A stretch of 62,533 bases of DNA from a virus, in the IMG/VR virus record IMGVR_UViG_3300036861_000520, positions 1-62,533 of that record; one strand, 5' to 3'. The notes beneath the pieces were generated by a model, which was given only the letters and a program-made list of their open reading frames with translations, was not told the origin of the DNA and did not search any database. Shown one piece after another: positions 1-62,533 of this stretch (position 1 is the stretch's first letter; every line of letters starts with the position of its first letter). Both the position numbers and the translations under genes were made by a program.

Positions 1-127
1 CGCCCCGATGTTGGCCCAATCGATACCCGCCTCCCCAGTGGCCGTGACGTCCAGCGTCCTGCTCGCCACGGTGGGCTTCAGGGCGCCGTAGTCGGAAAGC
101 GCGGTATCCGCCTCGGCGTTGACATCC
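1..127. repeat. terminal identical repeat, left copy (circular assembly overlap)
   Basis: These 127 bases are identical to 62407-62533. A coding frame runs unbroken from 1296 through this repeat into the right end. The length of exactly 127 bases matches a common assembler k-mer size, so it is best read as the overlap of a circular assembly rather than a biological terminal repeat. Confidence 0.95.
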
Positions 128-1296
128 AGCTTCGCTTGTGCCCCCAGGGAGCCGATGCTGCCGCCGACGTTACCGCCGACATTGCCCGTGACGCTCCCCA
201 CGGCACCCGTGACCGAGGCCACTGCGCCCGCCGCAACCGCCGCCTGAATCTCGGTCACCGCGTCAGTCGCCAGCGCGTCGGCGTCAATGGCGTTCGTGGC
301 GATAGCGGCTGCCGTGATGGCATTCGCGGCGACCGCCCCGACGGAAGCATCCATCCGGCCGGAAACCAGTACGGCGGGGAGCCTCGTCTGGATGTCGTCC
401 AGGTCCGCTTGAGCCGTTACCTGCGCCGCCGCAGTAGCGAGTCCGCTTTGTATTTCAGCCACCGCGTCGGCAGCGAGTTCGGAAGCACCGATGGCATCAG
501 CGGCAATGGCTGCAGCGTTGATTGCTCCAGCCGCGAAGGTGGCCGCGTCGATGGCTCCGTCCGCGATCTTGGCTGCGGTGATCGCATCAGCCGCGATGGC
601 TCCGGCATCGATGGCTCCGTCCGCAATGGCCGAGGCTGTCACCACATTCGCTGCCATCGCGACCACGTTCGCATCAGGCTGGCCTGCCGTCGTCATCGTC
701 GGCATAGCGGTCCCGCCCCAGGCCGCGACGTTGGCTGTCTCCGGGGCGAGGATGTCATACGTCGAGGCCGATGAGGGATTCGTCCCCCAGGCACTATCGA
801 CGGTGGCGACCTGGGTAGAGGCAATCGATCCGATGATCTTGCGGAGTTGATACTGCGCCCCGGCCGGACTGTTGTTGGTGATCAGCACATAGCAGCCGTC
901 GAGGCTGCCGTCCTTGAGGATCGCATTCGCCGCCAGGGTGATCGTGGAAGCCCCGCCCGCCTGCGCCGTCCCCGCTGCGATGGATTTGAGACGCTTCGGG
1001 TAGAAGGTGAGCGGCGTCGTCTTCATCCCCGCGGTGGCAGATTTTACGATGACGGCGATGCACTTCCCGGTCATCTCTGCGCCGGTCAGATCCAGGTAGT
1101 ACATCCCCGAGTTGGTGGCAATCTCGGTCGCTTCGTTGGTGCAGTCCGCGAAGGTGCCCTGGTCGATGCTCACCTCGGAGTCGGGTGTGGTAGCCCCTGC
1201 CACCAGGTCCCCGTCCGCATCCAGCATCGGGAATACCACGCGATAGTGGGCGCCGTAGATCGGCTCCTCGTGTGCGTCGCCAGGAGAATGCGCCAT
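1..1296 (-). CDS. fibre-like virion protein, N-terminal part (gene crosses contig join)
   Basis: The ATG at 1296 follows the stop of the upstream LamG protein directly. The frame has no stop down to base 1 and continues in the same frame at 62533-61528, giving about 724 residues. The first 180 or so residues look like a beta-rich phage fibre head domain (segments such as SGMYYLDLTGAEMTGK). After that comes a long low-complexity stretch of Ala-rich pseudo-repeats of the type AADAITAAKIADGAIDA, typical of elongated fibre stalks. The motif DIQTRLPAVLVSGRMDASVG in this part recurs in the C-terminal part, so the stalk contains an internal duplication. Its place between portal and minor head protein genes suggests a virion decoration or fibre; the role is inferred. 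Confidence 0.85.
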   Translation of the reverse strand, partial: MAHSPGDAHEEPIYGAHYRVVFPMLDADGDLVAGATTPDSEVSIDQGTFADCTNEATEIATNSGMYYLDLTGAEMTGKCIAVIVKSATAGMKTTPLTFYPKRLKSIAAGTAQAGGASTITLAANAILKDGSLDGCYVLITNNSPAGAQYQLRKIIGSIASTQVATVDSAWGTNPSSASTYDILAPETANVAAWGGTAMPTMTTAGQPDANVVAMAANVVTASAIADGAIDAGAIAADAITAAKIADGAIDAATFAAGAINAAAIAADAIGASELAADAVAEIQSGLATAAAQVTAQADLDDIQTRLPAVLVSGRMDASVGAVAANAITAAAIATNAIDADALATDAVTEIQAAVAAGAVASVTGAVGSVTGNVGGNVGGSIGSLGAQAKLDVNAEADTALSDYGALKPTVASRTLDVTATGEAGIDWANIGA

Positions 1297-4002
1297 CTAC
1301 CAGCCCCTTCCCGCCGGAATCGGACCCGGCGCCATGTATCGCACCCCACCCCACCGCCGCAATGCCGGATGACCAGTGGCCGTCGTCGGAGTCCCCCAAT
1401 AGGTTACCGCATACGAGAAGATCGAGGCCCTGTCAGCATCGGACAGCGTTCCGGTTGCGATCCCATCCTCGCCTACCTCCAGGCCGGAAAACTGCTCTGA
1501 CACGCTGCCGCGGTAGAGGCAGCCGAAGACGTAGCGGAGGAAGGTCCAGAGCGTGTTCGGGAACATCGTATGCGTGATCACCAACGTTCCATCCACATAG
1601 AGCCTGACCGCCTCGGTGCCATTGTAATCCAGCACGAAGGCGTGGATGTTGGTATCCGGCGCCCCGCCCGAGGTGGAGTACGACATGCTGTTGTCGTCCA
1701 GGGTCTCGATCTCATAGACGGGGCCCGCCTTCACCCGGACCGTCAGAAACGCGTTCGTCGGCCCGTTCCTGGTCAGTGAGAGGAACGACTGCGCTGAGCC
1801 GCTCAAACTCGTGGCCTTCGCCACCCACCAGAGCTTGAAGGCTCCACCGCCCGTCACCTTACCCGCAATCTGGCCCGGCGTGTTCTCCAGCCATACCGCT
1901 CCGGCGCCGAGCTTCGTCATCGGCTTGCCGGTAGGCGATTCAGCGGTCTCGTAGGTGATCGTGCCCCCGCCCGCTGTGCGTTCGCAGAGATACCCGGTGC
2001 GCGGCGCGACGTCCGTCACCGCGGTTCCGTCGGCCAGCGTGCCCCCCGCAGCCGCCAGGAAGGCATCGGACCGGTGAGATGCCACCACTCCCGATACGAA
2101 CTGCAATGGATCCGCGCCCGGGGATGCCGCCGTGTTGAACCGCGCACTCAGCAGGGTCTGAAGATACCCCCACTGCGTGGCGTTCAGCCGGTATGGGTAG
2201 ACGACCACATCTCCGCAGGTCGCCAACATCCAGCCCGTCGTGCTGGTTCTACGGTGCGCCCCGACCGTGAACATGTTGGCGGTCATCACCGCCCCGCTAC
2301 TGAACGTCACTTCCTGGGTGAGCGTTCCATCCAGGAAGAGCTGCCCTTTCCCGGCCGCATCTTTGCAGCTCCCAGCCACATGGTAGGATGCAGTATCCCG
2401 CTCCCAGCAGCCGAGGGACTCTTCCACGGAGCCGTCAGTCCGCTGGTCACAGTGGACCATCACATTCGATGGATTGCTCACATACTCGTCGAACGTCGGC
2501 GTATCTGTGCCGGATTTGTCGGCGATGAAGTCCGTCTCGTTCCCAGTCCGGCCGGCCATTGAGCCCAGCTTGCGGACCATCGCGAACGAGACCTCGGTCA
2601 TGAACACGGAACCGATGGCGTCGCAGGAGAGCCAGTCGTCTGTGCCGTCCAGATCCCAGACCTTAGTCGCAGTTCCCCCGTTGCCGTTGGTCGCGACTAC
2701 GGGTTTGAAGCCCGCCGTTCCCTGCGCCAGCGCTCGACTGGATCCCGACCCACGATCCGCCCAACTGGTGATCGAGGAGCCTGCCGCGCCCAGGTCCTCG
2801 GTGCACCAATAGGCAGTGGTGGGCGCGATATCCGTGGGGTCATCCAGCACGGCCAGCGTTGTGCCGTTCGCCACGCTCGAATTGGCCGAATTGCCCGCCG
2901 TGTTCGTGCTGTAAACGCGATAGTAATAGATCGTGCTGTCCGCGAGGTGCCCGCCCGCCTGATCCGTGCCCATGTCGAAGGTGTACGTGGCCGTCAGCCC
3001 CGTGGCAATCGTGGTCCAGCCGGTGGCCCCGTCCAGGCTCCGCTGCACCGTATGGGTCTGGGCTCCCAGCCCTGCGGTCCAGGTGATCAAGTGTGATCGA
3101 TAGCAGGCCCGCACCGTGACCCCGGTCGGCGCATCCGGCACCCCGATCCACTTCGCTGCCAGCCCGTTCCGGACGTAAATCCGATCCGCATCGGACAATG
3201 CGACGTTGTAGACCAGCAGTTGTCCCAGATCAAACGCGCCGAAAAGTTGGCCGTTCGGGGCCGCTGGCCGCACGATCCCGCCCAGAACGACCTGATCAAT
3301 GCCGGCCGACGAGTTAGCGCCTTCCGTGGTCGAATGCGCGTTTCCCGCATCCGAGTCCGTGTAGATCGTGACGTTCCCGGTGGATGCGGAGTAGGACGCG
3401 CAGACGATGTGCCAGCCAGTCGCGATAGCCACGTTATCGTGCGCGGGAACGGCGTCATCGTAGTCCCGGAAGATCGTCTGTGCGTTGGGCGAGTATGTCG
3501 AGTCCCTGGTTTTGCAGTAGCCGTAGGAGACGTTTGAGGCTGCCGGGTTCCAGCTCTGGACAATGGCGTTGGCACCGATTGCGCCGAGTGCCCAGAAAAT
3601 CGTGAAGTCGTGGGTGGTCCCACGGAACAGGGTCGCCAGCGCCAGAAGCTGACAAATCAGGATGTTGGAGGTGCCGTTCCAGCGCAGGGCGTTCAGGCTC
3701 GTCGGGGAGACACTCGTCTTGAGAGCCGGCCCGGTCGCCGTGCCAGCGGCCTGGAGTTTGAAATCAGCCCCGCTGACCCAATCCCGCCACCCCTTGACCT
3801 GGGTGGCGTCCGAGGTAGCCAGGATCGTCTCGGCTACGTCGGTATAGGTGCCCTGCGTGGCGTCCAGATTGGCGAGGAGACCCGCAACAGTCTGCGGATC
3901 CCAGACCGGAGGAGCCGCAAACGCACTGAAGCGGCGGCGCGGTCTCGGAAACCACTTACGCCGCCGCTTCGGCCATCTTATCGAAACCGGCGGGCGCCGC
4001 AT
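1297..4002 (-). CDS. LamG/Fn3 multidomain virion adhesion or decoration protein
   Basis: 901 residues. After a basic N-terminus (RRPPVSIRWPKRRRK) the protein reads as about three concanavalin/LamG-type beta-sandwich domains plus one fibronectin type III domain. The Fn3-like block is near residues 275-385 (PDAPTGVTVRACYRS through YYYRVYSTNTAGNS). LamG-like blocks carry phrases such as FDLGQLLVYNVALSDADRI, SFAMVRKLGSM and FKLWWVAKATSLSG. Such domains bind carbohydrate or cell-surface polymers. It lies between the portal and the minor head protein genes and is followed directly by the fibre gene, so capsid decoration or surface adhesion is more likely than a tail-tip role. This assignment rests on domain pattern only. 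Confidence 0.8.
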   Translation of the reverse strand: MRRPPVSIRWPKRRRKWFPRPRRRFSAFAAPPVWDPQTVAGLLANLDATQGTYTDVAETILATSDATQVKGWRDWVSGADFKLQAAGTATGPALKTSVSPTSLNALRWNGTSNILICQLLALATLFRGTTHDFTIFWALGAIGANAIVQSWNPAASNVSYGYCKTRDSTYSPNAQTIFRDYDDAVPAHDNVAIATGWHIVCASYSASTGNVTIYTDSDAGNAHSTTEGANSSAGIDQVVLGGIVRPAAPNGQLFGAFDLGQLLVYNVALSDADRIYVRNGLAAKWIGVPDAPTGVTVRACYRSHLITWTAGLGAQTHTVQRSLDGATGWTTIATGLTATYTFDMGTDQAGGHLADSTIYYYRVYSTNTAGNSANSSVANGTTLAVLDDPTDIAPTTAYWCTEDLGAAGSSITSWADRGSGSSRALAQGTAGFKPVVATNGNGGTATKVWDLDGTDDWLSCDAIGSVFMTEVSFAMVRKLGSMAGRTGNETDFIADKSGTDTPTFDEYVSNPSNVMVHCDQRTDGSVEESLGCWERDTASYHVAGSCKDAAGKGQLFLDGTLTQEVTFSSGAVMTANMFTVGAHRRTSTTGWMLATCGDVVVYPYRLNATQWGYLQTLLSARFNTAASPGADPLQFVSGVVASHRSDAFLAAAGGTLADGTAVTDVAPRTGYLCERTAGGGTITYETAESPTGKPMTKLGAGAVWLENTPGQIAGKVTGGGAFKLWWVAKATSLSGSAQSFLSLTRNGPTNAFLTVRVKAGPVYEIETLDDNSMSYSTSGGAPDTNIHAFVLDYNGTEAVRLYVDGTLVITHTMFPNTLWTFLRYVFGCLYRGSVSEQFSGLEVGEDGIATGTLSDADRASIFSYAVTYWGTPTTATGHPALRRWGGVRYMAPGPIPAGRGW

Positions 4003-4006
4003 TTCA

Positions 4007-4474
4007 TTACAATTCTTCCACGAACAGCGTGCCTGAGATGGTCAGTGAATCGGCTGGAGCCGCCATAAGCCGGGCAACCAGCGTGGTATTCGCCTGGCTG
4101 ACTTTCGGCCGACACTCGGGCGGGAAATAGTGCTCCAGGCCCTGCCGGATGTTGAACGCCAGCGCGAGAAGCACCACCGGGGTTCCGACGCTGGCGATGG
4201 TCGTGTTGTTCGTCTCTGCCGCCAGACCAGCCGCCGTATCATTCGGGTCCAGCGGGATAGGTGTAGGCGCTGCGCCGCCAGAACCACCCGTGGAGTGCCC
4301 CCGGATGAATTCAACCCGGAGCATCTCTTCCGCAGCATCCCCCACATCAGACGACTGCGAGAGCAGTATCCCGTGGACCGCTACCGGCTTGTCGTCAGCG
4401 GGAGTGATCTCGAAAAAGTCCACCTGGGCCGTGACGGCCACTCCCTCGAAACTGATCGTATACATTCGGCCCAT
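4007..4474 (-). CDS. hypothetical virion-module protein
   Basis: 155 residues. The ATG at 4474 has a Shine-Dalgarno-like GGAGTAGAG upstream, so I prefer it over the in-frame start at 4501. The protein is predicted to be mostly beta-strand (MYTISFEGVAVTAQVDFFEI) and ends TISGTLFVEEL. Small Ser/Gly/Pro-rich linkers in the middle suggest a structural protein. It is expressed in the head module just before the LamG protein. No family recognised. Confidence 0.7.
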   Translation of the reverse strand: MGRMYTISFEGVAVTAQVDFFEITPADDKPVAVHGILLSQSSDVGDAAEEMLRVEFIRGHSTGGSGGAAPTPIPLDPNDTAAGLAAETNNTTIASVGTPVVLLALAFNIRQGLEHYFPPECRPKVSQANTTLVARLMAAPADSLTISGTLFVEEL

Positions 4475-4479
4475 TAGCT

Positions 4480-4695
4480 CTACTCCTGCGTTTTGAACCA
4501 CTGAATCGCGTTCTTCACGATCGGAAGGAGCCAGTCGGCGTCCTCAAACTCAACCACGAGACGCTTCGCATCTGCCCGGCTCGGTGCTTCGTGGTATCGC
4601 TGGCAAGCATCCAGAAGCGCCGCGCTCCGGACCGCAGGCGGATTGTTGGGGTTCCTCGCGGCTTGTTCGTGCGCCTGTGCTTCCTGGATGCTCAT
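4480..4695 (-). CDS. small helical protein after portal
   Basis: 71 residues, mostly helical (MSIQEAQAHEQAARNPNN start, WLLPIVKNAIQWFKTQE end). The last 22 bases overlap the upstream end of the next reading region but not its chosen start. The 95 bases between the portal stop and this ATG hold only 14- and 18-codon frames linked by ATGA overlaps. No family recognised. Confidence 0.65.
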   Translation of the reverse strand: MSIQEAQAHEQAARNPNNPPAVRSAALLDACQRYHEAPSRADAKRLVVEFEDADWLLPIVKNAIQWFKTQE

Positions 4696-4790
4696 GGATC
4701 AGCCGCGTTCTTCCGTAGGCAGGTGCCCACCGTCCGGCCATACGTCATCCGCCTGCCCTGATCGGACCGGGTTCCATCGGCAGTGCCACT

Positions 4791-6194
4791 TCAGTGTCTC
4801 CCGTTGCACGTGGCCCGCTCCCACAGGTCGGGATATTCGCCACGCGCCTCTTTCTCCACGTCCGTCAGCACCGCGAGTTGCGCTTGCCCCGGCACCGCAC
4901 CCGCGTTCCCGCCGGGGAGCGCCTGCGGCCCGTCGTAGCTGACCGCCACCGCCGGGGACTCGGTCTCTTCCTCGGCGTACTGCTCCTGGGTGTAGATCCC
5001 GTCGGCCCACCGCTGCCGGTTCACTCGCTGCCGGTTCAGGGCCGCCGTCGCCGCGAATGCCTCGGCCTGCGCCGTCTGGAGCACGTCCTGCAGGTTGACA
5101 TCCGGCCACACCAGTTCGTAGGGGACGCGCCGCGCCTGCAGCCGAAGCCGCAGATCCGTCACGAACCGGATGGGCGCTTCGAGCTCGCGCCGGATCGTAT
5201 CGACCTTCGCGAGCAGCATATCCGCCTGCTGCGTGGAGAGGCGCTCCGTCGTGCTCCACGAGTAGCCGAGCAGCCAAGGCGGCAGGCCCAGCGCGACCAG
5301 GATCTCCTCCATGATGTTGCGCTTGGACACCTGGATGTCCATCACCTGACCGTCCGCTCCGATGACGGTCACCGTGATACGGCCCGCCGTCACGAAGTCC
5401 TGCACCTTGCCGTCGATCACGGCCGACTTCATCCCGGCGTTCCACTGCTCGGAGAGCGCGTTGACTACGGCCTGCCCGATAGAGCCGTCCGCGTCGTCCA
5501 GGGTGTCTGGCAGAACACAGTTCACGTGGAAGCTCGGCGTGCCAGACCGCCGCCACGTCTGCCGGTGGTTGTGGAGGATGTCCATCCAGATCCCGGCCAC
5601 CGTCGGTATTGCCAGGAAGAGGCTTTCTCCGTAAGGCCCGCAGGCCGTGGGATCGTGCGTCAGGCTCACCGCCGTCTCGGGATTGAGCGGCTGCAGGCCG
5701 ACACTCGGCTTCTGCTGGAGCACCTGCAGCCCGCCGCCGGGATCGCTCCGAAAGCCGCACTGGCCGGATGCGTAGGACCAGAGGCGGGGCACTTCACGCC
5801 GCGCAGGATCGATCTCCGCCTCACCGACTGCGTAGCCGTAGCGGAGCGATTGCCCGCACATGTCGTCAACCCACGTGCAGAGGCCGGAGCCCGCGTGGCC
5901 GTAGGCAACCGTCTTCGCCCACGTGTTCAGTTCCAGCGTGTCGCTGTCGCTCTGGCAGAGGAACTCCGGCGAGCCCGCGAAACCTGCGAGCACCGAGACG
6001 GCCTGCTTCAGAGGCGGGATGTTCCGCCAGAAGGAATCGAGGAGTTGGAAGCTCTGGTCACGCGGCAACGCGCCGAAGCTCCCGAAGGCGCCGGCGTAGG
6101 ACGGGCGGCCGGAAAGCGTGATTGCCACCGGCGCGGCTTTCGCGGCTGGAGCCTTCTCGATGAACAGATCGCGAATGGCGGTGAGGAGGCTCAT
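4791..6194 (-). CDS. portal protein
   Basis: 467 residues. It forms the dodecameric portal vertex through which DNA is packaged and to which the head-tail connector attaches. Evidence: position directly after the large terminase, usual portal length, and portal-like features such as an N-terminal LDSFWRNIPPLKQAVSVLAG region, a central GIWMDILHNHRQTW segment and the helical segment MEEILVALGLPPWLLGYS typical of SPP1/HK97-type portals. The C-terminal 80 residues are Gln/Glu-rich (AEEETESPAVAVSYDG). A possible promoter-like motif (TATTCTAACACGC on the plus strand at 6231) lies in the gap upstream. Confidence 0.88.
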   Translation of the reverse strand: MSLLTAIRDLFIEKAPAAKAAPVAITLSGRPSYAGAFGSFGALPRDQSFQLLDSFWRNIPPLKQAVSVLAGFAGSPEFLCQSDSDTLELNTWAKTVAYGHAGSGLCTWVDDMCGQSLRYGYAVGEAEIDPARREVPRLWSYASGQCGFRSDPGGGLQVLQQKPSVGLQPLNPETAVSLTHDPTACGPYGESLFLAIPTVAGIWMDILHNHRQTWRRSGTPSFHVNCVLPDTLDDADGSIGQAVVNALSEQWNAGMKSAVIDGKVQDFVTAGRITVTVIGADGQVMDIQVSKRNIMEEILVALGLPPWLLGYSWSTTERLSTQQADMLLAKVDTIRRELEAPIRFVTDLRLRLQARRVPYELVWPDVNLQDVLQTAQAEAFAATAALNRQRVNRQRWADGIYTQEQYAEEETESPAVAVSYDGPQALPGGNAGAVPGQAQLAVLTDVEKEARGEYPDLWERATCNGRH

Positions 6195-6230
6195 AGGCGC
6201 AGGGAGTGAACCGGCGAGGCGTGCTGTTGG

Positions 6231-6243
6231 TATTCTAACACGC
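6231..6243 (-). promoter_or_regulatory. conserved GCGTGTTAGAATA motif before portal
   Basis: On the minus strand this reads GCGTGTTAGAATA; the identical 13-mer occurs only once more that I found, at 59501-59513. It contains an extended -10-like TGTTAGAAT but no good -35. Here it lies in the loop and arm of a small inverted repeat (AGGCGTG...CACGCCT) in the 54-base gap between terminase and portal. Late promoter or processing site are both possible. Confidence 0.45.
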
Positions 6244-6248
6244 CTGGT

Positions 6249-7724
6249 TCATACTGCGCCCCGTGGGGCTCCCAGTGCTACTCCGGGGATGTAGCCCGCC
6301 CGGTGCGTCAGCGCGGTGAACGCGTCGGATGCCGCGTCGATCTGGTCGTCGTGCGTGCCGTTTGGGAACGTCCGGCATTCTTCGATGAAGGCCGGCACCC
6401 AGGCGCCGCCGGACACGATCCACACGTTCCCTGCCTCGACCTGGGCGGCGAACGGCTCGGCACGGATCTCCTTCGGCCCGGTCACCCGCACGGTCCGCAC
6501 CCGGTAGCCGGCCAGCATCCGCGAGAACGCGCCGGCAGCCTCCACGCCCGCGGAACCAGGATCCTGCGGCCCGGTGATCTGCACCTCCCGGCCGTCCTGC
6601 CCGGCCGTGGCGACGATCTCATCGTTCCGGGCCCCCACCGACCACTGCCCGCGGCGCACGTGCTCAATGAAGTAGCGGCCGTCATCCGAGCGCGACATCA
6701 GCAGCCCGGCCGTGTAGTCCCCGCCGCCCTCGGTCGCCGCGTGGTCCCAGGAGCGCACCCGGCGCCGCTTGGCCGGCAAATCGCCGACGTCGCAGTATTG
6801 GAAGCGGCCGACCTTGAAGAACGCGCCCTCGCGGGGCGTGGGGTTGCCCTGGTAAAGTGCCTCGAACACGTATCCCCCCAGCGTGGCCCTCGTCACCTCG
6901 AGCTTCTCCGCGTCATACCGCGCCGGCCAGAGCGCCTCGCCCGGCTGCCGGCCGAGTGGATCGTTCGCCAGCGCCAGCGCCGGCAGGTTGAGCACTTCCC
7001 ACCGCTCGCCGCCTTCTGCCTGCGCAACGAGGATGCGGCCGGCCAGGTCGTCCTCGTGCCAGCGCGTCTGGATGAGCACTATGGCGCAGTCAGGTTCCTG
7101 CCGCGTGTAGAGGTCGCCGTACCAGTCCCACACACGCTCCCGGTAGGCCGGGCTCTCCGCTTCCTCGCGGTTCTTTACCGGATCGTCCATCACGATCAGG
7201 TTGGCGCCCCGGCCCATCGGGACCGTGCCGACGCCCGAGGAGAGGTAGGACCCGCCGCCGTGGGTCTCCCACTCCGCGGCAGCCTTCCGGTCCGGGCCCA
7301 TCAGGCTCCGCGATTCCGCCAGCCGACGCGACCGCCGGCCGAAATGGTTGGCGAAGGTCTGGTTGTAGCAGCCGACGACAACCCGCAGCGAAGGCTCACG
7401 CTCCAGCCGCCACACCGGATAGCGTATGGTGGCGAGCTCGCTCTTGCCGTGCCTGGGAGGGCAGAAGATCATCAGGCGCTTGAGTTCGCCGGCCGTCACC
7501 CGCTGGAGCGCGGCCTGGATGGCACGGAGGTGCGGGCGCTCCCAGTCCCACCCCGGCGCCGAGACCTGCGGGAGCCAGTCCGGGAACGCAGGCACGGCCG
7601 GCGCGTCAGTTGGTGGCCGGAGGAACTGATGGGTTGATAGCGCCTTGACCTGGGACCACGCCGCGGAGAGTTTCGCGCTCGAACCGGCTCCCAACCGCAT
7701 AGGCTGCCTGGTCTCCAGCGACAT
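6249..7724 (-). CDS. terL: terminase large subunit (ATPase and nuclease)
   Basis: About 491 residues from the ATG at 7724; a GTG at 7727 is equally placed. It packages phage DNA into proheads. Walker A CPPRHGKSE is near residues 88-96, Walker B LIVMDD near 176-181, a coupling-type TRWHEDD near 220, the RNase H-fold nuclease begins at SWDHAATEGGGDY near 326, and the late acidic motif GTHDDQIDA is close to the C-terminus. All expected motor and nuclease residues are visible. The start overlaps the small terminase gene by about 119 bases, which is unusually long; no ATG lies closer than 7700. Confidence 0.96.
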   Translation of the reverse strand: MSLETRQPMRLGAGSSAKLSAAWSQVKALSTHQFLRPPTDAPAVPAFPDWLPQVSAPGWDWERPHLRAIQAALQRVTAGELKRLMIFCPPRHGKSELATIRYPVWRLEREPSLRVVVGCYNQTFANHFGRRSRRLAESRSLMGPDRKAAAEWETHGGGSYLSSGVGTVPMGRGANLIVMDDPVKNREEAESPAYRERVWDWYGDLYTRQEPDCAIVLIQTRWHEDDLAGRILVAQAEGGERWEVLNLPALALANDPLGRQPGEALWPARYDAEKLEVTRATLGGYVFEALYQGNPTPREGAFFKVGRFQYCDVGDLPAKRRRVRSWDHAATEGGGDYTAGLLMSRSDDGRYFIEHVRRGQWSVGARNDEIVATAGQDGREVQITGPQDPGSAGVEAAGAFSRMLAGYRVRTVRVTGPKEIRAEPFAAQVEAGNVWIVSGGAWVPAFIEECRTFPNGTHDDQIDAASDAFTALTHRAGYIPGVALGAPRGAV

Positions 7725-8325
7725 CACGCACGATCTCCATCAGGCGCGCCAGAATGACGATCATCTGCGCCTCGGTCATCACCATATCCGCCCGCTGGAG
7801 CGCCGCCGCCGCCTTACTCGCCAGTTCGGACCTGGACTTCGCGGCCCCGAGCACTTCCTGCCAGGCGGCGACCCGCTCCCCGCCTTCCTGAATCAGGCGC
7901 TCCATCTCACTCACGCCAGCCAGGACCCGCTTTCCATCTTGCGCATCCCACCCGGCCCGCACCGCCACGCCCGCCTCTGCCAGCGACTTGAGCCAGGCCG
8001 TTGAGAAGCCGCCCGCCAGCAGGTCTTTCCGCTCCAACAAGAACTGATCGAAAAGCGCAATCTCGGGTTCCGACTTCAGGATGTCTGGGTCTTCAACCAG
8101 CTCCCGGAACCGGTCGCCGAAGGTGGCGATGTAAGCCGAAACGCGCGTTCTCCCAGGCTTCGGGATTCCTCCCGGATGGACCGGACCGGGATTGTTCCCG
8201 CCGTGCTTATAGCACACTCGCTTACCATGCATAGCCCAGCGGCGGCAGGGACGGCCGTCAGTGCAGTGCCCCTGACACTTGATCGGAGCCGCAGGAGTGG
8301 ATACCGGCCCGCGTGCCTTACCCAC
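7606..8325 (-). CDS. terminase small subunit (putative)
   Basis: 239 residues with a GTG start at 8325, preceded by GGGGG at good spacing and overlapping the PLD-like gene by 8 bases; GTG 8331 is an alternative. The N-terminus holds a zinc-knuckle-like CQGHCTDGRPC...CYKHGG pattern followed by a Pro/Gly-rich linker, an arrangement common in phage small terminases. The rest is helical (FDQFLLERKDLLAGG, ELASKAAAALQRADMVMTEA). It would recognise the packaging site and load the large subunit. Assignment rests on position directly before terL and on the HGGNNPG motif. Confidence 0.75.
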   Translation of the reverse strand: MGKARGPVSTPAAPIKCQGHCTDGRPCRRWAMHGKRVCYKHGGNNPGPVHPGGIPKPGRTRVSAYIATFGDRFRELVEDPDILKSEPEIALFDQFLLERKDLLAGGFSTAWLKSLAEAGVAVRAGWDAQDGKRVLAGVSEMERLIQEGGERVAAWQEVLGAAKSRSELASKAAAALQRADMVMTEAQMIVILARLMEIVRDVAGDQAAYAVGSRFERETLRGVVPGQGAINPSVPPATN

Positions 8326-8956
8326 GCGCACCCCCAAACAGCCAGCCCAGGTCGTCTTCCCCACCGAGCGTCGGTTGGGCCGCGCCGAACTGGTAACCCG
8401 GCGCACCCTGCTGCCAGATGCGGTCGAAGAGGTTGGCGAAGAACGCCGCGACGTTGGCGCTCTCGTCCAGGTCGAAAAGCTCCATCCCGATCCCCCCAAC
8501 GAGGTTGAAGGTGCCGCGCACCGTGACCGCCCACCGCTCGTTGGTCACTACGACCACCTTCATGTGCGTTTTCGTGGTCCGGACCGCTTCGGCTCCGAGC
8601 CAATTGAGCACGAGCCGCGCCGCGTCCGGTGCCACGCCGGGGAAGCTCTCATCCGTCAGGAGCCGCAGGCTGCGAATGTCGCCGAGGCGCGTCAGTTCGC
8701 GCAGCTTCTCCACCGCCACCGGGTGCATTCTCCAGGTCGAGAGCAGCACCGAGGCCGGTCCGGTCTGGGCGAGGATCGCTTCGAGCGTGTCCCCGATGCC
8801 GAATTGGCCGGCGTTGACGCCGGTGATGTGGACGCCCGGCGTGAGCAGCCCGAATGCCTGCCGCGCGGTCTTTCTGGCCGTGCGGACTGTGCGCGAAGCT
8901 TCCCAACCGCCGACGCGCCGCAGTGGCCGGATGTCCGCCAGTGATCCTGGTCTCAT
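8318..8956 (-). CDS. PLD-like domain protein B
   Basis: 212 residues and clearly paralogous to its upstream neighbour (8953-9690). Both share AGQ, LEA.LA.TGPA, LS.WRM, LRLL.D, W.GAEA.R.TKTH.KV, RG.FNL and DLDE. The THMKVVVVTN and GTFNL segments resemble the HxK and G(S/T)xN parts of a phospholipase D/nuclease active site. The usual Asp of HxK(x4)D is Thr here. One PLD motif per chain is normal for enzymes that dimerise to build the active site. Sits four bases from the neighbour (ATGA) and just before terS. Function in packaging or host DNA processing is inference. Confidence 0.7.
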   Translation of the reverse strand: MRPGSLADIRPLRRVGGWEASRTVRTARKTARQAFGLLTPGVHITGVNAGQFGIGDTLEAILAQTGPASVLLSTWRMHPVAVEKLRELTRLGDIRSLRLLTDESFPGVAPDAARLVLNWLGAEAVRTTKTHMKVVVVTNERWAVTVRGTFNLVGGIGMELFDLDESANVAAFFANLFDRIWQQGAPGYQFGAAQPTLGGEDDLGWLFGGARG

Positions 8957-9690
8957 TCCGCGCCCCCCTCGAAGAGCCAGGACAGGTTATCGTGCGGCCC
9001 GGCCTGCGGTTCCACCGCTGCCAGTGGCTCGCCGAAGATGTCGGACAGGAGCGCGCGGTCCGTCTCGCTCACCTCATCGATCCAGCCGCGCTTCATCGTG
9101 CGGTTCGCCTCACCGCTGCCGACGAAAAAGCCCGGCTCCGCGACGCGCCAGAGGCGGTCGAAGGTCTCGTGGAAGAACGCGCAAAGCTCCGGCCCCTCGT
9201 CCAGGTCCCAGTTCTCAATGCCAAGTGTCAGGTTGAGGTTGAAGCTTCCCCGGATCACCACCTGCCAGCGGTCGTTGGTGATGACCGCCACCTTAAGGTG
9301 AGTCTTCGTCAACCGAATAGCCTCGGCGCCGAACCAGCCCTGGATCTGACGCGCGTAATGCGGCTTGAAGCGCGGGTATGCCCGGTCGATCAGCAGCCGC
9401 AGGTCCCGGACCGTGCCGGCCGCCTTCAGGTCCCGAAGCAACTCCGCCTCGAGGATCCCCATCCGCCACACGGATAAGGCGAGGTTCGCCGGTCCGGTCA
9501 GCGCGAGGACCGCTTCGAGGCAGTTCCAGAGCGAGTATTGCCCTGCGCTGATACCCGTCAGGTGGAGGCCCGGCTCCAACTCGCCGATGTGGGCTGCCGC
9601 GAGCGACGTCGCCGCCTTCACCCGCGCCGGCTTGCCGCCCCAGGTGGACTTGCGCTTGCGGGTGGCAGGATGGACCGTTGCGAGGATCAT
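8953..9690 (-). CDS. PLD-like domain protein A
   Basis: 245 residues, paralogue of the following gene. Basic N-terminus (MILATVHPATRKRKSTWGGK), then the shared core GLHLTGISAGQYSLWNCLEA, the PLD-like THLKVAVITN and RGSFNLN motifs near residues 130-155, and a C-terminal extension of about 40 residues absent from the paralogue (GSGEANRTMKRGWIDEVSE). Both end with LFEGGA/LFGGARG. His and Lys of HxK are conserved, the Asp is replaced by Thr. A tandem duplication with divergence is clear; biochemical activity is not. Confidence 0.7.
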   Translation of the reverse strand: MILATVHPATRKRKSTWGGKPARVKAATSLAAAHIGELEPGLHLTGISAGQYSLWNCLEAVLALTGPANLALSVWRMGILEAELLRDLKAAGTVRDLRLLIDRAYPRFKPHYARQIQGWFGAEAIRLTKTHLKVAVITNDRWQVVIRGSFNLNLTLGIENWDLDEGPELCAFFHETFDRLWRVAEPGFFVGSGEANRTMKRGWIDEVSETDRALLSDIFGEPLAAVEPQAGPHDNLSWLFEGGAE

Positions 9691-9950
9691 TCTGCCACCG
9701 CCTTCACGCGCGGCCTCACACCTGGCTTCCTGCCGCCGCGGTATCGGCGATCGGTGCGGTTGCCGCAGGGTAGACGCAGGAAGTCATCGACCGCCTTGGC
9801 TGGTATCTCCCAGCGTGACCGCTTTCCGAAGCGGACCAACTCGCAGCCGGGGAACCGCTCCGGACTGCGGGCGAGGATTCGCTTCACGCGCCCGATGGTC
9901 ACCTCCAGGCGCGCAGCCGCCTCCGCCACCGTCAACCGCTGCTCACTCAT
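9687..9950 (-). CDS. small HTH DNA-binding protein, first gene of the terminase operon
   Basis: 87 residues from ATG 9950 (MSEQRLTVAEAAARLEV). It has an excisionase/MerR-type winged HTH pattern: helix-turn-helix TVAEAAARLEVTIGRVKRIL, then a wing-like ELVRFGKRSRWEIPAKAVDDF, then a basic tail. The tail LPCGNRT resembles LPRSGNRT in the 21803 protein. The -10 TATAGT (9957-9962) ends six bases before this ATG, so the mRNA is probably leaderless. The gene heads an operon that runs into PLD-like genes and terminase (ATGA overlap at 9690). It is a candidate autoregulator binding the dyads at 9959-9976 and 9999-10016. Confidence 0.8.
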   Translation of the reverse strand: MSEQRLTVAEAAARLEVTIGRVKRILARSPERFPGCELVRFGKRSRWEIPAKAVDDFLRLPCGNRTDRRYRGGRKPGVRPRVKAVAE

Positions 9951-9956
9951 ACACAT

Positions 9957-9986
9957 ACTATACCCTATCAGATATATTCTTGTCAA
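9957..9986 (-). promoter_or_regulatory. minus-strand promoter of terminase operon with operator O1
   Basis: Minus strand: -35 TTGACA (9986-9981), 18-base spacer, -10 TATAGT (9962-9957). The 18-bp dyad TATACCCTATCAGATATA (plus strand 9959-9976) lies in the spacer and overlaps the -10. Expected start of transcription is at or near the ATG at 9950. Confidence 0.85.
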
Positions 9987-9989
9987 TAC

Positions 9990-10018
9990 TTGACATTCTA
10001 TACCCGTTCGGATATACT
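9990..10018 (+). promoter_or_regulatory. plus-strand promoter of early block with operator O2
   Basis: -35 TTGACA (9990-9995), 17-base spacer, -10 TATACT (10013-10018): near-perfect sigma70 promoter. The dyad TATACCCGTTCGGATATA (9999-10016) covers spacer and -10. The two -35 boxes face each other as TGTCAA-TAC-TTGACA, so one bound regulator or polymerase would affect both directions. Confidence 0.9.
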
Positions 10019-10063
10019 ATGAGTGTAAGCAGAGACCGCCCCCGACCCGAGGAGACCCACCCG

Positions 10064-10282
10064 ATGTTCCGCCTAGTGATCGTGAACCCCGACGGCGAGT
10101 ATTTCGCCCCCGTGCTCAATACCGAGGAAGGCTGCTATTACCCGTCGTGGACCGACTTCCTGCTCGGAGCGGTCCGCTACGACCTGCCTGCCGAGGATGG
10201 ACGCCGCATCGCGGACGCCCTGCTGACCCACGACCTGCAGTTCGCCGGCCCCGGCGCCCGCCCGCTGCTGATTGCCGCCTAG
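10064..10282 (+). CDS. small early protein of unknown function
   Basis: 72 residues. ATG 10064 follows the leader ACCCGAGGAGACCC with a clear Shine-Dalgarno; the same leader recurs before other early genes. Compact alpha/beta look (MFRLVIVNPDGEYF, DFLLGAVRYDLPAEDG), negatively charged. First gene after the strong promoter at 9990. A terminator-like hairpin follows it. No family recognised. Confidence 0.75.
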   Translation: MFRLVIVNPDGEYFAPVLNTEEGCYYPSWTDFLLGAVRYDLPAEDGRRIADALLTHDLQFAGPGARPLLIAA

Positions 10283-10291
10283 ACACGCGAA

Positions 10292-10326
10292 GAGGCTCGG
10301 GGAAGCCTGCCAGCGCCCCGAGCCTC
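10292..10326 (+). terminator. intercistronic hairpin, possible attenuator
   Basis: Perfect 11-bp inverted repeat GAGGCTCGGGG (10292-10302) and CCCCGAGCCTC (10316-10326) with a 13-base loop, followed by ACTTTCCCCC. The weak T-run suggests partial termination or mRNA protection between the first early gene and the RadC-like gene. Confidence 0.65.
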
Positions 10327-10354
10327 ACTTTCCCCCGACGAGGAGAACGATCCA

Positions 10355-10864
10355 ATGGTATCACCGATCACCGGCCGCAGGCTCGATCTGGAACTGACGG
10401 TGCCGACTGCTGCGAGGCGCGCGGCTTACGTCCCCATCTTCCGCTGCTCGCTGGTCCGCGACGGACGCCAGCAGGTGGATGAGAAGGTCATCCGGTCGCC
10501 GGCCGACGTGGCCCCGATCCTCATCGACTACCTCGCCGGGACCGACCGCGAGATGATGGTCGTCGTGCTGGTGGACGCCCGCAACAAGGTCATCGGACTG
10601 AACACGGTCTCGGTGGGAACGCTCACCGAGTCCCTGGTTCACCCCCGCGAGGTATTCAAGCCGGCGATCCTGGCGAACGCCGCGGCCGTCATCCTGGGTC
10701 ACAACCACCCGAGCGGCGACCCGGAGCCGTCGCCCCAGGACATCGCCACCACGCGGCGCCTGATGGAAGCCGGGAAAGCACTGGGCATCGACGTGCTGGA
10801 CCACGTCATCATCGGTGACGGAACCGGCCGCTGGTACAGCCTGAAGCAGTCGGGGATGATGTAG
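10355..10864 (+). CDS. RadC-like JAB/MPN-domain protein
   Basis: 169 residues, starting after GACGAGGAG. The JAB/MPN metal-binding signature is visible: Glu in TLTESLVHPREVF, then GHNHPSGDPEPSPQD near residues 121-136 (HxHPxGxxxPSxxD), as in RadC/UPF0758 proteins and phage or plasmid homologues. The N-terminal helix-hairpin-helix of chromosomal RadC is absent. JAB domains are zinc hydrolases (deubiquitinase-like fold); the RadC substrate is unknown, and phage or mobile-element copies are often called anti-restriction or DNA-repair related without proof. Confidence 0.9.
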   Translation: MVSPITGRRLDLELTVPTAARRAAYVPIFRCSLVRDGRQQVDEKVIRSPADVAPILIDYLAGTDREMMVVVLVDARNKVIGLNTVSVGTLTESLVHPREVFKPAILANAAAVILGHNHPSGDPEPSPQDIATTRRLMEAGKALGIDVLDHVIIGDGTGRWYSLKQSGMM

Positions 10865-11053
10865 ATGAACTGGCCTTACCGCAAGCCCACCACTGGCGGC
10901 CCGTGCTCCGTGCTCACCTGCCCGGAGTGCGGCGCCCAGTCCGAGCCTTACTGGCCCGGCATCGACCCGGGGCCTGCCGTCCAGCACCGGCCGGAGTGCC
11001 CGAAAATAGCCGTCGATCCAGCCGAAAATACCTACCCCAACTCGTTGACATAG
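10865..11053 (+). CDS. zinc-binding miniprotein (CPxCGA family)
   Basis: 62 residues starting directly after the RadC-like stop. Cys/His pattern LTCPECGAQSEPYWPG then HRPECP suggests one zinc site (C-x2-C ... H-x3-C). A paralogue with the same LTCPxCGA-YWPG-H-x3-C layout is encoded at 23313-23525. The stop at 11053 lies inside the next promoter's spacer. Function unknown. Confidence 0.75.
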   Translation: MNWPYRKPTTGGPCSVLTCPECGAQSEPYWPGIDPGPAVQHRPECPKIAVDPAENTYPNSLT

Positions 11054-11073
11054 TATACCTGTTGGGATATACT
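11045..11073 (+). promoter_or_regulatory. second early promoter with operator O3
   Basis: -35 TTGACA (11045-11050), 17-base spacer, -10 TATACT (11068-11073). Dyad TATACCTGTTGGGATATA (11054-11071) occupies the same place as in the 9990 promoter, so both should answer to the same regulator. Downstream leader contains ACCCGAGGAGCCCGCC and a small perfect hairpin GCCGGT-AAGC-ACCGGC. Confidence 0.9.
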
Positions 11074-11137
11074 TTTATTGTAGGTAGAGACCACACCCGA
11101 GGAGCCCGCCGGTAAGCACCGGCAGAAGGAGACCACG

Positions 11138-11446
11138 ATGAGCACCGCGATTATCACGACCGAAGACGACTGGGCCTGGGCCGAAGAGCAGGTCGAAGCG
11201 ATCTCCCCGGACCAGGAGAGCATCCGCGCCTTCGACGCCAGCCCGGACGGGACGCGCTACCAGAGCATCACCGGGATGAGTATGTGGGTAAACCTGGCGG
11301 CCGGAACGCTTCCGGCGACCCCTGAATTAGAAGACGACGAGTGGATCCACATTGTAGGCACCGAGGCCATCCGCGAGGAGTTGGTCTCGTTCCCGATCAG
11401 TGCCGAGGCCATCTGCGAGGACCTGATCGACATCCCCGGTATGTAG
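11138..11446 (+). CDS. acidic early protein, unknown
   Basis: 102 residues after AGAAGGAGACCACG (strong Shine-Dalgarno). Very acidic (TTEDDWAWAEEQVEA, PELEDDEWIHIVG) and free of Cys clusters. First gene behind the O3 promoter, so probably made early and strongly. Acidic early phage proteins are often DNA mimics or inhibitors of host proteins, but nothing here proves this. Confidence 0.75.
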   Translation: MSTAIITTEDDWAWAEEQVEAISPDQESIRAFDASPDGTRYQSITGMSMWVNLAAGTLPATPELEDDEWIHIVGTEAIREELVSFPISAEAICEDLIDIPGM

Positions 11447-11484
11447 GGGGCTGCGCAATCTGGCGAAGTGAACCGGAGACCACG

Positions 11485-11826
11485 ATGCCCACCGAGACCT
11501 ACAACACCATCCACGAGGACAATCGCGGTGACTTCTACGCCGCCACGCATCCTTCAGAGGCGCTCCCGGCGTGCTGGCAGGGACCGTGCCGAGCGTGGCC
11601 GCTGGAAGCCGCGCGGGACCTCGGGGGACACGCAGACGAAGCGCTCCAGAACTTCCTCGCCGACCGCGAGGACCCGGAAGCCTGGGAGATCGTCGGACCG
11701 ATGAAGCCCGGTGATCTGGTGAATGGTTTCGAGGACCAGACCACAGAGAGTTTCGAGGCACTGGCCGTGGAATTCCCCGGCGTCGAATTCGAGTTCGGCG
11801 AGATGGGACTGCGAGCCCGGCTGTAG
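11485..11826 (+). CDS. acidic early protein, unknown
   Basis: 113 residues from ATG 11485 (MPTETYNTIHEDNRGDFYAA), chosen because CCGGAGACCACG precedes it in the same way as the previous gene. Acidic C-terminus (TESFEALAVEFPGVEFEFGE). The upstream in-frame extension is compositionally a shadow of the previous gene. No family recognised. Confidence 0.7.
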   Translation: MPTETYNTIHEDNRGDFYAATHPSEALPACWQGPCRAWPLEAARDLGGHADEALQNFLADREDPEAWEIVGPMKPGDLVNGFEDQTTESFEALAVEFPGVEFEFGEMGLRARL

Positions 11827-11924
11827 CCCACACCCATCCTCTCGCACGGCCGGCAGGGCGTACCGCGCAAAGCGGGCGAGAGGCATTCCCCGGCAATCCG
11901 GCCGGGGCGACAACTGGAGAGAGC

Positions 11925-12113
11925 GTGAGCGACCCAATGACTGCAAACCTCTGCGAGGGATGTGGCCGCATTTTCTCCAGGACCGGCGGGCGTCTCACCT
12001 GCTCGTCCTGCGGAGCCGACGTGCATGAAGGACATTTGATGGCCTGCGAGCGATGCGGATGCCTCGTAGATCCGAGCGATTATGACGACCACGCTCAGGA
12101 TTGTAGAGGATGA
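11925..12113 (+). CDS. zinc-ribbon miniprotein
   Basis: 62 residues, GTG start at 11925. Three CxxC pairs are visible: LCEGCGRIF, TCSSCGAD and ACERCGC, plus a terminal H-x3-C (HAQDCRG), enough for two zinc sites. Its last codons overlap the next gene (ATGA). Likely nucleic-acid or protein binding; no specific role visible. Confidence 0.7.
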   Translation: MSDPMTANLCEGCGRIFSRTGGRLTCSSCGADVHEGHLMACERCGCLVDPSDYDDHAQDCRG

Positions 12114-12373
12114 CCAGCACCCGCGCCCTGACAGCCTGCCCCCACTGCGGGGCGAAATTCTTCCCCGAGTGGGACAACGAGCCCGGCGACCGCGAGAGCC
12201 GGGAAGCCTACCACTACGAGCGGTGCCCGGTGCTGATCGCGGCGGCGAAGATGGTGGTCGAGATGAAGCGCCTCGATCCTTCGCTCTGGTTGGCTACCAT
12301 CGCCGTCGTCTGCAACGTCTTCGTCAGCGGAACTCTGGATGAGATGGAGAAGCCAGATGCCGCGAGCCGGTGA
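12110..12373 (+). CDS. zinc-binding protein with C-terminal helix
   Basis: 87 residues, ATGA-coupled to the previous gene. N-terminal LTACPHCGAKFFPEW with a later YHYERCP gives the same C-x2-C/H-x3-C layout as the CPxCGA miniproteins. The C-terminal half is a hydrophobic helix (LWLATIAVVCNVFVSG) that could be a membrane segment. Overlaps the following start by 17 bases. Confidence 0.65.
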   Translation: MTSTRALTACPHCGAKFFPEWDNEPGDRESREAYHYERCPVLIAAAKMVVEMKRLDPSLWLATIAVVCNVFVSGTLDEMEKPDAASR

Positions 12374-12668
12374 ACGCGCCCTGGTCGATCCGGTCCGGGT
12401 CGCGGCGGCCGTCGCGGATTACCGGGCAGGAGCGGGCCTGGACGCGACAGCCACGAAGTACCGAATGGCGAAGCCGACCCTTCGACGCCTTCTCGGGGAA
12501 GCTGGCGTTTACGTTCGGACTACTCGCGACTGCCTGATCAACCGCCACGATTCTCCGCTGCGATTAGTCTCGGCGGCGAGATGGCAGGAGCTTTACTGGG
12601 GTCCGGATCGGCCTAGCCTGCGGGAATTGGCTCGACGCTTCTCGGAAACGATGGCGGAGAGGGGTTAG
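12357..12668 (+). CDS. putative HTH DNA-binding protein
   Basis: 103 residues from ATG 12357, preceded by GGAGAAG. The segment VRVAAAVADYRAGAGLDA...AKPTLRRLLGEAG resembles a resolvase/transposase-type helix-turn-helix (phage Mor/Hin type), and the end has a second helical motif (SLRELARRFSETMAE). Basic protein. Could act on DNA, possibly as a regulator of the early block; no catalytic domain seen. Confidence 0.6.
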   Translation: MPRAGERALVDPVRVAAAVADYRAGAGLDATATKYRMAKPTLRRLLGEAGVYVRTTRDCLINRHDSPLRLVSAARWQELYWGPDRPSLRELARRFSETMAERG

Positions 12669-12717
12669 GACATTCGGGAAACCTCGGACGAATTCAGCCA
12701 AAGGTGATCCTTGGGAA

Positions 12718-13062
12718 ATGATCGCTGCTGCCGCTGCTAGGATGAAACCCATCCAACCGCCCAAACGGAGGTGGAGAGAGACACGCATCTGCCGCTGGTG
12801 TGGAGTGTCGTTTACCCGGCCGCAATCGAGCTTCAGGTGCCCGCCCGAACGATCTTGCTGCAACAACCCGCACAGAGGCGCCCTCATCACCCACAGACGC
12901 TTTCACAACGACGAGCCGCGCCCGCTGATCGTGCGGAAGCTGCGGGAACTGGTCACCGCTTCCGGCCGGCGACTGGACTACGCGACCTGCGAGCGCTTCG
13001 CGGGCGAGTGCGGGGCCGGGGAGTTGGAGATCGAAGCCCTGTTGCTGGACAGCGCGGAGTGA
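12718..13062 (+). CDS. Cys-rich basic protein, unknown
   Basis: 114 residues (alternative ATG at 12742). Contains RICRWCGVSF and a later RCPPERSCCNNPHRG, so a zinc finger of the type used to recognise nucleic acid is plausible. The C-terminal half is helical (RKLRELVTASGRRLDYATCE). Last gene of this plus block; it converges with the lysis cassette with only three bases between the two stops and no visible terminator. Confidence 0.65.
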   Translation: MIAAAAARMKPIQPPKRRWRETRICRWCGVSFTRPQSSFRCPPERSCCNNPHRGALITHRRFHNDEPRPLIVRKLRELVTASGRRLDYATCERFAGECGAGELEIEALLLDSAE

Positions 13063-13065
13063 GCC

Positions 13066-13242
13066 CTACTTCCGCCGGCCGTGCTTGACTTCCGGCCGCA
13101 GGTAGCCCACGGCGCGGCGTTCCAGTTCCGTGATGCGCGCCTCGGCTGCCTCGAGCCGCTGGAGCACTTCCTCGAGCCGAACCGGATTACTCGGCGGCGG
13201 GACAACAGGCGTCCCTGACTGGACCCGGTATCTCTCACTCAT
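13066..13242 (-). CDS. short coiled-coil protein after endolysin
   Basis: 58 residues. ATG 13242 overlaps the endolysin stop (ATGA). A Pro-rich N-terminus (TPVVPPPSNPVRLEEV) leads into a regular coiled coil (LQRLEAAEARITELERRAVG). Last gene of the lysis block. Possibly an oligomerising accessory; unknown. Confidence 0.7.
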   Translation of the reverse strand: MSERYRVQSGTPVVPPPSNPVRLEEVLQRLEAAEARITELERRAVGYLRPEVKHGRRK

Positions 13243-14102
13243 CCGATGCTTACCTCTCGCCGGTCCGCGTCCCAGGTCACCGGAACGCCGAGCTTGCGGA
13301 ACTGGGTCGCCGGGACGAACCCGGTATTGCCACGGATGCTGAAGTCCGCGAAGGTCACCAGCTCGCGCGGGTCCATCCTGGTGACCTCCACGGTGTGATG
13401 CGGGATGTCCACCGCGCGGATGTCCCAGCCGAGCGCCTCGGCCACCACGCGCACCGCGACCCATGACCGCCCGTCGTCCTCGATGTGGCCCATCACGTCA
13501 GCCTGTGGGATGCGCTTCCGGCCCACGAACACGCCGACGTCCCGGTGATCGACGGCGGTCACCGCGACGGCCTGCCCGAGCACTTCGAGCGCCTTCCGGT
13601 AGTAGGCGTGGCGGACCGCGTAGCCGTTCAGGCCACCGTTGATCCGCCTGGTGATCGCTACCAGGTCGCCCCGGTCGGCAAGCGCGTTCAATCCGTGCTC
13701 ATTCCAGTAGGCGCCGGCCGTCAGCCAGGCGACCGCCGTTCCCTCGGCAAGCTCCGGGTGGTTCACCAGGTCGAAGCCGAGCAGCTTGCCGTAGTGGGTC
13801 ATATTCGCCCGGCCGGTCAATTGGATCCAGCCGCGGCCGAGGAACCGGTGCCCGTCGCCTGGGTGCGTGTTGCCCAGGTCCTTCCGTCCCTCGTAGCGGA
13901 TCTGCGCGGCAGTCGGCCCCCAGATCTCCCGCACGAAATGGAAGCCGCCGCTCTCGTGCGCTACCTGGGCGATGAAGGCGGCCTGCCGCAGTGGCGTGCT
14001 GATGTCGTACTTGTGGCACACATCATTGAGGCCCGGCACGAGGCTCGCTGCCTTCGACTCGTCCAGTTGCGGGACGATGGATCGCAGTTGATCGGATGTC
14101 AT
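13239..14102 (-). CDS. endolysin: GH19 chitinase-type muramidase with C-terminal stalk-like domain
   Basis: 287 residues. Residues 1-185 or so form a GH19 (chitinase-class) catalytic domain: first catalytic Glu in AHESGGFHF, second acid in REIWGPTAAQIRYEG, substrate-site segment GHRFLGRGWIQLTGR and RINGGLNGYAVRHAYY. In phages this fold cleaves peptidoglycan at the end of infection. Residues 195-287 resemble a copper-amine-oxidase N-terminal (stalk) domain, with SWVAVRVVAEALGWDI and VPATQFRKLGVPVTWD as two half-repeats, probably for wall binding. No signal peptide, so a holin or membrane protein of the cassette must release it. Confidence 0.92.
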   Translation of the reverse strand: MTSDQLRSIVPQLDESKAASLVPGLNDVCHKYDISTPLRQAAFIAQVAHESGGFHFVREIWGPTAAQIRYEGRKDLGNTHPGDGHRFLGRGWIQLTGRANMTHYGKLLGFDLVNHPELAEGTAVAWLTAGAYWNEHGLNALADRGDLVAITRRINGGLNGYAVRHAYYRKALEVLGQAVAVTAVDHRDVGVFVGRKRIPQADVMGHIEDDGRSWVAVRVVAEALGWDIRAVDIPHHTVEVTRMDPRELVTFADFSIRGNTGFVPATQFRKLGVPVTWDADRREVSIG

Positions 14103-14281
14103 CGGTGTTCCGAGGACGGGAAGACCGGATGCACCGGCAGTCCAGATGGGACGGGGGCGTCTAAATACTGCTCAATCGCCTCGTCGATCACTTCCTGAAG
14201 CCGCGCATCGAGATCCGCTCCCGTCCACTTGTCGGGCTCGCCACTCCACACATCGGCCACGAACGCCTGACGCTTCGTCAT
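14099..14281 (-). CDS. small protein before endolysin
   Basis: 60 residues, ATGA-coupled to the endolysin and to the preceding membrane protein. Helical N-terminus (MTKRQAFVADVWSGEPDKW) followed by an acidic helix (LDARLQEVIDEAIEQYLDA) and a Pro-rich tail. No membrane segment. Unknown. Confidence 0.65.
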   Translation of the reverse strand: MTKRQAFVADVWSGEPDKWTGADLDARLQEVIDEAIEQYLDAPVPSGLPVHPVFPSSEHR

Positions 14282-14403
14282 TCGCCCCTCTCGTCCCATT
14301 TCCGGCGCTCTTCCTCGCCGAGGCAGGAGAGCGCGATGAGCAGGCCCACGAAGACCGCGACCACCGCGCCGATCGCTGCCAGGAGCCCGAGCCAGAGGTT
14401 CAT
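14278..14403 (-). CDS. one-helix membrane miniprotein (holin/antiholin candidate)
   Basis: 41 residues from ATG 14403. A single hydrophobic segment LGLLAAIGAVVAVFVGLL is followed by a charged tail (EEERRKWDERGE). Size, topology and position two genes before the endolysin fit a pinholin, antiholin or disruptin-like role, but the cassette has several such proteins and they cannot be told apart by sequence. ATG 14412 is an alternative start. Confidence 0.6.
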   Translation of the reverse strand: MNLWLGLLAAIGAVVAVFVGLLIALSCLGEEERRKWDERGE

Positions 14404-14501
14404 CCCCCACATCCGAAATCGCCACGCGGAGTCACGTTCTCCACAGTCGCGACGTGGCGCACACCCTCGTGTTCGATGATGACTTTCTGCCCCTCGGTCA
14501 T
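14400..14501 (-). CDS. 33-residue microprotein
   Basis: ATG 14501 overlaps the preceding stop and its own TGA overlaps the next ATG, so it fits the chain of coupled genes exactly. Sequence MTEGQKVIIEHEGVRHVATV followed by a short Gly-rich end looks like a small SH3-like beta barrel strand set. Unknown function. Confidence 0.55.
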   Translation of the reverse strand: MTEGQKVIIEHEGVRHVATVENVTPRGDFGCGG

Positions 14502-14818
14502 CGCCGGCCGCCGCGTTCGCCATGCACCCCGAGAGGCTGGATGTGCCCCGGCTCATCGCGGTAGTGCCAGCCGATCACCACGAAGCCCATCCCGCGACAC
14601 TCGGGGCAGGAAGCCTCGCGGCAGCAATCTTCCGTGTCGATTAGCTGATCGTCCGGGTGCTCATATGCCGGTTCCAACGTCGCGCCGTCGTTTGGGCACA
14701 CCTCGCGAACCGTGGCCCTGTCCACAGCCACCGTTCCATCACCAGCGAAGAGCTTGGCCTTATGGAGTCGGAAGACGCACTTCGGACACTGCCAGTCGCC
14801 CGGGATAAGCTCGCTCAT
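14498..14818 (-). CDS. zinc-ribbon protein in lysis block
   Basis: 106 residues from ATG 14818. Cys pairs: WQCPKCVFRL, EVCPNDG, DCCREASCPECRGMGF; the last resembles a DnaJ-type CxxCxG knuckle. Contains histidines near the C-terminus that may complete metal sites. No membrane segment, so an odd inhabitant of a lysis block; the cassette may carry cargo genes unrelated to lysis. Confidence 0.65.
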   Translation of the reverse strand: MSELIPGDWQCPKCVFRLHKAKLFAGDGTVAVDRATVREVCPNDGATLEPAYEHPDDQLIDTEDCCREASCPECRGMGFVVIGWHYRDEPGHIQPLGVHGERGGRR

Positions 14819-15057
14819 CACCCACCCCCTACCGGCAACGCTAAATCGCGCGGCTCTACCCCGGAAAATCGAAGGCAGGCTTCCACGGAATGCGGGTCCT
14901 CTTCGATGCATTCCGCTAACCCGCGAAGCGTATCTGCCCGAATGCCGCCGAGCGTTTTCATAGCGTCCGAAACATCCACGGCGGCATACGTCCGGTCGAT
15001 TGAGGCTGCCGTGCCGCGGAGAAAGACGGCGATATCCAGCGCGGTATACCCCTTCAT
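14818..15057 (-). CDS. hypothetical protein
   Basis: 79 residues, TGATG overlap with the next gene. Helical throughout (YTALDIAVFLRGTAASIDRT, SVEACLRFSGVEP), soluble. No motif recognised. Confidence 0.6.
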   Translation of the reverse strand: MKGYTALDIAVFLRGTAASIDRTYAAVDVSDAMKTLGGIRADTLRGLAECIEEDPHSVEACLRFSGVEPRDLALPVGGG

Positions 15058-15308
15058 CCCCCACCTCCCACCGGCGGCACCGGAGGCTCCGGCGCGGATG
15101 GCGGATGCGGCCCACCGGTCGCGAGCGCAGAGAGAATGCCGAGGATCAATAAGGCGATGTCTTTACAATGCCCCGCCGCCGTCGGTGGGCCGAAGATCAG
15201 GCCGCCCATCGCCGCCAACAGCGCCGCGCCCGCGATGAAGACGATGAGCCGCGATTGCGACTGCGGCAGCGGGCCGGGCTTCGGCGGGTCGGTGGTCGTG
15301 CCGTTCAC
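15054..15308 (-). CDS. two-helix membrane protein (holin candidate)
   Basis: 84 residues. Two hydrophobic segments, LIVFIAGAALLAAMGGLIF and IALLILGILSALATGG, are separated by a short polar turn, with Pro-rich ends (PPKPGPLPQSQ, PEPPVPPVGGGG). The two-helix layout fits class II holins. ATGA overlaps on both sides. Confidence 0.65.
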   Translation of the reverse strand: MNGTTTDPPKPGPLPQSQSRLIVFIAGAALLAAMGGLIFGPPTAAGHCKDIALLILGILSALATGGPHPPSAPEPPVPPVGGGG

Positions 15309-15928
15309 GTTATCTCGATCCTTGCGCTAGGCCGGGCCAGGATGACATTGAAACCGCCCCGTTCCCGAAGGAAGTCGTAGTGACTGACCCACTCTTCGGC
15401 GGGTGTGGACCGCGAAGAACAGGAGACCAAAACCTGCGGGCGCTGGATCACGTATGGACCCGTTCCATCGTCATATTCTTCCGGGAACTCCCGGCATCCC
15501 GCGAGCAGCACCCAGTGATCTGGCCCCGCCCGGATGCCGGCTTGCTTCTCGTGGCTCACGAGAGCGAGAGCGTAATAACCCGCCTCCATCGCCATCCGCA
15601 CGTAATCGAACCAGGGAGACGCCATATGCCACCCGGCCGTCAACCCATTCCAGAGCCACTTTCCCTCGGCGGGCCAAAGAGGCACCCGGTCGATATACCG
15701 GTCCAGCAGTCCCTCTCCCTGCGCCCACCTGAGAACCCGGACCGTGTTATCCCACCAGAGAGAGTACGGCTTCTCCCGCGGTATTGGCATCGCCACCTGG
15801 TAGATCCGTTCCAGCGGGATGTCCAGGAGCCCTGCCAGCACGCACGCGCCGCAGTCGCCGCCGTCGACCCAGGCCGGATCTGGCTGTGACAGGGATCGGC
15901 GGAGCAACACGAGTTCTCCCGTACTCAT
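15305..15928 (-). CDS. putative papain/C39-fold cysteine peptidase or amidase
   Basis: 207 residues from ATG 15928 (GGAGATTGG precedes it; overlaps the previous stop). The N-terminal GGDCGACVLAGLLDIP provides a Cys nucleophile at the start of a helix, and GPDHWVLLAG provides the His about 125 residues later, the layout of C39/papain-like enzymes. It also carries several Trp residues (WWDNTVRVLRW, GKWLWNGL). Could cut peptide cross-bridges or process a phage protein. Activity is inferred only from the Cys-His pattern. Confidence 0.6.
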   Translation of the reverse strand: MSTGELVLLRRSLSQPDPAWVDGGDCGACVLAGLLDIPLERIYQVAMPIPREKPYSLWWDNTVRVLRWAQGEGLLDRYIDRVPLWPAEGKWLWNGLTAGWHMASPWFDYVRMAMEAGYYALALVSHEKQAGIRAGPDHWVLLAGCREFPEEYDDGTGPYVIQRPQVLVSCSSRSTPAEEWVSHYDFLRERGGFNVILARPSARIEIT

Positions 15929-16077
15929 CCAATCTCCACATCCAGCGCCAGCGGCCCGCACGGCCACGGGAACCGCCGCGCTTCCAGTGCAACCACGGCG
16001 GGCACTTTACTTTTGATAGCGCTCCAGCCAGGGACCTTCACCCAGCCGAGCAGCGGGAGCCGCTTCCGCACGTTCAC
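15925..16077 (-). CDS. 50-residue basic protein
   Basis: GTG start at 16077 preceded by GGATCGAGG; TGA overlaps the next ATG. Sequence has a beta-like hydrophobic core (LPLLGWVKVPGWSAIKS, VPAVVALEARRFPW). Too short for family assignment. Start uncertain. Confidence 0.5.
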   Translation of the reverse strand: MNVRKRLPLLGWVKVPGWSAIKSKVPAVVALEARRFPWPCGPLALDVEIG

Positions 16078-16092
16078 GACCTCGATCCACAG

Positions 16093-16278
16093 TCAACCCG
16101 GCTCGACGTGCGCGGCAATCTCGGCCCGCACCGGCCCGGCCGGCGTGAGCAAGTCGAGCTCGATCTTGGCGTCCGCGCCGTGGATCGCTGCGACCGACTT
16201 CGCGGCCGGGAACTGCGCCTGGATCATCTCCAGGACCGCCGCCGCCTCCTCTTTCGTGGCGTCGAGGGTCACCTTCAC
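16093..16278 (-). CDS. 61-residue hypothetical protein
   Basis: GTG start at 16278 overlaps the preceding stop (GTGA). Ferredoxin-like alternation of helix and strands (EEAAAVLEMIQAQFPAAKSV, AKIELDLLTPAGPV). Soluble. Unknown. Confidence 0.6.
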   Translation of the reverse strand: MKVTLDATKEEAAAVLEMIQAQFPAAKSVAAIHGADAKIELDLLTPAGPVRAEIAAHVEPG

Positions 16279-16721
16279 AGCGTCACCTTGAGCAGCCGCT
16301 CCGCCCAGGCCCTCGTCTCCGCGTAGATCGCTTCGGCCACCAGGCGCGCCGCCTCTTCCGGCGTGGTGGTCGCTGTGAGATCGGGCTGGACCCGCGCATA
16401 GACCCCGTGCGCCAGCGCGTCCCGCACCCAGTCGGTGAGGCGACCGGGGAGCTGCTTGAAGAACCGATAGACCAGATCGGCCGACCACGCCTGCCCGTCC
16501 CCGTCCGGGCGGTCCGCGGTCTTGCTGTCGTATCCCCAGCCCTGCTTCTGGGCGGTCAGGCCAACCTTCGGGGCGCGCTTGAGCAGCGCCGTGCGGAACA
16601 GCGGCAGCACGAAGCGCGCGCCTTCGACCTCACCCAGCGCCAGAATCTTCGCCCATGGGATCTTGGCCGTGTCCGCGAGGATCTGGAGCAGAATGCCGAT
16701 CAGGCCACGAATTGGGTTCAT
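16275..16721 (-). CDS. hypothetical protein with amphipathic N-terminus
   Basis: 148 residues. N-terminal MNPIRGLIGILLQILADTAK is hydrophobic or amphipathic, possibly membrane-associated; the rest is mixed helix (RFFKQLPGRLTDWVRDALA, TPEEAARLVAEAIYAET). Starts right after the previous stop (TGAATG). Possibly a virion or lysis accessory; no family recognised. Confidence 0.65.
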   Translation of the reverse strand: MNPIRGLIGILLQILADTAKIPWAKILALGEVEGARFVLPLFRTALLKRAPKVGLTAQKQGWGYDSKTADRPDGDGQAWSADLVYRFFKQLPGRLTDWVRDALAHGVYARVQPDLTATTTPEEAARLVAEAIYAETRAWAERLLKVTL

Positions 16722-17171
16722 TCACTTCTCCTCCGCGTCGCGCTTCATCACGCGCCGCTCGAATTGGCGGAACCGCTCCACCGTGGCGAGCAGCTCCTCG
16801 GCCTGGGCGGCGAGGTCCCGCGCGTGCTGCCAGAGTTCCGGCTGGTCCGCCGCATTCTGGCGGTCGATCTCGGCCTGGATGGATGCCAGGTCGGTAGCCT
16901 GATCTCGCTTTCGGGTTCGGAGCCACACCGCGAAGGCCCGGATGTTCCCCACAACCAGCGTGCGCGCTTCGTCGCCGACGTAATCCGACCACTTGAGGGA
17001 CCGGATGTAGCCCTCGACCTCTTCGCTGGATGCCACTTCGCGGGCCGTCCCAGGCGTGAAAGCAAAGGACTTGCCAGCGCCGCGTTCCTGGTTGGCTGCT
17101 TCGACGATCTCCATCGCACGCTTCTCGCTTACGTGGGCGAACCCAGTCGATGAAAGCGGCTCGTAATTCAC
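16722..17171 (-). CDS. helical protein, unknown
   Basis: 149 residues from GTG 17171, chosen because GGAGAGG sits just upstream and the GTG overlaps the preceding stop. Contains SLKWSDYVGDEARTLVVGNI and a long C-terminal coiled coil (AAQAEELLATVERFRQFERR). Soluble. Unknown role. Confidence 0.65.
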   Translation of the reverse strand: MNYEPLSSTGFAHVSEKRAMEIVEAANQERGAGKSFAFTPGTAREVASSEEVEGYIRSLKWSDYVGDEARTLVVGNIRAFAVWLRTRKRDQATDLASIQAEIDRQNAADQPELWQHARDLAAQAEELLATVERFRQFERRVMKRDAEEK

Positions 17172-17311
17172 TGCCCTCTCCACGCCCGCACGAGCCGCGC
17201 CACGTTCCCCGGCAGCGTGCCCACGAGCCAGCCGAGGCCGACGAGCAGCGCCGCCAGAGCGCACGCCTCGGGCCAGCTCTCCCGCACCTGCTCCCAGTAG
17301 TGCGGGATCAT
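17168..17311 (-). CDS. 47-residue membrane protein
   Basis: Too short for routine gene calls but fits exactly between coupled neighbours: ATG 17311 overlaps the preceding TGA and its TGA overlaps GTG 17171. One membrane helix (ACALAALLVGLGWLVGTL) preceded by an acidic and followed by a basic end (NVARLVRAWRGQ), predicting N-out/C-in. Confidence 0.65.
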   Translation of the reverse strand: MIPHYWEQVRESWPEACALAALLVGLGWLVGTLPGNVARLVRAWRGQ

Positions 17312-17469
17312 CCCGCGGGCGGATTGCGGAAAGGCCACCCGGCACCCACGATCATCGCCGAGGCGAGGAACGTCAGGCCGAGATAGCCCAGATGCACCGT
17401 TCCACTCGGAACACCAAACGTGGCGAGCAGGAAGAGACCGGCAGCCACCAATAGCAAGATTGTGCCCAT
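17308..17469 (-). CDS. 53-residue membrane protein
   Basis: ATG 17469 follows the previous TGA immediately and its stop overlaps the next ATG. Two hydrophobic segments (TILLLVAAGLFLLATFGV and LGYLGLTFLASAMIVGAGW) with almost no charged residues, typical of a small holin-like or superinfection-type membrane protein. Confidence 0.65.
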   Translation of the reverse strand: MGTILLLVAAGLFLLATFGVPSGTVHLGYLGLTFLASAMIVGAGWPFRNPPAG

Positions 17470-17850
17470 TCAGTCCCTCTCATCCGCTTCCATCTGGAGC
17501 CGCTTGGACTGCTCTTCCGCAATGACCGCTGCCCGCTCCAGGCCGACCGTCATCCGCGCCGCCGTGCGCTCCAGAGCCGCCCGGTTCAGTGGCTCGGTCG
17601 ATAGCGTGACCTGTTGTGCAGCGTTGTGTGCGCTCAATGCTCGGAGCTCGATGGCGACCTGGGCGAATGCTGTCGCCAGGATCAATCCGCGCACGCCTTC
17701 CCGCCGCCGTTCGTTCTCGCACTCCTTAAGCCTTTCCTCGATATTGTCAACCCGCTTCGCTTCCGCACCCATCCGGTGCCCAGTCCATACCGCCCAGGCC
17801 GCCATACCCGCCGCCACGATTCCAGCGATGTTCGTCGGAACATCAGTCAC
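17470..17850 (-). CDS. membrane-anchored coiled-coil protein
   Basis: 126 residues. N-terminal membrane segment (IAGIVAAGMAAWAVWTGH) followed by long charged coiled coils (VDNIEERLKECENERRRE, AAVIAEEQSKRLQMEADE). Topology resembles i-spanins or XhlA-type hemolysin proteins that work with holin and endolysin. Either reading is plausible. Confidence 0.65.
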   Translation of the reverse strand: MTDVPTNIAGIVAAGMAAWAVWTGHRMGAEAKRVDNIEERLKECENERRREGVRGLILATAFAQVAIELRALSAHNAAQQVTLSTEPLNRAALERTAARMTVGLERAAVIAEEQSKRLQMEADERD

Positions 17851-18259
17851 GCGTCGGCCACCATCGAGCCGTCCGACCCACCACTACCCAGAGGCTTGCC
17901 ACCGCAAAATGGATGTCCACCCAAGGCGCGTAGCGAAGGGGCGTCACCATCAACTCCAGGACGGCGAGGTAGCACCAATAGAGTGCAGCCGCCACCGCAC
18001 CCAGTACGCGGAGTCGATCCGAACGGAGAAAGAGCCCGAGGCAGATCAGAGTAGAACACACCGCAGGCCAGAGGGTGGCGACAATCTCCAGCCCCGCCGG
18101 TGACACAGACCAGCGCGAAAAGCGCCAGGTCGCCAGGCTGCCGAGGATCAGGAAGAAGAAAAACTCCAGCGCCTGCGTGTCCCAGAGCAGCGCGGACAGC
18201 CACGCCCGCCGGAGACGCGTTGCAGCCTCTCGGATATCTCGCCACCCTCCGAATCGCAC
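17843..18259 (-). CDS. polytopic membrane protein
   Basis: 138 residues with about four hydrophobic segments (ALEFFFFLILGSLATW, LEIVATLWPAVCSTLICLG, LGAVAAALYWCYLAVLEL, FAVASLWVVVG). A competing frame of the same length at 17847-18263 lacks this regular membrane pattern and is rejected. Likely a lysis-cassette membrane protein; exact role unknown. Confidence 0.7.
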   Translation of the reverse strand: MRFGGWRDIREAATRLRRAWLSALLWDTQALEFFFFLILGSLATWRFSRWSVSPAGLEIVATLWPAVCSTLICLGLFLRSDRLRVLGAVAAALYWCYLAVLELMVTPLRYAPWVDIHFAVASLWVVVGRTARWWPTRD

Positions 18260-18601
18260 TCACTTCTTCGCCTTCCGGTGCTGCCAGCAGTATAGCGCAC
18301 CGCCGGCCACGAGACGACGGCAGCGAGCGCCGTCCTGCGTCAGTCCGCGGCAGTGGACCGCCGGCATCGGCTCCACGGTGGTCCGTGTCGTGGTGGAGAC
18401 CAGCAGCGCCGGGCCGGACCAGCTTGCCGCGGCCGTCGATGAAACCGGCGCATCAGCCCGGGCGGGAAGCACAGTGCGGATAGCCCACCAGGCGGCGACT
18501 GCGAGCAGGGCAAGACCGAGCAGGATGGCAGCCACGCCCGACGTCAGCCGTCGGAGTGGGTGTCGGACTGATGGGAGTGTGGCCGGTGACGGGTGTTGCA
18601 T
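18260..18601 (-). CDS. membrane protein with C-terminal zinc knuckle
   Basis: 113 residues from ATG 18601, which has AGGAGG at ideal spacing; ATG 18619 is less good. One membrane helix (VAAILLGLALLAVAAWWAI), a Ser/Thr-rich linker and a C-terminal CRGLTQDGARCRR...YCWQHRK zinc-binding pattern that resembles the knuckle at the N-terminus of the small terminase. Such knuckles occur in many high-GC phage proteins. Unknown role. Confidence 0.65.
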   Translation of the reverse strand: MQHPSPATLPSVRHPLRRLTSGVAAILLGLALLAVAAWWAIRTVLPARADAPVSSTAAASWSGPALLVSTTTRTTVEPMPAVHCRGLTQDGARCRRLVAGGALYCWQHRKAKK

Positions 18602-18816
18602 TCCTGGTCCTCCTGGCATTCTTCTACCCACTCCACCGCCCGGCGAACCCGGTCGAAGTCTCGGATCAAGCCGACCAGCCACTTCACCCCGGTAACCACC
18701 GCGCCAATCGCCCCGAGCGTCAGGGCGAGGATTGCGGACCACGTTTCAAGCGACCCTGCGTGTAGGATGTCCACAGCGGATGCCCTCCACATATAGAGAG
18801 ACATCCCGATGCCCAT
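18544..18816 (-). CDS. membrane protein, first gene of lysis block
   Basis: 90 residues (alternative start ATG 18804). A membrane segment (WSAILALTLGAIGAVVTGVK) precedes an amphipathic charged helix (IRDFDRVRRAVEWVEECQED) and a His-rich tail (RHRPHSHQSDTHSDG). The tail overlaps the next gene's start by 58 bases. The start codon lies in a small inverted repeat CCCATAAAAATGGG, which may limit translation. Confidence 0.65.
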   Translation of the reverse strand: MGIGMSLYMWRASAVDILHAGSLETWSAILALTLGAIGAVVTGVKWLVGLIRDFDRVRRAVEWVEECQEDQECNTRHRPHSHQSDTHSDG

Positions 18817-19123
18817 TTTTATGGGTCGCTCTCAACTTTTTTTTCATCCGGGGACCCCCGGCGAGCTGCTGAACCCGCCGGGGGCGGACCACCCGGAGAA
18901 CACGACGCCCTGTGAGCGCCCCCGCGACCACCCCTGACCGCAGGACTGAACCGCCCCTGCTACGGGCGGAAGAAGAAGGACCCCCAGCGGTTCTCCCGAT
19001 GCCGGAGGCCAGCAAAGAACTCAAGTGTACGAAGCAGGGGCGAAGAGCGCCCCACGCCGGTAGTCTATCCCAAGCGCCCGCAGGATGCCACACCAATTCT
19101 ACCAGCCGTGGTAGTATAGCCAC
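18817..19123. other. divergent intergenic region, 307 bases
   Basis: No convincing gene. It separates the minus-strand lysis block from the plus-strand replication block. It holds an 8-base T-run beside a GC-rich near-palindrome (CCGGGGACCCCCGG, 18848-18861), and at its right end the dyad and -10 box for the 19124 gene. I see no consensus promoter for the lysis block; that block may depend on a phage-modified polymerase. Confidence 0.7.
19099..19117 (+). promoter_or_regulatory. operator O4 and -10 box of the first replication-block gene
   Basis: Dyad CTACCAGCCGTGGTAG (19099-19114) overlaps a -10 TAGTAT (19112-19117); the ATG at 19124 begins seven bases later, so the transcript is probably leaderless. 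No good -35 is seen, which suggests weak or activator-dependent firing. Confidence 0.7.
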
Positions 19124-19339
19124 ATGGATGATATGCTCCGCGTTTCCGAGGTCGCTACGCGCTCCGGCCTTTCCGCGCGTGCCGTGCGGCGCGTCTGCCT
19201 GCGCCAGCCGGAGCGCCTGCCGGGCTGCGTCCTGACCGAGACACCCTGCGGGCCGGTCTGGCTCGTGCCGGCAAGCTCACTCGCCACGTTCACCCGAGGC
19301 CGACCAGGGCGCCGCCGCCGCGAACGTGACACCTCTTGA
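19124..19339 (+). CDS. small HTH DNA-binding protein
   Basis: 71 residues. HTH segment RVSEVATRSGLSARAVRRVC followed by a wing-like LPGCVLTETPCGPVWLVPAS and a very basic tail (RGRPGRRRRERDTS). Same architecture and spacing as the proteins at 9687-9950 and 21803-22027. No Shine-Dalgarno; leaderless mRNA predicted. Its gene is bracketed by two copies of a CTRCCA-N4-TGGTAG dyad, so autoregulation is likely. Its stop overlaps the -35 of the next promoter. Confidence 0.8.
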   Translation: MDDMLRVSEVATRSGLSARAVRRVCLRQPERLPGCVLTETPCGPVWLVPASSLATFTRGRPGRRRRERDTS

Positions 19340-19365
19340 CATAATGCTGCCATGGCTGGTAGTAT
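19336..19365 (+). promoter_or_regulatory. promoter of PadR-like gene with operator O5
   Basis: -35 TTGACA (19336-19341), 18-base spacer, -10 TAGTAT (19360-19365). Dyad CTGCCATGGCTGGTAG (19347-19362) fills the spacer and touches the -10. It matches the dyad at 19099-19114 in 13 of 16 positions or better within the arms, indicating a shared regulator. Confidence 0.85.
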
Positions 19366-19395
19366 TAGGGAGTAGTGATCCGAAGGAGGCTGCGC

Positions 19396-19734
19396 GTGAA
19401 CCCGATCCAGTGGATAGCCGATCTCATCCAGGCGCCGAAGCGAAGGCAGATCGCCTTCGACCACGTTGTGTTGGGAGTGATCGATGACTTCTACGGCCAC
19501 GGCTACGGCGTGCCAATCTTGAAGGAATTGACGCACCGGACAGGGCGGTTCATCTCCATCGGCGAGCTGTATACCGCCTTCGACCGTCTGGAGCAGGCGG
19601 GGCTCGTGACATCCAGAGAAGGCGACCCGACCGCGGAGCGCGGCTGGCGCCCGAGGCGCTACTACACCATCACAAAAGCAGGCGTGGACTGGTGGAATAC
19701 CCACCGCGCCGAGGAGAACACACCCGATGACTGA
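19396..19734 (+). CDS. PadR-family transcriptional regulator
   Basis: 112 residues from GTG 19396, chosen for AAGGAGG seven bases upstream. PadR winged-helix signature: VVLGVIDDFYGHGYGVPILK, the recognition part ISIGELYTAFDRLEQAGLVT, and the wing GWRPRRYYTITKAGVDWW. The C-terminal dimer arm of classical PadR is short or missing (PadR-s2 size). Encoded behind the O5 operator and at the head of a string of coupled genes, so probably a switch regulator of the replication block. Confidence 0.85.
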   Translation: MNPIQWIADLIQAPKRRQIAFDHVVLGVIDDFYGHGYGVPILKELTHRTGRFISIGELYTAFDRLEQAGLVTSREGDPTAERGWRPRRYYTITKAGVDWWNTHRAEENTPDD

Positions 19735-20167
19735 TACACCCCCCATTGCTTCGGCTGCACAGGAGCGAGCACTGGAAGTCGTGCGAGAGATGGATCCGCG
19801 CTGTTGGCCTGCCGTATGGGCGTTGGGCCACCGGGTTGACGAGGCAATGGGCTTCGGATACGTCTACGAGCAAGCCGTTGAGACACTCTACGCTGACCGG
19901 TTTCGCGCAGAACTGAACCGCCGTGGCGAGTTAGGCTGCTCGCTCGGGATTGAGTGCAGCGACCTGCCCCACGGCCTGCTGGAGATCCTCGCGGACGTGG
20001 ACTGCCTCAACCGCATCCAGTGCACTCGCTTCGAGGCGTCTTTCTGGAAGATCAATGGCAGCGTGGCCCTTTACGACTGCCACGAGCCGAACCAGCGGCC
20101 CGACCGGCGCACGCCGGAGCAGTGCGCGGCCGTGGACAAGTGGCTGGGACTGGAGGTGGCGGGATGA
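19727..20167 (+). CDS. hypothetical protein
   Basis: 146 residues, overlapping the PadR gene by 8 bases and the next by 4 (ATGA). Mixed alpha/beta with several Cys and Trp (EMDPRCWPAVWALGHRVDEA, CSLGIECSDLPHGL). Composition of a cytosolic protein. No family recognised. Confidence 0.65.
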   Translation: MTDTPPIASAAQERALEVVREMDPRCWPAVWALGHRVDEAMGFGYVYEQAVETLYADRFRAELNRRGELGCSLGIECSDLPHGLLEILADVDCLNRIQCTRFEASFWKINGSVALYDCHEPNQRPDRRTPEQCAAVDKWLGLEVAG

Positions 20168-20685
20168 CGGCGACCTACCCCGGCCTGACGGTGGCGGATC
20201 TGGCAGAGTACTGGGTGCCGGTTGACGAAAGCCTGGCAGCGTGTGACGTGCTCTGCCAGGCGTTTCAAGTCCCGTGGATTGGGTTCCTGACGGATGATGT
20301 CTGCATCCAGGCTCTCGCGACCATCTCCCGACACCAGGAACTGACTGACGAACAAGAAACGATCACCTACGCATTTCGGGTTATGGCCGGATTGGCGGCC
20401 GGAAGAGAACGCGGCCATATCCGGGCGGCGGTGGACGACCTCGCCGAATGGCGCGCGCAACTCCAGTGCATCGCCTGGGATGCGGTGCGCTCGCGAGTGC
20501 GGGAATATCTCGCGGACGTGTGGGATGACGCCGCGAACGCGCTCGGCGTCGAGATCGATGACCTGCCGCCCACGATGGATTGGACCGGCTTCGATCCGAT
20601 CCAGGGCGACGGCTGGCGCGCCACGCTGACCGGGAAGGACCCGGCAAGCGCCACGCTGCTCTTCTCGGTGGAGGTGGTGGAATGA
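20164..20685 (+). CDS. hypothetical protein
   Basis: 173 residues from ATG 20164 (ATGA coupling). Helical and acidic (DEQETITYAFRVMAGLAAG, VREYLADVWDDAANALGVE). C-terminal beta hairpin (GWRATLTGKDPAS). No motif recognised. Coupled to the MraZ-like gene. Confidence 0.65.
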   Translation: MTATYPGLTVADLAEYWVPVDESLAACDVLCQAFQVPWIGFLTDDVCIQALATISRHQELTDEQETITYAFRVMAGLAAGRERGHIRAAVDDLAEWRAQLQCIAWDAVRSRVREYLADVWDDAANALGVEIDDLPPTMDWTGFDPIQGDGWRATLTGKDPASATLLFSVEVVE

Positions 20686-21074
20686 ACGCGTGCCCCACCT
20701 GCCGCCGGCCGCTGGCGGACAGCCGCACCCTGCCTGCCTACGGACAGTGGGAATACGTGCTGGACGGAAAGGGTCGTGTCGTGCTTCCGCGGCCGGTGCG
20801 CGACTGGCTCGGTGAGCAGGTCTTCTTCGCGCCGCGTGGCCGTGGGCTCGCGCTCCTGCCGGTGGAGATGCTCCCACTGCTCCGGCTCTTCCCGCGTGCT
20901 GGACTGGCGCTGGATGAGGGACAGGCCGTGCTGGTGAACCGGGGGCGGGAGCGGCGCGTGCTCGTCCCACTGGACCTGCGGCACCGCGTTGGACTGGCGC
21001 CTGGGGCGCACGTCGTTCTGCGCATCGTTGATGGAATGGTGGTCCTGATGACACGAGAGGAGGCAATTCGATGA
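20682..21074 (+). CDS. MraZ-like protein with two AbrB-type domains
   Basis: 130 residues. After a short CxxC start (NACPTCRRPL) come two swapped-hairpin barrel units: first WEYVLDGKGRVVLPRPVRDW with the DxKGR-x3-P signature of MraZ, second RERRVLVPLDLRHRVGLAPG. Bacterial MraZ binds direct repeats upstream of the division/cell-wall cluster and controls it. A phage version could redirect host division genes or regulate phage promoters. Domain call is firm, target unknown. Confidence 0.8.
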   Translation: MNACPTCRRPLADSRTLPAYGQWEYVLDGKGRVVLPRPVRDWLGEQVFFAPRGRGLALLPVEMLPLLRLFPRAGLALDEGQAVLVNRGRERRVLVPLDLRHRVGLAPGAHVVLRIVDGMVVLMTREEAIR

Positions 21075-21334
21075 CCCGAGGCCCCTACGACCTGACGGAG
21101 CTTGCCGAGATGAGCAACCGGCAGGGCGAGCTCGCCGCCCGCGTGCGATCCCAGGAAGAACTCGACGCGTGGTCCGCCGTGCTGGATGCCCGCGACCGCC
21201 AGCAGGACCGGCGGGAAGCGCGGCTGGACGCGATGCGGCTGGCCCTGTGGCTCATCGCCGGATGCGTGGGAGCGCTGGCCTGCTGGCTCATGGGAGCCGG
21301 GAACGGCCTGATGAACCGAAGGCTCTGGCCGTGA
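21071..21334 (+). CDS. coiled-coil protein with C-terminal membrane anchor
   Basis: 87 residues. Charged helix (SQEELDAWSAVLDARDRQQD) followed by a membrane helix (LWLIAGCVGALACWLMG). ATGA overlap upstream, GTGA overlap downstream. Tail-anchored topology; unknown function. Confidence 0.65.
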   Translation: MTRGPYDLTELAEMSNRQGELAARVRSQEELDAWSAVLDARDRQQDRREARLDAMRLALWLIAGCVGALACWLMGAGNGLMNRRLWP

Positions 21335-21567
21335 CCGACGAACTGACGGCCACCCTGGACCCACGCAAGCCGGGCGGCAAGATCCACCTGCGCCGCGGCC
21401 TGTCGTCCTCGAGCCTCTGCGGGGCCGAGATCTGGGACGACGCCGTAGTCAAGCCCGCCGAGGCCGTTACCTGCGCGCGCTGCATCAGCCTGCGGGACAC
21501 CGGCACGCTGCAGGGCAAGCAGCCCGCCCCACAGCACCGATTCGCCCGTGAGTGGAGGAAGCGATGA
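21331..21567 (+). CDS. small Cys-containing protein
   Basis: 78 residues, GTG start overlapping the previous TGA. Contains SLCGAEIW and VTCARCISL with a histidine (GGKIHLRRGLSSSS), consistent with one zinc site; this compact pattern is common in small actinophage proteins. Basic C-terminus. Confidence 0.6.
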   Translation: MTDELTATLDPRKPGGKIHLRRGLSSSSLCGAEIWDDAVVKPAEAVTCARCISLRDTGTLQGKQPAPQHRFAREWRKR

Positions 21568-21806
21568 TCATTGATGAGACTGGGACCGCGATCGACGAGC
21601 GCACTGGCCTGGGTGCGCGGCAGTGGGAGGACAGCACCCACCCGGAGAATGGACTGCTGCTTTCCCGCACCCAGGAAGGCTACTACTGCGGCAGCGTGAG
21701 GGAACCTAATTGCGTCGTCGTTTTCATCTCACGAACCGACCCGGACCCGCGCACCGCCGTCGTTTGTGAGGCGCTGGAACGCCTCTGGGATGCGCTGGCA
21801 GAATGA
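21564..21806 (+). CDS. hypothetical protein
   Basis: 80 residues from ATG 21564 (GGAGGAAG upstream, ATGA overlap). Small beta-rich core (NGLLLSRTQEGYYCGSVRE, CVVVFISRTDPDP) and a C-terminal helix. Unknown. Confidence 0.6.
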   Translation: MIIDETGTAIDERTGLGARQWEDSTHPENGLLLSRTQEGYYCGSVREPNCVVVFISRTDPDPRTAVVCEALERLWDALAE

Positions 21807-22027
21807 GCGACTTCCTCACCACGACCCAGGCCGCCGAGCTGCTCGGGCTCTCGCGGCAACGTGTCGGGGTGCTGGTGAAGGGCGGCCGGTTCCCTGGCGC
21901 AGAGCAGTCCTCCCGTGGTAAGTGGTCGATCCCCGCCGCGAGCGTGGCCGGTTTCGTGCACCTGCCCAGGTCCGGGAACCGGACGCGCGGCAAGAAGCGG
22001 CGCGGCAGCCCACCCAAACGCAGGTGA
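21803..22027 (+). CDS. small HTH DNA-binding protein (excisionase-like)
   Basis: 74 residues. Clear excisionase/MerR-type HTH: FLTTTQAAELLGLSRQRVGV, then KGGRFPGAEQSSRGKWSIPA as wing, then LPRSGNRTRGKKRRGSPPKR. Shares FPG.E, G.W.IPA and LP..GNRT with the protein at 9687-9950. Stands directly before an AT-richer intergenic stretch that begins a new gene group, so it may regulate the 22142 group. Confidence 0.8.
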   Translation: MSDFLTTTQAAELLGLSRQRVGVLVKGGRFPGAEQSSRGKWSIPAASVAGFVHLPRSGNRTRGKKRRGSPPKRR

Positions 22028-22040
22028 ACACTCAACAATT

Positions 22041-22141
22041 ACGCAATACTCTGGCGCCCTGTTTACTGCCTATATCAGTATTGACGTGATAACATGACAC
22101 GTAGGAACTTGATCCTACCCCCACCCGAGGAGCCCGCCCCG
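22041..22141 (+). promoter_or_regulatory. AT-rich regulatory region with inverted repeat and leader
   Basis: Contains CAATACT (22044-22050) and its inverse AGTATTG (22077-22083), a possible -35 TTTACT (22062-22067) and a GTGATAAC element that resembles the GTGATAAT at the 30127 promoter. The leader ends with ACCCGAGGAGCCC before the ATG at 22142. Promoter very likely; exact boxes uncertain. Confidence 0.5.
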
Positions 22142-22399
22142 ATGACCACCGCAACCAACCCAACGATCCCTTCCCACCGCATCGGGGATTCTGACTACAG
22201 CAAGCTTTACCAGGTGCGCTACACCGGTCAGTTTGGCAAGACCCGAAAGTTCTTCTGGGGGCGTAACCTCACCGCCGCTATGAACTGCGCTATCGTCCAC
22301 GACGGAGAGATTGAGGTCGTATCTTGGAAAAAAGGACTTAAGATCGAGAACCCGAGCATCGTCAGGACCCCTGTTGACTCGAACGCTGGTTGCTGGTAA
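22142..22399 (+). CDS. hypothetical protein
   Basis: 85 residues from ATG 22142, behind the repeated early leader. Likely small beta barrel (LYQVRYTGQFGKTRKFFWG) with basic patches (SWKKGLKIENPS). First gene of the group. Unknown. Confidence 0.65.
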   Translation: MTTATNPTIPSHRIGDSDYSKLYQVRYTGQFGKTRKFFWGRNLTAAMNCAIVHDGEIEVVSWKKGLKIENPSIVRTPVDSNAGCW

Positions 22400-22505
22400 A
22401 TCACCGCCGGCTAACCACCGGCACCGTAACCCACCGTTGGCCGGTCCCCAGTCCGGCAGGAAGAAGCGCGAGGGCGGATACCCCACCCCGAGGAGAACCA
22501 CCCCG

Positions 22506-22796
22506 ATGACCATTCGTTACATCTTGTCCGAGATCGCGCTCCGGGAGCAGTTCGTGAAGAACGGAGAGGTCCTGAATGCCGACCAGGTATTCGACCCGCG
22601 CGAACTCATCCTTTCGGAACGGAGGGAGTTGGCTCCGTTCTTGCGCTACGAGCACGCTGCGTCAGGGTCACCGGTCTTCGTTGGCCCGCGCGGTTTCCGA
22701 GCACCGATGCTCCTCTCAGGCGGGGCCGTCGAGGACTTCGTAGACGCGCTCAAAACGTGGATTGTGGCCGACGAGCAGGGAGTTGAGTTGGGATGA
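22506..22796 (+). CDS. hypothetical protein
   Basis: 96 residues from ATG 22506, preceded by CCCCGAGGAGAACC. The 106-base gap upstream contains GC-rich short inverted repeats (CCGCCGG..CCACCGGC) but no second promoter I can support. Helical N-terminus (YILSEIALREQFVKNGEV). Unknown. Confidence 0.65.
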   Translation: MTIRYILSEIALREQFVKNGEVLNADQVFDPRELILSERRELAPFLRYEHAASGSPVFVGPRGFRAPMLLSGGAVEDFVDALKTWIVADEQGVELG

Positions 22797-23026
22797 ACAC
22801 TTTCGAGATTATCACTGAACACACGCCGGACGAGATCAAGCGCACCCACGCCTACTGCGGCGGGAAGGTGCGAGCCTGCGGGATCGACGGCGGGAAGGTG
22901 ATCCTCCGCTGCTCCTGCGGGATGTTCGGCCCCACGGAGACGACGACTGTGAAGAGCATCACTAAGGCCGAATGGAAGGCGCGCGCGCAGGGCGGCGAAC
23001 TGGCGCGGATGCTTACCGGACGATGA
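22793..23026 (+). CDS. small Cys-rich protein
   Basis: 77 residues. THAYCGGKVRACGID and LRCSCGMFG provide four Cys for a zinc site inside a beta hairpin fold; C-terminal basic helix (KSITKAEWKARAQGG). Coupled by ATGA on both sides. Confidence 0.6.
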   Translation: MNTFEIITEHTPDEIKRTHAYCGGKVRACGIDGGKVILRCSCGMFGPTETTTVKSITKAEWKARAQGGELARMLTGR

Positions 23027-23316
23027 GCGACCTACGAGCCCGCCAAGAGCGCATCCTGGCCCGCGAACGGGAGAACGACGGCAGGATCGACGGCGCCATT
23101 CTCCAACGCCTCGCGAACTGGCTGCACGCGGAGGCGGCCTTCCCGCTGCCTGCGTTGCGCTGGTGCCGTGGGTATCTCTCGCAGTGCATCTACCCGCAGT
23201 CGGATGAGGACCTGCAGGACTGCCTCGCGGATTGCCGGCAGCAGCGGCCGCAGTGGTTCCGGCCGGCACATCCTGGACGCGCGCCGGAAGCAGGCCCGCG
23301 CGGAGAACGAGCGTGA
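23023..23316 (+). CDS. hypothetical helical protein
   Basis: 97 residues from ATG 23023. Starts with a charged helix (LRARQERILARERENDGR); the middle has WCRGYLSQCIYPQSDEDLQD. No motif recognised. Confidence 0.6.
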   Translation: MSDLRARQERILARERENDGRIDGAILQRLANWLHAEAAFPLPALRWCRGYLSQCIYPQSDEDLQDCLADCRQQRPQWFRPAHPGRAPEAGPRGERA

Positions 23317-23525
23317 GCCACAGCCTGCAGAACATCGGGGGCCCGTCCGCGCGGCTCACCTGCCCCCACTGCGGGGCAACCTCGGAGCATTACTGGCCCG
23401 GCGTGGATGCGCTGCCTGGCGTGGTCCACGAGCCGGAGTGCCAGGACTACGGGAAGGACTTGCCGGATCCGTTCGTGGGACCGGGCAGCGAATGCCCAGG
23501 AGAAGACGAAAATGATGAGGGATGA
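23313..23525 (+). CDS. zinc-binding miniprotein (CPxCGA family)
   Basis: 70 residues, GTG start overlapping the previous stop. LTCPHCGATSEHYWPGVDAL followed by HEPECQ repeats the C-x2-C, YWPG, H-x3-C plan of the 10865-11053 protein, so the two are paralogues in different transcription blocks. Acidic C-terminus (CPGEDENDEG). Confidence 0.7.
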   Translation: MSHSLQNIGGPSARLTCPHCGATSEHYWPGVDALPGVVHEPECQDYGKDLPDPFVGPGSECPGEDENDEG

Positions 23526-23688
23526 AGAGAAGCAGGCCGTAGTGGCGGCAATGCGCGCCGTCGATGATCTGGCTCACGCGATCTCACCGCCGCGTGGGAC
23601 GCGAGAGGAGATCGAGGCTGCTTGCGATCGACTGGACGAGGCCCGCAATCGGATACGGGCGCTCATCATAGAAGAGAAGACCGGATGA
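23512..23688 (+). CDS. 58-residue helical protein
   Basis: ATG 23512 lies inside the end of the previous gene. Two helices (MRDEEKQAVVAAMRAVDDLA, TREEIEAACDRLDEARN). Overlaps the next ATG. Unknown. Confidence 0.55.
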   Translation: MMRDEEKQAVVAAMRAVDDLAHAISPPRGTREEIEAACDRLDEARNRIRALIIEEKTG

Positions 23689-23942
23689 GCGACCGACTGC
23701 GGGAAGCGGCGCGGGCCGTGCTGGCCGAGTACGAACGGCTGTCCGGGCAGGCGAACTGGACAGGCTCGCTGCGCGTGCAGCAGTCCGCACCGTGGAAGTG
23801 CCTCGCCCTGCCACTGGACGAGCTTGCGGCGGCCCTGGATGCGGCCGACGCGCCGACCTGCACCCAATGCGGCTGCGTGGTGGAGACCGGCATGATCTAC
23901 TGCCGGGACTGTGACCCGGATAGCGACCACGAGGGGGAATGA
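23685..23942 (+). CDS. small zinc-binding protein
   Basis: 85 residues from ATG 23685. Helical N-terminus (LREAARAVLAEYERLSGQ) and C-terminal zinc ribbon TCTQCGCVVE...YCRDCD. Coupled to the next gene (ATGATG). Confidence 0.6.
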   Translation: MSDRLREAARAVLAEYERLSGQANWTGSLRVQQSAPWKCLALPLDELAAALDAADAPTCTQCGCVVETGMIYCRDCDPDSDHEGE

Positions 23943-24133
23943 TGACCGCACCCATCCCGATTGAGGAACTGGCCCCGCGAGAGGAGCGCTGCACCCGCTG
24001 CCGGGGGCGGGGCTCGCTCTGGTTCTCGTGGAGCGATGCGCTCGAAACGAACGAGATCTGCCCGCAGTGCGGCGGGACTGGAAAAGAACCGCTGCGAGAG
24101 GAAGGAATAACCGAGCCCCACGGCGAACTGTAG
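23939..24133 (+). CDS. DnaJ-like zinc-ribbon miniprotein
   Basis: 64 residues. CTRCRGRGSLWF and CPQCGGTGKEP are two CxxCxGxG repeats as in the DnaJ zinc-finger domain or RNA-binding knuckles. Last gene before the first structured intergenic element. Confidence 0.65.
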   Translation: MMTAPIPIEELAPREERCTRCRGRGSLWFSWSDALETNEICPQCGGTGKEPLREEGITEPHGEL

Positions 24134-24152
24134 ATCGACAAGCTTTGGCGCA

Positions 24153-24246
24153 GGAGGTGACCTCTCCCGCGCCGATGGCAGTGTCCCGTAAAGGCACTAC
24201 CCGAAGCGCCCGCCCGTGGAGAGGTCACCTCCGCAGGCGGGCGTTT
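24153..24246 (+). ncRNA. structured RNA element 1 (A-B-A'-B' inverted repeats)
   Basis: Arm A GGAGGTGACCTCTCC (24153-24167) is perfectly complementary to A' (24218-24232). Arm B CGCCCGCC (24207-24214) is perfectly complementary to B' GGCGGGCG (24236-24243), followed by TTT. The order A-B-A'-B' allows a pseudoknot, or a switch in which A:A' competes with the terminator-like B:B' hairpin whose loop is A'. A second element with the same plan lies at 25297-25384. A contains a full Shine-Dalgarno core (GGAGGTGA). The element precedes the gene at 24264. Confidence 0.7.
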
Positions 24247-24263
24247 CCCGTCAGGAGACCACG

Positions 24264-24494
24264 ATGGCGCAGGTTAAGACCATCTGCATCACGGTCGGAC
24301 GCAAGATGTGCGACAAGGTGAATATGGACATCCGCACCCGCGAATATGGATTGTCGGCAACCCTGGAAGTGGCCGACGGCGAGGACGTGCGACAGGTCCT
24401 CTCTGCCTGGACGCCGCGACTTCAGGGCGTATGCGACGCGGCGGTAGGCGACTTCGGCCCCTACTCATTCCGCGAGCGCTGCAAGACGGATTGA
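24264..24494 (+). CDS. hypothetical protein behind RNA element 1
   Basis: 76 residues from ATG 24264, with AGGAGACCACG upstream. VKTICITVGRKMCDKVNMDI and GLSATLEVADGEDVRQVL suggest an alpha/beta fold. A similar length and IC.TVGRK.. style is seen in small phage proteins next to single-strand-binding genes, but I cannot name a family. Confidence 0.65.
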   Translation: MAQVKTICITVGRKMCDKVNMDIRTREYGLSATLEVADGEDVRQVLSAWTPRLQGVCDAAVGDFGPYSFRERCKTD

Positions 24495-24596
24495 AAGACT
24501 TCGGGTAGGGAACGGCGCGCCCTGCCCGATTGACACACACGACGGCGCCAATGACAGGGGCGATGGTCTGCGGACCCGGCCCCGGAGAACACGCAA

Positions 24597-25211
24597 ATGG
24601 CTGGATGGGGTGGTGGTGGCGGGGGACTAGACCTCCCGCAGCGCGCGGAACCCTACACCGCGCAGGTGACTGATTGGGCGCAGGTAGAAGGCAAGGCCTT
24701 CCAGGACAAGCCCAACCCGGGGCCGCGGTTCAAGTTCTCGGTAGACGTGTGGATGGGCAACGCCTGGCAGCGGAAAACCATCTTCACCGGGACGAACTTC
24801 TGCGATCCGAACCAGGTCTCGGCCGCGAGCTTCATCCCGAAGCTGGTCAAGCTGGTCCGCGCCTGTGATATGCCCCTGCCGATGGACGCGCAGCAGGCCG
24901 CGGCCTGGACCGCCGACTGTCTGATCGGTAAGCGGTTCGGGATCCTGATGAGCCCGGACCCGGAAACCGGGAAGGTGGAACCGCGGTTCGTGCGACTGGC
25001 CCAGGCGCCGGTGTTGCCGCGGCCACCGGAGCGGCCGGCGCCTGCGGCACCACCCGCGCAGCAGTTCCAGCCACCGGCGCCGACGCCCGCACCGCCACAG
25101 TACGCGCCGCCGCCCGACGATCCCTTCGTCGAAGAAGGACCGCCGCTGACCCCGGACGGGACCTACGCCACGGCGCCGGCCGTCACTGGCCCCGTGGACG
25201 CCTGGAAGTAG
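24597..25211 (+). CDS. putative single-stranded DNA-binding protein
   Basis: 204 residues. An N-terminal OB-fold-like domain (about residues 18-135; FKFSVDVWMGNAWQRKTIF, RFGILMSPDPETGKVEPRF) is followed by a long Pro/Ala/Gln-rich linker and an acidic patch PPPDDPFVEEGPP, as in phage SSBs where the acidic tail contacts replication partners. The acidic patch is not at the very end. Lies just before the primase and helicase genes. Inferred from architecture and context. Confidence 0.6.
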   Translation: MAGWGGGGGGLDLPQRAEPYTAQVTDWAQVEGKAFQDKPNPGPRFKFSVDVWMGNAWQRKTIFTGTNFCDPNQVSAASFIPKLVKLVRACDMPLPMDAQQAAAWTADCLIGKRFGILMSPDPETGKVEPRFVRLAQAPVLPRPPERPAPAAPPAQQFQPPAPTPAPPQYAPPPDDPFVEEGPPLTPDGTYATAPAVTGPVDAWK

Positions 25212-25267
25212 TGTTCCACCAGGCCGACCACACTAGATAAGGGACTGCTACCAGCGACCTGATGCGG

Positions 25268-25273
25268 TAAAAT
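25268..25273 (+). promoter_or_regulatory. possible -10 box before RNA element 2
   Basis: TAAAAT stands out in a GC-rich stretch; the -35 at 17-base spacing (CTGCTA) is weak. A transcript from here would begin near 25280, so that RNA element 2 would form its 5' end. Confidence 0.4.
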
Positions 25274-25296
25274 TACTCACACCATCTTGCTCGCTG

Positions 25297-25384
25297 GGAG
25301 ACTTCACCTCCGAGCAGCTCCCACGGTGCCCCGCGCACTACAGACGCCCGTCCCCGGAGGTGAAGTCTCCTGGGACGGGCGTTT
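25297..25384 (+). ncRNA. structured RNA element 2, leader of primase gene
   Basis: Arm A GGAGACTTCACCTCC (25297-25311) pairs perfectly with A' GGAGGTGAAGTCTCC (25356-25370). Arm B ACGCCCGTCCC (25344-25354) pairs perfectly with B' GGGACGGGCGT (25372-25382), followed by TTTGTT. Same order A-B-A'-B' as at 24153-24246, and the shared words GCACTAC and GGGCGTTT keep their places although the arm sequences differ, which looks like compensatory change. B:B' resembles an intrinsic terminator; A:A' would prevent or knot it. Ends 11 bases before the primase ATG. Confidence 0.75.
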
Positions 25385-25394
25385 GTTATCACCT

Positions 25395-27347
25395 ATGCCA
25401 AACCCAGAACCCGACCTCGGCCAACTGGAACAGGCCGCCGCTCTGCTACTCCCGCCCGGCCAGGTCCTCGAGCTCCGCGTTATTGGGAGCCACCGCGGGA
25501 CCGTCAGCGGCTACTACGACGATCCGGCCGCCCTGGTGCGAGACGCCGCCCTCTGGAGCGGGAAGGCCGGCGGGATCTACGTCACCCCGAACCCGGTCCG
25601 GCCGGACCTGCTCGCCCGCAGTTGTAACCGCGCCACAGAATTCGCCCGGCATACCACCAAGGCGGATGACATCCTCGCCCGCCGCTGGCTCCTGATCGAC
25701 TTCGACGCGAAACGCCCGGCGGGTATCTCGGCCAGTGAAGCGGAACACCGCGCCGCCCTGACCCGGGCCGCGGAATGTGCGACCTGGCTGATCGAGCGGC
25801 AGTGGCCTCCGGTGCTCTACGCGGACAGCGGGAACGGAGCGCACCTGCTCGCCCGTGTGGATCTGCCCAACGACCCGGAAACGCACAGCCTCTTCGAGCG
25901 CTGCCTGAACGCGCTCGCGGCCCAGTGGGATACGCCGGAAGTGTCGGTCGATCCGACCACGAAGGACGCCTCGCGAGTGTGGAAATTCTACGGGACAGCG
26001 GTTTGCAAGGGCGACAGCATCCCAACCCGGCCGCACCGGATCGCCCGCATCCTGCAAGCCGAGGGACTGGCCCCGGTGCCGCGGGCGCTATTGGAAGATC
26101 TCGCCGCACTGGTTCCAGTCGCTGCCGTCCGCACTGTTGGGAATGGCGCTTCCAATAGTAAAGCGCCGCTGGCGACTGGCTCTCGCGGCGATTATTCCTC
26201 GTTGGATGCTGTGGCCTGGTTCGGCGCCCACGGAGCTTACGGCAGGCCGCTGGCTAACGGCGCGCATGCAGTGCTGTGCCCCTGGGCCGGCGAGCATTCC
26301 GACCATCGACCCGCCGAGGACTCGGATACCGTCGTCTGGCCGGCGCAGGGTGAGGTCTGGCCGACCTTCCACTGCTCGCACGCCCATTGCGCGCAGAGGA
26401 CCCTGAAGGACGTTCTAGCCTTCTGGGGAGACGCCGACCGGTTCTGCTCCCTTTCGTTCACCAGTGCCCCGCGTTGGCCCGTGTCGGCGTCCCCTGCGGT
26501 ATTTCAGGACACTGCCCCGGTTAGCGGACGGATCGAAGAGCAGAGCCGACAGCACGCTCTGTTGACGCAGGCTGGTGCGCTGCGCCGAACCGGCCTGGAG
26601 CCGGCCGCGATTGAAGCCGCCCTCCAGGTGGTCAACGCGGAACGCTGCGAGCCGCCGCTACCCGTCGATGCCGTGGCAGAGATAGCTGCCCAGGTTGGCC
26701 GCTACGAACCGGCCGAGGCCCAGGACTGGCGGGTCGGCGCCGCTGGGGTCGCGACGTTCACCGGATTAGACCCGCTCATTCGGATCGGATCGACACCGCC
26801 ACGCTATAAGGCCACAGTGCGCGGCAGAGTGATCGAACTCTCTGGGAAGGAGATGGCCGAATGGCGGCTGTTCAAATTCCGATGCATCACCGAAATGGGC
26901 TGCGTGCTGGAGTTGCCTTCAAATCCGATACAGGAGAAGGTCCCGCTACAAATCCGTTGGGAGCGTGAGTTCATCGGGCCTGCGTTGGAGCGAATGAACC
27001 GCTTGGGGCAGTTCGAGGAAGCCCCGGAAGACGCCGGAGAACCAGGCGCAGCCTGGCAGAGTATCCTGCGCTGGTTTGAGAACATCAAGCCGGATGCGAC
27101 CATTGAGGACGTTGCGGCTGGCAGGGCTGCCAGGATCGATGACCACTACGTGTTCAAGGGAGAGTCGCTCCGGCACTGGATGCAGGCTAACCGGGTGGAC
27201 AAGCTCCCACCCGATCAAATCTGGCACGTCGTCAGAGCCCACGGCGGGAAACCGCAAACCCACCGGATAGGGCGAGGCACCGTCTTTGCCTGGCGGGTGC
27301 CGGTGCCCGGAACCGGTGCTGATTGTGTGGTGAGTGTGCCGGAATAA
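25395..27347 (+). CDS. primase-polymerase (archaeo-eukaryotic type) with PriCT region
   Basis: 650 residues from ATG 25395. AEP primase core: metal motif LLIDFDAKRPAGIS (DxD near 102-104), nucleotide-site DSGNGAHLLARVD near 145-157, and DPTTKDASRVWKFYGT near 186-201. A zinc-ribbon-like part follows (LCPWAGEHSDH ... FHCSHAHC), then a PriCT-like helical region (NAERCEPPLPVDAVAEIA) and a C-terminal domain of unknown type. It probably primes, and may extend, phage DNA synthesis. No helicase domain is fused. No Shine-Dalgarno next to the ATG; the nearest GGAGGTGA is in arm A' of the leader element. Confidence 0.88.
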   Translation: MPNPEPDLGQLEQAAALLLPPGQVLELRVIGSHRGTVSGYYDDPAALVRDAALWSGKAGGIYVTPNPVRPDLLARSCNRATEFARHTTKADDILARRWLLIDFDAKRPAGISASEAEHRAALTRAAECATWLIERQWPPVLYADSGNGAHLLARVDLPNDPETHSLFERCLNALAAQWDTPEVSVDPTTKDASRVWKFYGTAVCKGDSIPTRPHRIARILQAEGLAPVPRALLEDLAALVPVAAVRTVGNGASNSKAPLATGSRGDYSSLDAVAWFGAHGAYGRPLANGAHAVLCPWAGEHSDHRPAEDSDTVVWPAQGEVWPTFHCSHAHCAQRTLKDVLAFWGDADRFCSLSFTSAPRWPVSASPAVFQDTAPVSGRIEEQSRQHALLTQAGALRRTGLEPAAIEAALQVVNAERCEPPLPVDAVAEIAAQVGRYEPAEAQDWRVGAAGVATFTGLDPLIRIGSTPPRYKATVRGRVIELSGKEMAEWRLFKFRCITEMGCVLELPSNPIQEKVPLQIRWEREFIGPALERMNRLGQFEEAPEDAGEPGAAWQSILRWFENIKPDATIEDVAAGRAARIDDHYVFKGESLRHWMQANRVDKLPPDQIWHVVRAHGGKPQTHRIGRGTVFAWRVPVPGTGADCVVSVPE

Positions 27348-27386
27348 TGGTGTATTACACACAACTATTAGCCACGAAAATGGCCA

Positions 27387-27453
27387 TGTGTGGCCGTGTG
27401 GTCAAATCTCCCCGCGCGCGAATGCGCGAGCCACACAACCACACAACCACACA
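27387..27453 (+). repeat. CCACACAA tandem repeat and matching inverted arm
   Basis: Nearly three copies of CCACACAA (27431-27453) are complementary, with two mismatches in 16, to TGTGTGGCCGTGTGGT at 27387-27402. Lies in the 170-base gap between primase and the 27518 gene. Could form a hairpin in RNA or serve as iteron-like protein sites near replication genes. Confidence 0.5.
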
Positions 27454-27517
27454 TCAGGGGATTTTAGGCACGAAATCCGGTGTGGTGTTGTACGGCACAC
27501 GCCGACGGAGACCACAC

Positions 27518-27751
27518 ATGCGGATCATAGATGAGGGCAGCCCGGAGTGGGCTGCCCGTCAGGAAGAGATGGCCAATACCTGGCTCTGGATAGAAGGATC
27601 GAAGGTCTATCATCACTGCATAGCTAATTGCGCGCCCGGTTGGGGCATTCCTTCTTTCCACGGAAAATCTGGAACAGAGGAAGAGGCCCAAGCCGACGGT
27701 CGGCGGTTGTGCCGCTACTGTGCTCGTTACCAGAGGAGAAAGAATGCCTGA
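27518..27751 (+). CDS. small Cys/His protein
   Basis: 77 residues from ATG 27518 (CGGAGACCACAC upstream). Trp-rich start (PEWAARQEEMANTWLWIEG), then HHCIANCAPGWG and LCRYCARYQRR give a CHC-C-C zinc pattern. Ends eight bases inside the helicase gene. Unknown role, possibly helicase partner. Confidence 0.6.
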   Translation: MRIIDEGSPEWAARQEEMANTWLWIEGSKVYHHCIANCAPGWGIPSFHGKSGTEEEAQADGRRLCRYCARYQRRKNA

Positions 27752-29444
27752 TTCGATCCGCTGTTACGGCCCTCCGGGGACTGGGAAGACCTACCGTGGG
27801 ACGACCTACCTGAACTCACTGGCCGTGGCCGGTGCCGATCCGGCTGGGATGGCCTTCTCCTCGTTCACCAACGCGGCCTGTGATGAGGCGCGGTCCCGCC
27901 TCTGCAAGACGCTCGGCCTCTACGACTACGAGGTGCCCTACTGCGGCACCATCCACTCGCTCGCAAAACGCGCCCTGGGCATCGGGACGGACGGCCGCGA
28001 CTGGCTCGCCGCCGGGAAGAAACTCAAGGAGTTCGGCGACAGCTACGACTACGACCTGATGCCGGCGAAGAAAGCCGCGGCCGAGGATATGGACGAGATC
28101 CAGAAGCAGGGCGGGCAAGACGCCATCCTCGCCACGATCTGGGAAGTGGGCCGGAACCGGCTCAAGACCACCGCAGCCGGCGCCTGGGACGCGTTCGATG
28201 CTTACGACCCCGACACGCTCCAAAGAGTCGAGCGTCCGCGGTTCCTGCAGTTTGTCGAGGAATACGAGGAGTGGAAGCACGTGGCCGGCGGATACAACCG
28301 CCTCTACGACTTCACCGACCTGCTCCAGGCCGTGCTGGACGCCCCGGAGCGAGCCGCCCTGCCAGTATCCTGTGCGGTGATCGATGAAGCGCAGGATATG
28401 ACCCCGCTCCTCTGGCGCGCCGCGGACATCCTCTTCGACTACGCGGAACACCGGGCGTGCCTGGGCGACGACGATCAAGCCATCTTCGGGTACCAGGGCG
28501 CGTCCCCGGAGCTCTTCAACAGCCGGGCGGCGGAACGCGTGGTCCTGCTCCACCAGTCCCGGCGCCTGCCCCGCGCCGTCCTGGAGCTCGCGCAACGAGT
28601 GATCCAGCAGAACCGTGACCGTGTGGCAAAGGACTTCCGTCCCGTCACCCTGGATATCGTGCGCGAGCGGCACCCAGACGACGCCACGTTCTGCCCGAAG
28701 CGCGAGTTGGACGGACACGTGGGACGGGTCCGCGGCTTGCGCGAATTGGACCTGTTGAACGGCGAAAGCTGGTTTGTGCTCGTCCGGAATTGGGCACACG
28801 TCCCGGCGATGGTCAACGAACTGGAGACGGCTGGCATCCCCTACGCCGTGGGCGGCGGGCAGTATTACTCTCCCTGGGCCGAGAAGGGCCCCTTACGAGC
28901 CGTCAGGACGCTTTACGCCCTCTCGGACGGTGATCAGGTCACCCTGTCCGCGTTAGGCGCCCTGATGGACCGCAGCAGCACCGCCACGAAGGACCGCCCC
29001 GGGGCGTGGGCTTACGGGCAGAAGGTGCGGATCCAGGAACGGATCGACACCACTCCCGACGAGAAAGTCGGACTGGCCGATCTACCCCACCTCGGGTTGA
29101 CGGAATGGGGATTCGACCGCATCGTAACCCGCGATCTGGAGATCTTGCGCGGCGGGATCAGCGACCGCGACCTGACCGCCTACAGCGCCGCCCAGGACCG
29201 CGGAACCTGGATGCAGGAGCCCCGCGTCCTGGTATCCACCATCCACGGCGTGAAGGGGCAGGAAGCGGACAACGTAGCGGCCCTGATGACCTGCACCGGG
29301 GCACCGCAGAAGAACCTCAACCGGCCCGACCGCCGCGAAGAGGAGATCCGGCTGGCTTACGTAGCAATCACCCGCGCCAGGAAAGCGTTCTATGGCGTGG
29401 AAGGGATGGGTCAGGGATACCCCTACGAGATCTTCGGAGTGTAA
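27744..29444 (+). CDS. UvrD/Rep-type SF1 DNA helicase
   Basis: 566 residues from ATG 27744 (GAGGAGAAAG upstream). Motifs: Walker A CYGPPGTGKTY (residues 7-17), Ia SSFTNAACDEA, Q-site-like CGTIHSLAKRA, II CAVIDEAQDMT, III GDDDQAIFGYQGA, IV HQSRRLP, V VSTIHGVKGQEADNV, VI RLAYVAITRARKAFYG. Complete SF1A set, 3' to 5' unwinding expected. Somewhat shorter than bacterial UvrD because the 1B/2B insertions are reduced. Only SF1 helicase seen and placed after the primase, so it may act at the replication fork or in recombination. Confidence 0.93.
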   Translation: MPDSIRCYGPPGTGKTYRGTTYLNSLAVAGADPAGMAFSSFTNAACDEARSRLCKTLGLYDYEVPYCGTIHSLAKRALGIGTDGRDWLAAGKKLKEFGDSYDYDLMPAKKAAAEDMDEIQKQGGQDAILATIWEVGRNRLKTTAAGAWDAFDAYDPDTLQRVERPRFLQFVEEYEEWKHVAGGYNRLYDFTDLLQAVLDAPERAALPVSCAVIDEAQDMTPLLWRAADILFDYAEHRACLGDDDQAIFGYQGASPELFNSRAAERVVLLHQSRRLPRAVLELAQRVIQQNRDRVAKDFRPVTLDIVRERHPDDATFCPKRELDGHVGRVRGLRELDLLNGESWFVLVRNWAHVPAMVNELETAGIPYAVGGGQYYSPWAEKGPLRAVRTLYALSDGDQVTLSALGALMDRSSTATKDRPGAWAYGQKVRIQERIDTTPDEKVGLADLPHLGLTEWGFDRIVTRDLEILRGGISDRDLTAYSAAQDRGTWMQEPRVLVSTIHGVKGQEADNVAALMTCTGAPQKNLNRPDRREEEIRLAYVAITRARKAFYGVEGMGQGYPYEIFGV

Positions 29445-29449
29445 AGAGG

Positions 29450-29837
29450 ATGAAGAAAAATGCCCCGTACGTCGCCTCGTTCGACCCGGCGGAAAGGCTG
29501 CGCCAACTGGCCGACGCAGCAGCCGACGACACCGATCACGCCCGTCTCCAACGCCTGCTCAGTGGAAGCCGCGCGCCTGGACCTGATCACGAACCCGCCG
29601 AGCGACTGGCACGAGCAGCGGATTCGGTGGGTGTGTCAGGCAGCGGGTTGGACAGGCCAGCAGATGCAGGAGCGGTATCTGGCGCTGAACCACGATGCTC
29701 TGACCCTGGAATCGCTGGTGAAGTCCCCTCCGCCGGACTGGGACGGCGAGACCTACCGGACGATGTATCGCCGGCTCCAGGGCTGGAAAGGCCAACTTTC
29801 GGCCCTCGACTGGCTGATGCGCGGCAGGCGCTGGTGA
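29450..29837 (+). CDS. helical protein with apparent +1 frameshift
   Basis: ATG 29450 (AAAGAGG upstream) opens MKKNAPYVASFDPAERLRQL up to about 29560. In that frame the sequence then turns into shadow-like Arg/Pro/Ala composition, while a natural-looking sequence continues one frame over from 29562 (VEAARLDLITNPPSDWHEQR to the stop at 29837). Joined, they make about 129 residues of coherent helical protein. Alternatives: a separate gene starting at GTG 29562, a programmed +1 shift, or a one-base assembly error. Function unknown. Confidence 0.55.
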
Positions 29838-30070
29838 ACTGGCTGGCGCTCTGGGACGTGGTGAAGGTGCGGACCGCCTGGATCGAGTCACACGACACGC
29901 ATCCCGAATGGGAACGCCGGGTGATCGCAACCGGTCAGGCCGTCCTGAAGTGGGGGGATGCCGGCGACGATCTGGCAGCACTGCTGAACCGTGAACCGGG
30001 CAACCTCGTGCGGGAACTCTTGAGCGCTGAAGCGCTCGGGGATGACTTGGCAGAAGCGCTTGGCATTTGA
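29834..30070 (+). CDS. hypothetical protein
   Basis: 78 residues; GTG 29834 overlaps the previous stop (GTGA), the same coupling used elsewhere here. Starts VNWLALWDVVKVRTAWIES; acidic C-terminus (GDDLAALLNREPG). Note that it is in the frame of the ATG at 29450, which has no stop in between. Confidence 0.6.
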   Translation: MNWLALWDVVKVRTAWIESHDTHPEWERRVIATGQAVLKWGDAGDDLAALLNREPGNLVRELLSAEALGDDLAEALGI

Positions 30071-30103
30071 AGCGCCGCGGCATGCCCGTGCCTTCAACTC
30101 ACG

Positions 30104-30132
30104 TTGACGCCTACTGCAATACGTGATAATAC
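30104..30132 (+). promoter_or_regulatory. promoter of RHH-type regulator gene
   Basis: -35 TTGACG (30104-30109), 17-base spacer, -10 TAATAC (30127-30132). The ATG at 30140 lies seven bases after the -10, so the mRNA is probably leaderless. The region carries two AATAC direct repeats in an 11-base period that may be the regulator's own sites. Confidence 0.75.
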
Positions 30133-30139
30133 ATTGACT

Positions 30140-30343
30140 ATGAAAGAGAGACAGCCAACCCAGCGCCGCGCCGCCTTCACAACGATGCTCTCGGACGACG
30201 AGCGCGCGATTGTGAGCCGGTTCGCCGATCTCTGGGACTGCAGCGAGGGAGCGGCCGTCCGCAGGCTGATCAGGAACGCGCACCGCCTGAACGCCGGGGT
30301 GCTGCTCGGCAATGCGCCGGTGGCGGAAGAGGCAGCCAAGTGA
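30140..30343 (+). CDS. putative ribbon-helix-helix regulator
   Basis: 67 residues from ATG 30140. AAFTTMLSDDERAIVSRFAD fits the strand-helix start of MetJ/Arc-type proteins (strand, then SxxER helix), followed by CSEGAAVRRLIRNAHRLN as second helix. No Shine-Dalgarno; leaderless start. Likely represses its own promoter and the downstream group. Confidence 0.7.
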   Translation: MKERQPTQRRAAFTTMLSDDERAIVSRFADLWDCSEGAAVRRLIRNAHRLNAGVLLGNAPVAEEAAK

Positions 30344-30555
30344 CCGCCGATCTGGAGCTATTCCTACGGACGCCGCCGCTGCCAGATCCACGGCCCCCGG
30401 TGGCCCGGCTCACGAGCGCGGAGGTGCTGGCCGAGTGGGCAAGCCTCACCGGGAGTTACCGCCGTCTGCCACCTGTTGACCGCGCACGGTATGACGCCCT
30501 CGGCGCGCGGCTGGATGCGATCCTGGGACGTGGGAAGCGGAGGGCGAGGGGATGA
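30340..30555 (+). CDS. hypothetical protein
   Basis: 71 residues, GTG start overlapping the previous stop. Pro-rich N-terminus (LRTPPLPDPRPPVARL) and helical C-terminus (VDRARYDALGARLDAILG) with a basic end. Unknown. Confidence 0.6.
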   Translation: MTADLELFLRTPPLPDPRPPVARLTSAEVLAEWASLTGSYRRLPPVDRARYDALGARLDAILGRGKRRARG

Positions 30556-30746
30556 GGCCACCCGGCGGTTGTATCTGCAGGCACCCGAACGCGAGGGAGT
30601 GCTACGCCCTGCGGCACCCTCCCGTTCCATTCGACGATTACGCAGACGATGATTGGCCGGAGGGAGAGGTCTGCGAGTGCTCCTGCCACGACCTCGACCA
30701 GGACGGATACGACGGCTGGGGCGACCGCCACGAGGACGACCTATGA
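30552..30746 (+). CDS. Cys-rich acidic miniprotein
   Basis: 64 residues. CICRHPNARECYALRH and VCECSCHDLD give a possible two-part metal site; extremely acidic C-terminus (DLDQDGYDGWGDRHEDDL). ATGA-coupled on both sides. Unknown. Confidence 0.6.
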   Translation: MRPPGGCICRHPNARECYALRHPPVPFDDYADDDWPEGEVCECSCHDLDQDGYDGWGDRHEDDL

Positions 30747-31084
30747 ACGCGCTCTTCGATGACGGACCAGCGCTGCCAGAGCAGGCGGCACTCCCGCCGA
30801 TCCAGGGCACCCAGAATCAGATCCCGTGGGCCGAGCAGGTGCGGAAAGGGAAGCTCGCGTCCTGCCGAAAGGCGCTACGGGAGCTGCGGGCCTACGCGCA
30901 GCGGTTCAAAGACCGGGGACAGGCAGAGCAGGCCGAGCGCCACTGGAGCCGCCTGCGTGGCTGGATTGACCGGATGGAACTGCTGGAGCGGGAGGCGTCC
31001 GCGCGCTTCTGGTTGGATCACAGATCCAATGAGGCCGCAGAGTTATTGTCGAATGAGCCCGCCAATCCGGGCGGGAGTTGGTGA
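30743..31084 (+). CDS. hypothetical helical protein
   Basis: 113 residues from ATG 30743. Basic helical centre (KLASCRKALRELRAYAQRFK, HWSRLRGWIDRMELLERE). Possibly nucleic-acid binding. The 146 bases that follow hold no supported gene, although a GTG at 31081 is in frame with the next gene. Confidence 0.6.
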   Translation: MNALFDDGPALPEQAALPPIQGTQNQIPWAEQVRKGKLASCRKALRELRAYAQRFKDRGQAEQAERHWSRLRGWIDRMELLEREASARFWLDHRSNEAAELLSNEPANPGGSW

Positions 31085-31230
31085 AGGACCGGGACGGGGA
31101 GCCGCGAGGAGTGCGGGTGCTGATTGAGCCCGCAGGAATGCCCACGAAGTCAGTGGGTGCCGGACGCAGAGGGGCGGCGATGCGGGGCCGAGGCAACCCC
31201 CGCGATTTGAGGACCACGAGAGGAGACACG

Positions 31231-31821
31231 ATGGCTACCACCTTCAGAACTGACGAGCCACTGACCGCACTCGGCCGCGAGTTGACCAGCCTCTACCATT
31301 CCCACCTGACGAACTACGGCGTGCGGGTTGACTTCCTGATGCGCTCGGACACGCCGAAGGTCGGCGGCAAAGAGAAGTGGGGCGAGGCGGTCAAGGTCAC
31401 CGGACGCAACGCCTTCCTGGCGACCGACATGGATCTGCAGGAATGCGCCGCCTTCTTCTGCGTGGTGATCAGTGAGCCGATCTGGGACGACCTGTCCGGG
31501 TACCAGCGCCGCGCCCTGGTCGATCACGAGCTGGCGCACTGCTGGTGTGAAGAGAACGACGACGGGGAAGTGAAGCTCTCCATCCTCCCCCACGATCTGG
31601 AGGAGTTCCGCGCCATCGTAGACCGATACGGCCTCTGGCGCGAGGATGTGCGGCACATGGCCGAGAGCTTCCGGCCGCACTGTGGGCAGCTCGCCCTGCG
31701 GCTCGAGGACGGCGGGCAGCCGCAACCTGCCAGGAGCCACAGCCGCGAGCTCACCGAGGCTGTGCGGGACCTCACGTCCGAGTCTCGTGATCGGATCAAC
31801 CGAAAGCTGGCAGCAGGATGA
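31231..31821 (+). CDS. putative phage metallopeptidase
   Basis: 196 residues from ATG 31231, preceded by GAGAGGAGACACG. HExxH zinc site in RRALVDHELAHCWCE near residues 95-109, and the conserved downstream HDLEEFRAIVDRYGLWRED, which is characteristic of the putative phage metallopeptidase family known only from phages and mobile elements. Substrate unknown; host defence or virion processing have been suggested for such proteins without proof. A GTG at 31081 would add 50 residues but lacks support. Confidence 0.8.
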   Translation: MATTFRTDEPLTALGRELTSLYHSHLTNYGVRVDFLMRSDTPKVGGKEKWGEAVKVTGRNAFLATDMDLQECAAFFCVVISEPIWDDLSGYQRRALVDHELAHCWCEENDDGEVKLSILPHDLEEFRAIVDRYGLWREDVRHMAESFRPHCGQLALRLEDGGQPQPARSHSRELTEAVRDLTSESRDRINRKLAAG

Positions 31822-31910
31822 CCGTCGCAGAGATCGAGATAGCGGCGAAAGCGGCCGAGGTGTTCCCGCCAGAACACGGCACCGAGTGGATAGTTGACGG
31901 CTACCCCTGA
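31818..31910 (+). CDS. 30-residue microprotein
   Basis: ATG 31818 overlaps the metallopeptidase stop. Sequence begins MTVAEIEIAAKAAEVFPPEH and ends in a short acidic/aromatic tail. Fits coupling rules but too short for certainty. Confidence 0.45.
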   Translation: MTVAEIEIAAKAAEVFPPEHGTEWIVDGYP

Positions 31911-31922
31911 CCGGCCGCTGCG

Positions 31923-32117
31923 GTGTGGTCACACCGGACCGGTAAACCAGCGGGATTGCTTCAGTCTGAAGCCTGGCCAGAGGATGAAGTCGAGGCCGGC
32001 GCGGTGCTGAATGAGATCGCTTCGGAGTTCGCTGGCGGCAGAGAGGCTTACCTGGAGTGCCTGAACGAGACCCCTGGCAAAGTCGCCCGCATCCTGCGCG
32101 AGGTGACGCCAGGATGA
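31923..32117 (+). CDS. hypothetical protein
   Basis: 64 residues, GTG start (no clear Shine-Dalgarno). Acidic helix (WPEDEVEAGAVLNEIASEF) and C-terminal helix ending in ATGA overlap with the resolvase gene. Start uncertain. Confidence 0.5.
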   Translation: MWSHRTGKPAGLLQSEAWPEDEVEAGAVLNEIASEFAGGREAYLECLNETPGKVARILREVTPG

Positions 32118-32647
32118 CCGCCGCCCTCGTGGAAGCCCCCTGCCAGGTGCCGGTGGAGGTCCGGCTGGCAGCGAAAGCCTGGAGCGAGCCTGCCCCGCTC
32201 GCCGTGCTGTTCGTCCCCTTCGATCCATCGCGTCTCTCCGCGAACCGGATGAAAGGCCAGCACTGGGCGAACCGCGCCCGGCGGCAGGCGCTGGATGACG
32301 CGGCGCTGGCCGCCAGGTGGGCTTACCGCGAGGCCGGCGACCCGGTGCTGGACGTGCCGATCAGCGTCGATCTGATCTTCTGCCGCGGCCGGAAGATGGA
32401 CGATGACAACGCCGTGGCGGGGTTCAAACACGTGCGGGACGTGCTCTGCACCAAGGCGCTCGTTCCGGACGATTCCGCGCGGTGGGTGAGCTACGGTGCA
32501 ACCCGCTGGGTGACCGGCGACCGCTGGGAGCGGCATCCGTGGGTGGTGTGGATCTGCCGGAGTCGGGAGCCGGTGAAGGAACTTCCGCAGTTCGTGGCGA
32601 ACAATGAATCGACCCCGGCGAGCGCGTCAACGCCAACCGGGGCCTGA
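32114..32647 (+). CDS. RusA-like Holliday-junction resolvase (putative)
   Basis: 177 residues from ATG 32114. RusA signature residues: RLSANRMKGQHWANRARR near the start of the core, catalytic acids in GRKMDDDNAVAGFKHVRDVL near 94-113 (DxDN) and LVPDDSARW near 119-127. RusA-family dimers cut four-way junctions before packaging. Extra 40-residue N-terminus and a Ser/Thr/Pro-rich tail compared with E. coli RusA. Partner of the neighbouring helicases is likely. Confidence 0.78.
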   Translation: MTAALVEAPCQVPVEVRLAAKAWSEPAPLAVLFVPFDPSRLSANRMKGQHWANRARRQALDDAALAARWAYREAGDPVLDVPISVDLIFCRGRKMDDDNAVAGFKHVRDVLCTKALVPDDSARWVSYGATRWVTGDRWERHPWVVWICRSREPVKELPQFVANNESTPASASTPTGA

Positions 32648-32672
32648 CCCTGCCCGCTTACCAAGAGCGAGA

Positions 32673-34085
32673 ATGGCTAACCCGGTTTTACCACCAACCG
32701 ACTATGATCGGTTCATCGAGTCCAAACGACTCGCCGCCGTCAAATCCGGGTTCGAGGTAGCCCCGGAGTCGATTAGCCTCCTACTCTTTCCGTGGCAGAG
32801 TGCAATCGTCCGGTGGGCATTGCGCCTCGGCCGCGCAGGGATCTTTGCGGACTGCGGGCTCGGCAAGACCCCGATGCAGCTTGAGTGGGCGCGACACGTC
32901 AGCGCCCAGACAGAGTCCCCAGTCCTGATCCTCGCCCCGCTCGCCGTCGCCGCGCAGACCCACCGCGAAGGCGTGAAGTTCGGCATCCCGGTAAGCGTCT
33001 GCCGTTCCCAGGAAGACGTCACTCCCGGCGTAAACGTGGCCAATTACGAGATGCTCCACCACTTCGACGCGACGCGGTTCGGTGGTGTGGTCCTTGATGA
33101 GTCGTCAATCCTCAAGAATTACATGGGCAAGACGAAGCAGGAGATCGAGGAGACCTTCCGACTGACCCGCTATAAGCTGTGCTGCACTGCCACTCCGGCA
33201 CCGAACGATCACCTGGAGCTCGGGAACCACGCGCAGTTTCTCGGCGTGATGCCCTCGAACGAGATGATCAGTCGCTGGTTCGTCAACGACTCGATGAAGG
33301 CCGGTGGATACCGCTTGAAAGGACACGCCGCATCCGACTACTGGCGCTGGGTCTCGTCCTGGGCCGTGTCCCTGTCCTCGCCGGCTGATCTGGGTTATGA
33401 GGCAGGGGACTTCGTTCTCCCGGCGCTGAACATCCGTCAACATCTAGTGGACGCCGGCCTACCTCCAGGGATGCAGGACCAGCTCTTTGGAGACGCCACC
33501 CTGTCGGCAACCACGATGCACCGCGAGATGCGGCGGACCGTCACGGAACGCGCAGAGAAGGTGCGCGCACTCGTGGCGGATACCCCAGGGCCGTGGGTCC
33601 TCTGGTGCAATACGAACTACGAAGCCGACGCCCTGCGGGTCGTCATCCCGGAAGCCATCGAAGTCCGCGGCAGTGACACTCTGGCCGAGAAAGAGACGCG
33701 AGTCGAGCGGTTCAGCCAGGGGGAAGAGCGGATCCTGATCAGTAAAGCAAGCATCTGCGGCTTCGGGATGAACTGGCAGCACTGCCACAATATGGCCTTC
33801 GTAGGCTTGTCCTACTCCTACGAGCAACTGTACCAGGCAATCCGCCGTTCGTGGCGGTTTGGGCAGAAGTGCCCGGTTAACGCGCACGTCGTGCTTGCGG
33901 AGACCGAGGGGGCCGTGCTGGCTGCCATCGTCAAGAAGCAGGAAGCGCACGAGGAGATGAAGCGGGCGATGGTGGCGGCGATGCGAGAGACCCAACTCGA
34001 CGGTGCGGCCCGACTCTCGCTTTCCAGGTATGAGACGAAGCAGGAGACCCACTTGCCCGCGTGGCTCACAGGAGGTGCCCGATGA
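32673..34085 (+). CDS. SF2 (Snf2-like) helicase/ATPase paired with methyltransferase
   Basis: 470 residues from ATG 32673. Motif I FADCGLGKTPMQLEWA (near 58-73), Ia LILAPLAVAAQT, II VVLDESSILKNYMGK, III CCTATPAPND, V/VI SKASICGFGMNW and AIRRSWRFGQKCPVNAH. This is the Snf2/ERCC-type layout with DESS in place of DEAH. Directly coupled (ATGA) to a DNA methyltransferase gene; such helicase-methylase pairs are frequent in phages and may couple translocation to modification. No nuclease domain seen. Confidence 0.85.
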   Translation: MANPVLPPTDYDRFIESKRLAAVKSGFEVAPESISLLLFPWQSAIVRWALRLGRAGIFADCGLGKTPMQLEWARHVSAQTESPVLILAPLAVAAQTHREGVKFGIPVSVCRSQEDVTPGVNVANYEMLHHFDATRFGGVVLDESSILKNYMGKTKQEIEETFRLTRYKLCCTATPAPNDHLELGNHAQFLGVMPSNEMISRWFVNDSMKAGGYRLKGHAASDYWRWVSSWAVSLSSPADLGYEAGDFVLPALNIRQHLVDAGLPPGMQDQLFGDATLSATTMHREMRRTVTERAEKVRALVADTPGPWVLWCNTNYEADALRVVIPEAIEVRGSDTLAEKETRVERFSQGEERILISKASICGFGMNWQHCHNMAFVGLSYSYEQLYQAIRRSWRFGQKCPVNAHVVLAETEGAVLAAIVKKQEAHEEMKRAMVAAMRETQLDGAARLSLSRYETKQETHLPAWLTGGAR

Positions 34086-34978
34086 TGAACGGAGTAATCG
34101 ATCAGCACGTTACGGACCGCTGCGCCCTCTATCAGGGCGACTGCTGCCAGGTGATGCGGGACCTGCCCGACGAGAGTATCTCGCTGTCCGTCTACTCGCC
34201 GCCCTTCTCCAATCTCTACATCTACTCGGACTCCGAGGCGGATATGGGGAATGCGGCGAGCCACGAGGAGTTCTTCGAGCATTACCGGTTTATGCTCCGT
34301 GAGCTCTACCGCTGCACCTATCCGGGCCGGTTGACGGCCGTGCACTGCAAAGACCTTCCACTCTATAAAGGACGCGACGGGGCCGCCGGACTGTATGACT
34401 TCCCAGGTGACATCCGACTGGCTCACGAGGCCTGTGGATGGACGTTCCACAGCCGCGTGACGATCTGGAAGTGCCCGGTGATCGAGATGCAGCGCACGAA
34501 GAATCACGGCCTGCTTTACAAGAACCTGCGGAAGGACTCCTGCGGCTCGCGGCAGGGTATGGCCGATTACCTGATGGTCTTCAGGAAGTGGGATGATCAG
34601 AGCCGGTGGCGTCCAGTGCCACACGAGAAGTCGGAATTTCCGCTGGAGCAGTGGCAGGACTGGGCTAGTCCGGTGTGGATGGACATCCAACAGCCCCGCG
34701 TCCTCAATTACCAGATCGCCCGAGAAGACGGGGACGAGAAGCACATCTGTCCGCTCCAGCTTGACGTGATCGAGCGCCCCGTGACCCTCTGGAGTAACCC
34801 AGGCGAAGTCGTGTTCAGCCCCTTCGCCGGGATCGGCAGTGAACTCTACGTGGCCCTTCAACTCGGTCGTCGTGTGGTTGGGGTAGAGTTGAAGCGTGCC
34901 TACTGGCAGATCGCGGTGCGGAACCTGGAGTCAGTGGAGTTCAGCACGTCTCAGCCATCGCTCTTCGCGGGAGTATGA
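34082..34978 (+). CDS. N4/N6 amino-methyltransferase (beta class)
   Basis: 298 residues from ATG 34082. Catalytic motif IV VYSPPFSNLY (SPPF) near residue 40 precedes SAM motif I FSPFAGIGSELYVALQLG near 248-265, the order of the beta class. The SPP[F/W/Y] form is seen for N4-cytosine and some N6-adenine enzymes. GVELKRAYWQIAVRN completes the SAM fold. It would modify phage DNA, probably against host restriction. No matching endonuclease nearby. Confidence 0.9.
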   Translation: MMNGVIDQHVTDRCALYQGDCCQVMRDLPDESISLSVYSPPFSNLYIYSDSEADMGNAASHEEFFEHYRFMLRELYRCTYPGRLTAVHCKDLPLYKGRDGAAGLYDFPGDIRLAHEACGWTFHSRVTIWKCPVIEMQRTKNHGLLYKNLRKDSCGSRQGMADYLMVFRKWDDQSRWRPVPHEKSEFPLEQWQDWASPVWMDIQQPRVLNYQIAREDGDEKHICPLQLDVIERPVTLWSNPGEVVFSPFAGIGSELYVALQLGRRVVGVELKRAYWQIAVRNLESVEFSTSQPSLFAGV

Positions 34979-34979
34979 G

Positions 34980-35462
34980 ATGAGGATCTATCTGGCATCC
35001 CGATACTCCCGCCGCGAGGAGCTCTGCCGCTACCGCGAGCAACTCCAGGCGGTCGGCCACGATGTGCAGTCCCGCTGGCTGGACGGAAACCACCAGATCA
35101 GCGATGCAGGCACGCCGCTAGGCGACCACGGCGAGGCGCTGGTCGAAGGTGACGACGGCTCGCAATCCGAGCGCGCCGCCGCCCTACGTGCCCGGTTCGC
35201 GGCGGACGACTTCGAGGACGTGGCCGGATGCCACCTGCTGATTGCCTTCACCGAGCCGCCGCGGTCCAGCGCGAGCCGGGGAGGTCGCCACGTAGAACTT
35301 GGGCTGGCCCTCGGGATGCGGAAGCAAGTCGTCATCGTCGGCCCGAGAGAGAACATCTTTTGCTGGCTACCCGAGGTGCTCCAGTTCGAAGACTGGACCG
35401 CCTTCACGTGGGCACACGATGCGGATATCTGGCCACCAGCGATGAAGAGAGCCGGGCGATGA
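34980..35462 (+). CDS. nucleoside 2-deoxyribosyltransferase-like protein
   Basis: 160 residues from ATG 34980. Starts MRIYLASRYSRREELCRYRE, a typical flavodoxin-like N-terminus of this family, and has the conserved GGRHVELGLALGMRKQVVIV block near 99-118, whose Glu is the expected nucleophile. Enzymes of this family exchange bases on deoxyribose or hydrolyse deoxynucleotides. With the methyltransferases around it, it may make or clear modified nucleotides. Confidence 0.78.
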   Translation: MRIYLASRYSRREELCRYREQLQAVGHDVQSRWLDGNHQISDAGTPLGDHGEALVEGDDGSQSERAAALRARFAADDFEDVAGCHLLIAFTEPPRSSASRGGRHVELGLALGMRKQVVIVGPRENIFCWLPEVLQFEDWTAFTWAHDADIWPPAMKRAGR

Positions 35463-35734
35463 GCCTGCGCCTGAACGTGACCCACGAGGAGTTTCACCGC
35501 CTGGGCGAGATCCTGGTCGGCTACCAGCGCGGGCGGCTGGATGCGGTGGAAGTCGTGCAGGCGGTGGACGAGCTCCTGGGCGCCGGCACCCACGCGCGGA
35601 TGGCGCTGCTGTCCGCACAGCACGGGGCCGCCGTGGTGACGGAGTGCGAGTATGCGGAGGAACGGCTGGAGGTCGTGGCCGGCCCGCGCCTGGTGCCGGG
35701 GAAGCGCGGCCGGATGAGGGAGCACTTGCGATGA
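35459..35734 (+). CDS. hypothetical protein
   Basis: 91 residues, ATGA overlaps at both ends. Helical N-terminus (THEEFHRLGEILVGYQRGR) and beta-like C-terminus ending in basic residues. Unknown. Confidence 0.6.
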   Translation: MSLRLNVTHEEFHRLGEILVGYQRGRLDAVEVVQAVDELLGAGTHARMALLSAQHGAAVVTECEYAEERLEVVAGPRLVPGKRGRMREHLR

Positions 35735-36492
35735 GTCGTATTCAGCTTTGGTCCTGTGGCGGCGGCAGGCAATCTGCCGGAATAGCCGCGCTCATCGTGG
35801 AAGGTTCGCTTCCACGCCCGGACCATTGCTGTATGGTCGTTTTGGAGTGGGAGATCCGCACGACGTGGCGTTACGTTAACGCGTGGATCAAGCCAGCGAT
35901 GAAAGTGCTCGGCATCCCATTCACGGCTATTTCGAGGAAGCGTTATGCGACTCATGACTTCTTCGGCGGGGCAGGACGGGTGACACCCCTCCTGCCTGCG
36001 TTCACCGATCAGTCGGGCGCGCCAGCCAAACTGAACGAGTGGTGCTCTGGCGAATGGAAGCGTGACGTGTGCCTACGATGGGCGGCAGAGCAGCCGGGAT
36101 GGAAAGATCGCGGTGTCGATAACTGGGTGGGTATCAGCTTCGAGGAGCGGCGTCGGGTTCGCGCGCCGCGGCGTGAATGGCTGAAGCCGGTGTACCCACT
36201 CGTGCACGTGAGGCCGACAGGGCTTGATGGCTGCCTGGCTGCCGTGGCACGCGCCGGGTGGCCCGAACCGCCGCGCAGTCGATGCCGCAACTGCCCTAAC
36301 CAGTCAGACGCCGAATGGTCAGAGCTTACGCCGCAGGAATGGGATATGGCCTGCGATCTAGAGGACGAGCTTCGGCTCACCGATCCGAACATCTACTTTC
36401 ACAAGAGCCTCATTCCGCTTCGGCAGGTAGTGCTTAAGCCCGAGCGGGAAGGCGGCCTGTTCGGCGGGTGTCACGCTGGAATGTGCTTTTAA
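35731..36492 (+). CDS. PP-loop (PAPS-reductase-like) protein 1
   Basis: 253 residues from ATG 35731. N-terminal PP-loop variant WSCGGGRQSAGIAALI (residues 7-22), then AKLNEWCSGEWKRDVCLRWA and WVGISFEERRRV, and a Cys pair CRNCPNQSDAEW near 187-198. Resembles PAPS-reductase/N-type ATP pyrophosphatase proteins that adenylate a substrate and in some members handle sulfur. The loop has GGGRQS in place of the canonical SGGxDS, so nucleotide use may differ from protein 2 at 39577. Confidence 0.78.
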   Translation: MSRIQLWSCGGGRQSAGIAALIVEGSLPRPDHCCMVVLEWEIRTTWRYVNAWIKPAMKVLGIPFTAISRKRYATHDFFGGAGRVTPLLPAFTDQSGAPAKLNEWCSGEWKRDVCLRWAAEQPGWKDRGVDNWVGISFEERRRVRAPRREWLKPVYPLVHVRPTGLDGCLAAVARAGWPEPPRSRCRNCPNQSDAEWSELTPQEWDMACDLEDELRLTDPNIYFHKSLIPLRQVVLKPEREGGLFGGCHAGMCF

Positions 36493-36758
36493 TGCCGATC
36501 ACCCCCACTCCCGCCGACATCGCCCGCGTGCTGGCGCTAATCGAGGACGAGAGCCCGCACGTGGTGGCCTTCTCGGCTGCCGACCGCGCGGCCCTGCGGA
36601 TGCTTCTGGGGGCGGTGGATGAGGTTCAGAGGGTTAACGGCTATCGCCTGGCTCGCGTGAAGGTGGGGTGGGTCATCTTTAATGGCTACGTTCCGATGAG
36701 AGCTTACCCCACCCTAGCCGAGGCGTGGGCGGCGGCCTGCGGGGAGGTGGCGGAGTGA
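36492..36758 (+). CDS. hypothetical protein
   Basis: 88 residues; TAATG overlap with the previous stop. Helical start (TPADIARVLALIEDESPHVV) and a small beta hairpin (LARVKVGWVIFNGYVPMRAY). Unknown. Confidence 0.6.
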   Translation: MPITPTPADIARVLALIEDESPHVVAFSAADRAALRMLLGAVDEVQRVNGYRLARVKVGWVIFNGYVPMRAYPTLAEAWAAACGEVAE

Positions 36759-37204
36759 ACGCCCTCTCCCTCTGGCAGCCGTGGGCCACGCTCATGGCCA
36801 TTGGAGCCAAGCATATCGAGACTCGCTCGTGGGCGGCACCGCGTCACCTGATCGGGAAGGAGCTCGCGATCCACGCGACCGCCAAGTGGGATCGGGAGAC
36901 CCTTCACTGCATAGCCTTCGATAACGGCTGCTGGGAGAGTATCCGTCGCGCCATTGGACGGGCAGGCTACAAAGCCATCGGGGAACTGCCCTTAGGATCA
37001 GTCGTGGCAGTGGTGAGGCTCACCTCCTGCGAGCGCACGGAGCACCTGCGTACGCGCGACCTGCAGGGAGAGCAGGATTTCGGCGACTTCACGCCTTGGC
37101 GCTACGGCTGGGTGACGGAGCTCGTGGAGCGCATCGAGCCTGCAATCCCTGCCAGAGGTGCACAGGGGATCTGGGCCTGGGAACGGCCCGAGGCCGCCCC
37201 GTGA
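36755..37204 (+). CDS. ASCH-domain protein
   Basis: 149 residues, GTG start overlapping the previous stop. N-terminal LSLWQPWATLMAIGAKHIET followed by RSW is the ASCH beta-barrel signature, with ELAIHATAKW and GSVVAVVRLTSCERT as later strands. ASCH proteins bind RNA or hydrolyse modified nucleosides (for example N4-acetylcytidine). In a DNA-modification cluster it may read or process modified bases. Confidence 0.82.
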   Translation: MNALSLWQPWATLMAIGAKHIETRSWAAPRHLIGKELAIHATAKWDRETLHCIAFDNGCWESIRRAIGRAGYKAIGELPLGSVVAVVRLTSCERTEHLRTRDLQGEQDFGDFTPWRYGWVTELVERIEPAIPARGAQGIWAWERPEAAP

Positions 37205-37590
37205 GAACGCCCTACCACCGCCCGACGCCCCTCGGCGAGGAGTGGCGGCACCCACCGGAGCAGCGGCTCGCGATCCTGCCATATCCGGTAGGCGCACCGA
37301 AAGCCACGGACCGCCTCGCCGCCTGGCTCCAGCAGGAGGGACTCGAGCCGCATCACCGCCACGTGAGCAGGGCGGCCCACGATCTGTGTATGCACCCGGA
37401 GAGCGTGGCGACGAGGATGGATGCCCTGGTGGCCGCGCACCAGGCCGAGAAACGCCGGGCGGCGCGAACCGCCCGAGGAGAAGCAATGCCCACCGAGACA
37501 CCCATCCCCACTGCGCCCGCCCCGAGAACCGGCGGCCCAGGATCGAATGGCCGCGAGATCGGAAGGCCGGCCGGTGCCGGAAAGGGGTGA
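37201..37590 (+). CDS. hypothetical protein with disordered tail
   Basis: 129 residues, GTG start overlapping the ASCH stop. Basic helical part (DRLAAWLQQEGLEPHHRHVS) followed by a Pro/Thr/Gly-rich end (TPIPTAPAPRTGGPGSNGRE). An ATG at 37485 could start a shorter product. Unknown. Confidence 0.55.
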   Translation: MRTPYHRPTPLGEEWRHPPEQRLAILPYPVGAPKATDRLAAWLQQEGLEPHHRHVSRAAHDLCMHPESVATRMDALVAAHQAEKRRAARTARGEAMPTETPIPTAPAPRTGGPGSNGREIGRPAGAGKG

Positions 37591-37593
37591 GGA

Positions 37594-39006
37594 GTGAATC
37601 TGCTCTCGCTATTCAGCGGCGGCGGGCTCGCGGACACCGGCGCGGCGCAAGCGGGCTTCGTCCCGGTGGGTGCGGTCGAATACGATGAGGAGATTGCTGC
37701 CGCCTACCGCGCGAACCTGGGGAGCCACATCACGTGTGCCCGCGTGCAGGATGTCGCTTACCGCCCGTTTACCGGCGTTGACGCGCTCTGGGCGTCCCCG
37801 TCCTGCGTGAATGCCAGCGTGGCGAACCAGGACGCGGGAGAGACGGAAGCCGACCGTGAGGCAGCCGAGGCAGTCTGCCGTGCCCTGCGGGAAGCGCGGC
37901 CCCGCTGGTTCGTGCTGGAGAACGTCTACGGCTATCGGAGTTTCGACTCGTTCCGCGCCATCTGCCGGGAGCTTCAGTCTCTCGGCTACCAGTGGTCCTA
38001 TCAGCACGTCAACGCGGCGAACTTCGGCGTGGCCCAGACCCGGAAGCGGCTGATCCTGCGGGCCGTGCTCGGTGGCCCGGTGCCGCCGCTGACCGCGACC
38101 CACTGCCGTGGCGGTGGGATGGAGAGCCTGTTCGGTGCGGGCCTGCTGCCGTGGGTGGGCTGGTATGCGGCCGTCGAGGACCTGATACCCACGCTCCCGG
38201 AGAGCCGGTTGGCGGACTGGCAGAGGAAGCGCTTGCCGCCGGAGTTGCTGGAGACACTGCTGATCAGCGGTGCCGCGACCACGAGAGGCGACAGCGGGCC
38301 TTCCTGCGTCCTGCTGGGCTGTGATGAAGGCTCGGTCACCCTGACTGCCGAGGTTGGCTCGAAGGTGCCGCTCCGCGCCCTGCTCGTCGGCCAGCAATCC
38401 AACCTGCCGAGCGATTGCCCCGACCGCAGGCCGAGCACGGCTGGCGCGGATGAGCCTGCGATGACGGTCGTTGGCTCGCATCACTCGAAGGGGAAGATGC
38501 CGCAGGCCGTGCTGGTCTCGAACGCTACCACGGAATACAGCGACGGAACCCGCCAGCCGCCGGAGCCTGCGTTCACCACGACGAGCGAACAGCGACACGG
38601 ACGGCGCGGAGCCGTGCTGGTGGATGGGAAGCCCACGAACTACGCGGGCGACCTGCGGCTAGAAGGACCGGCGAGGGACTCGCCGGTCCTCACTGGCTCC
38701 CAGTCACAGCACCCATTCCGCGCAGTGCTGGTCGGCGGCGGGAACACCAGCGACGAGCAGGCAGCGATCGGCGTGGGATGTTCCGAGTCCGACGAGCCGA
38801 CCCGCTGCGTCGCGCCCAACGGCGACCGCTGGAAAGCCACCGACGGATACCGCGTGGTGGCGATGACCCCGCGCGCGCTCGCCCGCTTCCAGTCGGTGCC
38901 TGACGATTACATCCTACCCACGAAGAACGCGTTGGCTTGTAGGATCGTGGGGAACGGCGTGCCCTGCCTGCTCGCCCGCCGCATTATGGAGAGCTTCCTA
39001 CAATGA
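37594..39006 (+). CDS. C5-cytosine DNA methyltransferase
   Basis: 470 residues from GTG 37594 (GGTGAGGA upstream). Motif I LLSLFSGGGLADTGAAQAGF (3-22), motif IV LWASPSCVNASV with the catalytic Cys in SPSC instead of the usual PPC (near 68), motif VI RWFVLENVYGY, motif VIII NAANFGVAQTRKRLIL, motif X IVGNGVPCLLARRI. A long central target-recognition region contains repeated AVLV/PAFTTTS-type segments. Modifies phage DNA at an unknown site. No partner endonuclease. Confidence 0.92.
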   Translation: MNLLSLFSGGGLADTGAAQAGFVPVGAVEYDEEIAAAYRANLGSHITCARVQDVAYRPFTGVDALWASPSCVNASVANQDAGETEADREAAEAVCRALREARPRWFVLENVYGYRSFDSFRAICRELQSLGYQWSYQHVNAANFGVAQTRKRLILRAVLGGPVPPLTATHCRGGGMESLFGAGLLPWVGWYAAVEDLIPTLPESRLADWQRKRLPPELLETLLISGAATTRGDSGPSCVLLGCDEGSVTLTAEVGSKVPLRALLVGQQSNLPSDCPDRRPSTAGADEPAMTVVGSHHSKGKMPQAVLVSNATTEYSDGTRQPPEPAFTTTSEQRHGRRGAVLVDGKPTNYAGDLRLEGPARDSPVLTGSQSQHPFRAVLVGGGNTSDEQAAIGVGCSESDEPTRCVAPNGDRWKATDGYRVVAMTPRALARFQSVPDDYILPTKNALACRIVGNGVPCLLARRIMESFLQ

Positions 39007-39347
39007 CCACCCGAGCCGCCGACCTGCGCCGCCGGGCCGAGGAGTACCGGCCCGACAAGTACTACCCGGTGCCGAAGCAGGATTACCGGCGCCTCGCCGC
39101 ATTCTTCCGCCGCTACGGGCACGTTGGCCCACCCTACAGCAACGACAGCGACGGCGAGGACGACACCGGCCACTGCGGGATGGAGTACCTGACCGCAGTG
39201 GTCCCGGAGGAGCGCGCTGCGGCCCTGGACGCTGCCCTCGACCGCGCAGGCTACGAGACCAGTGGCGTCTGCCTGTGGGACGACAGGCCCGGCGAGGCAG
39301 TGATCGACGTTTTCGGTGGGTGGACCGGCCCGGAGGAAGTGCTATGA
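39003..39347 (+). CDS. hypothetical protein
   Basis: 114 residues, ATGA-coupled to the methyltransferase. Tyr/Arg-rich start (RRRAEEYRPDKYYPVPKQDY) and acidic centre (YSNDSDGEDDTGHCGMEYL). Unknown. Confidence 0.6.
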   Translation: MTTRAADLRRRAEEYRPDKYYPVPKQDYRRLAAFFRRYGHVGPPYSNDSDGEDDTGHCGMEYLTAVVPEERAAALDAALDRAGYETSGVCLWDDRPGEAVIDVFGGWTGPEEVL

Positions 39348-39580
39348 CGAGGCTGGAGAAGGCGGCGCGCGAAGTGTTGGAAGCTTTCCACGGGATGGCT
39401 AGCCTGGACGAGAGTATGTTCGAACTCGGGGAGGCGCTGGGGGATGCCATTACGACCGATCCAGCGCTGTGCGGCGCGGTGTCCCCGACAGGCATCCCGT
39501 GCATCCGTCCGGCGGGGCACGGTGAGCACCACGCCAACAGCGGCGCGATGTGGTGGGATTCGAAGGAGCCGACCGAATGA
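39344..39580 (+). CDS. small zinc-knuckle protein
   Basis: 78 residues from ATG 39344. C-terminal CGAVSPTGIPCIRPAGHGEH has the C...TxxGxPC...HxxH pattern widespread in small phage and actinobacterial proteins. Helical N-terminus. Unknown. Confidence 0.6.
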   Translation: MTRLEKAAREVLEAFHGMASLDESMFELGEALGDAITTDPALCGAVSPTGIPCIRPAGHGEHHANSGAMWWDSKEPTE

Positions 39581-40494
39581 AGCATATCGTCGGGTTCTCT
39601 GGCGGTTGTGACAGCCAGGCCTGCGCCCTGTGGGTGCGGCAGCGGGTCCCGGCGGAAGACATCATCCTGCTCAATTCCGAGGCGGGCCGGAACGAGCATC
39701 CAATCACCGTTCAGTTCGTGAAGTGGTATTCCGAGAACATCTTTCCGGTGGTTCAGGTCGTGCCACTGATCAAGGACCTGGGCAACCGTGGCACGATGCC
39801 GGGGGCGACCCGAGATCGGCGGCGGGAGTTCAGCGATGACGATGAGCTGACCTTCGACCGGCTGGCTTACGTGAAGGGAATATTCCCTTCACGTAAGGCG
39901 CAGTTCTGCACCGAGAGCCTCAAGATGGCTCCGCAGAAGCGGTGGACAGAAGAGAACCTGCCTGACGGAGACTTCGAGCGGTATACCGGCGTGCGGTGGC
40001 AGGAAGGCGAACGTGGCGGGTGTTCGGTGGCGCTTCCAGTGATCGCAGCAGGAGGACGCCGACCACGCGGGCGGCTGCACACGCCAGAGCGGGAATGGGA
40101 TGACTACTTCGATTGCTACGTCAACCATCCACTGGCATCCTGGACGAAAGCCGAGGTGTTTGCGTTCCTGAAGGAGCACGGCGAGCCGGTGAACCCACTC
40201 TACACACACGGGTTCTCTCGGGTGGGCTGCGCCCCCTGCATCAACAGCGGCAAAGAGGATATCCGTCTGTGGGCTGCCCGGTTCCCGGAGATGATCGACA
40301 AGCTTCGCCAGTGGGAGAAACAGAACGGACGCACGTTCTTTGCACCCTGCGTGCCCGGCTATGTGATCAATTGGGTTGACGAGGTGGTGGCGTGGAGCCG
40401 CACGAGCCGAGGTGGGAAGCAGTTTGACCTCCCGATGGTCGAGGCCGACGCTGCCGATGGAGCCTGTTCCAGCAGGTATGGGCTATGTGAGTGA
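39577..40494 (+). CDS. PP-loop (PAPS-reductase-like) protein 2
   Basis: 305 residues from ATG 39577. Canonical PP-loop VGFSGGCDSQACALW (5-19), then GIFPSRKAQFCTESLK, a second Cys cluster RVGCAPCINSGKEDIR near 224-239, and a FAPCVPGY end. Phage members of this family resemble phosphoadenosine-phosphosulfate reductase and DndC. They may activate or sulfurate a substrate; activity here is inferred. A perfect 32-bp palindrome lies inside the gene at 39866-39897 without breaking the frame. Confidence 0.85.
   Translation: MKHIVGFSGGCDSQACALWVRQRVPAEDIILLNSEAGRNEHPITVQFVKWYSENIFPVVQVVPLIKDLGNRGTMPGATRDRRREFSDDDELTFDRLAYVKGIFPSRKAQFCTESLKMAPQKRWTEENLPDGDFERYTGVRWQEGERGGCSVALPVIAAGGRRPRGRLHTPEREWDDYFDCYVNHPLASWTKAEVFAFLKEHGEPVNPLYTHGFSRVGCAPCINSGKEDIRLWAARFPEMIDKLRQWEKQNGRTFFAPCVPGYVINWVDEVVAWSRTSRGGKQFDLPMVEADAADGACSSRYGLCE
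39866..39897. repeat. perfect 32-bp palindrome inside PP-loop gene 2
   Basis: The 16-base half CTTACGTGAAGGGAAT is followed immediately by its exact reverse complement. It encodes part of LAYVKGIFPSRKAQF, which agrees with the family consensus, so it is not an obvious insertion. With no spacer it would form a cruciform or tight hairpin. Confidence 0.9.
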
Positions 40495-40507
40495 AGGAGC
40501 CGACCGA

Positions 40508-40945
40508 ATGATGAAAGAGCTTGAAGAGATGACCGGGATGGACTTCGCGGGCGGCCTGATGGGTGCGCTGAAGACCTCCCGCGAAAATGGCGGGCGCGCC
40601 CCTGAAGCAGAGAAACTCATCGAGTCGTCTCTACGCATCACGCCCTACGAGAGGCGCCGAGAGACAGCGATAGCCCTGCGCGAGTTGGCGCGTGAAGCCC
40701 CGACACCGGCAGGGCAAGCGTGGCTCTGTCGGCTGGCTGAACGGTTCGATGCTGCCGCGCAGCCCAAGATGTGTGAGATGGATAACTGCGGCGAGCAGGC
40801 CGCGACTACTCTGCACTTCCCAGGCCTGCCCAAAGATGTCTGCCTGCGGCATTGCCGGGAGATCGAAGCCAAACTGCACCTTCTGCGCGGCGGTTCGATG
40901 GACGAGGCGCGCAAGATCGCCGGGCCGACCGCGAAGCACTGGTAA
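40508..40945 (+). CDS. helical protein with C-terminal zinc site
   Basis: 145 residues from ATG 40508 (a second in-frame ATG is at 40511). N-terminal helices (YERRRETAIALRELAREAP) and a Cys/His region MCEMDNCGEQAATTLHF...VCLRHCRE that fits a B-box or ClpX-like zinc finger. Unknown. Confidence 0.65.
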   Translation: MMKELEEMTGMDFAGGLMGALKTSRENGGRAPEAEKLIESSLRITPYERRRETAIALRELAREAPTPAGQAWLCRLAERFDAAAQPKMCEMDNCGEQAATTLHFPGLPKDVCLRHCREIEAKLHLLRGGSMDEARKIAGPTAKHW

Positions 40946-40958
40946 GGAGCCGACCGGA

Positions 40959-41366
40959 ATGAGTGAAGTTGAGAAATCGCTGACCCTGGACGAGATCCTC
41001 TCCCACGCCCGGCACGCGCTGAAGGCGGCAGAACAGCGGCTCGTGGCTCTGACCGGCGAGCGTATCGGCATCGAAGGCAAGCTCGCCACCTGCCGCGAGG
41101 AGATCAAAGCACTCCAGAAGCTCATCCCGCACGAGCCAGGCGGGACGCGCGGCCTGGGCGAACGCACCGGCGTGTTGAATTACCTGAAGGCCGTCCCAAT
41201 CGGCGGCGAGACCACGTACACCATGGCGGTCGCCGCCGTGATGCAGGTGGAGCCGGACTACCAGCCGGACGCGGTGAAGAACGCGCTCCGGACCGAGTTC
41301 AAGCGGGCCGACCAGTGGGATCGCGTGGCCCGCGGGCGGTACCGGAAGCTGGATGTGAGGGAGTGA
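40959..41366 (+). CDS. coiled-coil protein with winged-helix-like C-terminus
   Basis: 135 residues from ATG 40959. Coiled coil in the first half (HARHALKAAEQRLVALTGER). The second half (GVLNYLKAVPIGGETTYTMA, DAVKNALRTEFKRADQWDRV, GRYRKL) resembles a winged-helix found in plasmid and phage regulators. Possible DNA-binding regulator. Confidence 0.6.
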   Translation: MSEVEKSLTLDEILSHARHALKAAEQRLVALTGERIGIEGKLATCREEIKALQKLIPHEPGGTRGLGERTGVLNYLKAVPIGGETTYTMAVAAVMQVEPDYQPDAVKNALRTEFKRADQWDRVARGRYRKLDVRE

Positions 41367-41590
41367 GCGCAGAAGTGAATGACATTGTCCAGATCACCGC
41401 ACAAGATCACCCGTGGTTCCCCTGCTTGCTTCTGGTAACAGAGGTGAAGGGCTGGGGGGTTCAGGCGTGCGTCTTAATCCCAGAAAGCAACAGCGGCAGC
41501 GAACCGCCAAGTCGGGCATTTACCCGATTGACGTGGGATGAGATCGAGAAGGTCGGAACAGCGATCTTTTCTACGAGGATGAGGGAATGA
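41363..41590 (+). CDS. small SH3-like phage protein
   Basis: 75 residues, GTG overlapping the previous stop. Pattern VNDIVQITAQDHPWFPCLLL, then EVKGWGVQACVLIP and a C-terminal helix: a compact beta barrel seen in many phages without known role. Last gene of the plus block. Confidence 0.65.
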   Translation: MSAEVNDIVQITAQDHPWFPCLLLVTEVKGWGVQACVLIPESNSGSEPPSRAFTRLTWDEIEKVGTAIFSTRMRE

Positions 41591-41671
41591 AGCTCCGTAA
41601 GAGAGAGAACGGGTTTCGCCAGTAGCCTGGCTGGACGAGATCCCCTCGCGCTGGGAGAAGTAGACGCAGAA

Positions 41672-41703
41672 GACCCCGGCAGCCGGTGAAGCTTGCCGGG
41701 GTC
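41672..41703. terminator. hairpin between converging blocks
   Basis: Perfect 10-bp stem GACCCCGGCA (41672-41681) and TGCCGGGGTC (41694-41703) with a 12-base loop. T-tracts are weak on both sides (GTCGTTC and TTCTGC), but position between two converging blocks fits a bidirectional terminator. Confidence 0.75.
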
Positions 41704-41738
41704 GTCGTTCCGCCCTGGAGTTTACGAAGGACAGTTTA

Positions 41739-42437
41739 TCAGCAGACGAGTTCCTTCGGCACTTCCAGCCACCCGGCCGAGATAAACCCGGTGCTCGCCT
41801 GCGCCGCCGCAAACGCGTTCCAACGAGCAATCCCGCCGTTGGCGATGAGGACCGGGAAGCCCCCTATACCACGCCGCCAGCGGTAGGTCTCACCCGTGCG
41901 GCTGCTCGTGTCATTGCCGGTGGCGATGGTGGCTGCCGCCTGGATGCCGAAGCGGAAGTACTCCGCAACGTTGCTGGTCATGAAAGTGGCTCCCGCATCG
42001 GCGGCGCCCCCGACCACGCACACGGAAGCATAAGGAGCATCGGTGCGGACGTTCTTTGGGGTGACGCTGGTCATCGTACCCTGAACGCCGCCCATTCCAG
42101 TGCACATCATCCCCTCGAAAATGGCAGTTGTGCCGAAGGCTTCCATTTCGATGTCCAGCCACAGAGGCAGGACCGCGATCGGCGAACCGGATGGCAGGGC
42201 GAGGTCCCAGTCCGGTTCCGTGGTGTCGATGCTGCCGGCGCCGAAGGTGGCCGGAGAAGTGGCCGAGCCGAGATTGCCAACGAACATCCGGCCCGCGCGG
42301 GCGTACGCCTCCTCCCAGGGCGTCAGGACCAGCGAGCCGTCCCGCTGATACCACGGGTCACGTTCGACGCCCTCGCCACTGAAGGCCGGATTGAGCCAGC
42401 CCTTCGCCCGCACGAAAAAGTCTGCGACAGCTCCCAT
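41739..42437 (-). CDS. putative minor structural protein
   Basis: 232 residues, last gene of the late block. Mixed beta sequence with many Gly/Ala (FVGNLGSATSPATFGAGSID, GFPVLIANGGIARW). Position after the putative receptor-binding genes suggests a tail or fibre accessory. No family recognised. Confidence 0.65.
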   Translation of the reverse strand: MGAVADFFVRAKGWLNPAFSGEGVERDPWYQRDGSLVLTPWEEAYARAGRMFVGNLGSATSPATFGAGSIDTTEPDWDLALPSGSPIAVLPLWLDIEMEAFGTTAIFEGMMCTGMGGVQGTMTSVTPKNVRTDAPYASVCVVGGAADAGATFMTSNVAEYFRFGIQAAATIATGNDTSSRTGETYRWRRGIGGFPVLIANGGIARWNAFAAAQASTGFISAGWLEVPKELVC

Positions 42438-42450
42438 TAGATTTGCTCCT

Positions 42451-43338
42451 CTAGCGGCGGGCGCTGCCCGCAGTGAACCGGCTGGACATCTCGCCGATCA
42501 GTTCCGGCGCCAGCCTCAATCCAAGATAGTATACAACCCTGTTCAGGTCGCGCTCCTGCAGGTAGAGCCGTGCCTCCAGGACAGCGATCTCATCCGACAA
42601 CGACGAGACGACCGGATCCTCCAGCGCCCGCAGAACATCCGTCCCGTCCGTGGTAAGGAGCGCCTTCTCACCGGCCGCGAGCGTGACTCCCTCACCCGCC
42701 GCCGTCGTGCACTCCAGATCGGATGAGAGCGCGTTCTCCACGAACCAGCGCCGCCCGGCTGCAGCCGGGAAGACGACCGTGTTCCCCGACCCGCTGAACG
42801 ACAGGAACCCGCTCTGGTATTGGTCCGCGGTGAGCGTGGTCGATCCAGCCGTCAGGGTAATCGCGTGCAGGCCGAGCATCGTCGTCGGCCGCGCGTACTT
42901 GCCGGGCGGGTCGGAATTGACGGACGTGATGCCCGCCGCGTCCGTGGCGAGGATTGCCAGGCAGAAGTACTCCGCGCCCGGCGAGACCCCCGTGGTGTTG
43001 TGCGTGACCGTGAGCGCGTAGGTGTCCGAGGCCGTGGGCTGCGTCTGGTCCGCCGCCGTCCTGGTGATCTTGGCCCACAGGTAGACCGTGGAAGAGGCGA
43101 CCGCCGCGGTGTATGCCTGGGCGACGGAGAGCGTCAGCAGTACGCCCTTCAGGTGGAAGACGGAGCCGGAAGCCACCTCGACCGAATAGCCGGTCGTGGC
43201 CGTGACCGCTCCCCCGCTGATGACGCCTGGGGAGAGGACTTCCTGCAGCGCACCTTCCAGGAGCGTGCGGAGTTGCGTGTCCCTGGTGAGGGACCACGGC
43301 TTGCCGGTGGCGGCTCCCTGCAGCGGTAATACAGCCAT
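42451..43338 (-). CDS. putative tail-tip/fibre protein with C-terminal helices
   Basis: 295 residues from ATG 43338, which overlaps the preceding stop. N-terminal half is beta-rich (TGYSVEVASGSVFHLKGVLL, YALTVTHNTTGVSPGAEYFC), resembling phage fibre domains; the end is a helical segment (DEIAVLEARLYLQERDLNRV). Likely part of the distal tail. Confidence 0.7.
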   Translation of the reverse strand: MAVLPLQGAATGKPWSLTRDTQLRTLLEGALQEVLSPGVISGGAVTATTGYSVEVASGSVFHLKGVLLTLSVAQAYTAAVASSTVYLWAKITRTAADQTQPTASDTYALTVTHNTTGVSPGAEYFCLAILATDAAGITSVNSDPPGKYARPTTMLGLHAITLTAGSTTLTADQYQSGFLSFSGSGNTVVFPAAAGRRWFVENALSSDLECTTAAGEGVTLAAGEKALLTTDGTDVLRALEDPVVSSLSDEIAVLEARLYLQERDLNRVVYYLGLRLAPELIGEMSSRFTAGSARR

Positions 43339-43514
43339 CAGTCGATCATCACCGTGAGCAGGAACGGACCGAGCCAGCGGCGGGCAACGCACCCTTCCGG
43401 GAACCGTTCGGTGAGCACCCGCCAATGCCACCCGCCGAGCCAACGAAGCCGGGCGCGGTATCGGTGCCCACGGAAGTTGAACACAGGAATGAAGAAGAGT
43501 CCCATACCGCTCAT
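43338..43514 (-). CDS. 58-residue basic protein
   Basis: ATG 43514 overlaps the preceding stop and its own TGA overlaps the next ATG. Trp/Arg-rich (RARLRWLGGWHWRVLTERFP). Missing from routine gene calls because of size. Unknown. Confidence 0.6.
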   Translation of the reverse strand: MSGMGLFFIPVFNFRGHRYRARLRWLGGWHWRVLTERFPEGCVARRWLGPFLLTVMID

Positions 43515-44422
43515 ACCGGAGCCACCCAGGACGCGGCCCGCGTGTCACTGTAGCGCGTCGCGATGCTGCTTCCCAGCTTGCCCAGCGCATACCAGTGCGG
43601 GCGGCGGGCGATGAGCGCCCCGAGATAGCCTCGCTGGTAGGCTGCCGGCGCCGGCGCCGTGTCTGCGACCGCGCCATAGGTCTCATCGAGCCGCAGCAGG
43701 TTCAATGTGGACCCGCTAAAGTATGTCACAAACCCGTCACCTATCCCAACCGCGAAGGCCGGATACTTGCCGGTGGCGAGCGTGCCCGTCACGGTGAAGA
43801 CTCGATCAGAGACCGAGTAGGAATGTTCCAGCACGTCTCCGGCGGTCCGGTGGATGACGTGCACGAGGTTGCGCCGATCCACCCGCATCGCCGCCAGTTG
43901 GATCGGAGCCGTGATCGATTGGAACGCCAGCAGGTTCGCGCCCCAGTCGTCCGTCTCGTGCAGCACGAGCGCCGTGCCGTTGTGCGCGATGAGCACTTGC
44001 CGGTGCTGCTGCACGACGAGCCGCGGATACGTCAGGCCGACGTTGACGGAATGCAGCGCCCAGGTCTCGCCCCGGTCCGCGGACCGCCACCCGTAAGCCG
44101 CCGTGCCGCCGTGGAAGAACACAAACAGGTCATCCCACCTCGTGCGCGCGAGCGTGGGAGCCGCCCCATCTCCGGTAATACTGGCTCCGACGGTCACCAC
44201 CCGATCATTCCAGGTCACGCCTGCATCTCGCGAGATACCGACCACCACGGAGCCGACGGAAAAGCCGGTAATCGCTACGTCAGGTGCGCGGACCGCGTAG
44301 GAGCGCACGAGCCACCCACTCCCGCCGAGCTGGAGCAGGTCGCAGTGGAAGAGCGGAACCGCAGTGGCGGGAACGACCAGCGGAAGCCGCTGTTTGTCGT
44401 GCGCGCGCAGCAGGACGCTCAC
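43511..44422 (-). CDS. sialidase-like beta-propeller, receptor-binding candidate
   Basis: 303 residues. Contains Asp-box-like turns SRDAGVTWND and SADRGETWAL (SxDxGxTW), the hallmark of BNR/sialidase-type propellers, with further repeats such as DDLFVFFHGGTAAYGW and NLVHVIHRTAGDVLEH. Such propellers occur in phage tail tips and bind or trim surface glycans. Sits in the distal tail region of the late block. Confidence 0.72.
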   Translation of the reverse strand: MSVLLRAHDKQRLPLVVPATAVPLFHCDLLQLGGSGWLVRSYAVRAPDVAITGFSVGSVVVGISRDAGVTWNDRVVTVGASITGDGAAPTLARTRWDDLFVFFHGGTAAYGWRSADRGETWALHSVNVGLTYPRLVVQQHRQVLIAHNGTALVLHETDDWGANLLAFQSITAPIQLAAMRVDRRNLVHVIHRTAGDVLEHSYSVSDRVFTVTGTLATGKYPAFAVGIGDGFVTYFSGSTLNLLRLDETYGAVADTAPAPAAYQRGYLGALIARRPHWYALGKLGSSIATRYSDTRAASWVAPV

Positions 44423-46734
44423 GGCGCCACCAGCGAGTATGCCACGAGCCCGTTCGCCGGCACTGCCTCGAAGTTGACGTAGCCGTGTGGATCAGTGGTC
44501 TCCGGTGCAGTGGCGGGCGACGTCACTACCGAGATTGACGGACCAGCCCGCACGCCTTCTGCGGAGAGGAGCGCCTCTAGCGCCCCGTGTCCGAGCACCT
44601 GACGCGTGTAGATCGCAAACGTTGCACCGGCGGCTGGCCACAGTTCCCGCACCATTGGGTTCGCCTGCGGATCGCAGCCCGCACCCGGCACGAATTGCTT
44701 ACCGCCGATCTCCGGCCGGAGCCACTGGGCGAGCTCCGGTCCCAGCGAGTTGCCGAAGCCGTCCTGGTTCGCCGCCTCATACGCCGCGCTGTCGTAGACC
44801 GCGGACCACCCCTCGATCTGATCCAGCCAGCCCACGAACTCCTCTAGCGAGAGCTGCGCGTCGAGGATCGTGCCGGTGCCCGCCCCCGTCAGGTAAGAGA
44901 ACGCCCGCACCGCGCGCCCGTCCTGGGAGAACAGCTCCGTGCAGGCGGTCCGGTCCCCGAGGTTGGACATGCAGGCCGCGCCGTTGTGGGCCGCGTGGAG
45001 CGCGTCGTAGTCCTCGCGCTGGACCGGTGCCCCGAAGTCAAGCTTGAGGTGCGCCACTCCCGGCCCGCCGTGCGCCGCGGGTGACGCCTCGGACGAGAGC
45101 GAGAACCGCTCCATCGTCCACAGAATGGCGTTCGTCTCCAGCGTCAGGAGCACGTCATCGACCCGGCCGAGGTAGAAGGGCGCGTCCGTCGAGAGATTCA
45201 CATCCACGCCGTTGACGCTTGCCGTGGTAGGGAAGTGCAGATCCACCAGGTGATTGACCGTGACGCCGGCCATGTCGGCGGTGAATTCGTAGGTGGCGAC
45301 AAATGGGATCTGGCTCACCGCGAAGGCGTTGGGACGCGAGGAACCTGTCTCGTGGTTGTCCGTCACCACGGCATAGACGCCCCGCACCCGGAGCGTGGCT
45401 GTCGTAGAGGCCACATCCGACGGTTGGGCAAGCCTGATCCACAGGTAGGCATACGAGGACCAGTCCCAGACATACTCGCCTGCTGCGTGCTTCGTGCGGC
45501 TCTCCAGATCCGGGTTGAAGCTCGGCTCCGCGTGGCCGAGCGTGCCGACCCCCAGCCACTTCCGCCACGCCGGTGCATCCGTGCCCACCGCGCCGAGCGT
45601 GAGCGACCAGGAAGAATCGATGCCAATGCCCAGGACCGGGGAGCCGTCCGGCACGATGACGGACAGTTCCGCGAGCAGATCCACCGCCACCGGCAGATAG
45701 CTCTGCCCGCCGCTGGTGGGAGCCTCGAGCGCCGGGTTAGCCCAGATCAGCACCTGTAGATCGTCGACATCCCAGGGAACCGTCTGATCAGCGGCCCAAT
45801 CGGTATCGATCGTCAGCTTCTCGTTGCCGGTGAAGACGGCAGCATCCCACGAGACCTGCCGCAGGTACAGCGTGCCGGTGTAGGGGCAGACAATGGTTCC
45901 GTTGTTCTCGGTCACCACTTCCGCGGCCGTGGTCACGCCGTTCGTGGCCTTGAGCACGTCCACATCGTAAGCCAGCGCCCAGGACGGCTGGAACCCCTGT
46001 GTGCCGCCACCCGTCCCCGAGCCGTTCGCGCTGCCGGAACCCACTCCCAGCAAGATGCCATCATCCAGCCCAGAGGTATCTACCGACACGCCGTTGATCG
46101 TCATTGAACGGAACGTGGCTCCTGAATAGCCGAATGGGCGGCCTGCCACGGCTTCAAGAATACAGCCGAATACCACTGTGTCATACAAGCCACGCTCCAC
46201 AGGCGTCATTCCTGGGTTAGGTGTCGTCTGCCAGCCTGCGTTCCAGCCAGGCCCCATCCCAGTTGGGTTCCACCAACCGGTGACGGCACTTGCTGACCCA
46301 AGCGACGTTTCCCGCTTCGTGTTCTCGTCACCAAACCATTTATATGTAATCTTATAATGCTGTGCAAACTGTGGATACTCCGTCGTCCCGATCAGTTCGA
46401 TCCGTACCCCGAGCCGCCACGGTCCGGTAGTCTCCGCGAAGTCCAGATCCTGCGTCATTTCGCCTGTGCCGTCGTGGCACTGGTAATCGATGAAGTCTAC
46501 GAGCGTAGACACGCAGAATTCAGGGATGCTGGCATAAGCGGAATGGCTGGTGAACTGATCAGGTGGGAAGTTGGGGCAGAGGACGGAGTTATCGATGGAC
46601 GCGGTCCCGATCAGCGTCCACGAGCCGATCTTGAGGCTCTGCTGGATGGTGTGCATCAGGAGCCGGACCGTCGCCGTGGTGGTGACGCTTCCGGTGATGC
46701 CCGTATCCACATACCCCGGCAGGGCGAGGCTCAC
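44419..46734 (-). CDS. large tail/tip structural protein
   Basis: 771 residues, beta-rich and low in Lys (YLRQVSWDAAVFTGNEKLTI, ATLRVRGVYAVVTDNHETGS), with a Gly/Ser-rich linker near 235-250 and a C-terminal helical part (LSLEEFVGWLDQIEGWSAVY). Follows the baseplate hub candidate and precedes the propeller protein, so a baseplate wedge, upper fibre or tip protein is likely. Family not recognised. Confidence 0.7.
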   Translation of the reverse strand: MSLALPGYVDTGITGSVTTTATVRLLMHTIQQSLKIGSWTLIGTASIDNSVLCPNFPPDQFTSHSAYASIPEFCVSTLVDFIDYQCHDGTGEMTQDLDFAETTGPWRLGVRIELIGTTEYPQFAQHYKITYKWFGDENTKRETSLGSASAVTGWWNPTGMGPGWNAGWQTTPNPGMTPVERGLYDTVVFGCILEAVAGRPFGYSGATFRSMTINGVSVDTSGLDDGILLGVGSGSANGSGTGGGTQGFQPSWALAYDVDVLKATNGVTTAAEVVTENNGTIVCPYTGTLYLRQVSWDAAVFTGNEKLTIDTDWAADQTVPWDVDDLQVLIWANPALEAPTSGGQSYLPVAVDLLAELSVIVPDGSPVLGIGIDSSWSLTLGAVGTDAPAWRKWLGVGTLGHAEPSFNPDLESRTKHAAGEYVWDWSSYAYLWIRLAQPSDVASTTATLRVRGVYAVVTDNHETGSSRPNAFAVSQIPFVATYEFTADMAGVTVNHLVDLHFPTTASVNGVDVNLSTDAPFYLGRVDDVLLTLETNAILWTMERFSLSSEASPAAHGGPGVAHLKLDFGAPVQREDYDALHAAHNGAACMSNLGDRTACTELFSQDGRAVRAFSYLTGAGTGTILDAQLSLEEFVGWLDQIEGWSAVYDSAAYEAANQDGFGNSLGPELAQWLRPEIGGKQFVPGAGCDPQANPMVRELWPAAGATFAIYTRQVLGHGALEALLSAEGVRAGPSISVVTSPATAPETTDPHGYVNFEAVPANGLVAYSLVAP

Positions 46735-46934
46735 GTGGTGAAGGTCCCAATGATCGTGTCGATACCGACGAGGTACTTCCCGGTCTGGTCCAGGATGTCA
46801 CCCTCGCGCGGGTTGATACCCGCAAGCCCTGCGGCTCGCACAGGAAAGAGTTCTTCCTGCCGCGCCCCATGTGGCCGTGCACGTCGCGCACTCTCGCGGA
46901 ACGCATCACGGATGCGTTCTTCTTCGTAAGCCAT
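46731..46934 (-). CDS. small protein between tail genes
   Basis: 67 residues from ATG 46934. Charged helix (YEEERIRDAFRESARRARPH) followed by a small beta module (DILDQTGKYLVGIDTIIG). Overlaps the next gene by 4 bases. Unknown. Confidence 0.65.
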   Translation of the reverse strand: MAYEEERIRDAFRESARRARPHGARQEELFPVRAAGLAGINPREGDILDQTGKYLVGIDTIIGTFTT

Positions 46935-46935
46935 G

Positions 46936-49530
46936 TCAGACCCCAATCCCTGGATAGTCCCCGGCCGTCAGACTGGCGACCACCGGGTTACCCGCCGCAT
47001 CAATGGGCGGAAGCTTCTCGCAGGTTAGTGTCGTGCGCCAGACGTAGGTCCCAGATGCTCCGGTTCCGCGGCCGAGCAGTTCCCACCCGAGGTGTGTTAC
47101 CAGGTGGTCGCCCTTCACCGTGCCTTTAAGCTTTACCACCCGGCCGAGTTCGACTTCGTTCGGGCTGAACTGCCACGGAGCGATGGGCACCCGTATCTGC
47201 CAGCCCTGCTCCCGTCGCCCCAACCGCCGCAGGAGATACCGCGCAATCTGTTCCGCTGCGCCCTTCCCTACAGCCAGTTTCGCGACGATGGTGAGGACGC
47301 GTTCTTCTCCGAGGAAGTCCGCTGGATTGGAGAGATCCGTCCAACTGGTCGTGTTCTTGTCGATTGCGTGGAACGGTCGGTCAGGGTCGCCCTTATTGCC
47401 CTTCGGGTCCTTCCCAGTCACTCGCACAGAGTTGCAGACCATCGGATTCACGTAGCGTTCCGGTGACGCCTCGAAGCACTGGCCCGGGACGCTGGCGGTC
47501 GTCGCTTCGGCGTGGGTGCGGTAGATGGTGGCGGAGACGAAATAAGGCTCGCCGTTGAGCAGCGCCGTGATGATATCTGGGTGATACCGGATCTTCGTGC
47601 CCACCTCGTAGAACTGCCAGCCACGCCACTCTCTCGCGACCCGCTGGCAATATTGGATGCGGTGCTCCGACCAGTCCGGCGCCCAAGGGTCGTCTACATC
47701 CTGACCATCCGCTCCCACCAACTGATCAGGGGTGCCAGGCAGGCGCGCGATCTCGGTGCCGGAATAGAGATCGGTGTGGAAGGTAAAAAACGCCGTATCG
47801 GTCACGTCGAACCCCGACTTCTTCAGGGCGTCCTTAATGGCGAAGTCGTGCTCGATCTCTCCGCCCCCATCCGGGTTGACGATGGTAGGAGAGAACAGCC
47901 ACTCCTGATCGAGCCGCTGGAGCAGGCCGTGTGTCTCCAGGTGGTATCGCCGCCACGGCGCCGGACCGGTCCCGGAAGCCTCGGTGAGCAATTCGACCAG
48001 TGGTGCTTCGTGCATCCACCCACGCGCCAGGACGGTCATTGTGAGCGGGTCTGCATCGCCTGGGTCATCACGCAGGACGTGGACCCCATACTGCTCGCGA
48101 AGGTCCAGTCCGTTGAAGGCGAGCAGGCCGAGGTCCGGTTCCGTCACCTCGAAGCTGATGCGCTTCCCTAATGGCTCACGCAGGCTCATTTCAACCTTCA
48201 GGTTGGCAAACTGCGTATCATCGAGCAGCAGAGGGTCGGTGGCACGCGTAGTCCGCTTGACTGGAAACTTCACGGTCACGAACTTGATCTGCGGGGCGAG
48301 GTAAGGCGCGCCGTAGCGAGTGGAACCGGGCTCCAGAGTGACGACGAAGGAGCCCTCGAAGTGTGTGCCGTCCGAGTTCCAGATGATGCCGGCTTCGTCC
48401 TGAAGCGCGAACTCCAGCGCCTCATCATCGTCATTCAGGATCTCATTAATGCTCGTCGGTGTGGTGATACGTGTCAGGTTGGAGAGGTCGGCGTCGGTCG
48501 GATGCATCAACCTTAGGATGTTAATCGTCGGGTCCTCGTTGGGCTTGTAAAGCTCACCGAGGGAGAACATCTTAGGGATAGTCCCGCCGACCGCGAGGAT
48601 GCCGGATTGGATGTCATCCGTGCTTGCCCGGTCATATCCGACCACCTGAACCTGGAAGCCGAACGCGCTTTCGGTTGGTGCGGCCCACCACCAGGAAGCG
48701 GTTTTGAAGAGGAGCCCTGGGTTGCCGGTATCGGAGTCCCGCAATGCAAAAAGTGCGCTCTCGCCGCGGAAGACATCCACAAAGAGGTGGTCGAGACCGA
48801 CAGGATGCATCGCAATCTGGTACTGCCTCGGCGTGATGGATGGATCTGGGATACCCGCCCTCGGCGCGTCGATCCCTTTCCCGAGCTTCACGGACTGCAG
48901 CAGTTCCCACGTTTGACGAGTGCCATCCGGGCTCCGCAGGATGTGCAGCGCCGGCCCGTTGACCAGGAAGGCTAGGTCCGAGAACCCGAATACGGTCCAG
49001 TCATAGGGCTCCGGGTATTGGATGAGTTTGATGAACGGGTGGAAGTCAGCCTTGCCAGAGAGCGGGTGTCCGGTGGGTGTCTCGGACGCAAACGCAATCG
49101 TCCGCATCGTGGTCGGCATGGCGAGGTTCGCCGCCGCGCCCATCGCAGCGAAGTCGGTCGAGTCGAACGGCGCGGCCGTGGCGAGGACCTGCACCTCTAC
49201 GGCCTGGTTGTTATTGTAGGACGCCCCGGCCGGAGTGCGGGAGAGTTCGTATTCGTGGACGCTGACCCCGCTCGTGAAGGTCCAGTTGATGCGCCTCACA
49301 ACGTGAAAGAACATCCGGGGATCCTGATACCAGCCCGGCCGGTGATGGAGCGGCGCCGGCAGGAGCCAGTTGCTCCCGGGTGGGTTCCAGAAGGCGTTGT
49401 AACCCGTCCCGCCCTGCTGGGTGTTCAGGAGCTTCGCGAGTTGCGCCCCGGTCAGGAGCCGATCCCAGCCCGGCTCCTCACACCGGTCGTAGTCCTCCGG
49501 GTCGAGGTAGATATAGACCCTACCCGCCAT
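46936..49530 (-). CDS. putative baseplate hub / tail-associated protein
   Basis: 864 residues. Position directly after tape measure and a small membrane-segment protein is that of distal tail/hub genes. Mixed beta domains (VHEYELSRTPAGASYNNNQ, GSFVVTLEPGSTRYGAP), and a late IRVPIAPWQFSPNEVELG segment reminiscent of hub domains that recur in phage tail proteins. No enzymatic motif seen. Assignment by synteny. Confidence 0.65.
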   Translation of the reverse strand: MAGRVYIYLDPEDYDRCEEPGWDRLLTGAQLAKLLNTQQGGTGYNAFWNPPGSNWLLPAPLHHRPGWYQDPRMFFHVVRRINWTFTSGVSVHEYELSRTPAGASYNNNQAVEVQVLATAAPFDSTDFAAMGAAANLAMPTTMRTIAFASETPTGHPLSGKADFHPFIKLIQYPEPYDWTVFGFSDLAFLVNGPALHILRSPDGTRQTWELLQSVKLGKGIDAPRAGIPDPSITPRQYQIAMHPVGLDHLFVDVFRGESALFALRDSDTGNPGLLFKTASWWWAAPTESAFGFQVQVVGYDRASTDDIQSGILAVGGTIPKMFSLGELYKPNEDPTINILRLMHPTDADLSNLTRITTPTSINEILNDDDEALEFALQDEAGIIWNSDGTHFEGSFVVTLEPGSTRYGAPYLAPQIKFVTVKFPVKRTTRATDPLLLDDTQFANLKVEMSLREPLGKRISFEVTEPDLGLLAFNGLDLREQYGVHVLRDDPGDADPLTMTVLARGWMHEAPLVELLTEASGTGPAPWRRYHLETHGLLQRLDQEWLFSPTIVNPDGGGEIEHDFAIKDALKKSGFDVTDTAFFTFHTDLYSGTEIARLPGTPDQLVGADGQDVDDPWAPDWSEHRIQYCQRVAREWRGWQFYEVGTKIRYHPDIITALLNGEPYFVSATIYRTHAEATTASVPGQCFEASPERYVNPMVCNSVRVTGKDPKGNKGDPDRPFHAIDKNTTSWTDLSNPADFLGEERVLTIVAKLAVGKGAAEQIARYLLRRLGRREQGWQIRVPIAPWQFSPNEVELGRVVKLKGTVKGDHLVTHLGWELLGRGTGASGTYVWRTTLTCEKLPPIDAAGNPVVASLTAGDYPGIGV

Positions 49531-49720
49531 TTAGCCACCGCAGGACGATCACGCGGAGCAGGTTAAACGGGTTCGGGAACTCACCATAGACGACCCAACA
49601 GCCGACGTAAGCCGCCAGAAGAAGGACCCAGATCAGAGCCATCCGCACCTGCCGTTGATTGCGCCGGATGACCTGGGGGGAACGATACCCCGGCGGCGGT
49701 CCCGCCATTCGCCTCATCAT
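49520..49720 (-). CDS. 66-residue membrane-segment protein
   Basis: ATG 49720 overlaps the tape-measure stop. Basic N-terminus (GYRSPQVIRRNQRQVRM) and one hydrophobic helix (ALIWVLLLAAYVGCWVVYG). It could be a tail-associated membrane-penetrating peptide or a late membrane protein. Confidence 0.65.
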   Translation of the reverse strand: MMRRMAGPPPGYRSPQVIRRNQRQVRMALIWVLLLAAYVGCWVVYGEFPNPFNLLRVIVLRWLNGG

Positions 49721-51222
49721 GTGATCACCTGCCTGAGCGTCGCAACACCGACCTGTTGCGCGCCGGGGACCGTCTTCGTGTCGAATGCGGTGCCGCGCCG
49801 GAGCGCCTTCAATTCGTCCAGTTGCGCCTGTAGCAGCGCGGTCTGCTTCTGCGCCTCGGTCTGTGCCGGAGACTTCGCGGGATCCGCTTTGCGTGCGTCT
49901 TCTTGTCCGAGGTAGGTAGAGAGGACACCGGCGATACCACCGACCGCAACCCCCACGGCTGTTCCGATAGGCCCGCCCAGTGACCCAACCAAGGCCCCCA
50001 TCGACGCGCCTTCCAGGCCGGCAAAGAGCAAATCCTTTGTTTCCTGCCCGCCCGGCACGTTCTTGGGCGGGAGCATCTGCACGCCTATGGCGCCGAGTTG
50101 CGCGATGGTCGCGACGCCGCCCGGCGACTTCAGGAACCCGCCCGCCCGCGACAGGAACCCGCCTCCAGCCGCGGCCGCTGCCCCTGTGCTGCCTGCGCCA
50201 ATGATCGGAGCACCTGCAGCAGTGAACCCTGGAGGCGGGCCCGCCTGAACCCGGTTCATCTGCCGGGCAACATTCCCCAGCGCCCCGGCCTGGGTGTTCG
50301 CCGCTGCCGCGGCCTTCAGTGTCTCGTTCGTCAGGCGCGCGTTGGCCCCGGCGAGGTTCCCTGCCTGGATGACCGACCACGCCAGCCGGCCCGAGACCAC
50401 GAGCAGCGCCACGGCCGCCGCGCCGGCCCCCAGCGCAATAGCCCCGAACACCTCGGGTGGCGCCTTCGAGAGCGCGTTCGTGAAGTGCGACACGCCCTGC
50501 ACGAGGCTGTTCAGCGGGGCGAGCGCGCCCCCGATGCCTTCCTGGATGTTGTGCATGTCGGTATTGATGGCCTGGAACGCACCCCCCATCGAGGCGCGGA
50601 ACTTCTCGGCCGCCGGTCCGCCCTGCGCGTCCAGTGCCGCAGCAATCAACTTCACCCGGCCGGCGACGTCGGAAGCCTTGAAGGCCACCTCATCGAGGAT
50701 GATGCCAGAGCGCCGCAGCGCCGTCGGCTCACCGGTCTGGACAGCTTTCCCGACCTGGTTACTCACCTGCTCCGCCGTCAACCCGAGCGCCTTCAGCGCC
50801 TCGGTCGCATTGAGGATCGGCAAGACGAGTGACTCTGCATCGCCCTTCCCGACCTGGAAGGTGCCGAGAATGCCGGCCAATGAGGCAATCTTACCGTCAT
50901 CGATGCCGGTGAGATCGGAGAGGCGCGTGGAGAACGCCTGCAGGTCGTTGACCGGGAACGCGCCCTTGAAGTTGTCGCTGGCCCGCTGGAAGCTCGCCGC
51001 TTCATCGTCCGCCGCGACGGCCGCCTGCCCCAGCGCCGCGATGATCCCCAGCCCGGCAGCACCGGCGCCGATCGCCATTCCGAGCTGCTTGCGCGTGAGA
51101 TCGTCCAGCTTGCCGCCGAGGATGCCCGCTGCCGCCGCCGCCTGCCCGAACCCGGCGGTGTACTGGCCGAGGCCGACCAGGTCCAGCCGGGTCTGTAGGA
51201 TGTCCTCGGCGACAGCAGGCAC
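49717..51222 (-). CDS. tape measure protein (short)
   Basis: 501 residues. Helical, Ala/Gly-rich with several long hydrophobic stretches (LGMAIGAGAAGLGIIAALGQ, APPEVFGAIALGAGAAAVAL, IGTAVGVAVGGIAGVLSTYL) and coiled-coil parts, typical of tape measure proteins; N-terminal FGQAAAAAGILGGKLDD. It sets tail length and may insert into the host membrane. At about 1.5 angstroms per residue a tail near 75 nm is expected, short for a siphovirus. Confidence 0.82.
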   Translation of the reverse strand: MPAVAEDILQTRLDLVGLGQYTAGFGQAAAAAGILGGKLDDLTRKQLGMAIGAGAAGLGIIAALGQAAVAADDEAASFQRASDNFKGAFPVNDLQAFSTRLSDLTGIDDGKIASLAGILGTFQVGKGDAESLVLPILNATEALKALGLTAEQVSNQVGKAVQTGEPTALRRSGIILDEVAFKASDVAGRVKLIAAALDAQGGPAAEKFRASMGGAFQAINTDMHNIQEGIGGALAPLNSLVQGVSHFTNALSKAPPEVFGAIALGAGAAAVALLVVSGRLAWSVIQAGNLAGANARLTNETLKAAAAANTQAGALGNVARQMNRVQAGPPPGFTAAGAPIIGAGSTGAAAAAGGGFLSRAGGFLKSPGGVATIAQLGAIGVQMLPPKNVPGGQETKDLLFAGLEGASMGALVGSLGGPIGTAVGVAVGGIAGVLSTYLGQEDARKADPAKSPAQTEAQKQTALLQAQLDELKALRRGTAFDTKTVPGAQQVGVATLRQVIT

Positions 51223-51225
51223 GGC

Positions 51226-52101
51226 TTACCCCACCCCCGCCAATTCGCGCTCCGGCGTGAAGGAACACTCGGCCGGCTCGGCGTCTTCCGGCGGCAGCCC
51301 CAGGACCATCCGCATCAGTGCCAGATCACCCGCTCCCAGCGGCGTCCCGCGCCGCGTCATAGAGCAGACGGAGCTCACGAAGTCCGAGAACGCGCTCCGT
51401 ATCGAGGCGGGCGGTGAGTCCGTGTTCCACCGCGAAAGCAACGTCTCGCCCCAACTCCCCATTAAGCCGAAAAAATCCGTCAGCGCCTCTTTCATCTGTG
51501 CCGCTTCGCTCTGGCCGTTGGCGAGCCGGTCCGAAAGCTTGGCAATCTGCTCCGCTGCCTCGCCCCACCCCGGATTGAGGCGCAGCGCATCCGCGTCCTC
51601 GGGCTGGAACACACGTGGCGAGTTGGGCCCCGGCCCCTGTCGGCACACCCAAATAGCCTGCCAGACGTGAGTGCGGAAGTGCGTCTGGATCTGCAGGTCG
51701 TGAGCCACATACTGCGCCCCGACGGCATCGAGCGCCTCTTTGAACGCGCCGGCCTTTCGGAGTTCTTCGGCAATCCGCAGGTTCAGGTCCAACCGTTCCG
51801 AGATGGAGAGCGGGTGCACCCACACCCAGGATCCGTCCGGCATCACGTAGCGTTCAGCGCGGTTCTCCAGCGGCTGATAGAGCGAGTTCCGGTCGAAGCA
51901 GCCTGTCAGGCCCGGTGCCGTGGTGGCTGTGGATGCTGCGATGGGTGCGGTAGGCCGGAGAACCGCATCCTCGCGCCGGCCGTTCTTCGCGAGATCCACC
52001 AGGTAAGCCTGTCTGGCAGCCCAATCGTCAGCCGCGATACCGTCGAGCTTCGGATCGTAGAATGCCTCACCCTGCGTCTCGTGCGGCGGTGCTTTTGCCA
52101 T
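51226..52101 (-). CDS. putative tail assembly chaperone-like protein
   Basis: 291 residues from ATG 52101 (GGAGG upstream). Helical (SISERLDLNLRIAEELRKAG, EAAEQIAKLSDRLANGQ) and located between tail tube and tape measure, the place of tail assembly chaperones. The usual frameshifted two-product arrangement is not visible. C-terminal LALMRMVLGLPPEDAEPAE. Confidence 0.6.
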   Translation of the reverse strand: MAKAPPHETQGEAFYDPKLDGIAADDWAARQAYLVDLAKNGRREDAVLRPTAPIAASTATTAPGLTGCFDRNSLYQPLENRAERYVMPDGSWVWVHPLSISERLDLNLRIAEELRKAGAFKEALDAVGAQYVAHDLQIQTHFRTHVWQAIWVCRQGPGPNSPRVFQPEDADALRLNPGWGEAAEQIAKLSDRLANGQSEAAQMKEALTDFFGLMGSWGETLLSRWNTDSPPASIRSAFSDFVSSVCSMTRRGTPLGAGDLALMRMVLGLPPEDAEPAECSFTPERELAGVG

Positions 52102-52142
52102 TGGCGCGCGCCTCCATTTCGCGCTTTGCTCCAGAGATGATA

Positions 52143-52201
52143 GCACCGGGGAAAGCGGCCTGGAGGATCCGCCGTGTCGGGAGCGACCCTATCCCCGGTG
52201 C
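52143..52201 (-). promoter_or_regulatory. long-range inverted repeat between tail tube and chaperone genes
   Basis: GCACCGGGGA (52143-52152) and TCCCCGGTGC (52192-52201) form a perfect 10-bp stem closing a 39-base loop in the 112-base gap. Not followed by T's; may stabilise the tail-tube mRNA or reduce read-through. Confidence 0.5.
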
Positions 52202-52213
52202 ATTATCCGCCGG

Positions 52214-52612
52214 TTAGGTGGCCGGCGACAGGTCCCAGGTCGGAGCGACGCCTGCCGTGATGCCGCGAATGTGGATCTTGATCATGTCGTCGAAAGCCGC
52301 TTCGATCCGGAACTCGTCCACCAGCATCGTGCCGGACACAATGCCGTTCGTGTCCGCAGTCAGGACCTTGCAGACGAAAGCCACTTTCGTTCCGCGCAGT
52401 GCGTTCGGGATGACGTACGGGTTCGCCACGTCGAGGAACGCGTCAGCCTCGACCACGAACTTGCCGCGAAGGCTGTTGTTGTCCTCCCACACGTCACCAG
52501 CCGCGGTCGCGTTGACATTTACGTCGGTGTCCGTGTAAGTCCACCCGTGGAGTGCCGAGACCGCTACCGAATTCGCCAGGAAGGCGCACAGGCCCCCATC
52601 TCTCCGTGCCAT
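52214..52612 (-). CDS. putative major tail (tube) protein
   Basis: 132 residues, beta-rich (GKFVVEADAFLDVANPYVI, TKVAFVCKVLTADTNGIVSG, IKIHIRGITAGV). Length, strand pattern and position between tail-completion and chaperone genes fit a siphovirus tail tube subunit. Set off from the next gene by a hairpin, as highly expressed genes often are. Confidence 0.68.
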   Translation of the reverse strand: MARRDGGLCAFLANSVAVSALHGWTYTDTDVNVNATAAGDVWEDNNSLRGKFVVEADAFLDVANPYVIPNALRGTKVAFVCKVLTADTNGIVSGTMLVDEFRIEAAFDDMIKIHIRGITAGVAPTWDLSPAT

Positions 52613-52615
52613 CGC

Positions 52616-53107
52616 TTACCCTCCCACCGTATTCGCGGATAGCGCCCGCAGGACGTGCCGCCGCCGCACTTCCAGGATGCGCGCCCGCTTGTTGCTGATC
52701 GCCTCTTCCTGCCACTGGACGGACCGCACGCCAGCACTCACGATGCGCCGGCCCTGCGAGGTGCCCAGCCGATACCGCGGCCCCGCATACTTGACGTTAT
52801 TGGTCAGGATGAGGACCGGCCCCACCACCCGAAAGCCCTCGTTCCGCTTGAGCGCACCGCTCCTCGACCACTGCCCGTGCTTCCCCTTCGTGGTCTTGTT
52901 CCGCACCGGCGCGTTCTTGCCTAGCCGCCGGTTAGCGGACGCCTTCAGCGGGATTGGGACATCGTAAATCTCGCTCTGCAGGATGCGCTTGCACTCGCCG
53001 GAGACCTCCGGGCCCAGGACGCGCGCCGCCTCGGTCAGTTCGCGGACTACCGCGCCCTTCCGCCGGTTCATCGCCTGGATTATGCTTCCCACGTTATGGG
53101 TGATCAT
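52616..53107 (-). CDS. head-tail/tail-completion protein (HK97 gp10-like)
   Basis: 163 residues, basic. N-terminal helix (IIQAMNRRKGAVVRELTEAA), then VPIPLKASANRRLGKNAPVR and VLILTNNVKYAGPRYRLG, matching the NxxxYAxxxE/RxG pattern of gp10-like tail terminators. Located in the connector region. Confidence 0.72.
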   Translation of the reverse strand: MITHNVGSIIQAMNRRKGAVVRELTEAARVLGPEVSGECKRILQSEIYDVPIPLKASANRRLGKNAPVRNKTTKGKHGQWSRSGALKRNEGFRVVGPVLILTNNVKYAGPRYRLGTSQGRRIVSAGVRSVQWQEEAISNKRARILEVRRRHVLRALSANTVGG

Positions 53108-53637
53108 CCGTTCACCAGGTCCCAGGAACCGATGTCGTCTCGCTCGTCCTGCAGTGCCTCTCGCTCGCTCGGCGTCCGGTCGCTGCTCGTGCTCGTGAAG
53201 GTGCTGGAGACCGCCGCCGGCATCGCGAATGGAGTGCTCGCCTGGATGCCCGTAAATGCCAGGTTCACCAACTCCAGCCCTCGGTTTCGCAGCCGTTCCG
53301 ATGCATCCGCAATCTCTCGCGCATCTTCCATCCGAAGCGGCGAGTGGCTCCCTGTGACCTTCTGCACCTCTGGCGACGTGAGCGCCGCACCGCCGATCAG
53401 ATAGGCCACCGCGCGCCGCAGGAGCCCTGCCTGCCGCTGCGTCCAGCCATCCCCGTCGAAGGCGTCCTCACCCACGATCAGGGCCACCTCGCCCTCGGCG
53501 TCCGGTGTGAGAGCTTCCAGCCAGGCCAGGAAGACCGCGGCGGTCGAGTCCTCAATGAACGCGTTGAGGCCCGTCCAGTTGACGATCTCCGCACCGCTCG
53601 GCGCCTGGTAATAGAAGCCCGTCGCTGCCACGATCAC
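53104..53637 (-). CDS. putative head-tail connector protein
   Basis: 177 residues. Central helical block (WTQRQAGLLRRAVAYLIGGA, EDAREIADASERLRNRGLEL) resembles gp6/gp15-type adaptors, which add one ring below the portal. Gene order supports this. Confidence 0.6.
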   Translation of the reverse strand: MIVAATGFYYQAPSGAEIVNWTGLNAFIEDSTAAVFLAWLEALTPDAEGEVALIVGEDAFDGDGWTQRQAGLLRRAVAYLIGGAALTSPEVQKVTGSHSPLRMEDAREIADASERLRNRGLELVNLAFTGIQASTPFAMPAAVSSTFTSTSSDRTPSEREALQDERDDIGSWDLVNG

Positions 53638-53703
53638 CCCTCAAATGCACGGGGCAGGCCGGCTTCGCGCACAGCCCGCCCCTCTGCCTGAATACGACAA
53701 ACG

Positions 53704-54159
53704 TTACTCGTAGCGCGTCAGGATCGCTTTGTTGATCCGCCACTGCGAATCGTTGTCCGCATCTGTGATGTTGCCCCGGAGCCGCACGTGGCTTCCGAGC
53801 AGGTGCATCACGAACACGGTCGAGGCCGTGGTCCCATCCGCCGCCGCCTTCCGCGCGGGAGCCGTGGCCCCGGCCGGCGAGTGGATCAATTCGTTGACCG
53901 CCGCGACCACACCACCTGCCATCGTGCCGGCTGCCGCGCAGTCCCACCAGACCGTTCCACCGTCGAAGCTGGTCTGCAGGATCGGCACGAACGAATCGCC
54001 GCCATCGCCCGCGAGCCCCTCGTAATTGAGATGGAGCACCCAGTTTTTGGTTGGGCACCCCCGAAGCAGGACCGCAGTCGTCACGTCGGTGGTGCCCGGG
54101 GTGACGTTGGTCAACGTGCGAGCCGCCCCACCGAGCAGATCGACGTGCTGCTGGCTCAC
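53704..54159 (-). CDS. beta-rich virion protein
   Basis: 151 residues. Ig-like look (NWVLHLNYEGLAGDGGDSFV, ILQTSFDGGTVWWDCAAAG, HVRLRGNITDADNDSQWR). May be a capsid decoration or neck protein. Followed by a GC-rich hairpin (53650-53690) in a 66-base gap. Confidence 0.62.
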   Translation of the reverse strand: MSQQHVDLLGGAARTLTNVTPGTTDVTTAVLLRGCPTKNWVLHLNYEGLAGDGGDSFVPILQTSFDGGTVWWDCAAAGTMAGGVVAAVNELIHSPAGATAPARKAAADGTTASTVFVMHLLGSHVRLRGNITDADNDSQWRINKAILTRYE

Positions 54160-54389
54160 CGTCTACCTCGCGGCTTCGGCGCCTGCACTGGCTCGGGCAC
54201 CTCGGGCACCTCGGGCTCCTCGACTTCCGCCAGATCGATCACCACGCACGTTCCCCGCTCGATGTGGCCCTGCAGGAACCCGGCGAACCGCTCATCGTCC
54301 GGGAACTCGTACTCACCCGGGCCCCAGGCTGTGAAGCCCGAGGCCCGGTGGTGAAGCCCCCCCGGCGCCATAACGCGGATGCGCGGCAC
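54156..54389 (-). CDS. small head-module protein
   Basis: 77 residues. N-terminal beta part (MPRIRVMAPGGLHHRASGF) with FPDDERFAGFLQGHIERG, and an acidic Pro-rich tail (EVEEPEVPEVPEPVQAPKPR). Similar small proteins are found between capsid and connector genes. ATGA overlap upstream. Confidence 0.65.
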   Translation of the reverse strand: MPRIRVMAPGGLHHRASGFTAWGPGEYEFPDDERFAGFLQGHIERGTCVVIDLAEVEEPEVPEVPEPVQAPKPRGRR

Positions 54390-54641
54390 TTACCCGCCCG
54401 CCTCGACCGGTTCAGGAACCGGCGACACGATGCGCTTGCCGTTCCGGTCCTTCGCCGTCGGCTCAACCGTCATTGGCACGCACACGCCTTCCGCTGCCGG
54501 CGCCGCCTCTGAAGCTACTGCCTTCGCAAGCAGGTTCTCGATCACTGCCAGCGCGCCGGATGCGCGGTGGAAGTTCGCGAGGTGCGACTCCCGCTGCTGC
54601 AGGAGCGCCGCCCTCTCGATCTCAAGCTGTTTCCGATCCAC
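54390..54641 (-). CDS. small helical protein
   Basis: 83 residues. Coiled-coil N-terminus (RKQLEIERAALLQQRESHLA) and an extended C-terminus. Abuts the next gene without a gap. Unknown; possibly a neck or scaffolding aid. Confidence 0.62.
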   Translation of the reverse strand: MDRKQLEIERAALLQQRESHLANFHRASGALAVIENLLAKAVASEAAPAAEGVCVPMTVEPTAKDRNGKRIVSPVPEPVEAGG

Positions 54642-54644
54642 TGG

Positions 54645-56162
54645 TTACCCTCCGAACGCAGGGAGCGCCTTCACGGCCGCGAGTTCGTCCCGCAGCTCCT
54701 CGATCTTGTTACCGGCCTGCCGAACCGCCCCCACGAGCAGCATCGCCAGCCGGGAGAAGTTTACCATACCGCGCGGTGCCGTCGGATCGTAGAAGTTCAC
54801 GATGCCGGCTGCCTGGAGCTCCTTCCGGTGTTCGTCGAGGAACGCTCCGAACTGCATCTTGACCGCATCGCCGCGCCGGTCAGCGAACTCGCTCTCCAAC
54901 GCGTTGAGGAGTGCGAGGTCATCGTGTTCGTCGAAAGCGATCCACTCGACGTCACCGTGGGCACTGCCCTCGGCGTCGAAAATGAACCGGGTCGTGGTCA
55001 GGTTGCGGATGACGAGGAGGTTCTCATCCGCGCCGCAGACGGCCGGGACGTTCGTCCCCTCGAGCGTGGCGTCGAGCGTGATGACCCCGATGCCCGCCAC
55101 GCTCTTCGTAGTGTCGGCCGCCGTCTCGTCCAGGACCCCCATAATCCGGACAGCGTGACCGCTCACGCCGTCCCCGTCCTTCAGCCCGGTGATCAGGAGC
55201 CCGCCCGCCGTGGCTTCCGCCTTCGCGAATGCGCCGTAAGTGTCGGTTTCCGCACCGCCGGCCCCGGTGGCCGCGTGAGCCACGTCCGAGGACTTCAGTT
55301 GGAGGATGCTGTCGTCAGCCGCGCCCTGGTTGATCGTGAGGCCGAGGGTTACCCCGGCATTGGACGTGTCGCCGATGTAGGCCGTGCCGTCGAGCCGCGT
55401 CGCTCCGGCGTCCACCCAGAAGGCCCAGTTCGCGGAGCCTTCGGTCGGCGCATCCACAACCCGGAGCGTCACCGCATCCGTCACCGTGCCGGTCGCCGTG
55501 ATGTTCGGCTCGTGGATGTTGAGCGACCCCACCACCGGAGCCGTTCCCGCCGGGATGGTCGTCGCACCCCCCGGAAGAATGGTCCCGTGGAAGTAGCTCT
55601 GGTTCGTGGTGACGCCCGACGCATTCGCGGGCGGGAGCAGAGCGAACATCGCCTGCGGGTTGGTGGGCACCGCGGCGCCGATGGACAGCTCTCCGTTCAA
55701 GCAGGCGCTGGCGTCGATATTGAAGAAGGCGGACAGGGCGTTGCTCTCGATGCGGAAGTCTACGTCCCCGCTCGCCTCGTTGAAGACGACTTCTCCCACT
55801 GCGGTGATGTCCAACGTGCCACCCACGCAGGCAATCTGCGCCTGCGTCCCGTTGTGGTTTCCAATCAGCAGGTAGTCCGTGGTCGGCGTCGTGTTGCTGT
55901 GGACCAGGACGGTCGGATCCGCGTTGTTCGTGAAGCCCCAGTCCGTGGCCCGCGCGCCCTTATCGGTGATGTGGAGTGTCTGGGTGGCGTCCGCGACGAA
56001 CAGGGTCGTACTCGGATCGGACACATCCGCTGCCGAGTAGAGGAGCCCGGCGAGGCTGCCCGTGCCCACATAGAGCGGCGTGCCGGTCGCGGAAACGCCG
56101 GGAGGTGATGCTTCCGCGTTGCCCAGGAACGCCCGCGGCAGAGTGTTGAGAGGGTCGCCCAT
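54645..56162 (-). CDS. large fibre-like virion protein in head module
   Basis: 505 residues from ATG 56162 (GGGGAG upstream). Residues 1-390 are repetitive beta-strand sequence with many Asn/Thr/Gly (FVADATQTLHITDKGARATD, HNGTQAQIACVGGTLDITAV), as in head or tail fibres. The last 110 residues are helical (DDLALLNALESEFADRRGDA, KIEELRDELAAVKALPAFGG), perhaps a trimerisation or chaperone part. It sits directly after the major capsid gene, so a head fibre is suggested. Confidence 0.65.
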   Translation of the reverse strand: MGDPLNTLPRAFLGNAEASPPGVSATGTPLYVGTGSLAGLLYSAADVSDPSTTLFVADATQTLHITDKGARATDWGFTNNADPTVLVHSNTTPTTDYLLIGNHNGTQAQIACVGGTLDITAVGEVVFNEASGDVDFRIESNALSAFFNIDASACLNGELSIGAAVPTNPQAMFALLPPANASGVTTNQSYFHGTILPGGATTIPAGTAPVVGSLNIHEPNITATGTVTDAVTLRVVDAPTEGSANWAFWVDAGATRLDGTAYIGDTSNAGVTLGLTINQGAADDSILQLKSSDVAHAATGAGGAETDTYGAFAKAEATAGGLLITGLKDGDGVSGHAVRIMGVLDETAADTTKSVAGIGVITLDATLEGTNVPAVCGADENLLVIRNLTTTRFIFDAEGSAHGDVEWIAFDEHDDLALLNALESEFADRRGDAVKMQFGAFLDEHRKELQAAGIVNFYDPTAPRGMVNFSRLAMLLVGAVRQAGNKIEELRDELAAVKALPAFGG

Positions 56163-56185
56163 TTCAATTCTCCCCAAGTCACCCA

Positions 56186-56205
56186 GGCCGGATGTTACTC
56201 CGGCC
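56186..56205 (-). promoter_or_regulatory. hairpin after major capsid gene
   Basis: GGCCGGA and TCCGGCC form a 7-bp stem with a 6-base loop in the 66-base gap after the capsid gene. No T-run on the minus strand. Probably a 3' stabiliser or partial terminator. Confidence 0.45.
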
Positions 56206-56228
56206 CGAGCTTAGTAATACACTCTACT

Positions 56229-57356
56229 CTATGCGGTGATATCCAAAACCTGCGTCGCCGAGTTCTCGAGCTTCATCCAGCCTTCCCACACGCTCATGGT
56301 CGTGCGGTTGAGCTGGCGCTCGATGATGCGGTCGCTCTCCTCCAGCATGTCGCCTTCCTGCAGGCGGGCCGCCGCGAACCGGCTGTCCACTGCGAGGATA
56401 CGGTCCGTGGAGAAGGTCGTGCTGCCGGTGCTCGTCCAGCGATGGAACCGCGCCCCGAGGATGTCCATTCCAGCCGGGTCGAGGCCGCGGTCCTGGAACT
56501 TCACCCGCACGAGCGGATCCATGAACTGGCTCATGTTCAGGATGGTTCTCGTGTTGACATCGTTGATGATGGCGCGGTCCATCTGGTAGCCGATGGGGAA
56601 CGCCTGCAGGAGCCGAACGAGCTCGTCGTAATCGAGCGTGCCGCTGACTTCCGCATCCGTATCCACAACCGTGGAGCCGGACGTGCCGTCACCGGCGAGC
56701 AGGACTTCGATCATGTCGTCCGTCTGATCGATGCCCATCTGGATACCCGCCCGCTGCAGGTGGAGTGCCACCTGGTTGACCCGCATCCGCCGCGCCGTCT
56801 CGTACGACCACTTAAGCTGGAAGCCGTACTTGTAGAGCTGGACGCTGCCTTCCGCGCGCGCCAGCACGAGTTCAGCCAGTTCCGAGCCCTCACCGGAGAG
56901 GGATGCCCGGCGCTGGCTGGCCGTCTCGTTCATCGTGATCTTCTCGACCACCTGCTGATCGACCCGCTCGTCCATCGCGACGAAGAACGGGACCAGCGAC
57001 CCGGCCAACTGGCCCGCGATGATGCTGTTCGCGAGGAACGCCGGGAACAGGTTGCTGTCGTTCACGCTCTCGAAGAACGCTTTCTCGATCCGGTCGCGCC
57101 CCTGGATCTTGCGCTCCGTGAGGCACTTGCCGAGCGCCGCCGCCTGCTCCGCATGATCGTAGATCGCTGAGGCCCGATAGGAGCCGTCGTCGGCCTGCTT
57201 GAGCTGCTTGAGCTTGCGCTGGTAGACCTTCTCGACTTCTGGCGGCTCCGGCTCGACCTGCTCCGCCATGTACTGCAGGGGAGTGATCCCCTTCGTCCTG
57301 GCATCCAGGTAGAAGCCCTTGTCGGCATTCTTCAGGAATTCAGTGGTCTTGCTCAT
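56229..57356 (-). CDS. major capsid protein (HK97-fold type)
   Basis: 375 residues from ATG 57356. Order protease, small protein, decoration candidate, capsid supports the call. Features: N-terminal helical arm (MSKTTEFLKNADKGFYLDAR), the helical spine region (LAELVLARAEGSVQLYKYGF), GDGTSGSTVVDTDAEVSG, and the late ILGARFHRWTSTGSTTFSTD and a C-terminal WEGWMKLENSATQVLDI. Main shell subunit. Also similar to the encapsulin-like capsid lineage, but context favours a phage capsid. Confidence 0.85.
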   Translation of the reverse strand: MSKTTEFLKNADKGFYLDARTKGITPLQYMAEQVEPEPPEVEKVYQRKLKQLKQADDGSYRASAIYDHAEQAAALGKCLTERKIQGRDRIEKAFFESVNDSNLFPAFLANSIIAGQLAGSLVPFFVAMDERVDQQVVEKITMNETASQRRASLSGEGSELAELVLARAEGSVQLYKYGFQLKWSYETARRMRVNQVALHLQRAGIQMGIDQTDDMIEVLLAGDGTSGSTVVDTDAEVSGTLDYDELVRLLQAFPIGYQMDRAIINDVNTRTILNMSQFMDPLVRVKFQDRGLDPAGMDILGARFHRWTSTGSTTFSTDRILAVDSRFAAARLQEGDMLEESDRIIERQLNRTTMSVWEGWMKLENSATQVLDITA

Positions 57357-57361
57357 TGCCG

Positions 57362-57814
57362 TTAGCTCCCGAATACCAGGCAGTCGAGGGTGCCGGTAGT
57401 GCCGGTGCCCGCCGTCTCCGCGATGACGACCAGCGGCCCGGTCGTGGCGGCCGCGTCGTAGTTGCCGTCGTTGCCGTCCGTGCCGTCCACAATCGCGGAC
57501 TGCAGGAGCGCCGTCGTGGACACGTCGTCCGTGGGAACCTGCACGACCCGGATAGCGTCGAGCCACTTCACCACGCAGTAGCCGCGAGCCGTGCCCGACG
57601 CCGCGAGTTCGATCTTCACGATGACGCCCAGGCGGTGGGTGTCGTTGTTCGCCGCCGCCTTGACGTAGTAATTGCCGGTCGCCGAGGGAGTGACGATCCC
57701 CCCGACCACCGGAACCGTCGTGCCGCCCCCGGTGTAGTCAGCCAGGGTGAACGCGTGCATCAGGACCAACTCCGGTCCTCGCTCCCCAATCATTGCCCTC
57801 GATGGATGCGCCAT
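57362..57814 (-). CDS. putative capsid decoration protein
   Basis: 150 residues, ATG 57814 behind GGAGGCTAG. Beta-rich with repeated Gly/Thr (YTGGGTTVPVVGGIVTPSAT, VVIAETAGTGTTGTLDCLVF). Small beta proteins just before the capsid gene commonly are head decoration (gpD-like) proteins; function inferred from place. Confidence 0.7.
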   Translation of the reverse strand: MAHPSRAMIGERGPELVLMHAFTLADYTGGGTTVPVVGGIVTPSATGNYYVKAAANNDTHRLGVIVKIELAASGTARGYCVVKWLDAIRVVQVPTDDVSTTALLQSAIVDGTDGNDGNYDAAATTGPLVVIAETAGTGTTGTLDCLVFGS

Positions 57815-57816
57815 CC

Positions 57817-58023
57817 CTAGCCTCCTGCCGCAAGTGCGGCGGCCCGTTCCAACGTCGTCTCTGCCGGCTCACCCGGCACCCCAACTAAAAGCCCCAGATA
57901 CCGGCCGTGGATCACCGCCCCACGGTCCAACCGCTCATACACTGCCCACCACTGCGCGCCCGCCGCGGACGCCGGAACCAGGATCACCGGCCCGAGCGCG
58001 AGGTTGTGCGCCAGATCAGACAA
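57817..58023 (-). CDS. small protein between protease and decoration genes
   Basis: 68 residues with a TTG start at 58023 overlapping the protease stop. Hydrophobic centre (LALGPVILVPASAAGAQWWA) and a helical C-terminus. Start codon unusual, so the N-terminus is uncertain. Confidence 0.5.
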   Translation of the reverse strand: MSDLAHNLALGPVILVPASAAGAQWWAVYERLDRGAVIHGRYLGLLVGVPGEPAETTLERAAALAAGG

Positions 58024-59419
58024 AGGCCGCGTCCCGCGCTGCCTGCTTCGGAGCCTGCTCGTCCTCGTCCCGGATGCTGGTGTCCCCACTCGTGCCGGCC
58101 GGGAACTTGGCGAGGACCGCCGCCGCCTTCGCGTCCGCGAGCTTCATCAGCTTCTCGTAGTCGCGCTGTTCGGAGAGGTGCTCGGTGATGAGCGCCAGTT
58201 CCGCGTTCTCGGCGGTGCCCGTCAGGCGGAAGTCGTCATCGAGGATGGACTTCACCGTCCGCGCGAGCGCCTTCCGGCCGATCTCCGCCACCGGCTCCAG
58301 CGCTTTCACCTGGGCTTCCAGATCGAGAGCCCGCTTCTCGACGGCTGCGAGTTTCTCTGCGGAGCCGTCCTGGTCGGCCCGGCTGGTCTCCAGCGCCTTC
58401 AGGCACGCGGCCTCGTCGGCGTCGTCGGCCAGGCCGAACATCTTGCGAAGCTTCTCCAACATCACTTCATCCTCCGCGGCGTCCGGGTGACCGCCTGTCA
58501 ATGCGCCGAAAAACCGTTCAAGATCCGCCGGGGTCCCGCTTACAACAGAAGACTTGCCGCCCGAAGAGAACCCCCACACTCGCTGCTTGCTGCCGAACTG
58601 GCGAGCGAGCCCTTCCGCGACCTTGAGCGCGACCTCATCAATGCCGTAAGGCGTCGAGCAGAGCGCTCGCACATCCACCGCCCCATCCGCGCACATCTCG
58701 TAGGCCTTGCGGATGCGGGCATTCGGCTGCGCGCCGAGGTAGACGATGCTCGTCTCTACCGCCTCAACGTGACGCTGGATCTCCTCGGCCGTGCCGCTGT
58801 AGGTCAGCGTGACCAGCGGCGAGTCGGGATTGTCGCGTTCCGCCGGATAGCCTGCCCAATGCGGACAATCCGAGAAGTACGACTTCTTGCACACATCGCA
58901 GTTGATGTCCGCGTAGGAGAAGCCGATCGAAACTGAGTTGTAAACGCCCTGCCGGATGCGGGCGTCCATCGGCTCCGAGGCCGCGTCCTTCGGGTAGTAG
59001 AAGCCTGCCGAGAGGACATTGACCTTCCGCCGCTTGGTCTCGAAGCCGGGCACCGGCTCCACCGCAAGCGACTTTCCACCCGGCTGGACGAAGATCGGGT
59101 GATCCTGCATCCGGCTCACCACCTCGGCGGAGTGGAACTTGCCGAGCGGCAGCGCCCCGCGCGTCTGGTGGCCCGCCATCAGCCCCTTGCCGGGGAGCGT
59201 CTCCGCGAACCGCTGGAGATACTCGACTGGGAACCGCTCTAGCGTCCGGTCGTACTGGTCGTGGCACACATCCATCTGCCGGATGGTGACCTCGTCCGCC
59301 GCGACCGGCTCGAGGGTGTGCTGGTTCACCGCCGCGAGCGCCGCCGCGTCAACCTCGGCCGCTTTGAACGCGGTCCCCAGGTCTCGCAGGTCGAATTCGC
59401 GGACACGGATGTGGGACAT
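58016..59419 (-). CDS. capsid maturation protease fused to scaffold
   Basis: 467 residues from ATG 59419 (GGGAG upstream). N-terminal half is a HK97-type serine protease fold: His in AGHQTRGALPLGKF, and the Ser-containing VYNSVSIGFSYADI. The protease also contains a CDVCKKSYFSDCPHW zinc-like insertion. From residue 330 on the sequence is coiled coil (AEKLAAVEKRALDLEAQVK), the scaffold/delta part removed at maturation. One chain thus combines protease and scaffold. Confidence 0.85.
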   Translation of the reverse strand: MSHIRVREFDLRDLGTAFKAAEVDAAALAAVNQHTLEPVAADEVTIRQMDVCHDQYDRTLERFPVEYLQRFAETLPGKGLMAGHQTRGALPLGKFHSAEVVSRMQDHPIFVQPGGKSLAVEPVPGFETKRRKVNVLSAGFYYPKDAASEPMDARIRQGVYNSVSIGFSYADINCDVCKKSYFSDCPHWAGYPAERDNPDSPLVTLTYSGTAEEIQRHVEAVETSIVYLGAQPNARIRKAYEMCADGAVDVRALCSTPYGIDEVALKVAEGLARQFGSKQRVWGFSSGGKSSVVSGTPADLERFFGALTGGHPDAAEDEVMLEKLRKMFGLADDADEAACLKALETSRADQDGSAEKLAAVEKRALDLEAQVKALEPVAEIGRKALARTVKSILDDDFRLTGTAENAELALITEHLSEQRDYEKLMKLADAKAAAVLAKFPAGTSGDTSIRDEDEQAPKQAARDAAFV

Positions 59420-59435
59420 TGGCTCCCAGAAATGC

Positions 59436-59469
59436 AAAAAGGCCAGGCACCCATAAGGGCACCCGGCCT
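59436..59469 (-). terminator. strand-specific intrinsic terminator before protease gene
   Basis: On the minus strand a 13-bp stem (arms 59469-59457 and 59452-59440) closes a UUAU loop and is followed by UUUUU. Three pairs are G-U wobbles, which would be A-C mismatches in a plus-strand RNA, so the structure works only in the late direction. It ends 17 bases before the protease ATG. Confidence 0.85.
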
Positions 59470-59500
59470 GCCGTTCGACGGCTCAGACGGTTCTAGATCC

Positions 59501-59513
59501 TATTCTAACACGC
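59501..59513 (-). promoter_or_regulatory. conserved GCGTGTTAGAATA motif before terminator
   Basis: Second copy of the 13-mer at 6231-6243. Flanked here by direct repeats CTAGATC (59493-59499 and 59513-59519). If it is a promoter (extended -10 TGTTAGAAT), its RNA meets the terminator 25-60 bases later, which would make an attenuator for the capsid genes. Confidence 0.45.
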
Positions 59514-59534
59514 TAGATCACATTCCTGCCCACT

Positions 59535-59939
59535 TCACCCGCGGCGTGGCAGACGAAGGCTCTTGAGCACCATCTCCCACGGCCGATACGCGCGACCCTG
59601 TTCGAGCCTGCTCCCGTCCAGCCAACCACGGTTGAGCATCCAGTGGATAGTGGTCCACATCCGATCCTCGCCCCAAGCGAGCATTCGCCACATAGCCCAG
59701 GTGATCCACCGCCACCCATCAACCCTCGCAATCTGATGCTGCCGGCGAAGCAGATCAACCCGACCGGTAACCCGCAGGTCAGGGCCAAACCGTTCATCCT
59801 CACCGATCCATACAGGCTTCCACGTCGGCCCGACCCACCAGATCTCTCTGCCGAAATTGTAGAGTTGAGGAGTGGTGATCCGATGGCGCGCCCGCGCGCC
59901 AGTCTCGTCGCGCTCCCAGGCCTGGACTGTCCTGATCAT
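59535..59939 (-). CDS. Trp-rich hypothetical protein
   Basis: 134 residues. Unusually many Trp and Arg (GREIWWVGPTWKPVWIGEDE, GWRWITWAMWRMLAWGED). Overlaps the previous gene by 4 bases. Last gene before the terminator. Unknown. Confidence 0.65.
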   Translation of the reverse strand: MIRTVQAWERDETGARARHRITTPQLYNFGREIWWVGPTWKPVWIGEDERFGPDLRVTGRVDLLRRQHQIARVDGWRWITWAMWRMLAWGEDRMWTTIHWMLNRGWLDGSRLEQGRAYRPWEMVLKSLRLPRRG

Positions 59940-60121
59940 CGTCTCCTCCTCCCGAAGTCGCGTGACTGCCGGGTGTCCGTAAACTGGATCGGCCGGCCGT
60001 CCTGGATGGTGATCTTCACCTCGCCGTGGTCTATCGCCTGCCCGACCTGCCGCGCCAGATCGAGCACCTCATCCCACTCCCGCTCGGCGGCGGTCTGCGG
60101 CAGACGGAGCGGCTGGCTCAC
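59936..60121 (-). CDS. 61-residue protein
   Basis: Helical (AEREWDEVLDLARQVGQAID) with a basic strand-like C-terminus (KITIQDGRPIQFTDTRQ). The layout EVKITIQDGRPIQF fits a small DUF2292-type fold found near head genes, but this is tentative. Confidence 0.6.
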   Translation of the reverse strand: MSQPLRLPQTAAEREWDEVLDLARQVGQAIDHGEVKITIQDGRPIQFTDTRQSRDFGRRRR

Positions 60122-60348
60122 TTCAGCACCTTATTCATCGTGGTCCGCAGTTCTTCCACGGCAGCTTCCATCGTCAAGAGCGTTTCTCGGATGCCTTCCA
60201 AGTGTTGGCACTCCGATCCTGGACCGTCACGCAGTGCGAGCTTGAATGAGATCGCTAGATTGGCGCCGGTGTTCTCCAGCCAGTTACCCCACTGCTCGCC
60301 TGACTGCAATCGCGAGAGTTTCTCTGCTGGCCAGTATTTCCGGCTCAC
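60118..60348 (-). CDS. 76-residue helical protein
   Basis: GTG start at 60348 overlaps the previous stop (GTGA). Helical sequence (SECQHLEGIRETLLTMEAAV). Unknown. Confidence 0.6.
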   Translation of the reverse strand: MSRKYWPAEKLSRLQSGEQWGNWLENTGANLAISFKLALRDGPGSECQHLEGIRETLLTMEAAVEELRTTMNKVLK

Positions 60349-60503
60349 TTCGTCCCTCGCTTCGGCCCGTGGATCAGGATCACCTGCCCGCACGGACACA
60401 CGACCTTGCCGACCGTGCTCTCGTGCTGCCGCCCGCACTTGGGACACGCCACGAGGTGCACGTGCTCCGGGGGGATGAGATCGAACCGCGGTTTCGGTGT
60501 CAT
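60345..60503 (-). CDS. 52-residue zinc-ribbon protein
   Basis: ATG 60503 overlaps the head-morphogenesis stop and the TGA overlaps GTG 60348. ACPKCGRQHE and VVCPCGQVIL form a clear four-Cys ribbon. Missing from routine calls because it is short. Similar ribbons appear elsewhere in this genome. Confidence 0.68.
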   Translation of the reverse strand: MTPKPRFDLIPPEHVHLVACPKCGRQHESTVGKVVCPCGQVILIHGPKRGTK

Positions 60504-61531
60504 AGGTTATCGCCCCACCACGCCTTCTGTTCTTCTGCGGTCCAATGCTGATACCGGATGCGTTCTTCCGGCATCCCTCTTGCGCGGTACTCCGCGTCGG
60601 CCGCTTCACAATCGCCGTGCTCCGCGCAAGACCGCACACCAGGCTCCCACCCGGTGCGAACGCTTCTTACGAATGACTGGCCTTCTGTATCTATTACAGG
60701 AATGCAAGAACAGTAGCAGTTAGGGTGCAGAGGCGGCTGGTTCTCCAGGTCGTCTATGGAGTAGGTATTCCCGATGCGGTCAGTGCAGGTCTCGTCGGTG
60801 TTGGGGTCACCGATCACCTCGACCCGGCTCACTCCGTGCTGCCGATACATCTCACGCGTGGCCGTCTCGGCGCTGACTGCCATTTCCGTACGTGTGATCG
60901 TGCGGAGCCGCCCCTGTTCATACCCGGACAGGTTCCGGCCCAGATCGGCAGCGACCTTCAGTGGGGAGTCGCCGGCTGCCGCGCCGTCGATCATCGCCTG
61001 CCTGATCTCGTCCAGCCGCTTCTCGAAGCGCAGTCTACCATTCTCCGAGAGCCGCGCAAAGGACTGCTCCAACAGCACCCGCCGCTGACCCGCCGCCAGT
61101 TCCGGGTTCGGGATGTCCGCGTTCAGGAGCTCGATGGCGCGCCCTGCCCCTACCCGGTGCGCGAGGAAGACCGACTCCTGCACTTGGCCCTGCTCCCCGT
61201 TCGGATCGGTGAAGCCGAGATAGCCCGCCGACGGTCCGCGGAAGTCGCCGAGGAACCGCTCGATGGCAGCATCCACGTTGTCAACTTGGGTCTGCGTCAG
61301 CGCGTCTTTCCCGGCCTGCTTCCACGACTGAACCAGTCGCCCGCGCAGGCTCGTCTCCTTCGGATCACCGAGACCGAGCGCCGCGAACCAGGCCCGTCGG
61401 AGCGTGGCGAAGGACGCCCGCACCTGTCCCCACTGGCCGTTCAGCGCCTCGGCCAGTGCCTCGTATTGAGGATGCTCGTTGGCTGCCGCCGTCAGCGGAG
61501 CCGCTTTCGGCTTGCGCATCAGGATCGTCAT
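60500..61531 (-). CDS. phage head morphogenesis (minor head) protein
   Basis: 343 residues. Mu gpF / SPP1 gp7-type C-terminal domain: RTITRTEMAVSAETATREMY, then DPNTDETCTDRIGNTYSIDD and PPLHPNCYCSCIPV (HPNCxC signature). The N-terminal 200 residues are helical (QTQVDNVDAAIERFLGDFRG). It is packaged or bound at the portal in related phages. Normally adjacent to portal; here two large beta-domain genes intervene. Confidence 0.88.
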   Translation of the reverse strand: MTILMRKPKAAPLTAAANEHPQYEALAEALNGQWGQVRASFATLRRAWFAALGLGDPKETSLRGRLVQSWKQAGKDALTQTQVDNVDAAIERFLGDFRGPSAGYLGFTDPNGEQGQVQESVFLAHRVGAGRAIELLNADIPNPELAAGQRRVLLEQSFARLSENGRLRFEKRLDEIRQAMIDGAAAGDSPLKVAADLGRNLSGYEQGRLRTITRTEMAVSAETATREMYRQHGVSRVEVIGDPNTDETCTDRIGNTYSIDDLENQPPLHPNCYCSCIPVIDTEGQSFVRSVRTGWEPGVRSCAEHGDCEAADAEYRARGMPEERIRYQHWTAEEQKAWWGDNL

Positions 61532-62533
61532 AGCAGATCGTGCAGGTCAGCCGTGCTCTGTGAAGGCACGGTAATGGCTCCGTTGATCTTGCAGAGGCCG
61601 CAGGTGACGAGGTAGTCCGTCGAGTCGCCGCTGTTCTCCGGAACGAGCAGCGCACTCCGGATGAGATCGGCCTGGAAGTATCCGCTCGCGTTGGTGGTGA
61701 CGGTCACCTCGGCGTGCCGCAGGATGATACCCGCCGCGAGGACCTCCCCGCGTGCCTTCAGCCGGAAGGTGATGTCCACCGACGCCGCCACCGAATTGTC
61801 CGGCAGCCGCAGGTAGCCGTACACCCGGCAGAGAGCCGGATCGCTCGGGGCGCTGATCGTGGTCCGCGTCAGGGTGTAAGTGGCCGTAGTGGTCCCGCTC
61901 ACCGTCAGCGTTTGGGCCGCGAGTGCGTCATAAGCAGGCGTACTGGTCACCAGCGCTTTGTATGAGCCGTCGTCCAGGTTAAAGACCACGGTGCCGAGTA
62001 GGCCGGTCACACCAGCCGCAATGACCGCCGTTTGGGCGCTGTTCTTGATCGTCACGCCTGCCCCGACGATGACCGCGGCCGCGTCGTCCACCACCGTGAT
62101 CGTCACCGTGTTTGCGCCGCCACCCCCGCCGCCGCCCCAGGACCCGGCATCGTGGTTGGTGGTCAGGAGCGTGTCAACCGCCGCGGCGATCTCGGTTCCC
62201 GCATCAGCCGCCAGCGCATCGGCGTCGATGGCACCGGTAGCCACTGCGGCGGCAGTCACCACTCCGGCAGCCATCGCTCCCACACTGGCATCCATCCGGC
62301 CGCCGACCAACACTGCCGGAACGCGCGTCTGGATGTCCTGCGTGTCCGTCTCGACGTCCGTGGCTGTCTTGACCTTCGTCGCCGAGAGGTCCACAACCGT
62401 GGTCGGCGCCCCGATGTTGGCCCAATCGATACCCGCCTCCCCAGTGGCCGTGACGTCCAGCGTCCTGCTCGCCACGGTGGGCTTCAGGGCGCCGTAGTCG
62501 GAAAGCGCGGTATCCGCCTCGGCGTTGACATCC
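61528..62533 (-). CDS. fibre-like virion protein, C-terminal part (gene crosses contig join)
   Basis: Continuation of the frame that starts at 1296. It opens with the second copy of the stalk repeat (DIQTRVPAVLVGGRMDASVG), followed by another Ala/Asp-rich segment and a short poly-Gly hinge. The last 200 residues contain two beta-rich modules: an Ig/carboxypeptidase-regulatory-like one (GVTIKNSAQTAVIAAGVTGL) and a terminal one (CRVYGYLRLPDNSVAASVD). The stop overlaps the next start by four bases (ATGA at 61531). An ATG at 62475 is internal and not the true start, because the reading frame is open further upstream across the join. Confidence 0.85.
   Translation of the reverse strand, partial: DVNAEADTALSDYGALKPTVASRTLDVTATGEAGIDWANIGAPTTVVDLSATKVKTATDVETDTQDIQTRVPAVLVGGRMDASVGAMAAGVVTAAAVATGAIDADALAADAGTEIAAAVDTLLTTNHDAGSWGGGGGGGANTVTITVVDDAAAVIVGAGVTIKNSAQTAVIAAGVTGLLGTVVFNLDDGSYKALVTSTPAYDALAAQTLTVSGTTTATYTLTRTTISAPSDPALCRVYGYLRLPDNSVAASVDITFRLKARGEVLAAGIILRHAEVTVTTNASGYFQADLIRSALLVPENSGDSTDYLVTCGLCKINGAITVPSQSTADLHDLL
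62407..62533. repeat. terminal identical repeat, right copy (circular assembly overlap)
   Basis: Identical to bases 1-127. Removing one copy gives a 62,406-base circle. The physical ends of the packaged DNA cannot be read from this contig. Confidence 0.95.

What the first reader, a model, noticed from the sequence alone, without database searches (positions are those of the whole stretch)
24153..25384. Two copies of an A-B-A'-B' structured element, one leading the primase gene
Seen directly: at 24153-24246 and 25297-25384 two pairs of perfect inverted repeats interleave (15-bp A:A' plus 8- and 11-bp B:B'). The arm sequences differ between copies while pairing, order and the shared words GCACTAC and GGGCGTTT are kept, so pairing seems to be conserved rather than sequence. 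B:B' looks like an intrinsic terminator whose loop is A'; pairing of A with A' would knot or abolish it. One arm in each copy carries the full Shine-Dalgarno core GGAGGTGA and the other its complement CACCTCC, the same word as the 16S rRNA 3' end. Hypothesis: a phage riboregulator (attenuator or ribosome-sensing switch) controlling replication genes, or a pair of small RNAs. I know no described element with this plan, but I could not search.
Basis: partly seen in the sequence, partly recalled or inferred. Interest (0 to 1): 0.85.

Follow-up and report, generated by a model that had tools for sequence, protein, structure and literature searches.

The report
Paired phage RNA switch before primase
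A lone, unclassified phage carries, next to its DNA-primase gene, two copies of a folded RNA element whose parts can pair in two mutually exclusive ways; the copies differ in sequence but keep nearly all key pairings, which suggests an RNA on/off switch for the replication genes, though nothing has been tested in the laboratory.

Summary
At 24153-24246 and 25297-25384 perfect inverted repeats A:A' (15 and 16 bp) and B:B' (8 and 11 bp) interleave. These are the only such places in the window, and none as strong occurred in 200 shuffles of it. Each A and each A' is itself a hairpin GGAG-N7-CTCC. Each copy is therefore hairpin H1 (A at its tip), a middle hairpin, and a long GC-rich hairpin H3 (A' at its tip), with the seven-base loops of H1 and H3 exactly complementary. 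Aligned in register, the copies show 12 pairs changed on both sides: 6 in the loop:loop helix, 4 in H1, 2 in H3. Computed energies describe an ordered switch: A:A' wins by about 15 kcal/mol once A' is transcribed, and H1+H3 wins by 8-11 once B' is out. Best reading: a cis-acting transcription attenuator. H3 is a weak terminator (short T-run), A:A' the antiterminator, H1 the anti-antiterminator; the signal is unknown. No relative was found in IMG/VR, GTDB genomes, phage records or Rfam, so covariation rests on two copies only. Rivals: antisense or small RNA, primase-recognised ssDNA hairpins, processing sites.

The parts
24145..24175 (+). Copy 1 H1: hairpin GGCGC-A-GGAG[GTGACCT]CTCC-C-GCGCC; contains arm A (24153-24167)
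   Evidence: fold -18.7 kcal/mol; loop complementary to H3 loop
24153..24167 (+). Copy 1 arm A, GGAGGTGACCTCTCC (holds the SD word GGAGGTGA)
   Evidence: perfect inverted repeat with 24218-24232
24177..24202 (+). Copy 1 H2: middle hairpin GGcAGTGTC...GGCACTaCC
   Evidence: MFE fold; similarity to copy 2 not significant alone
24203..24247 (+). Copy 1 H3: long GC-rich terminator-like hairpin, B 24207-24214, A' 24218-24232 at its tip, B' 24236-24243, then TTT
   Evidence: fold about -33 to -37 kcal/mol; in register with copy 2 H3
24264..24494 (+). Gene after copy 1: 76-aa protein of unknown function, AGGAG SD at 24254-24258
   Evidence: ORF; no family
25268..25273 (+). Possible -10 box TAAAAT upstream of copy 2 (weak -35 CTGCTA); would start an RNA just before H1
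   Evidence: read from sequence; below the scan threshold
25289..25318 (+). Copy 2 H1: hairpin with tip GGAG[ACTTCAC]CTCC; contains arm A (25297-25312)
   Evidence: fold -15.2 kcal/mol; covariation with copy 1
25325..25339 (+). Copy 2 H2: middle hairpin GGTGC-CCCGC-GCACT
   Evidence: MFE fold
25340..25386 (+). Copy 2 H3: long terminator-like hairpin, B 25344-25354, A' 25355-25370 at its tip (SD word GGAGGTGA), B' 25372-25382, then TTTGTT
   Evidence: fold -37.2 kcal/mol, z -7.2; strongest + strand hairpin of the window
25398..27347 (+). Primase gene (PriCT_1; archaeo-eukaryotic-type motifs WLLIDFD, DSGNGAHLL); no SD directly before its ATG
   Evidence: Pfam PF08708, alignment with phage primases, tblastn

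Best explanation
Each copy is a cis-acting RNA attenuator in the untranslated stretch ahead of an early phage gene: the 76-aa ORF for copy 1, the primase for copy 2. Three helices compete. H1 is arm A folded on itself; A:A' is a 15-16 bp long-range helix; H3 is the GC-rich B-A'-B' hairpin that ends in a short T-run. As RNA polymerase makes A', the loop of H1 can kiss the loop of A' and zip into A:A', which keeps B from pairing with B' (antiterminator). If A stays in H1, or H1 is stabilised by a factor, the completed B' folds into H3 and stops transcription (terminator). Shown here: the anatomy, the mutual exclusion by energy, the order of preference during transcription, and conserved pairing between two diverged copies. 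Inferred: that it acts as RNA, that H3 terminates, and that the output is replication-gene expression. Unknown: the signal (phage protein, trans RNA or ribosome).
For: Interleaved perfect repeats, 2 observed and 0 in 200 shuffles. 12 pairs with changes on both sides between the copies: 4 in the outer stem of H1, 2 in H3, 6 of 7 in the loop:loop part of A:A'. G-U wobbles keep + strand pairing in H3 and H1 where the minus strand would have A-C, which favours + strand RNA. GGAG/CTCC is identical in all four hairpin tips, as a helix that must pair both with itself and with its partner would require. Energies: when A' ends, A:A' -45.3 against -30.3 (copy 1) and -38.7 against -24.3 (copy 2); at full length, H1+H2+H3 -63.6 against -52.6, and -58.3 against -50.7. 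The two H3 hairpins are the strongest + strand hairpins of the window. Both copies lie between genes, on the coding strand, just before a start codon.
Against: The T-run is short (TTTCCCGT; TTTGTTAT). No promoter reaches the scan threshold. Covariation comes from only two copies of one genome, and template-switch repair of imperfect inverted repeats can also keep arms matched. No homologue was found. No RNA data exist.
Confidence: 0.5

Rival explanations
1. Small or antisense RNAs: each copy makes a short structured RNA (about 100 nt) ended by H3, and loops act in trans by kissing, for example copy 1 RNA on the copy 2 leader, as P4 CI RNA does on the P4 replication operon.
For: Arm A of copy 1 is 13/15 complementary to arm A of copy 2 (-21.5 kcal/mol), A' to A' likewise (-22.1); cofolding chooses the A1:A2 pairing by about 2.4 kcal/mol. 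P4 stops its own replication genes by RNA pairing that causes premature termination (PMC4825925). Possible -10 box before copy 2.
Against: Self-pairing inside each copy is perfect and cross-pairing is not; no clear promoter at copy 1, whose H1 begins about 12 nt after a stop codon.
Confidence: 0.17
2. Single-stranded DNA hairpins recognised by the phage primase (single-strand initiation sites), as ssiA/ssiB of RSF1010 are by RepB'.
For: Two copies close to a primase gene with archaeo-eukaryotic-type motifs. RSF1010 ssi sites are about 40 nt with a hairpin and a 3' GTG, read by such a primase (PMC4434180); a GTG follows H1 by about 7 nt in both copies.
Against: Does not explain why H1 and H3 loops must stay complementary, nor the T-run; GTG is a trivial word; both copies face the same way, whereas RSF1010 has one site per strand; the G-U wobbles favour RNA.
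Confidence: 0.1
3. mRNA processing or stability hairpins (RNase III-type sites) between early genes, A:A' being a second double-stranded state.
For: Long near-perfect stems with small internal loops, between genes in one operon.
Against: Such sites need no second, mutually exclusive helix conserved by double changes.
Confidence: 0.1
4. dsDNA operator: a protein binds a 15-bp site GGAGGTGANNTCTCC, present four times as inverted pairs.
For: All four sites share 13 of 15 positions when read in the matching orientation; a double helix explains the swapped orientation.
Against: No further site in the window beyond chance (27 matches with up to 3 mismatches, 25.7 expected); the two variable positions match within each copy; the sites lie exactly at hairpin tips with covarying flanking stems.
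Confidence: 0.06
5. No function: chance, or repeats kept perfect by template-switch repair.
For: No homologue anywhere searched.
Against: 2 observed against 0 in 200 shuffles; outer stems of H1 and H3 also covary.
Confidence: 0.07

Closest known systems
Three-hairpin transcription attenuators (trp-type leaders, terminator riboswitches)
   Same: Three overlapping helices: anti-antiterminator (H1), antiterminator (A:A'), terminator (H3), with the order of transcription deciding
   Different: No leader peptide, tRNA-binding or known ligand domain found; arms are self-complementary so that each is a hairpin tip; no Rfam match; phage gene context
Antisense-controlled attenuation of plasmid replication genes (pIP501, pT181 group)
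   Same: A leader before a replication gene in which loop kissing decides between alternative folds; kissing can propagate into the stems (PMC4485353; pT181 from general knowledge)
   Different: There the loops pair with a separate antisense RNA; here the partner loop is in the same RNA; no antisense promoter shown
Phage P4 CI RNA / P1 C4 antisense RNA immunity
   Same: A structured phage RNA next to replication genes that would act by base pairing and premature termination (PMC4825925)
   Different: No Rfam match; complementarity lies inside each element; two near-complete copies
RSF1010 ssiA/ssiB primase initiation sites
   Same: Two hairpin elements near the gene of a primase with archaeo-eukaryotic-type motifs (PMC4434180)
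   Different: ssi are single hairpins of about 40 nt, one per strand, without loop:loop complementarity

Membership tests
Transcription attenuator | Mutually exclusive terminator and antiterminator helices | tested here: met
   Energies and order of preference; computed, not measured
Transcription attenuator | Terminator: GC-rich hairpin followed at once by a U-tract | tested here: inconclusive
   Hairpin very strong; tract only TTTCCCGT and TTTGTTAT
Transcription attenuator | Measured change in read-through on a signal | not testable with these tools
   Needs in vitro transcription or reporter
Described RNA families (Rfam 15) | Covariance-model score above gathering cutoff | tested here: not met
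   0 matches in the window; weak matches in the region are far below their cutoffs
P4 CI / C4 antisense RNA | Sequence-structure match to the family and separate seqA/seqC targets | tested here: not met
   No Rfam match; target sequences outside the element not sought beyond the other copy
pIP501/pT181 attenuation | Antisense RNA from the opposite strand | tested here: inconclusive
   No sigma-70-like promoter above threshold on either strand, 22-30 kb; host promoters unknown
RSF1010-type ssi sites | Bound and primed by the cognate primase | not testable with these tools
   Hairpin and downstream GTG present, by reading only
DNA operator family | Further sites at other promoters of the phage | tested here: not met
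   27 matches with up to 3 mismatches, 25.7 expected

The most novel reading that the evidence does not exclude
A self-kissing attenuator: an RNA switch class in which an upstream hairpin and the tip of a terminator carry identical stems and complementary loops, so that the two hairpins can zip into one long helix that cancels the terminator. A phage keeps two separately coded versions of it (different loop codes, possibly to avoid or permit cross-talk) to time its replication genes.
Probability: 0.3. Interest if true: 0.75.

Novelty: new variant of a known kind. Interest (0 to 1): 0.55.

Why it matters
If right, it is a nearly protein-free RNA switch plan in which the loop code can be changed while the logic stays: a natural attenuator in front of phage replication genes with two different codes in one genome. 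Phage early-gene control is known mostly from protein antiterminators and a few RNA cases (put, P4 CI; general knowledge and PMC4825925). Two copies with different codes make the pairing hypothesis directly testable by arm swaps.

Tried and rejected
Relatives: the primase, terminase and capsid proteins gave no close relative in IMG/VR. A primase alignment gave 65 loci, the best 45% identical, but none carries the element in an interleaved-repeat scan or by reading the folds before 19 of these primases. The L074/L076/L077/L079 hits are repeated CTATCGGTAGAA motifs, not this plan. DNA patterns for H2+H3, for the paired GGAG-N7-CTCC tips and for H3 alone gave only chance matches or plain terminators. 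A descriptor search of 1.27 Mb for two hairpins with complementary loops found only these two copies (plus a complement and the same stretch held as L001) and one weak 6-base match. No Rfam family. H2 homology not significant. A constrained fold over-constrained the RNA and was discarded in favour. A covariance model was not built: MAFFT shifted H1 by one base and the middle by an indel, and only two sequences exist. Ribosome-sensing by the SD word was set aside because the word changes arm between copies.

Full report
WHAT IS THERE. The window is a 62,533-bp virus record of IMG/VR classed 'linear', a tailed phage by its terminase and replication genes. The early genes run on the + strand. In two gaps between early genes lie two copies of one element. 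Copy 1: A 24153-24167, B 24207-24214, A' 24218-24232, B' 24236-24243. Copy 2: A 25297-25312, B 25344-25354, A' 25355-25370, B' 25372-25382. All these pairings are perfect. Copy 1 is followed by a 76-aa ORF (ATG 24264, AGGAG before it). Copy 2 is followed by the primase gene (ATG 25398, no SD directly before it). Primase identity rests on PF08708, tblastn to phage primases/polymerases and an alignment keeping WLLIDFD and DSGNGAHLL.

CHANCE. With A>=13 and B>=8, the window has 2 interleaved places; 200 dinucleotide-preserving shuffles have none. Folding z-scores are -5.95 and -5.80. In a scan of all 50-nt stretches, the H3 hairpins of the two copies are the two strongest on the + strand. A descriptor search (two hairpins, complementary 6-8 nt loops, 35-95 nt apart) over 1.27 Mb of window and fetched loci found these two copies, a complement, the same stretch held as L001, and one weak match in L086.

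ANATOMY. Each arm is also a hairpin: all four are GGAG-N7-CTCC, and only two other such words exist in the window. So H1 = GGCGC.GGAG[GTGACCT]CTCC.GCGCC in copy 1 and GCT.GGAG[ACTTCAC]CTCC.AGC in copy 2; H3 = CGCCCG-N5-GGAG[loop]CTCC-N5-CGGGCGTTT in both, without gaps, loops AGGTCAC and GTGAAGT. The two loops of each copy are exact reverse complements. A small middle hairpin lies between; its shared word GCACTAC is not significant alone (742 of 5000 shuffles).

PAIRING IS CONSERVED, SEQUENCE IS NOT. Aligned in register: outer stem of H1, 4 of 5 pairs changed on both sides (1 broken in copy 2); A:A' loop section, 6 of 7 changed on both sides, 0 broken; H3, 2 changed on both sides, 2 one-sided through G-U, 2 broken in one copy each; GGAG/CTCC unchanged everywhere. 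The frozen GGAG/CTCC is what one expects if each arm must pair with itself and with its partner, since a change would need four substitutions. G-U wobbles occur in the + strand reading, which favours + strand RNA. Caveat: two copies of one genome, and template-switch repair can keep inverted repeats matched.

ENERGY AND ORDER. When A' has just been made, A:A' is preferred: -45.3 against -30.3 kcal/mol (copy 1) and -38.7 against -24.3 (copy 2). When B' is complete, H1+H2+H3 is preferred: -63.6 against -52.6, and -58.3 against -50.7. The linker between A' and B' (a few nt) is too short to span a 15-bp helix, so a full pseudoknot is unlikely and the states exclude each other (inference from geometry). 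This is the logic of an attenuator. The weak point is the short T-run.

THE SD WORD. GGAGGTGA/TCACCTCC is in A:A' of both copies, but the SD is in A in copy 1 and in A' in copy 2. It is not placed to serve a start codon (14 nt and 34 nt before the next ATG). In matching orientation the four sites share 13 of 15 bases, so recognition of the A:A' double helix by something, or cross-pairing between the copies (13/15, -21.5 kcal/mol), remains possible. This is unexplained.

RELATIVES. None with the element: see Tried and rejected. The phage is isolated in the held collections (capsid matches 24-28%; terminase below 47%).

VERDICT. A real, structured element conserved by pairing between its two copies, most likely a cis-acting attenuator of early replication genes (0.5), with antisense/small RNA, primase-recognised ssDNA and processing sites as rivals. 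It works like known attenuators; membership in any described RNA family was tested against Rfam and not met.

Noticed in passing
39867-39897: Perfect 30-bp palindrome TTACGTGAAGGGAATATTCCCTTCACGTAA inside a PAPS-reductase-like gene (39550-40494)
   Followed up: no
59440-59482, - strand: GC-rich hairpin followed by CTTTTTGC, a more classical intrinsic terminator than either H3; useful as a yardstick for this phage
   Followed up: no
8318-8956 and 8953-9690, - strand: Two adjacent genes whose products look like paralogues of each other
   Followed up: no
10355-10864: RadC-family gene in a phage
   Followed up: partly
L049, L050, L051, L054, L055: One sediment MAG (LacPavin_0920_SED3_MAG_51_16) carries at least five copies of a short element with long inverted ends, GGAGGGACACGCTCCGTCGTGTCC ... 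GGACGTGACGGAGCACGTCCCTCC, on different contigs, like a miniature mobile element
   Followed up: no
L074 5432-5560 (also L076, L077, L079): Repeated inverted motifs CTATCGGTAGAA upstream of a related primase gene; may be origin iterons
   Followed up: partly
25391-25396: TCACCT directly before the primase ATG is complementary to part of A' (AGGTGA); may be chance
   Followed up: no
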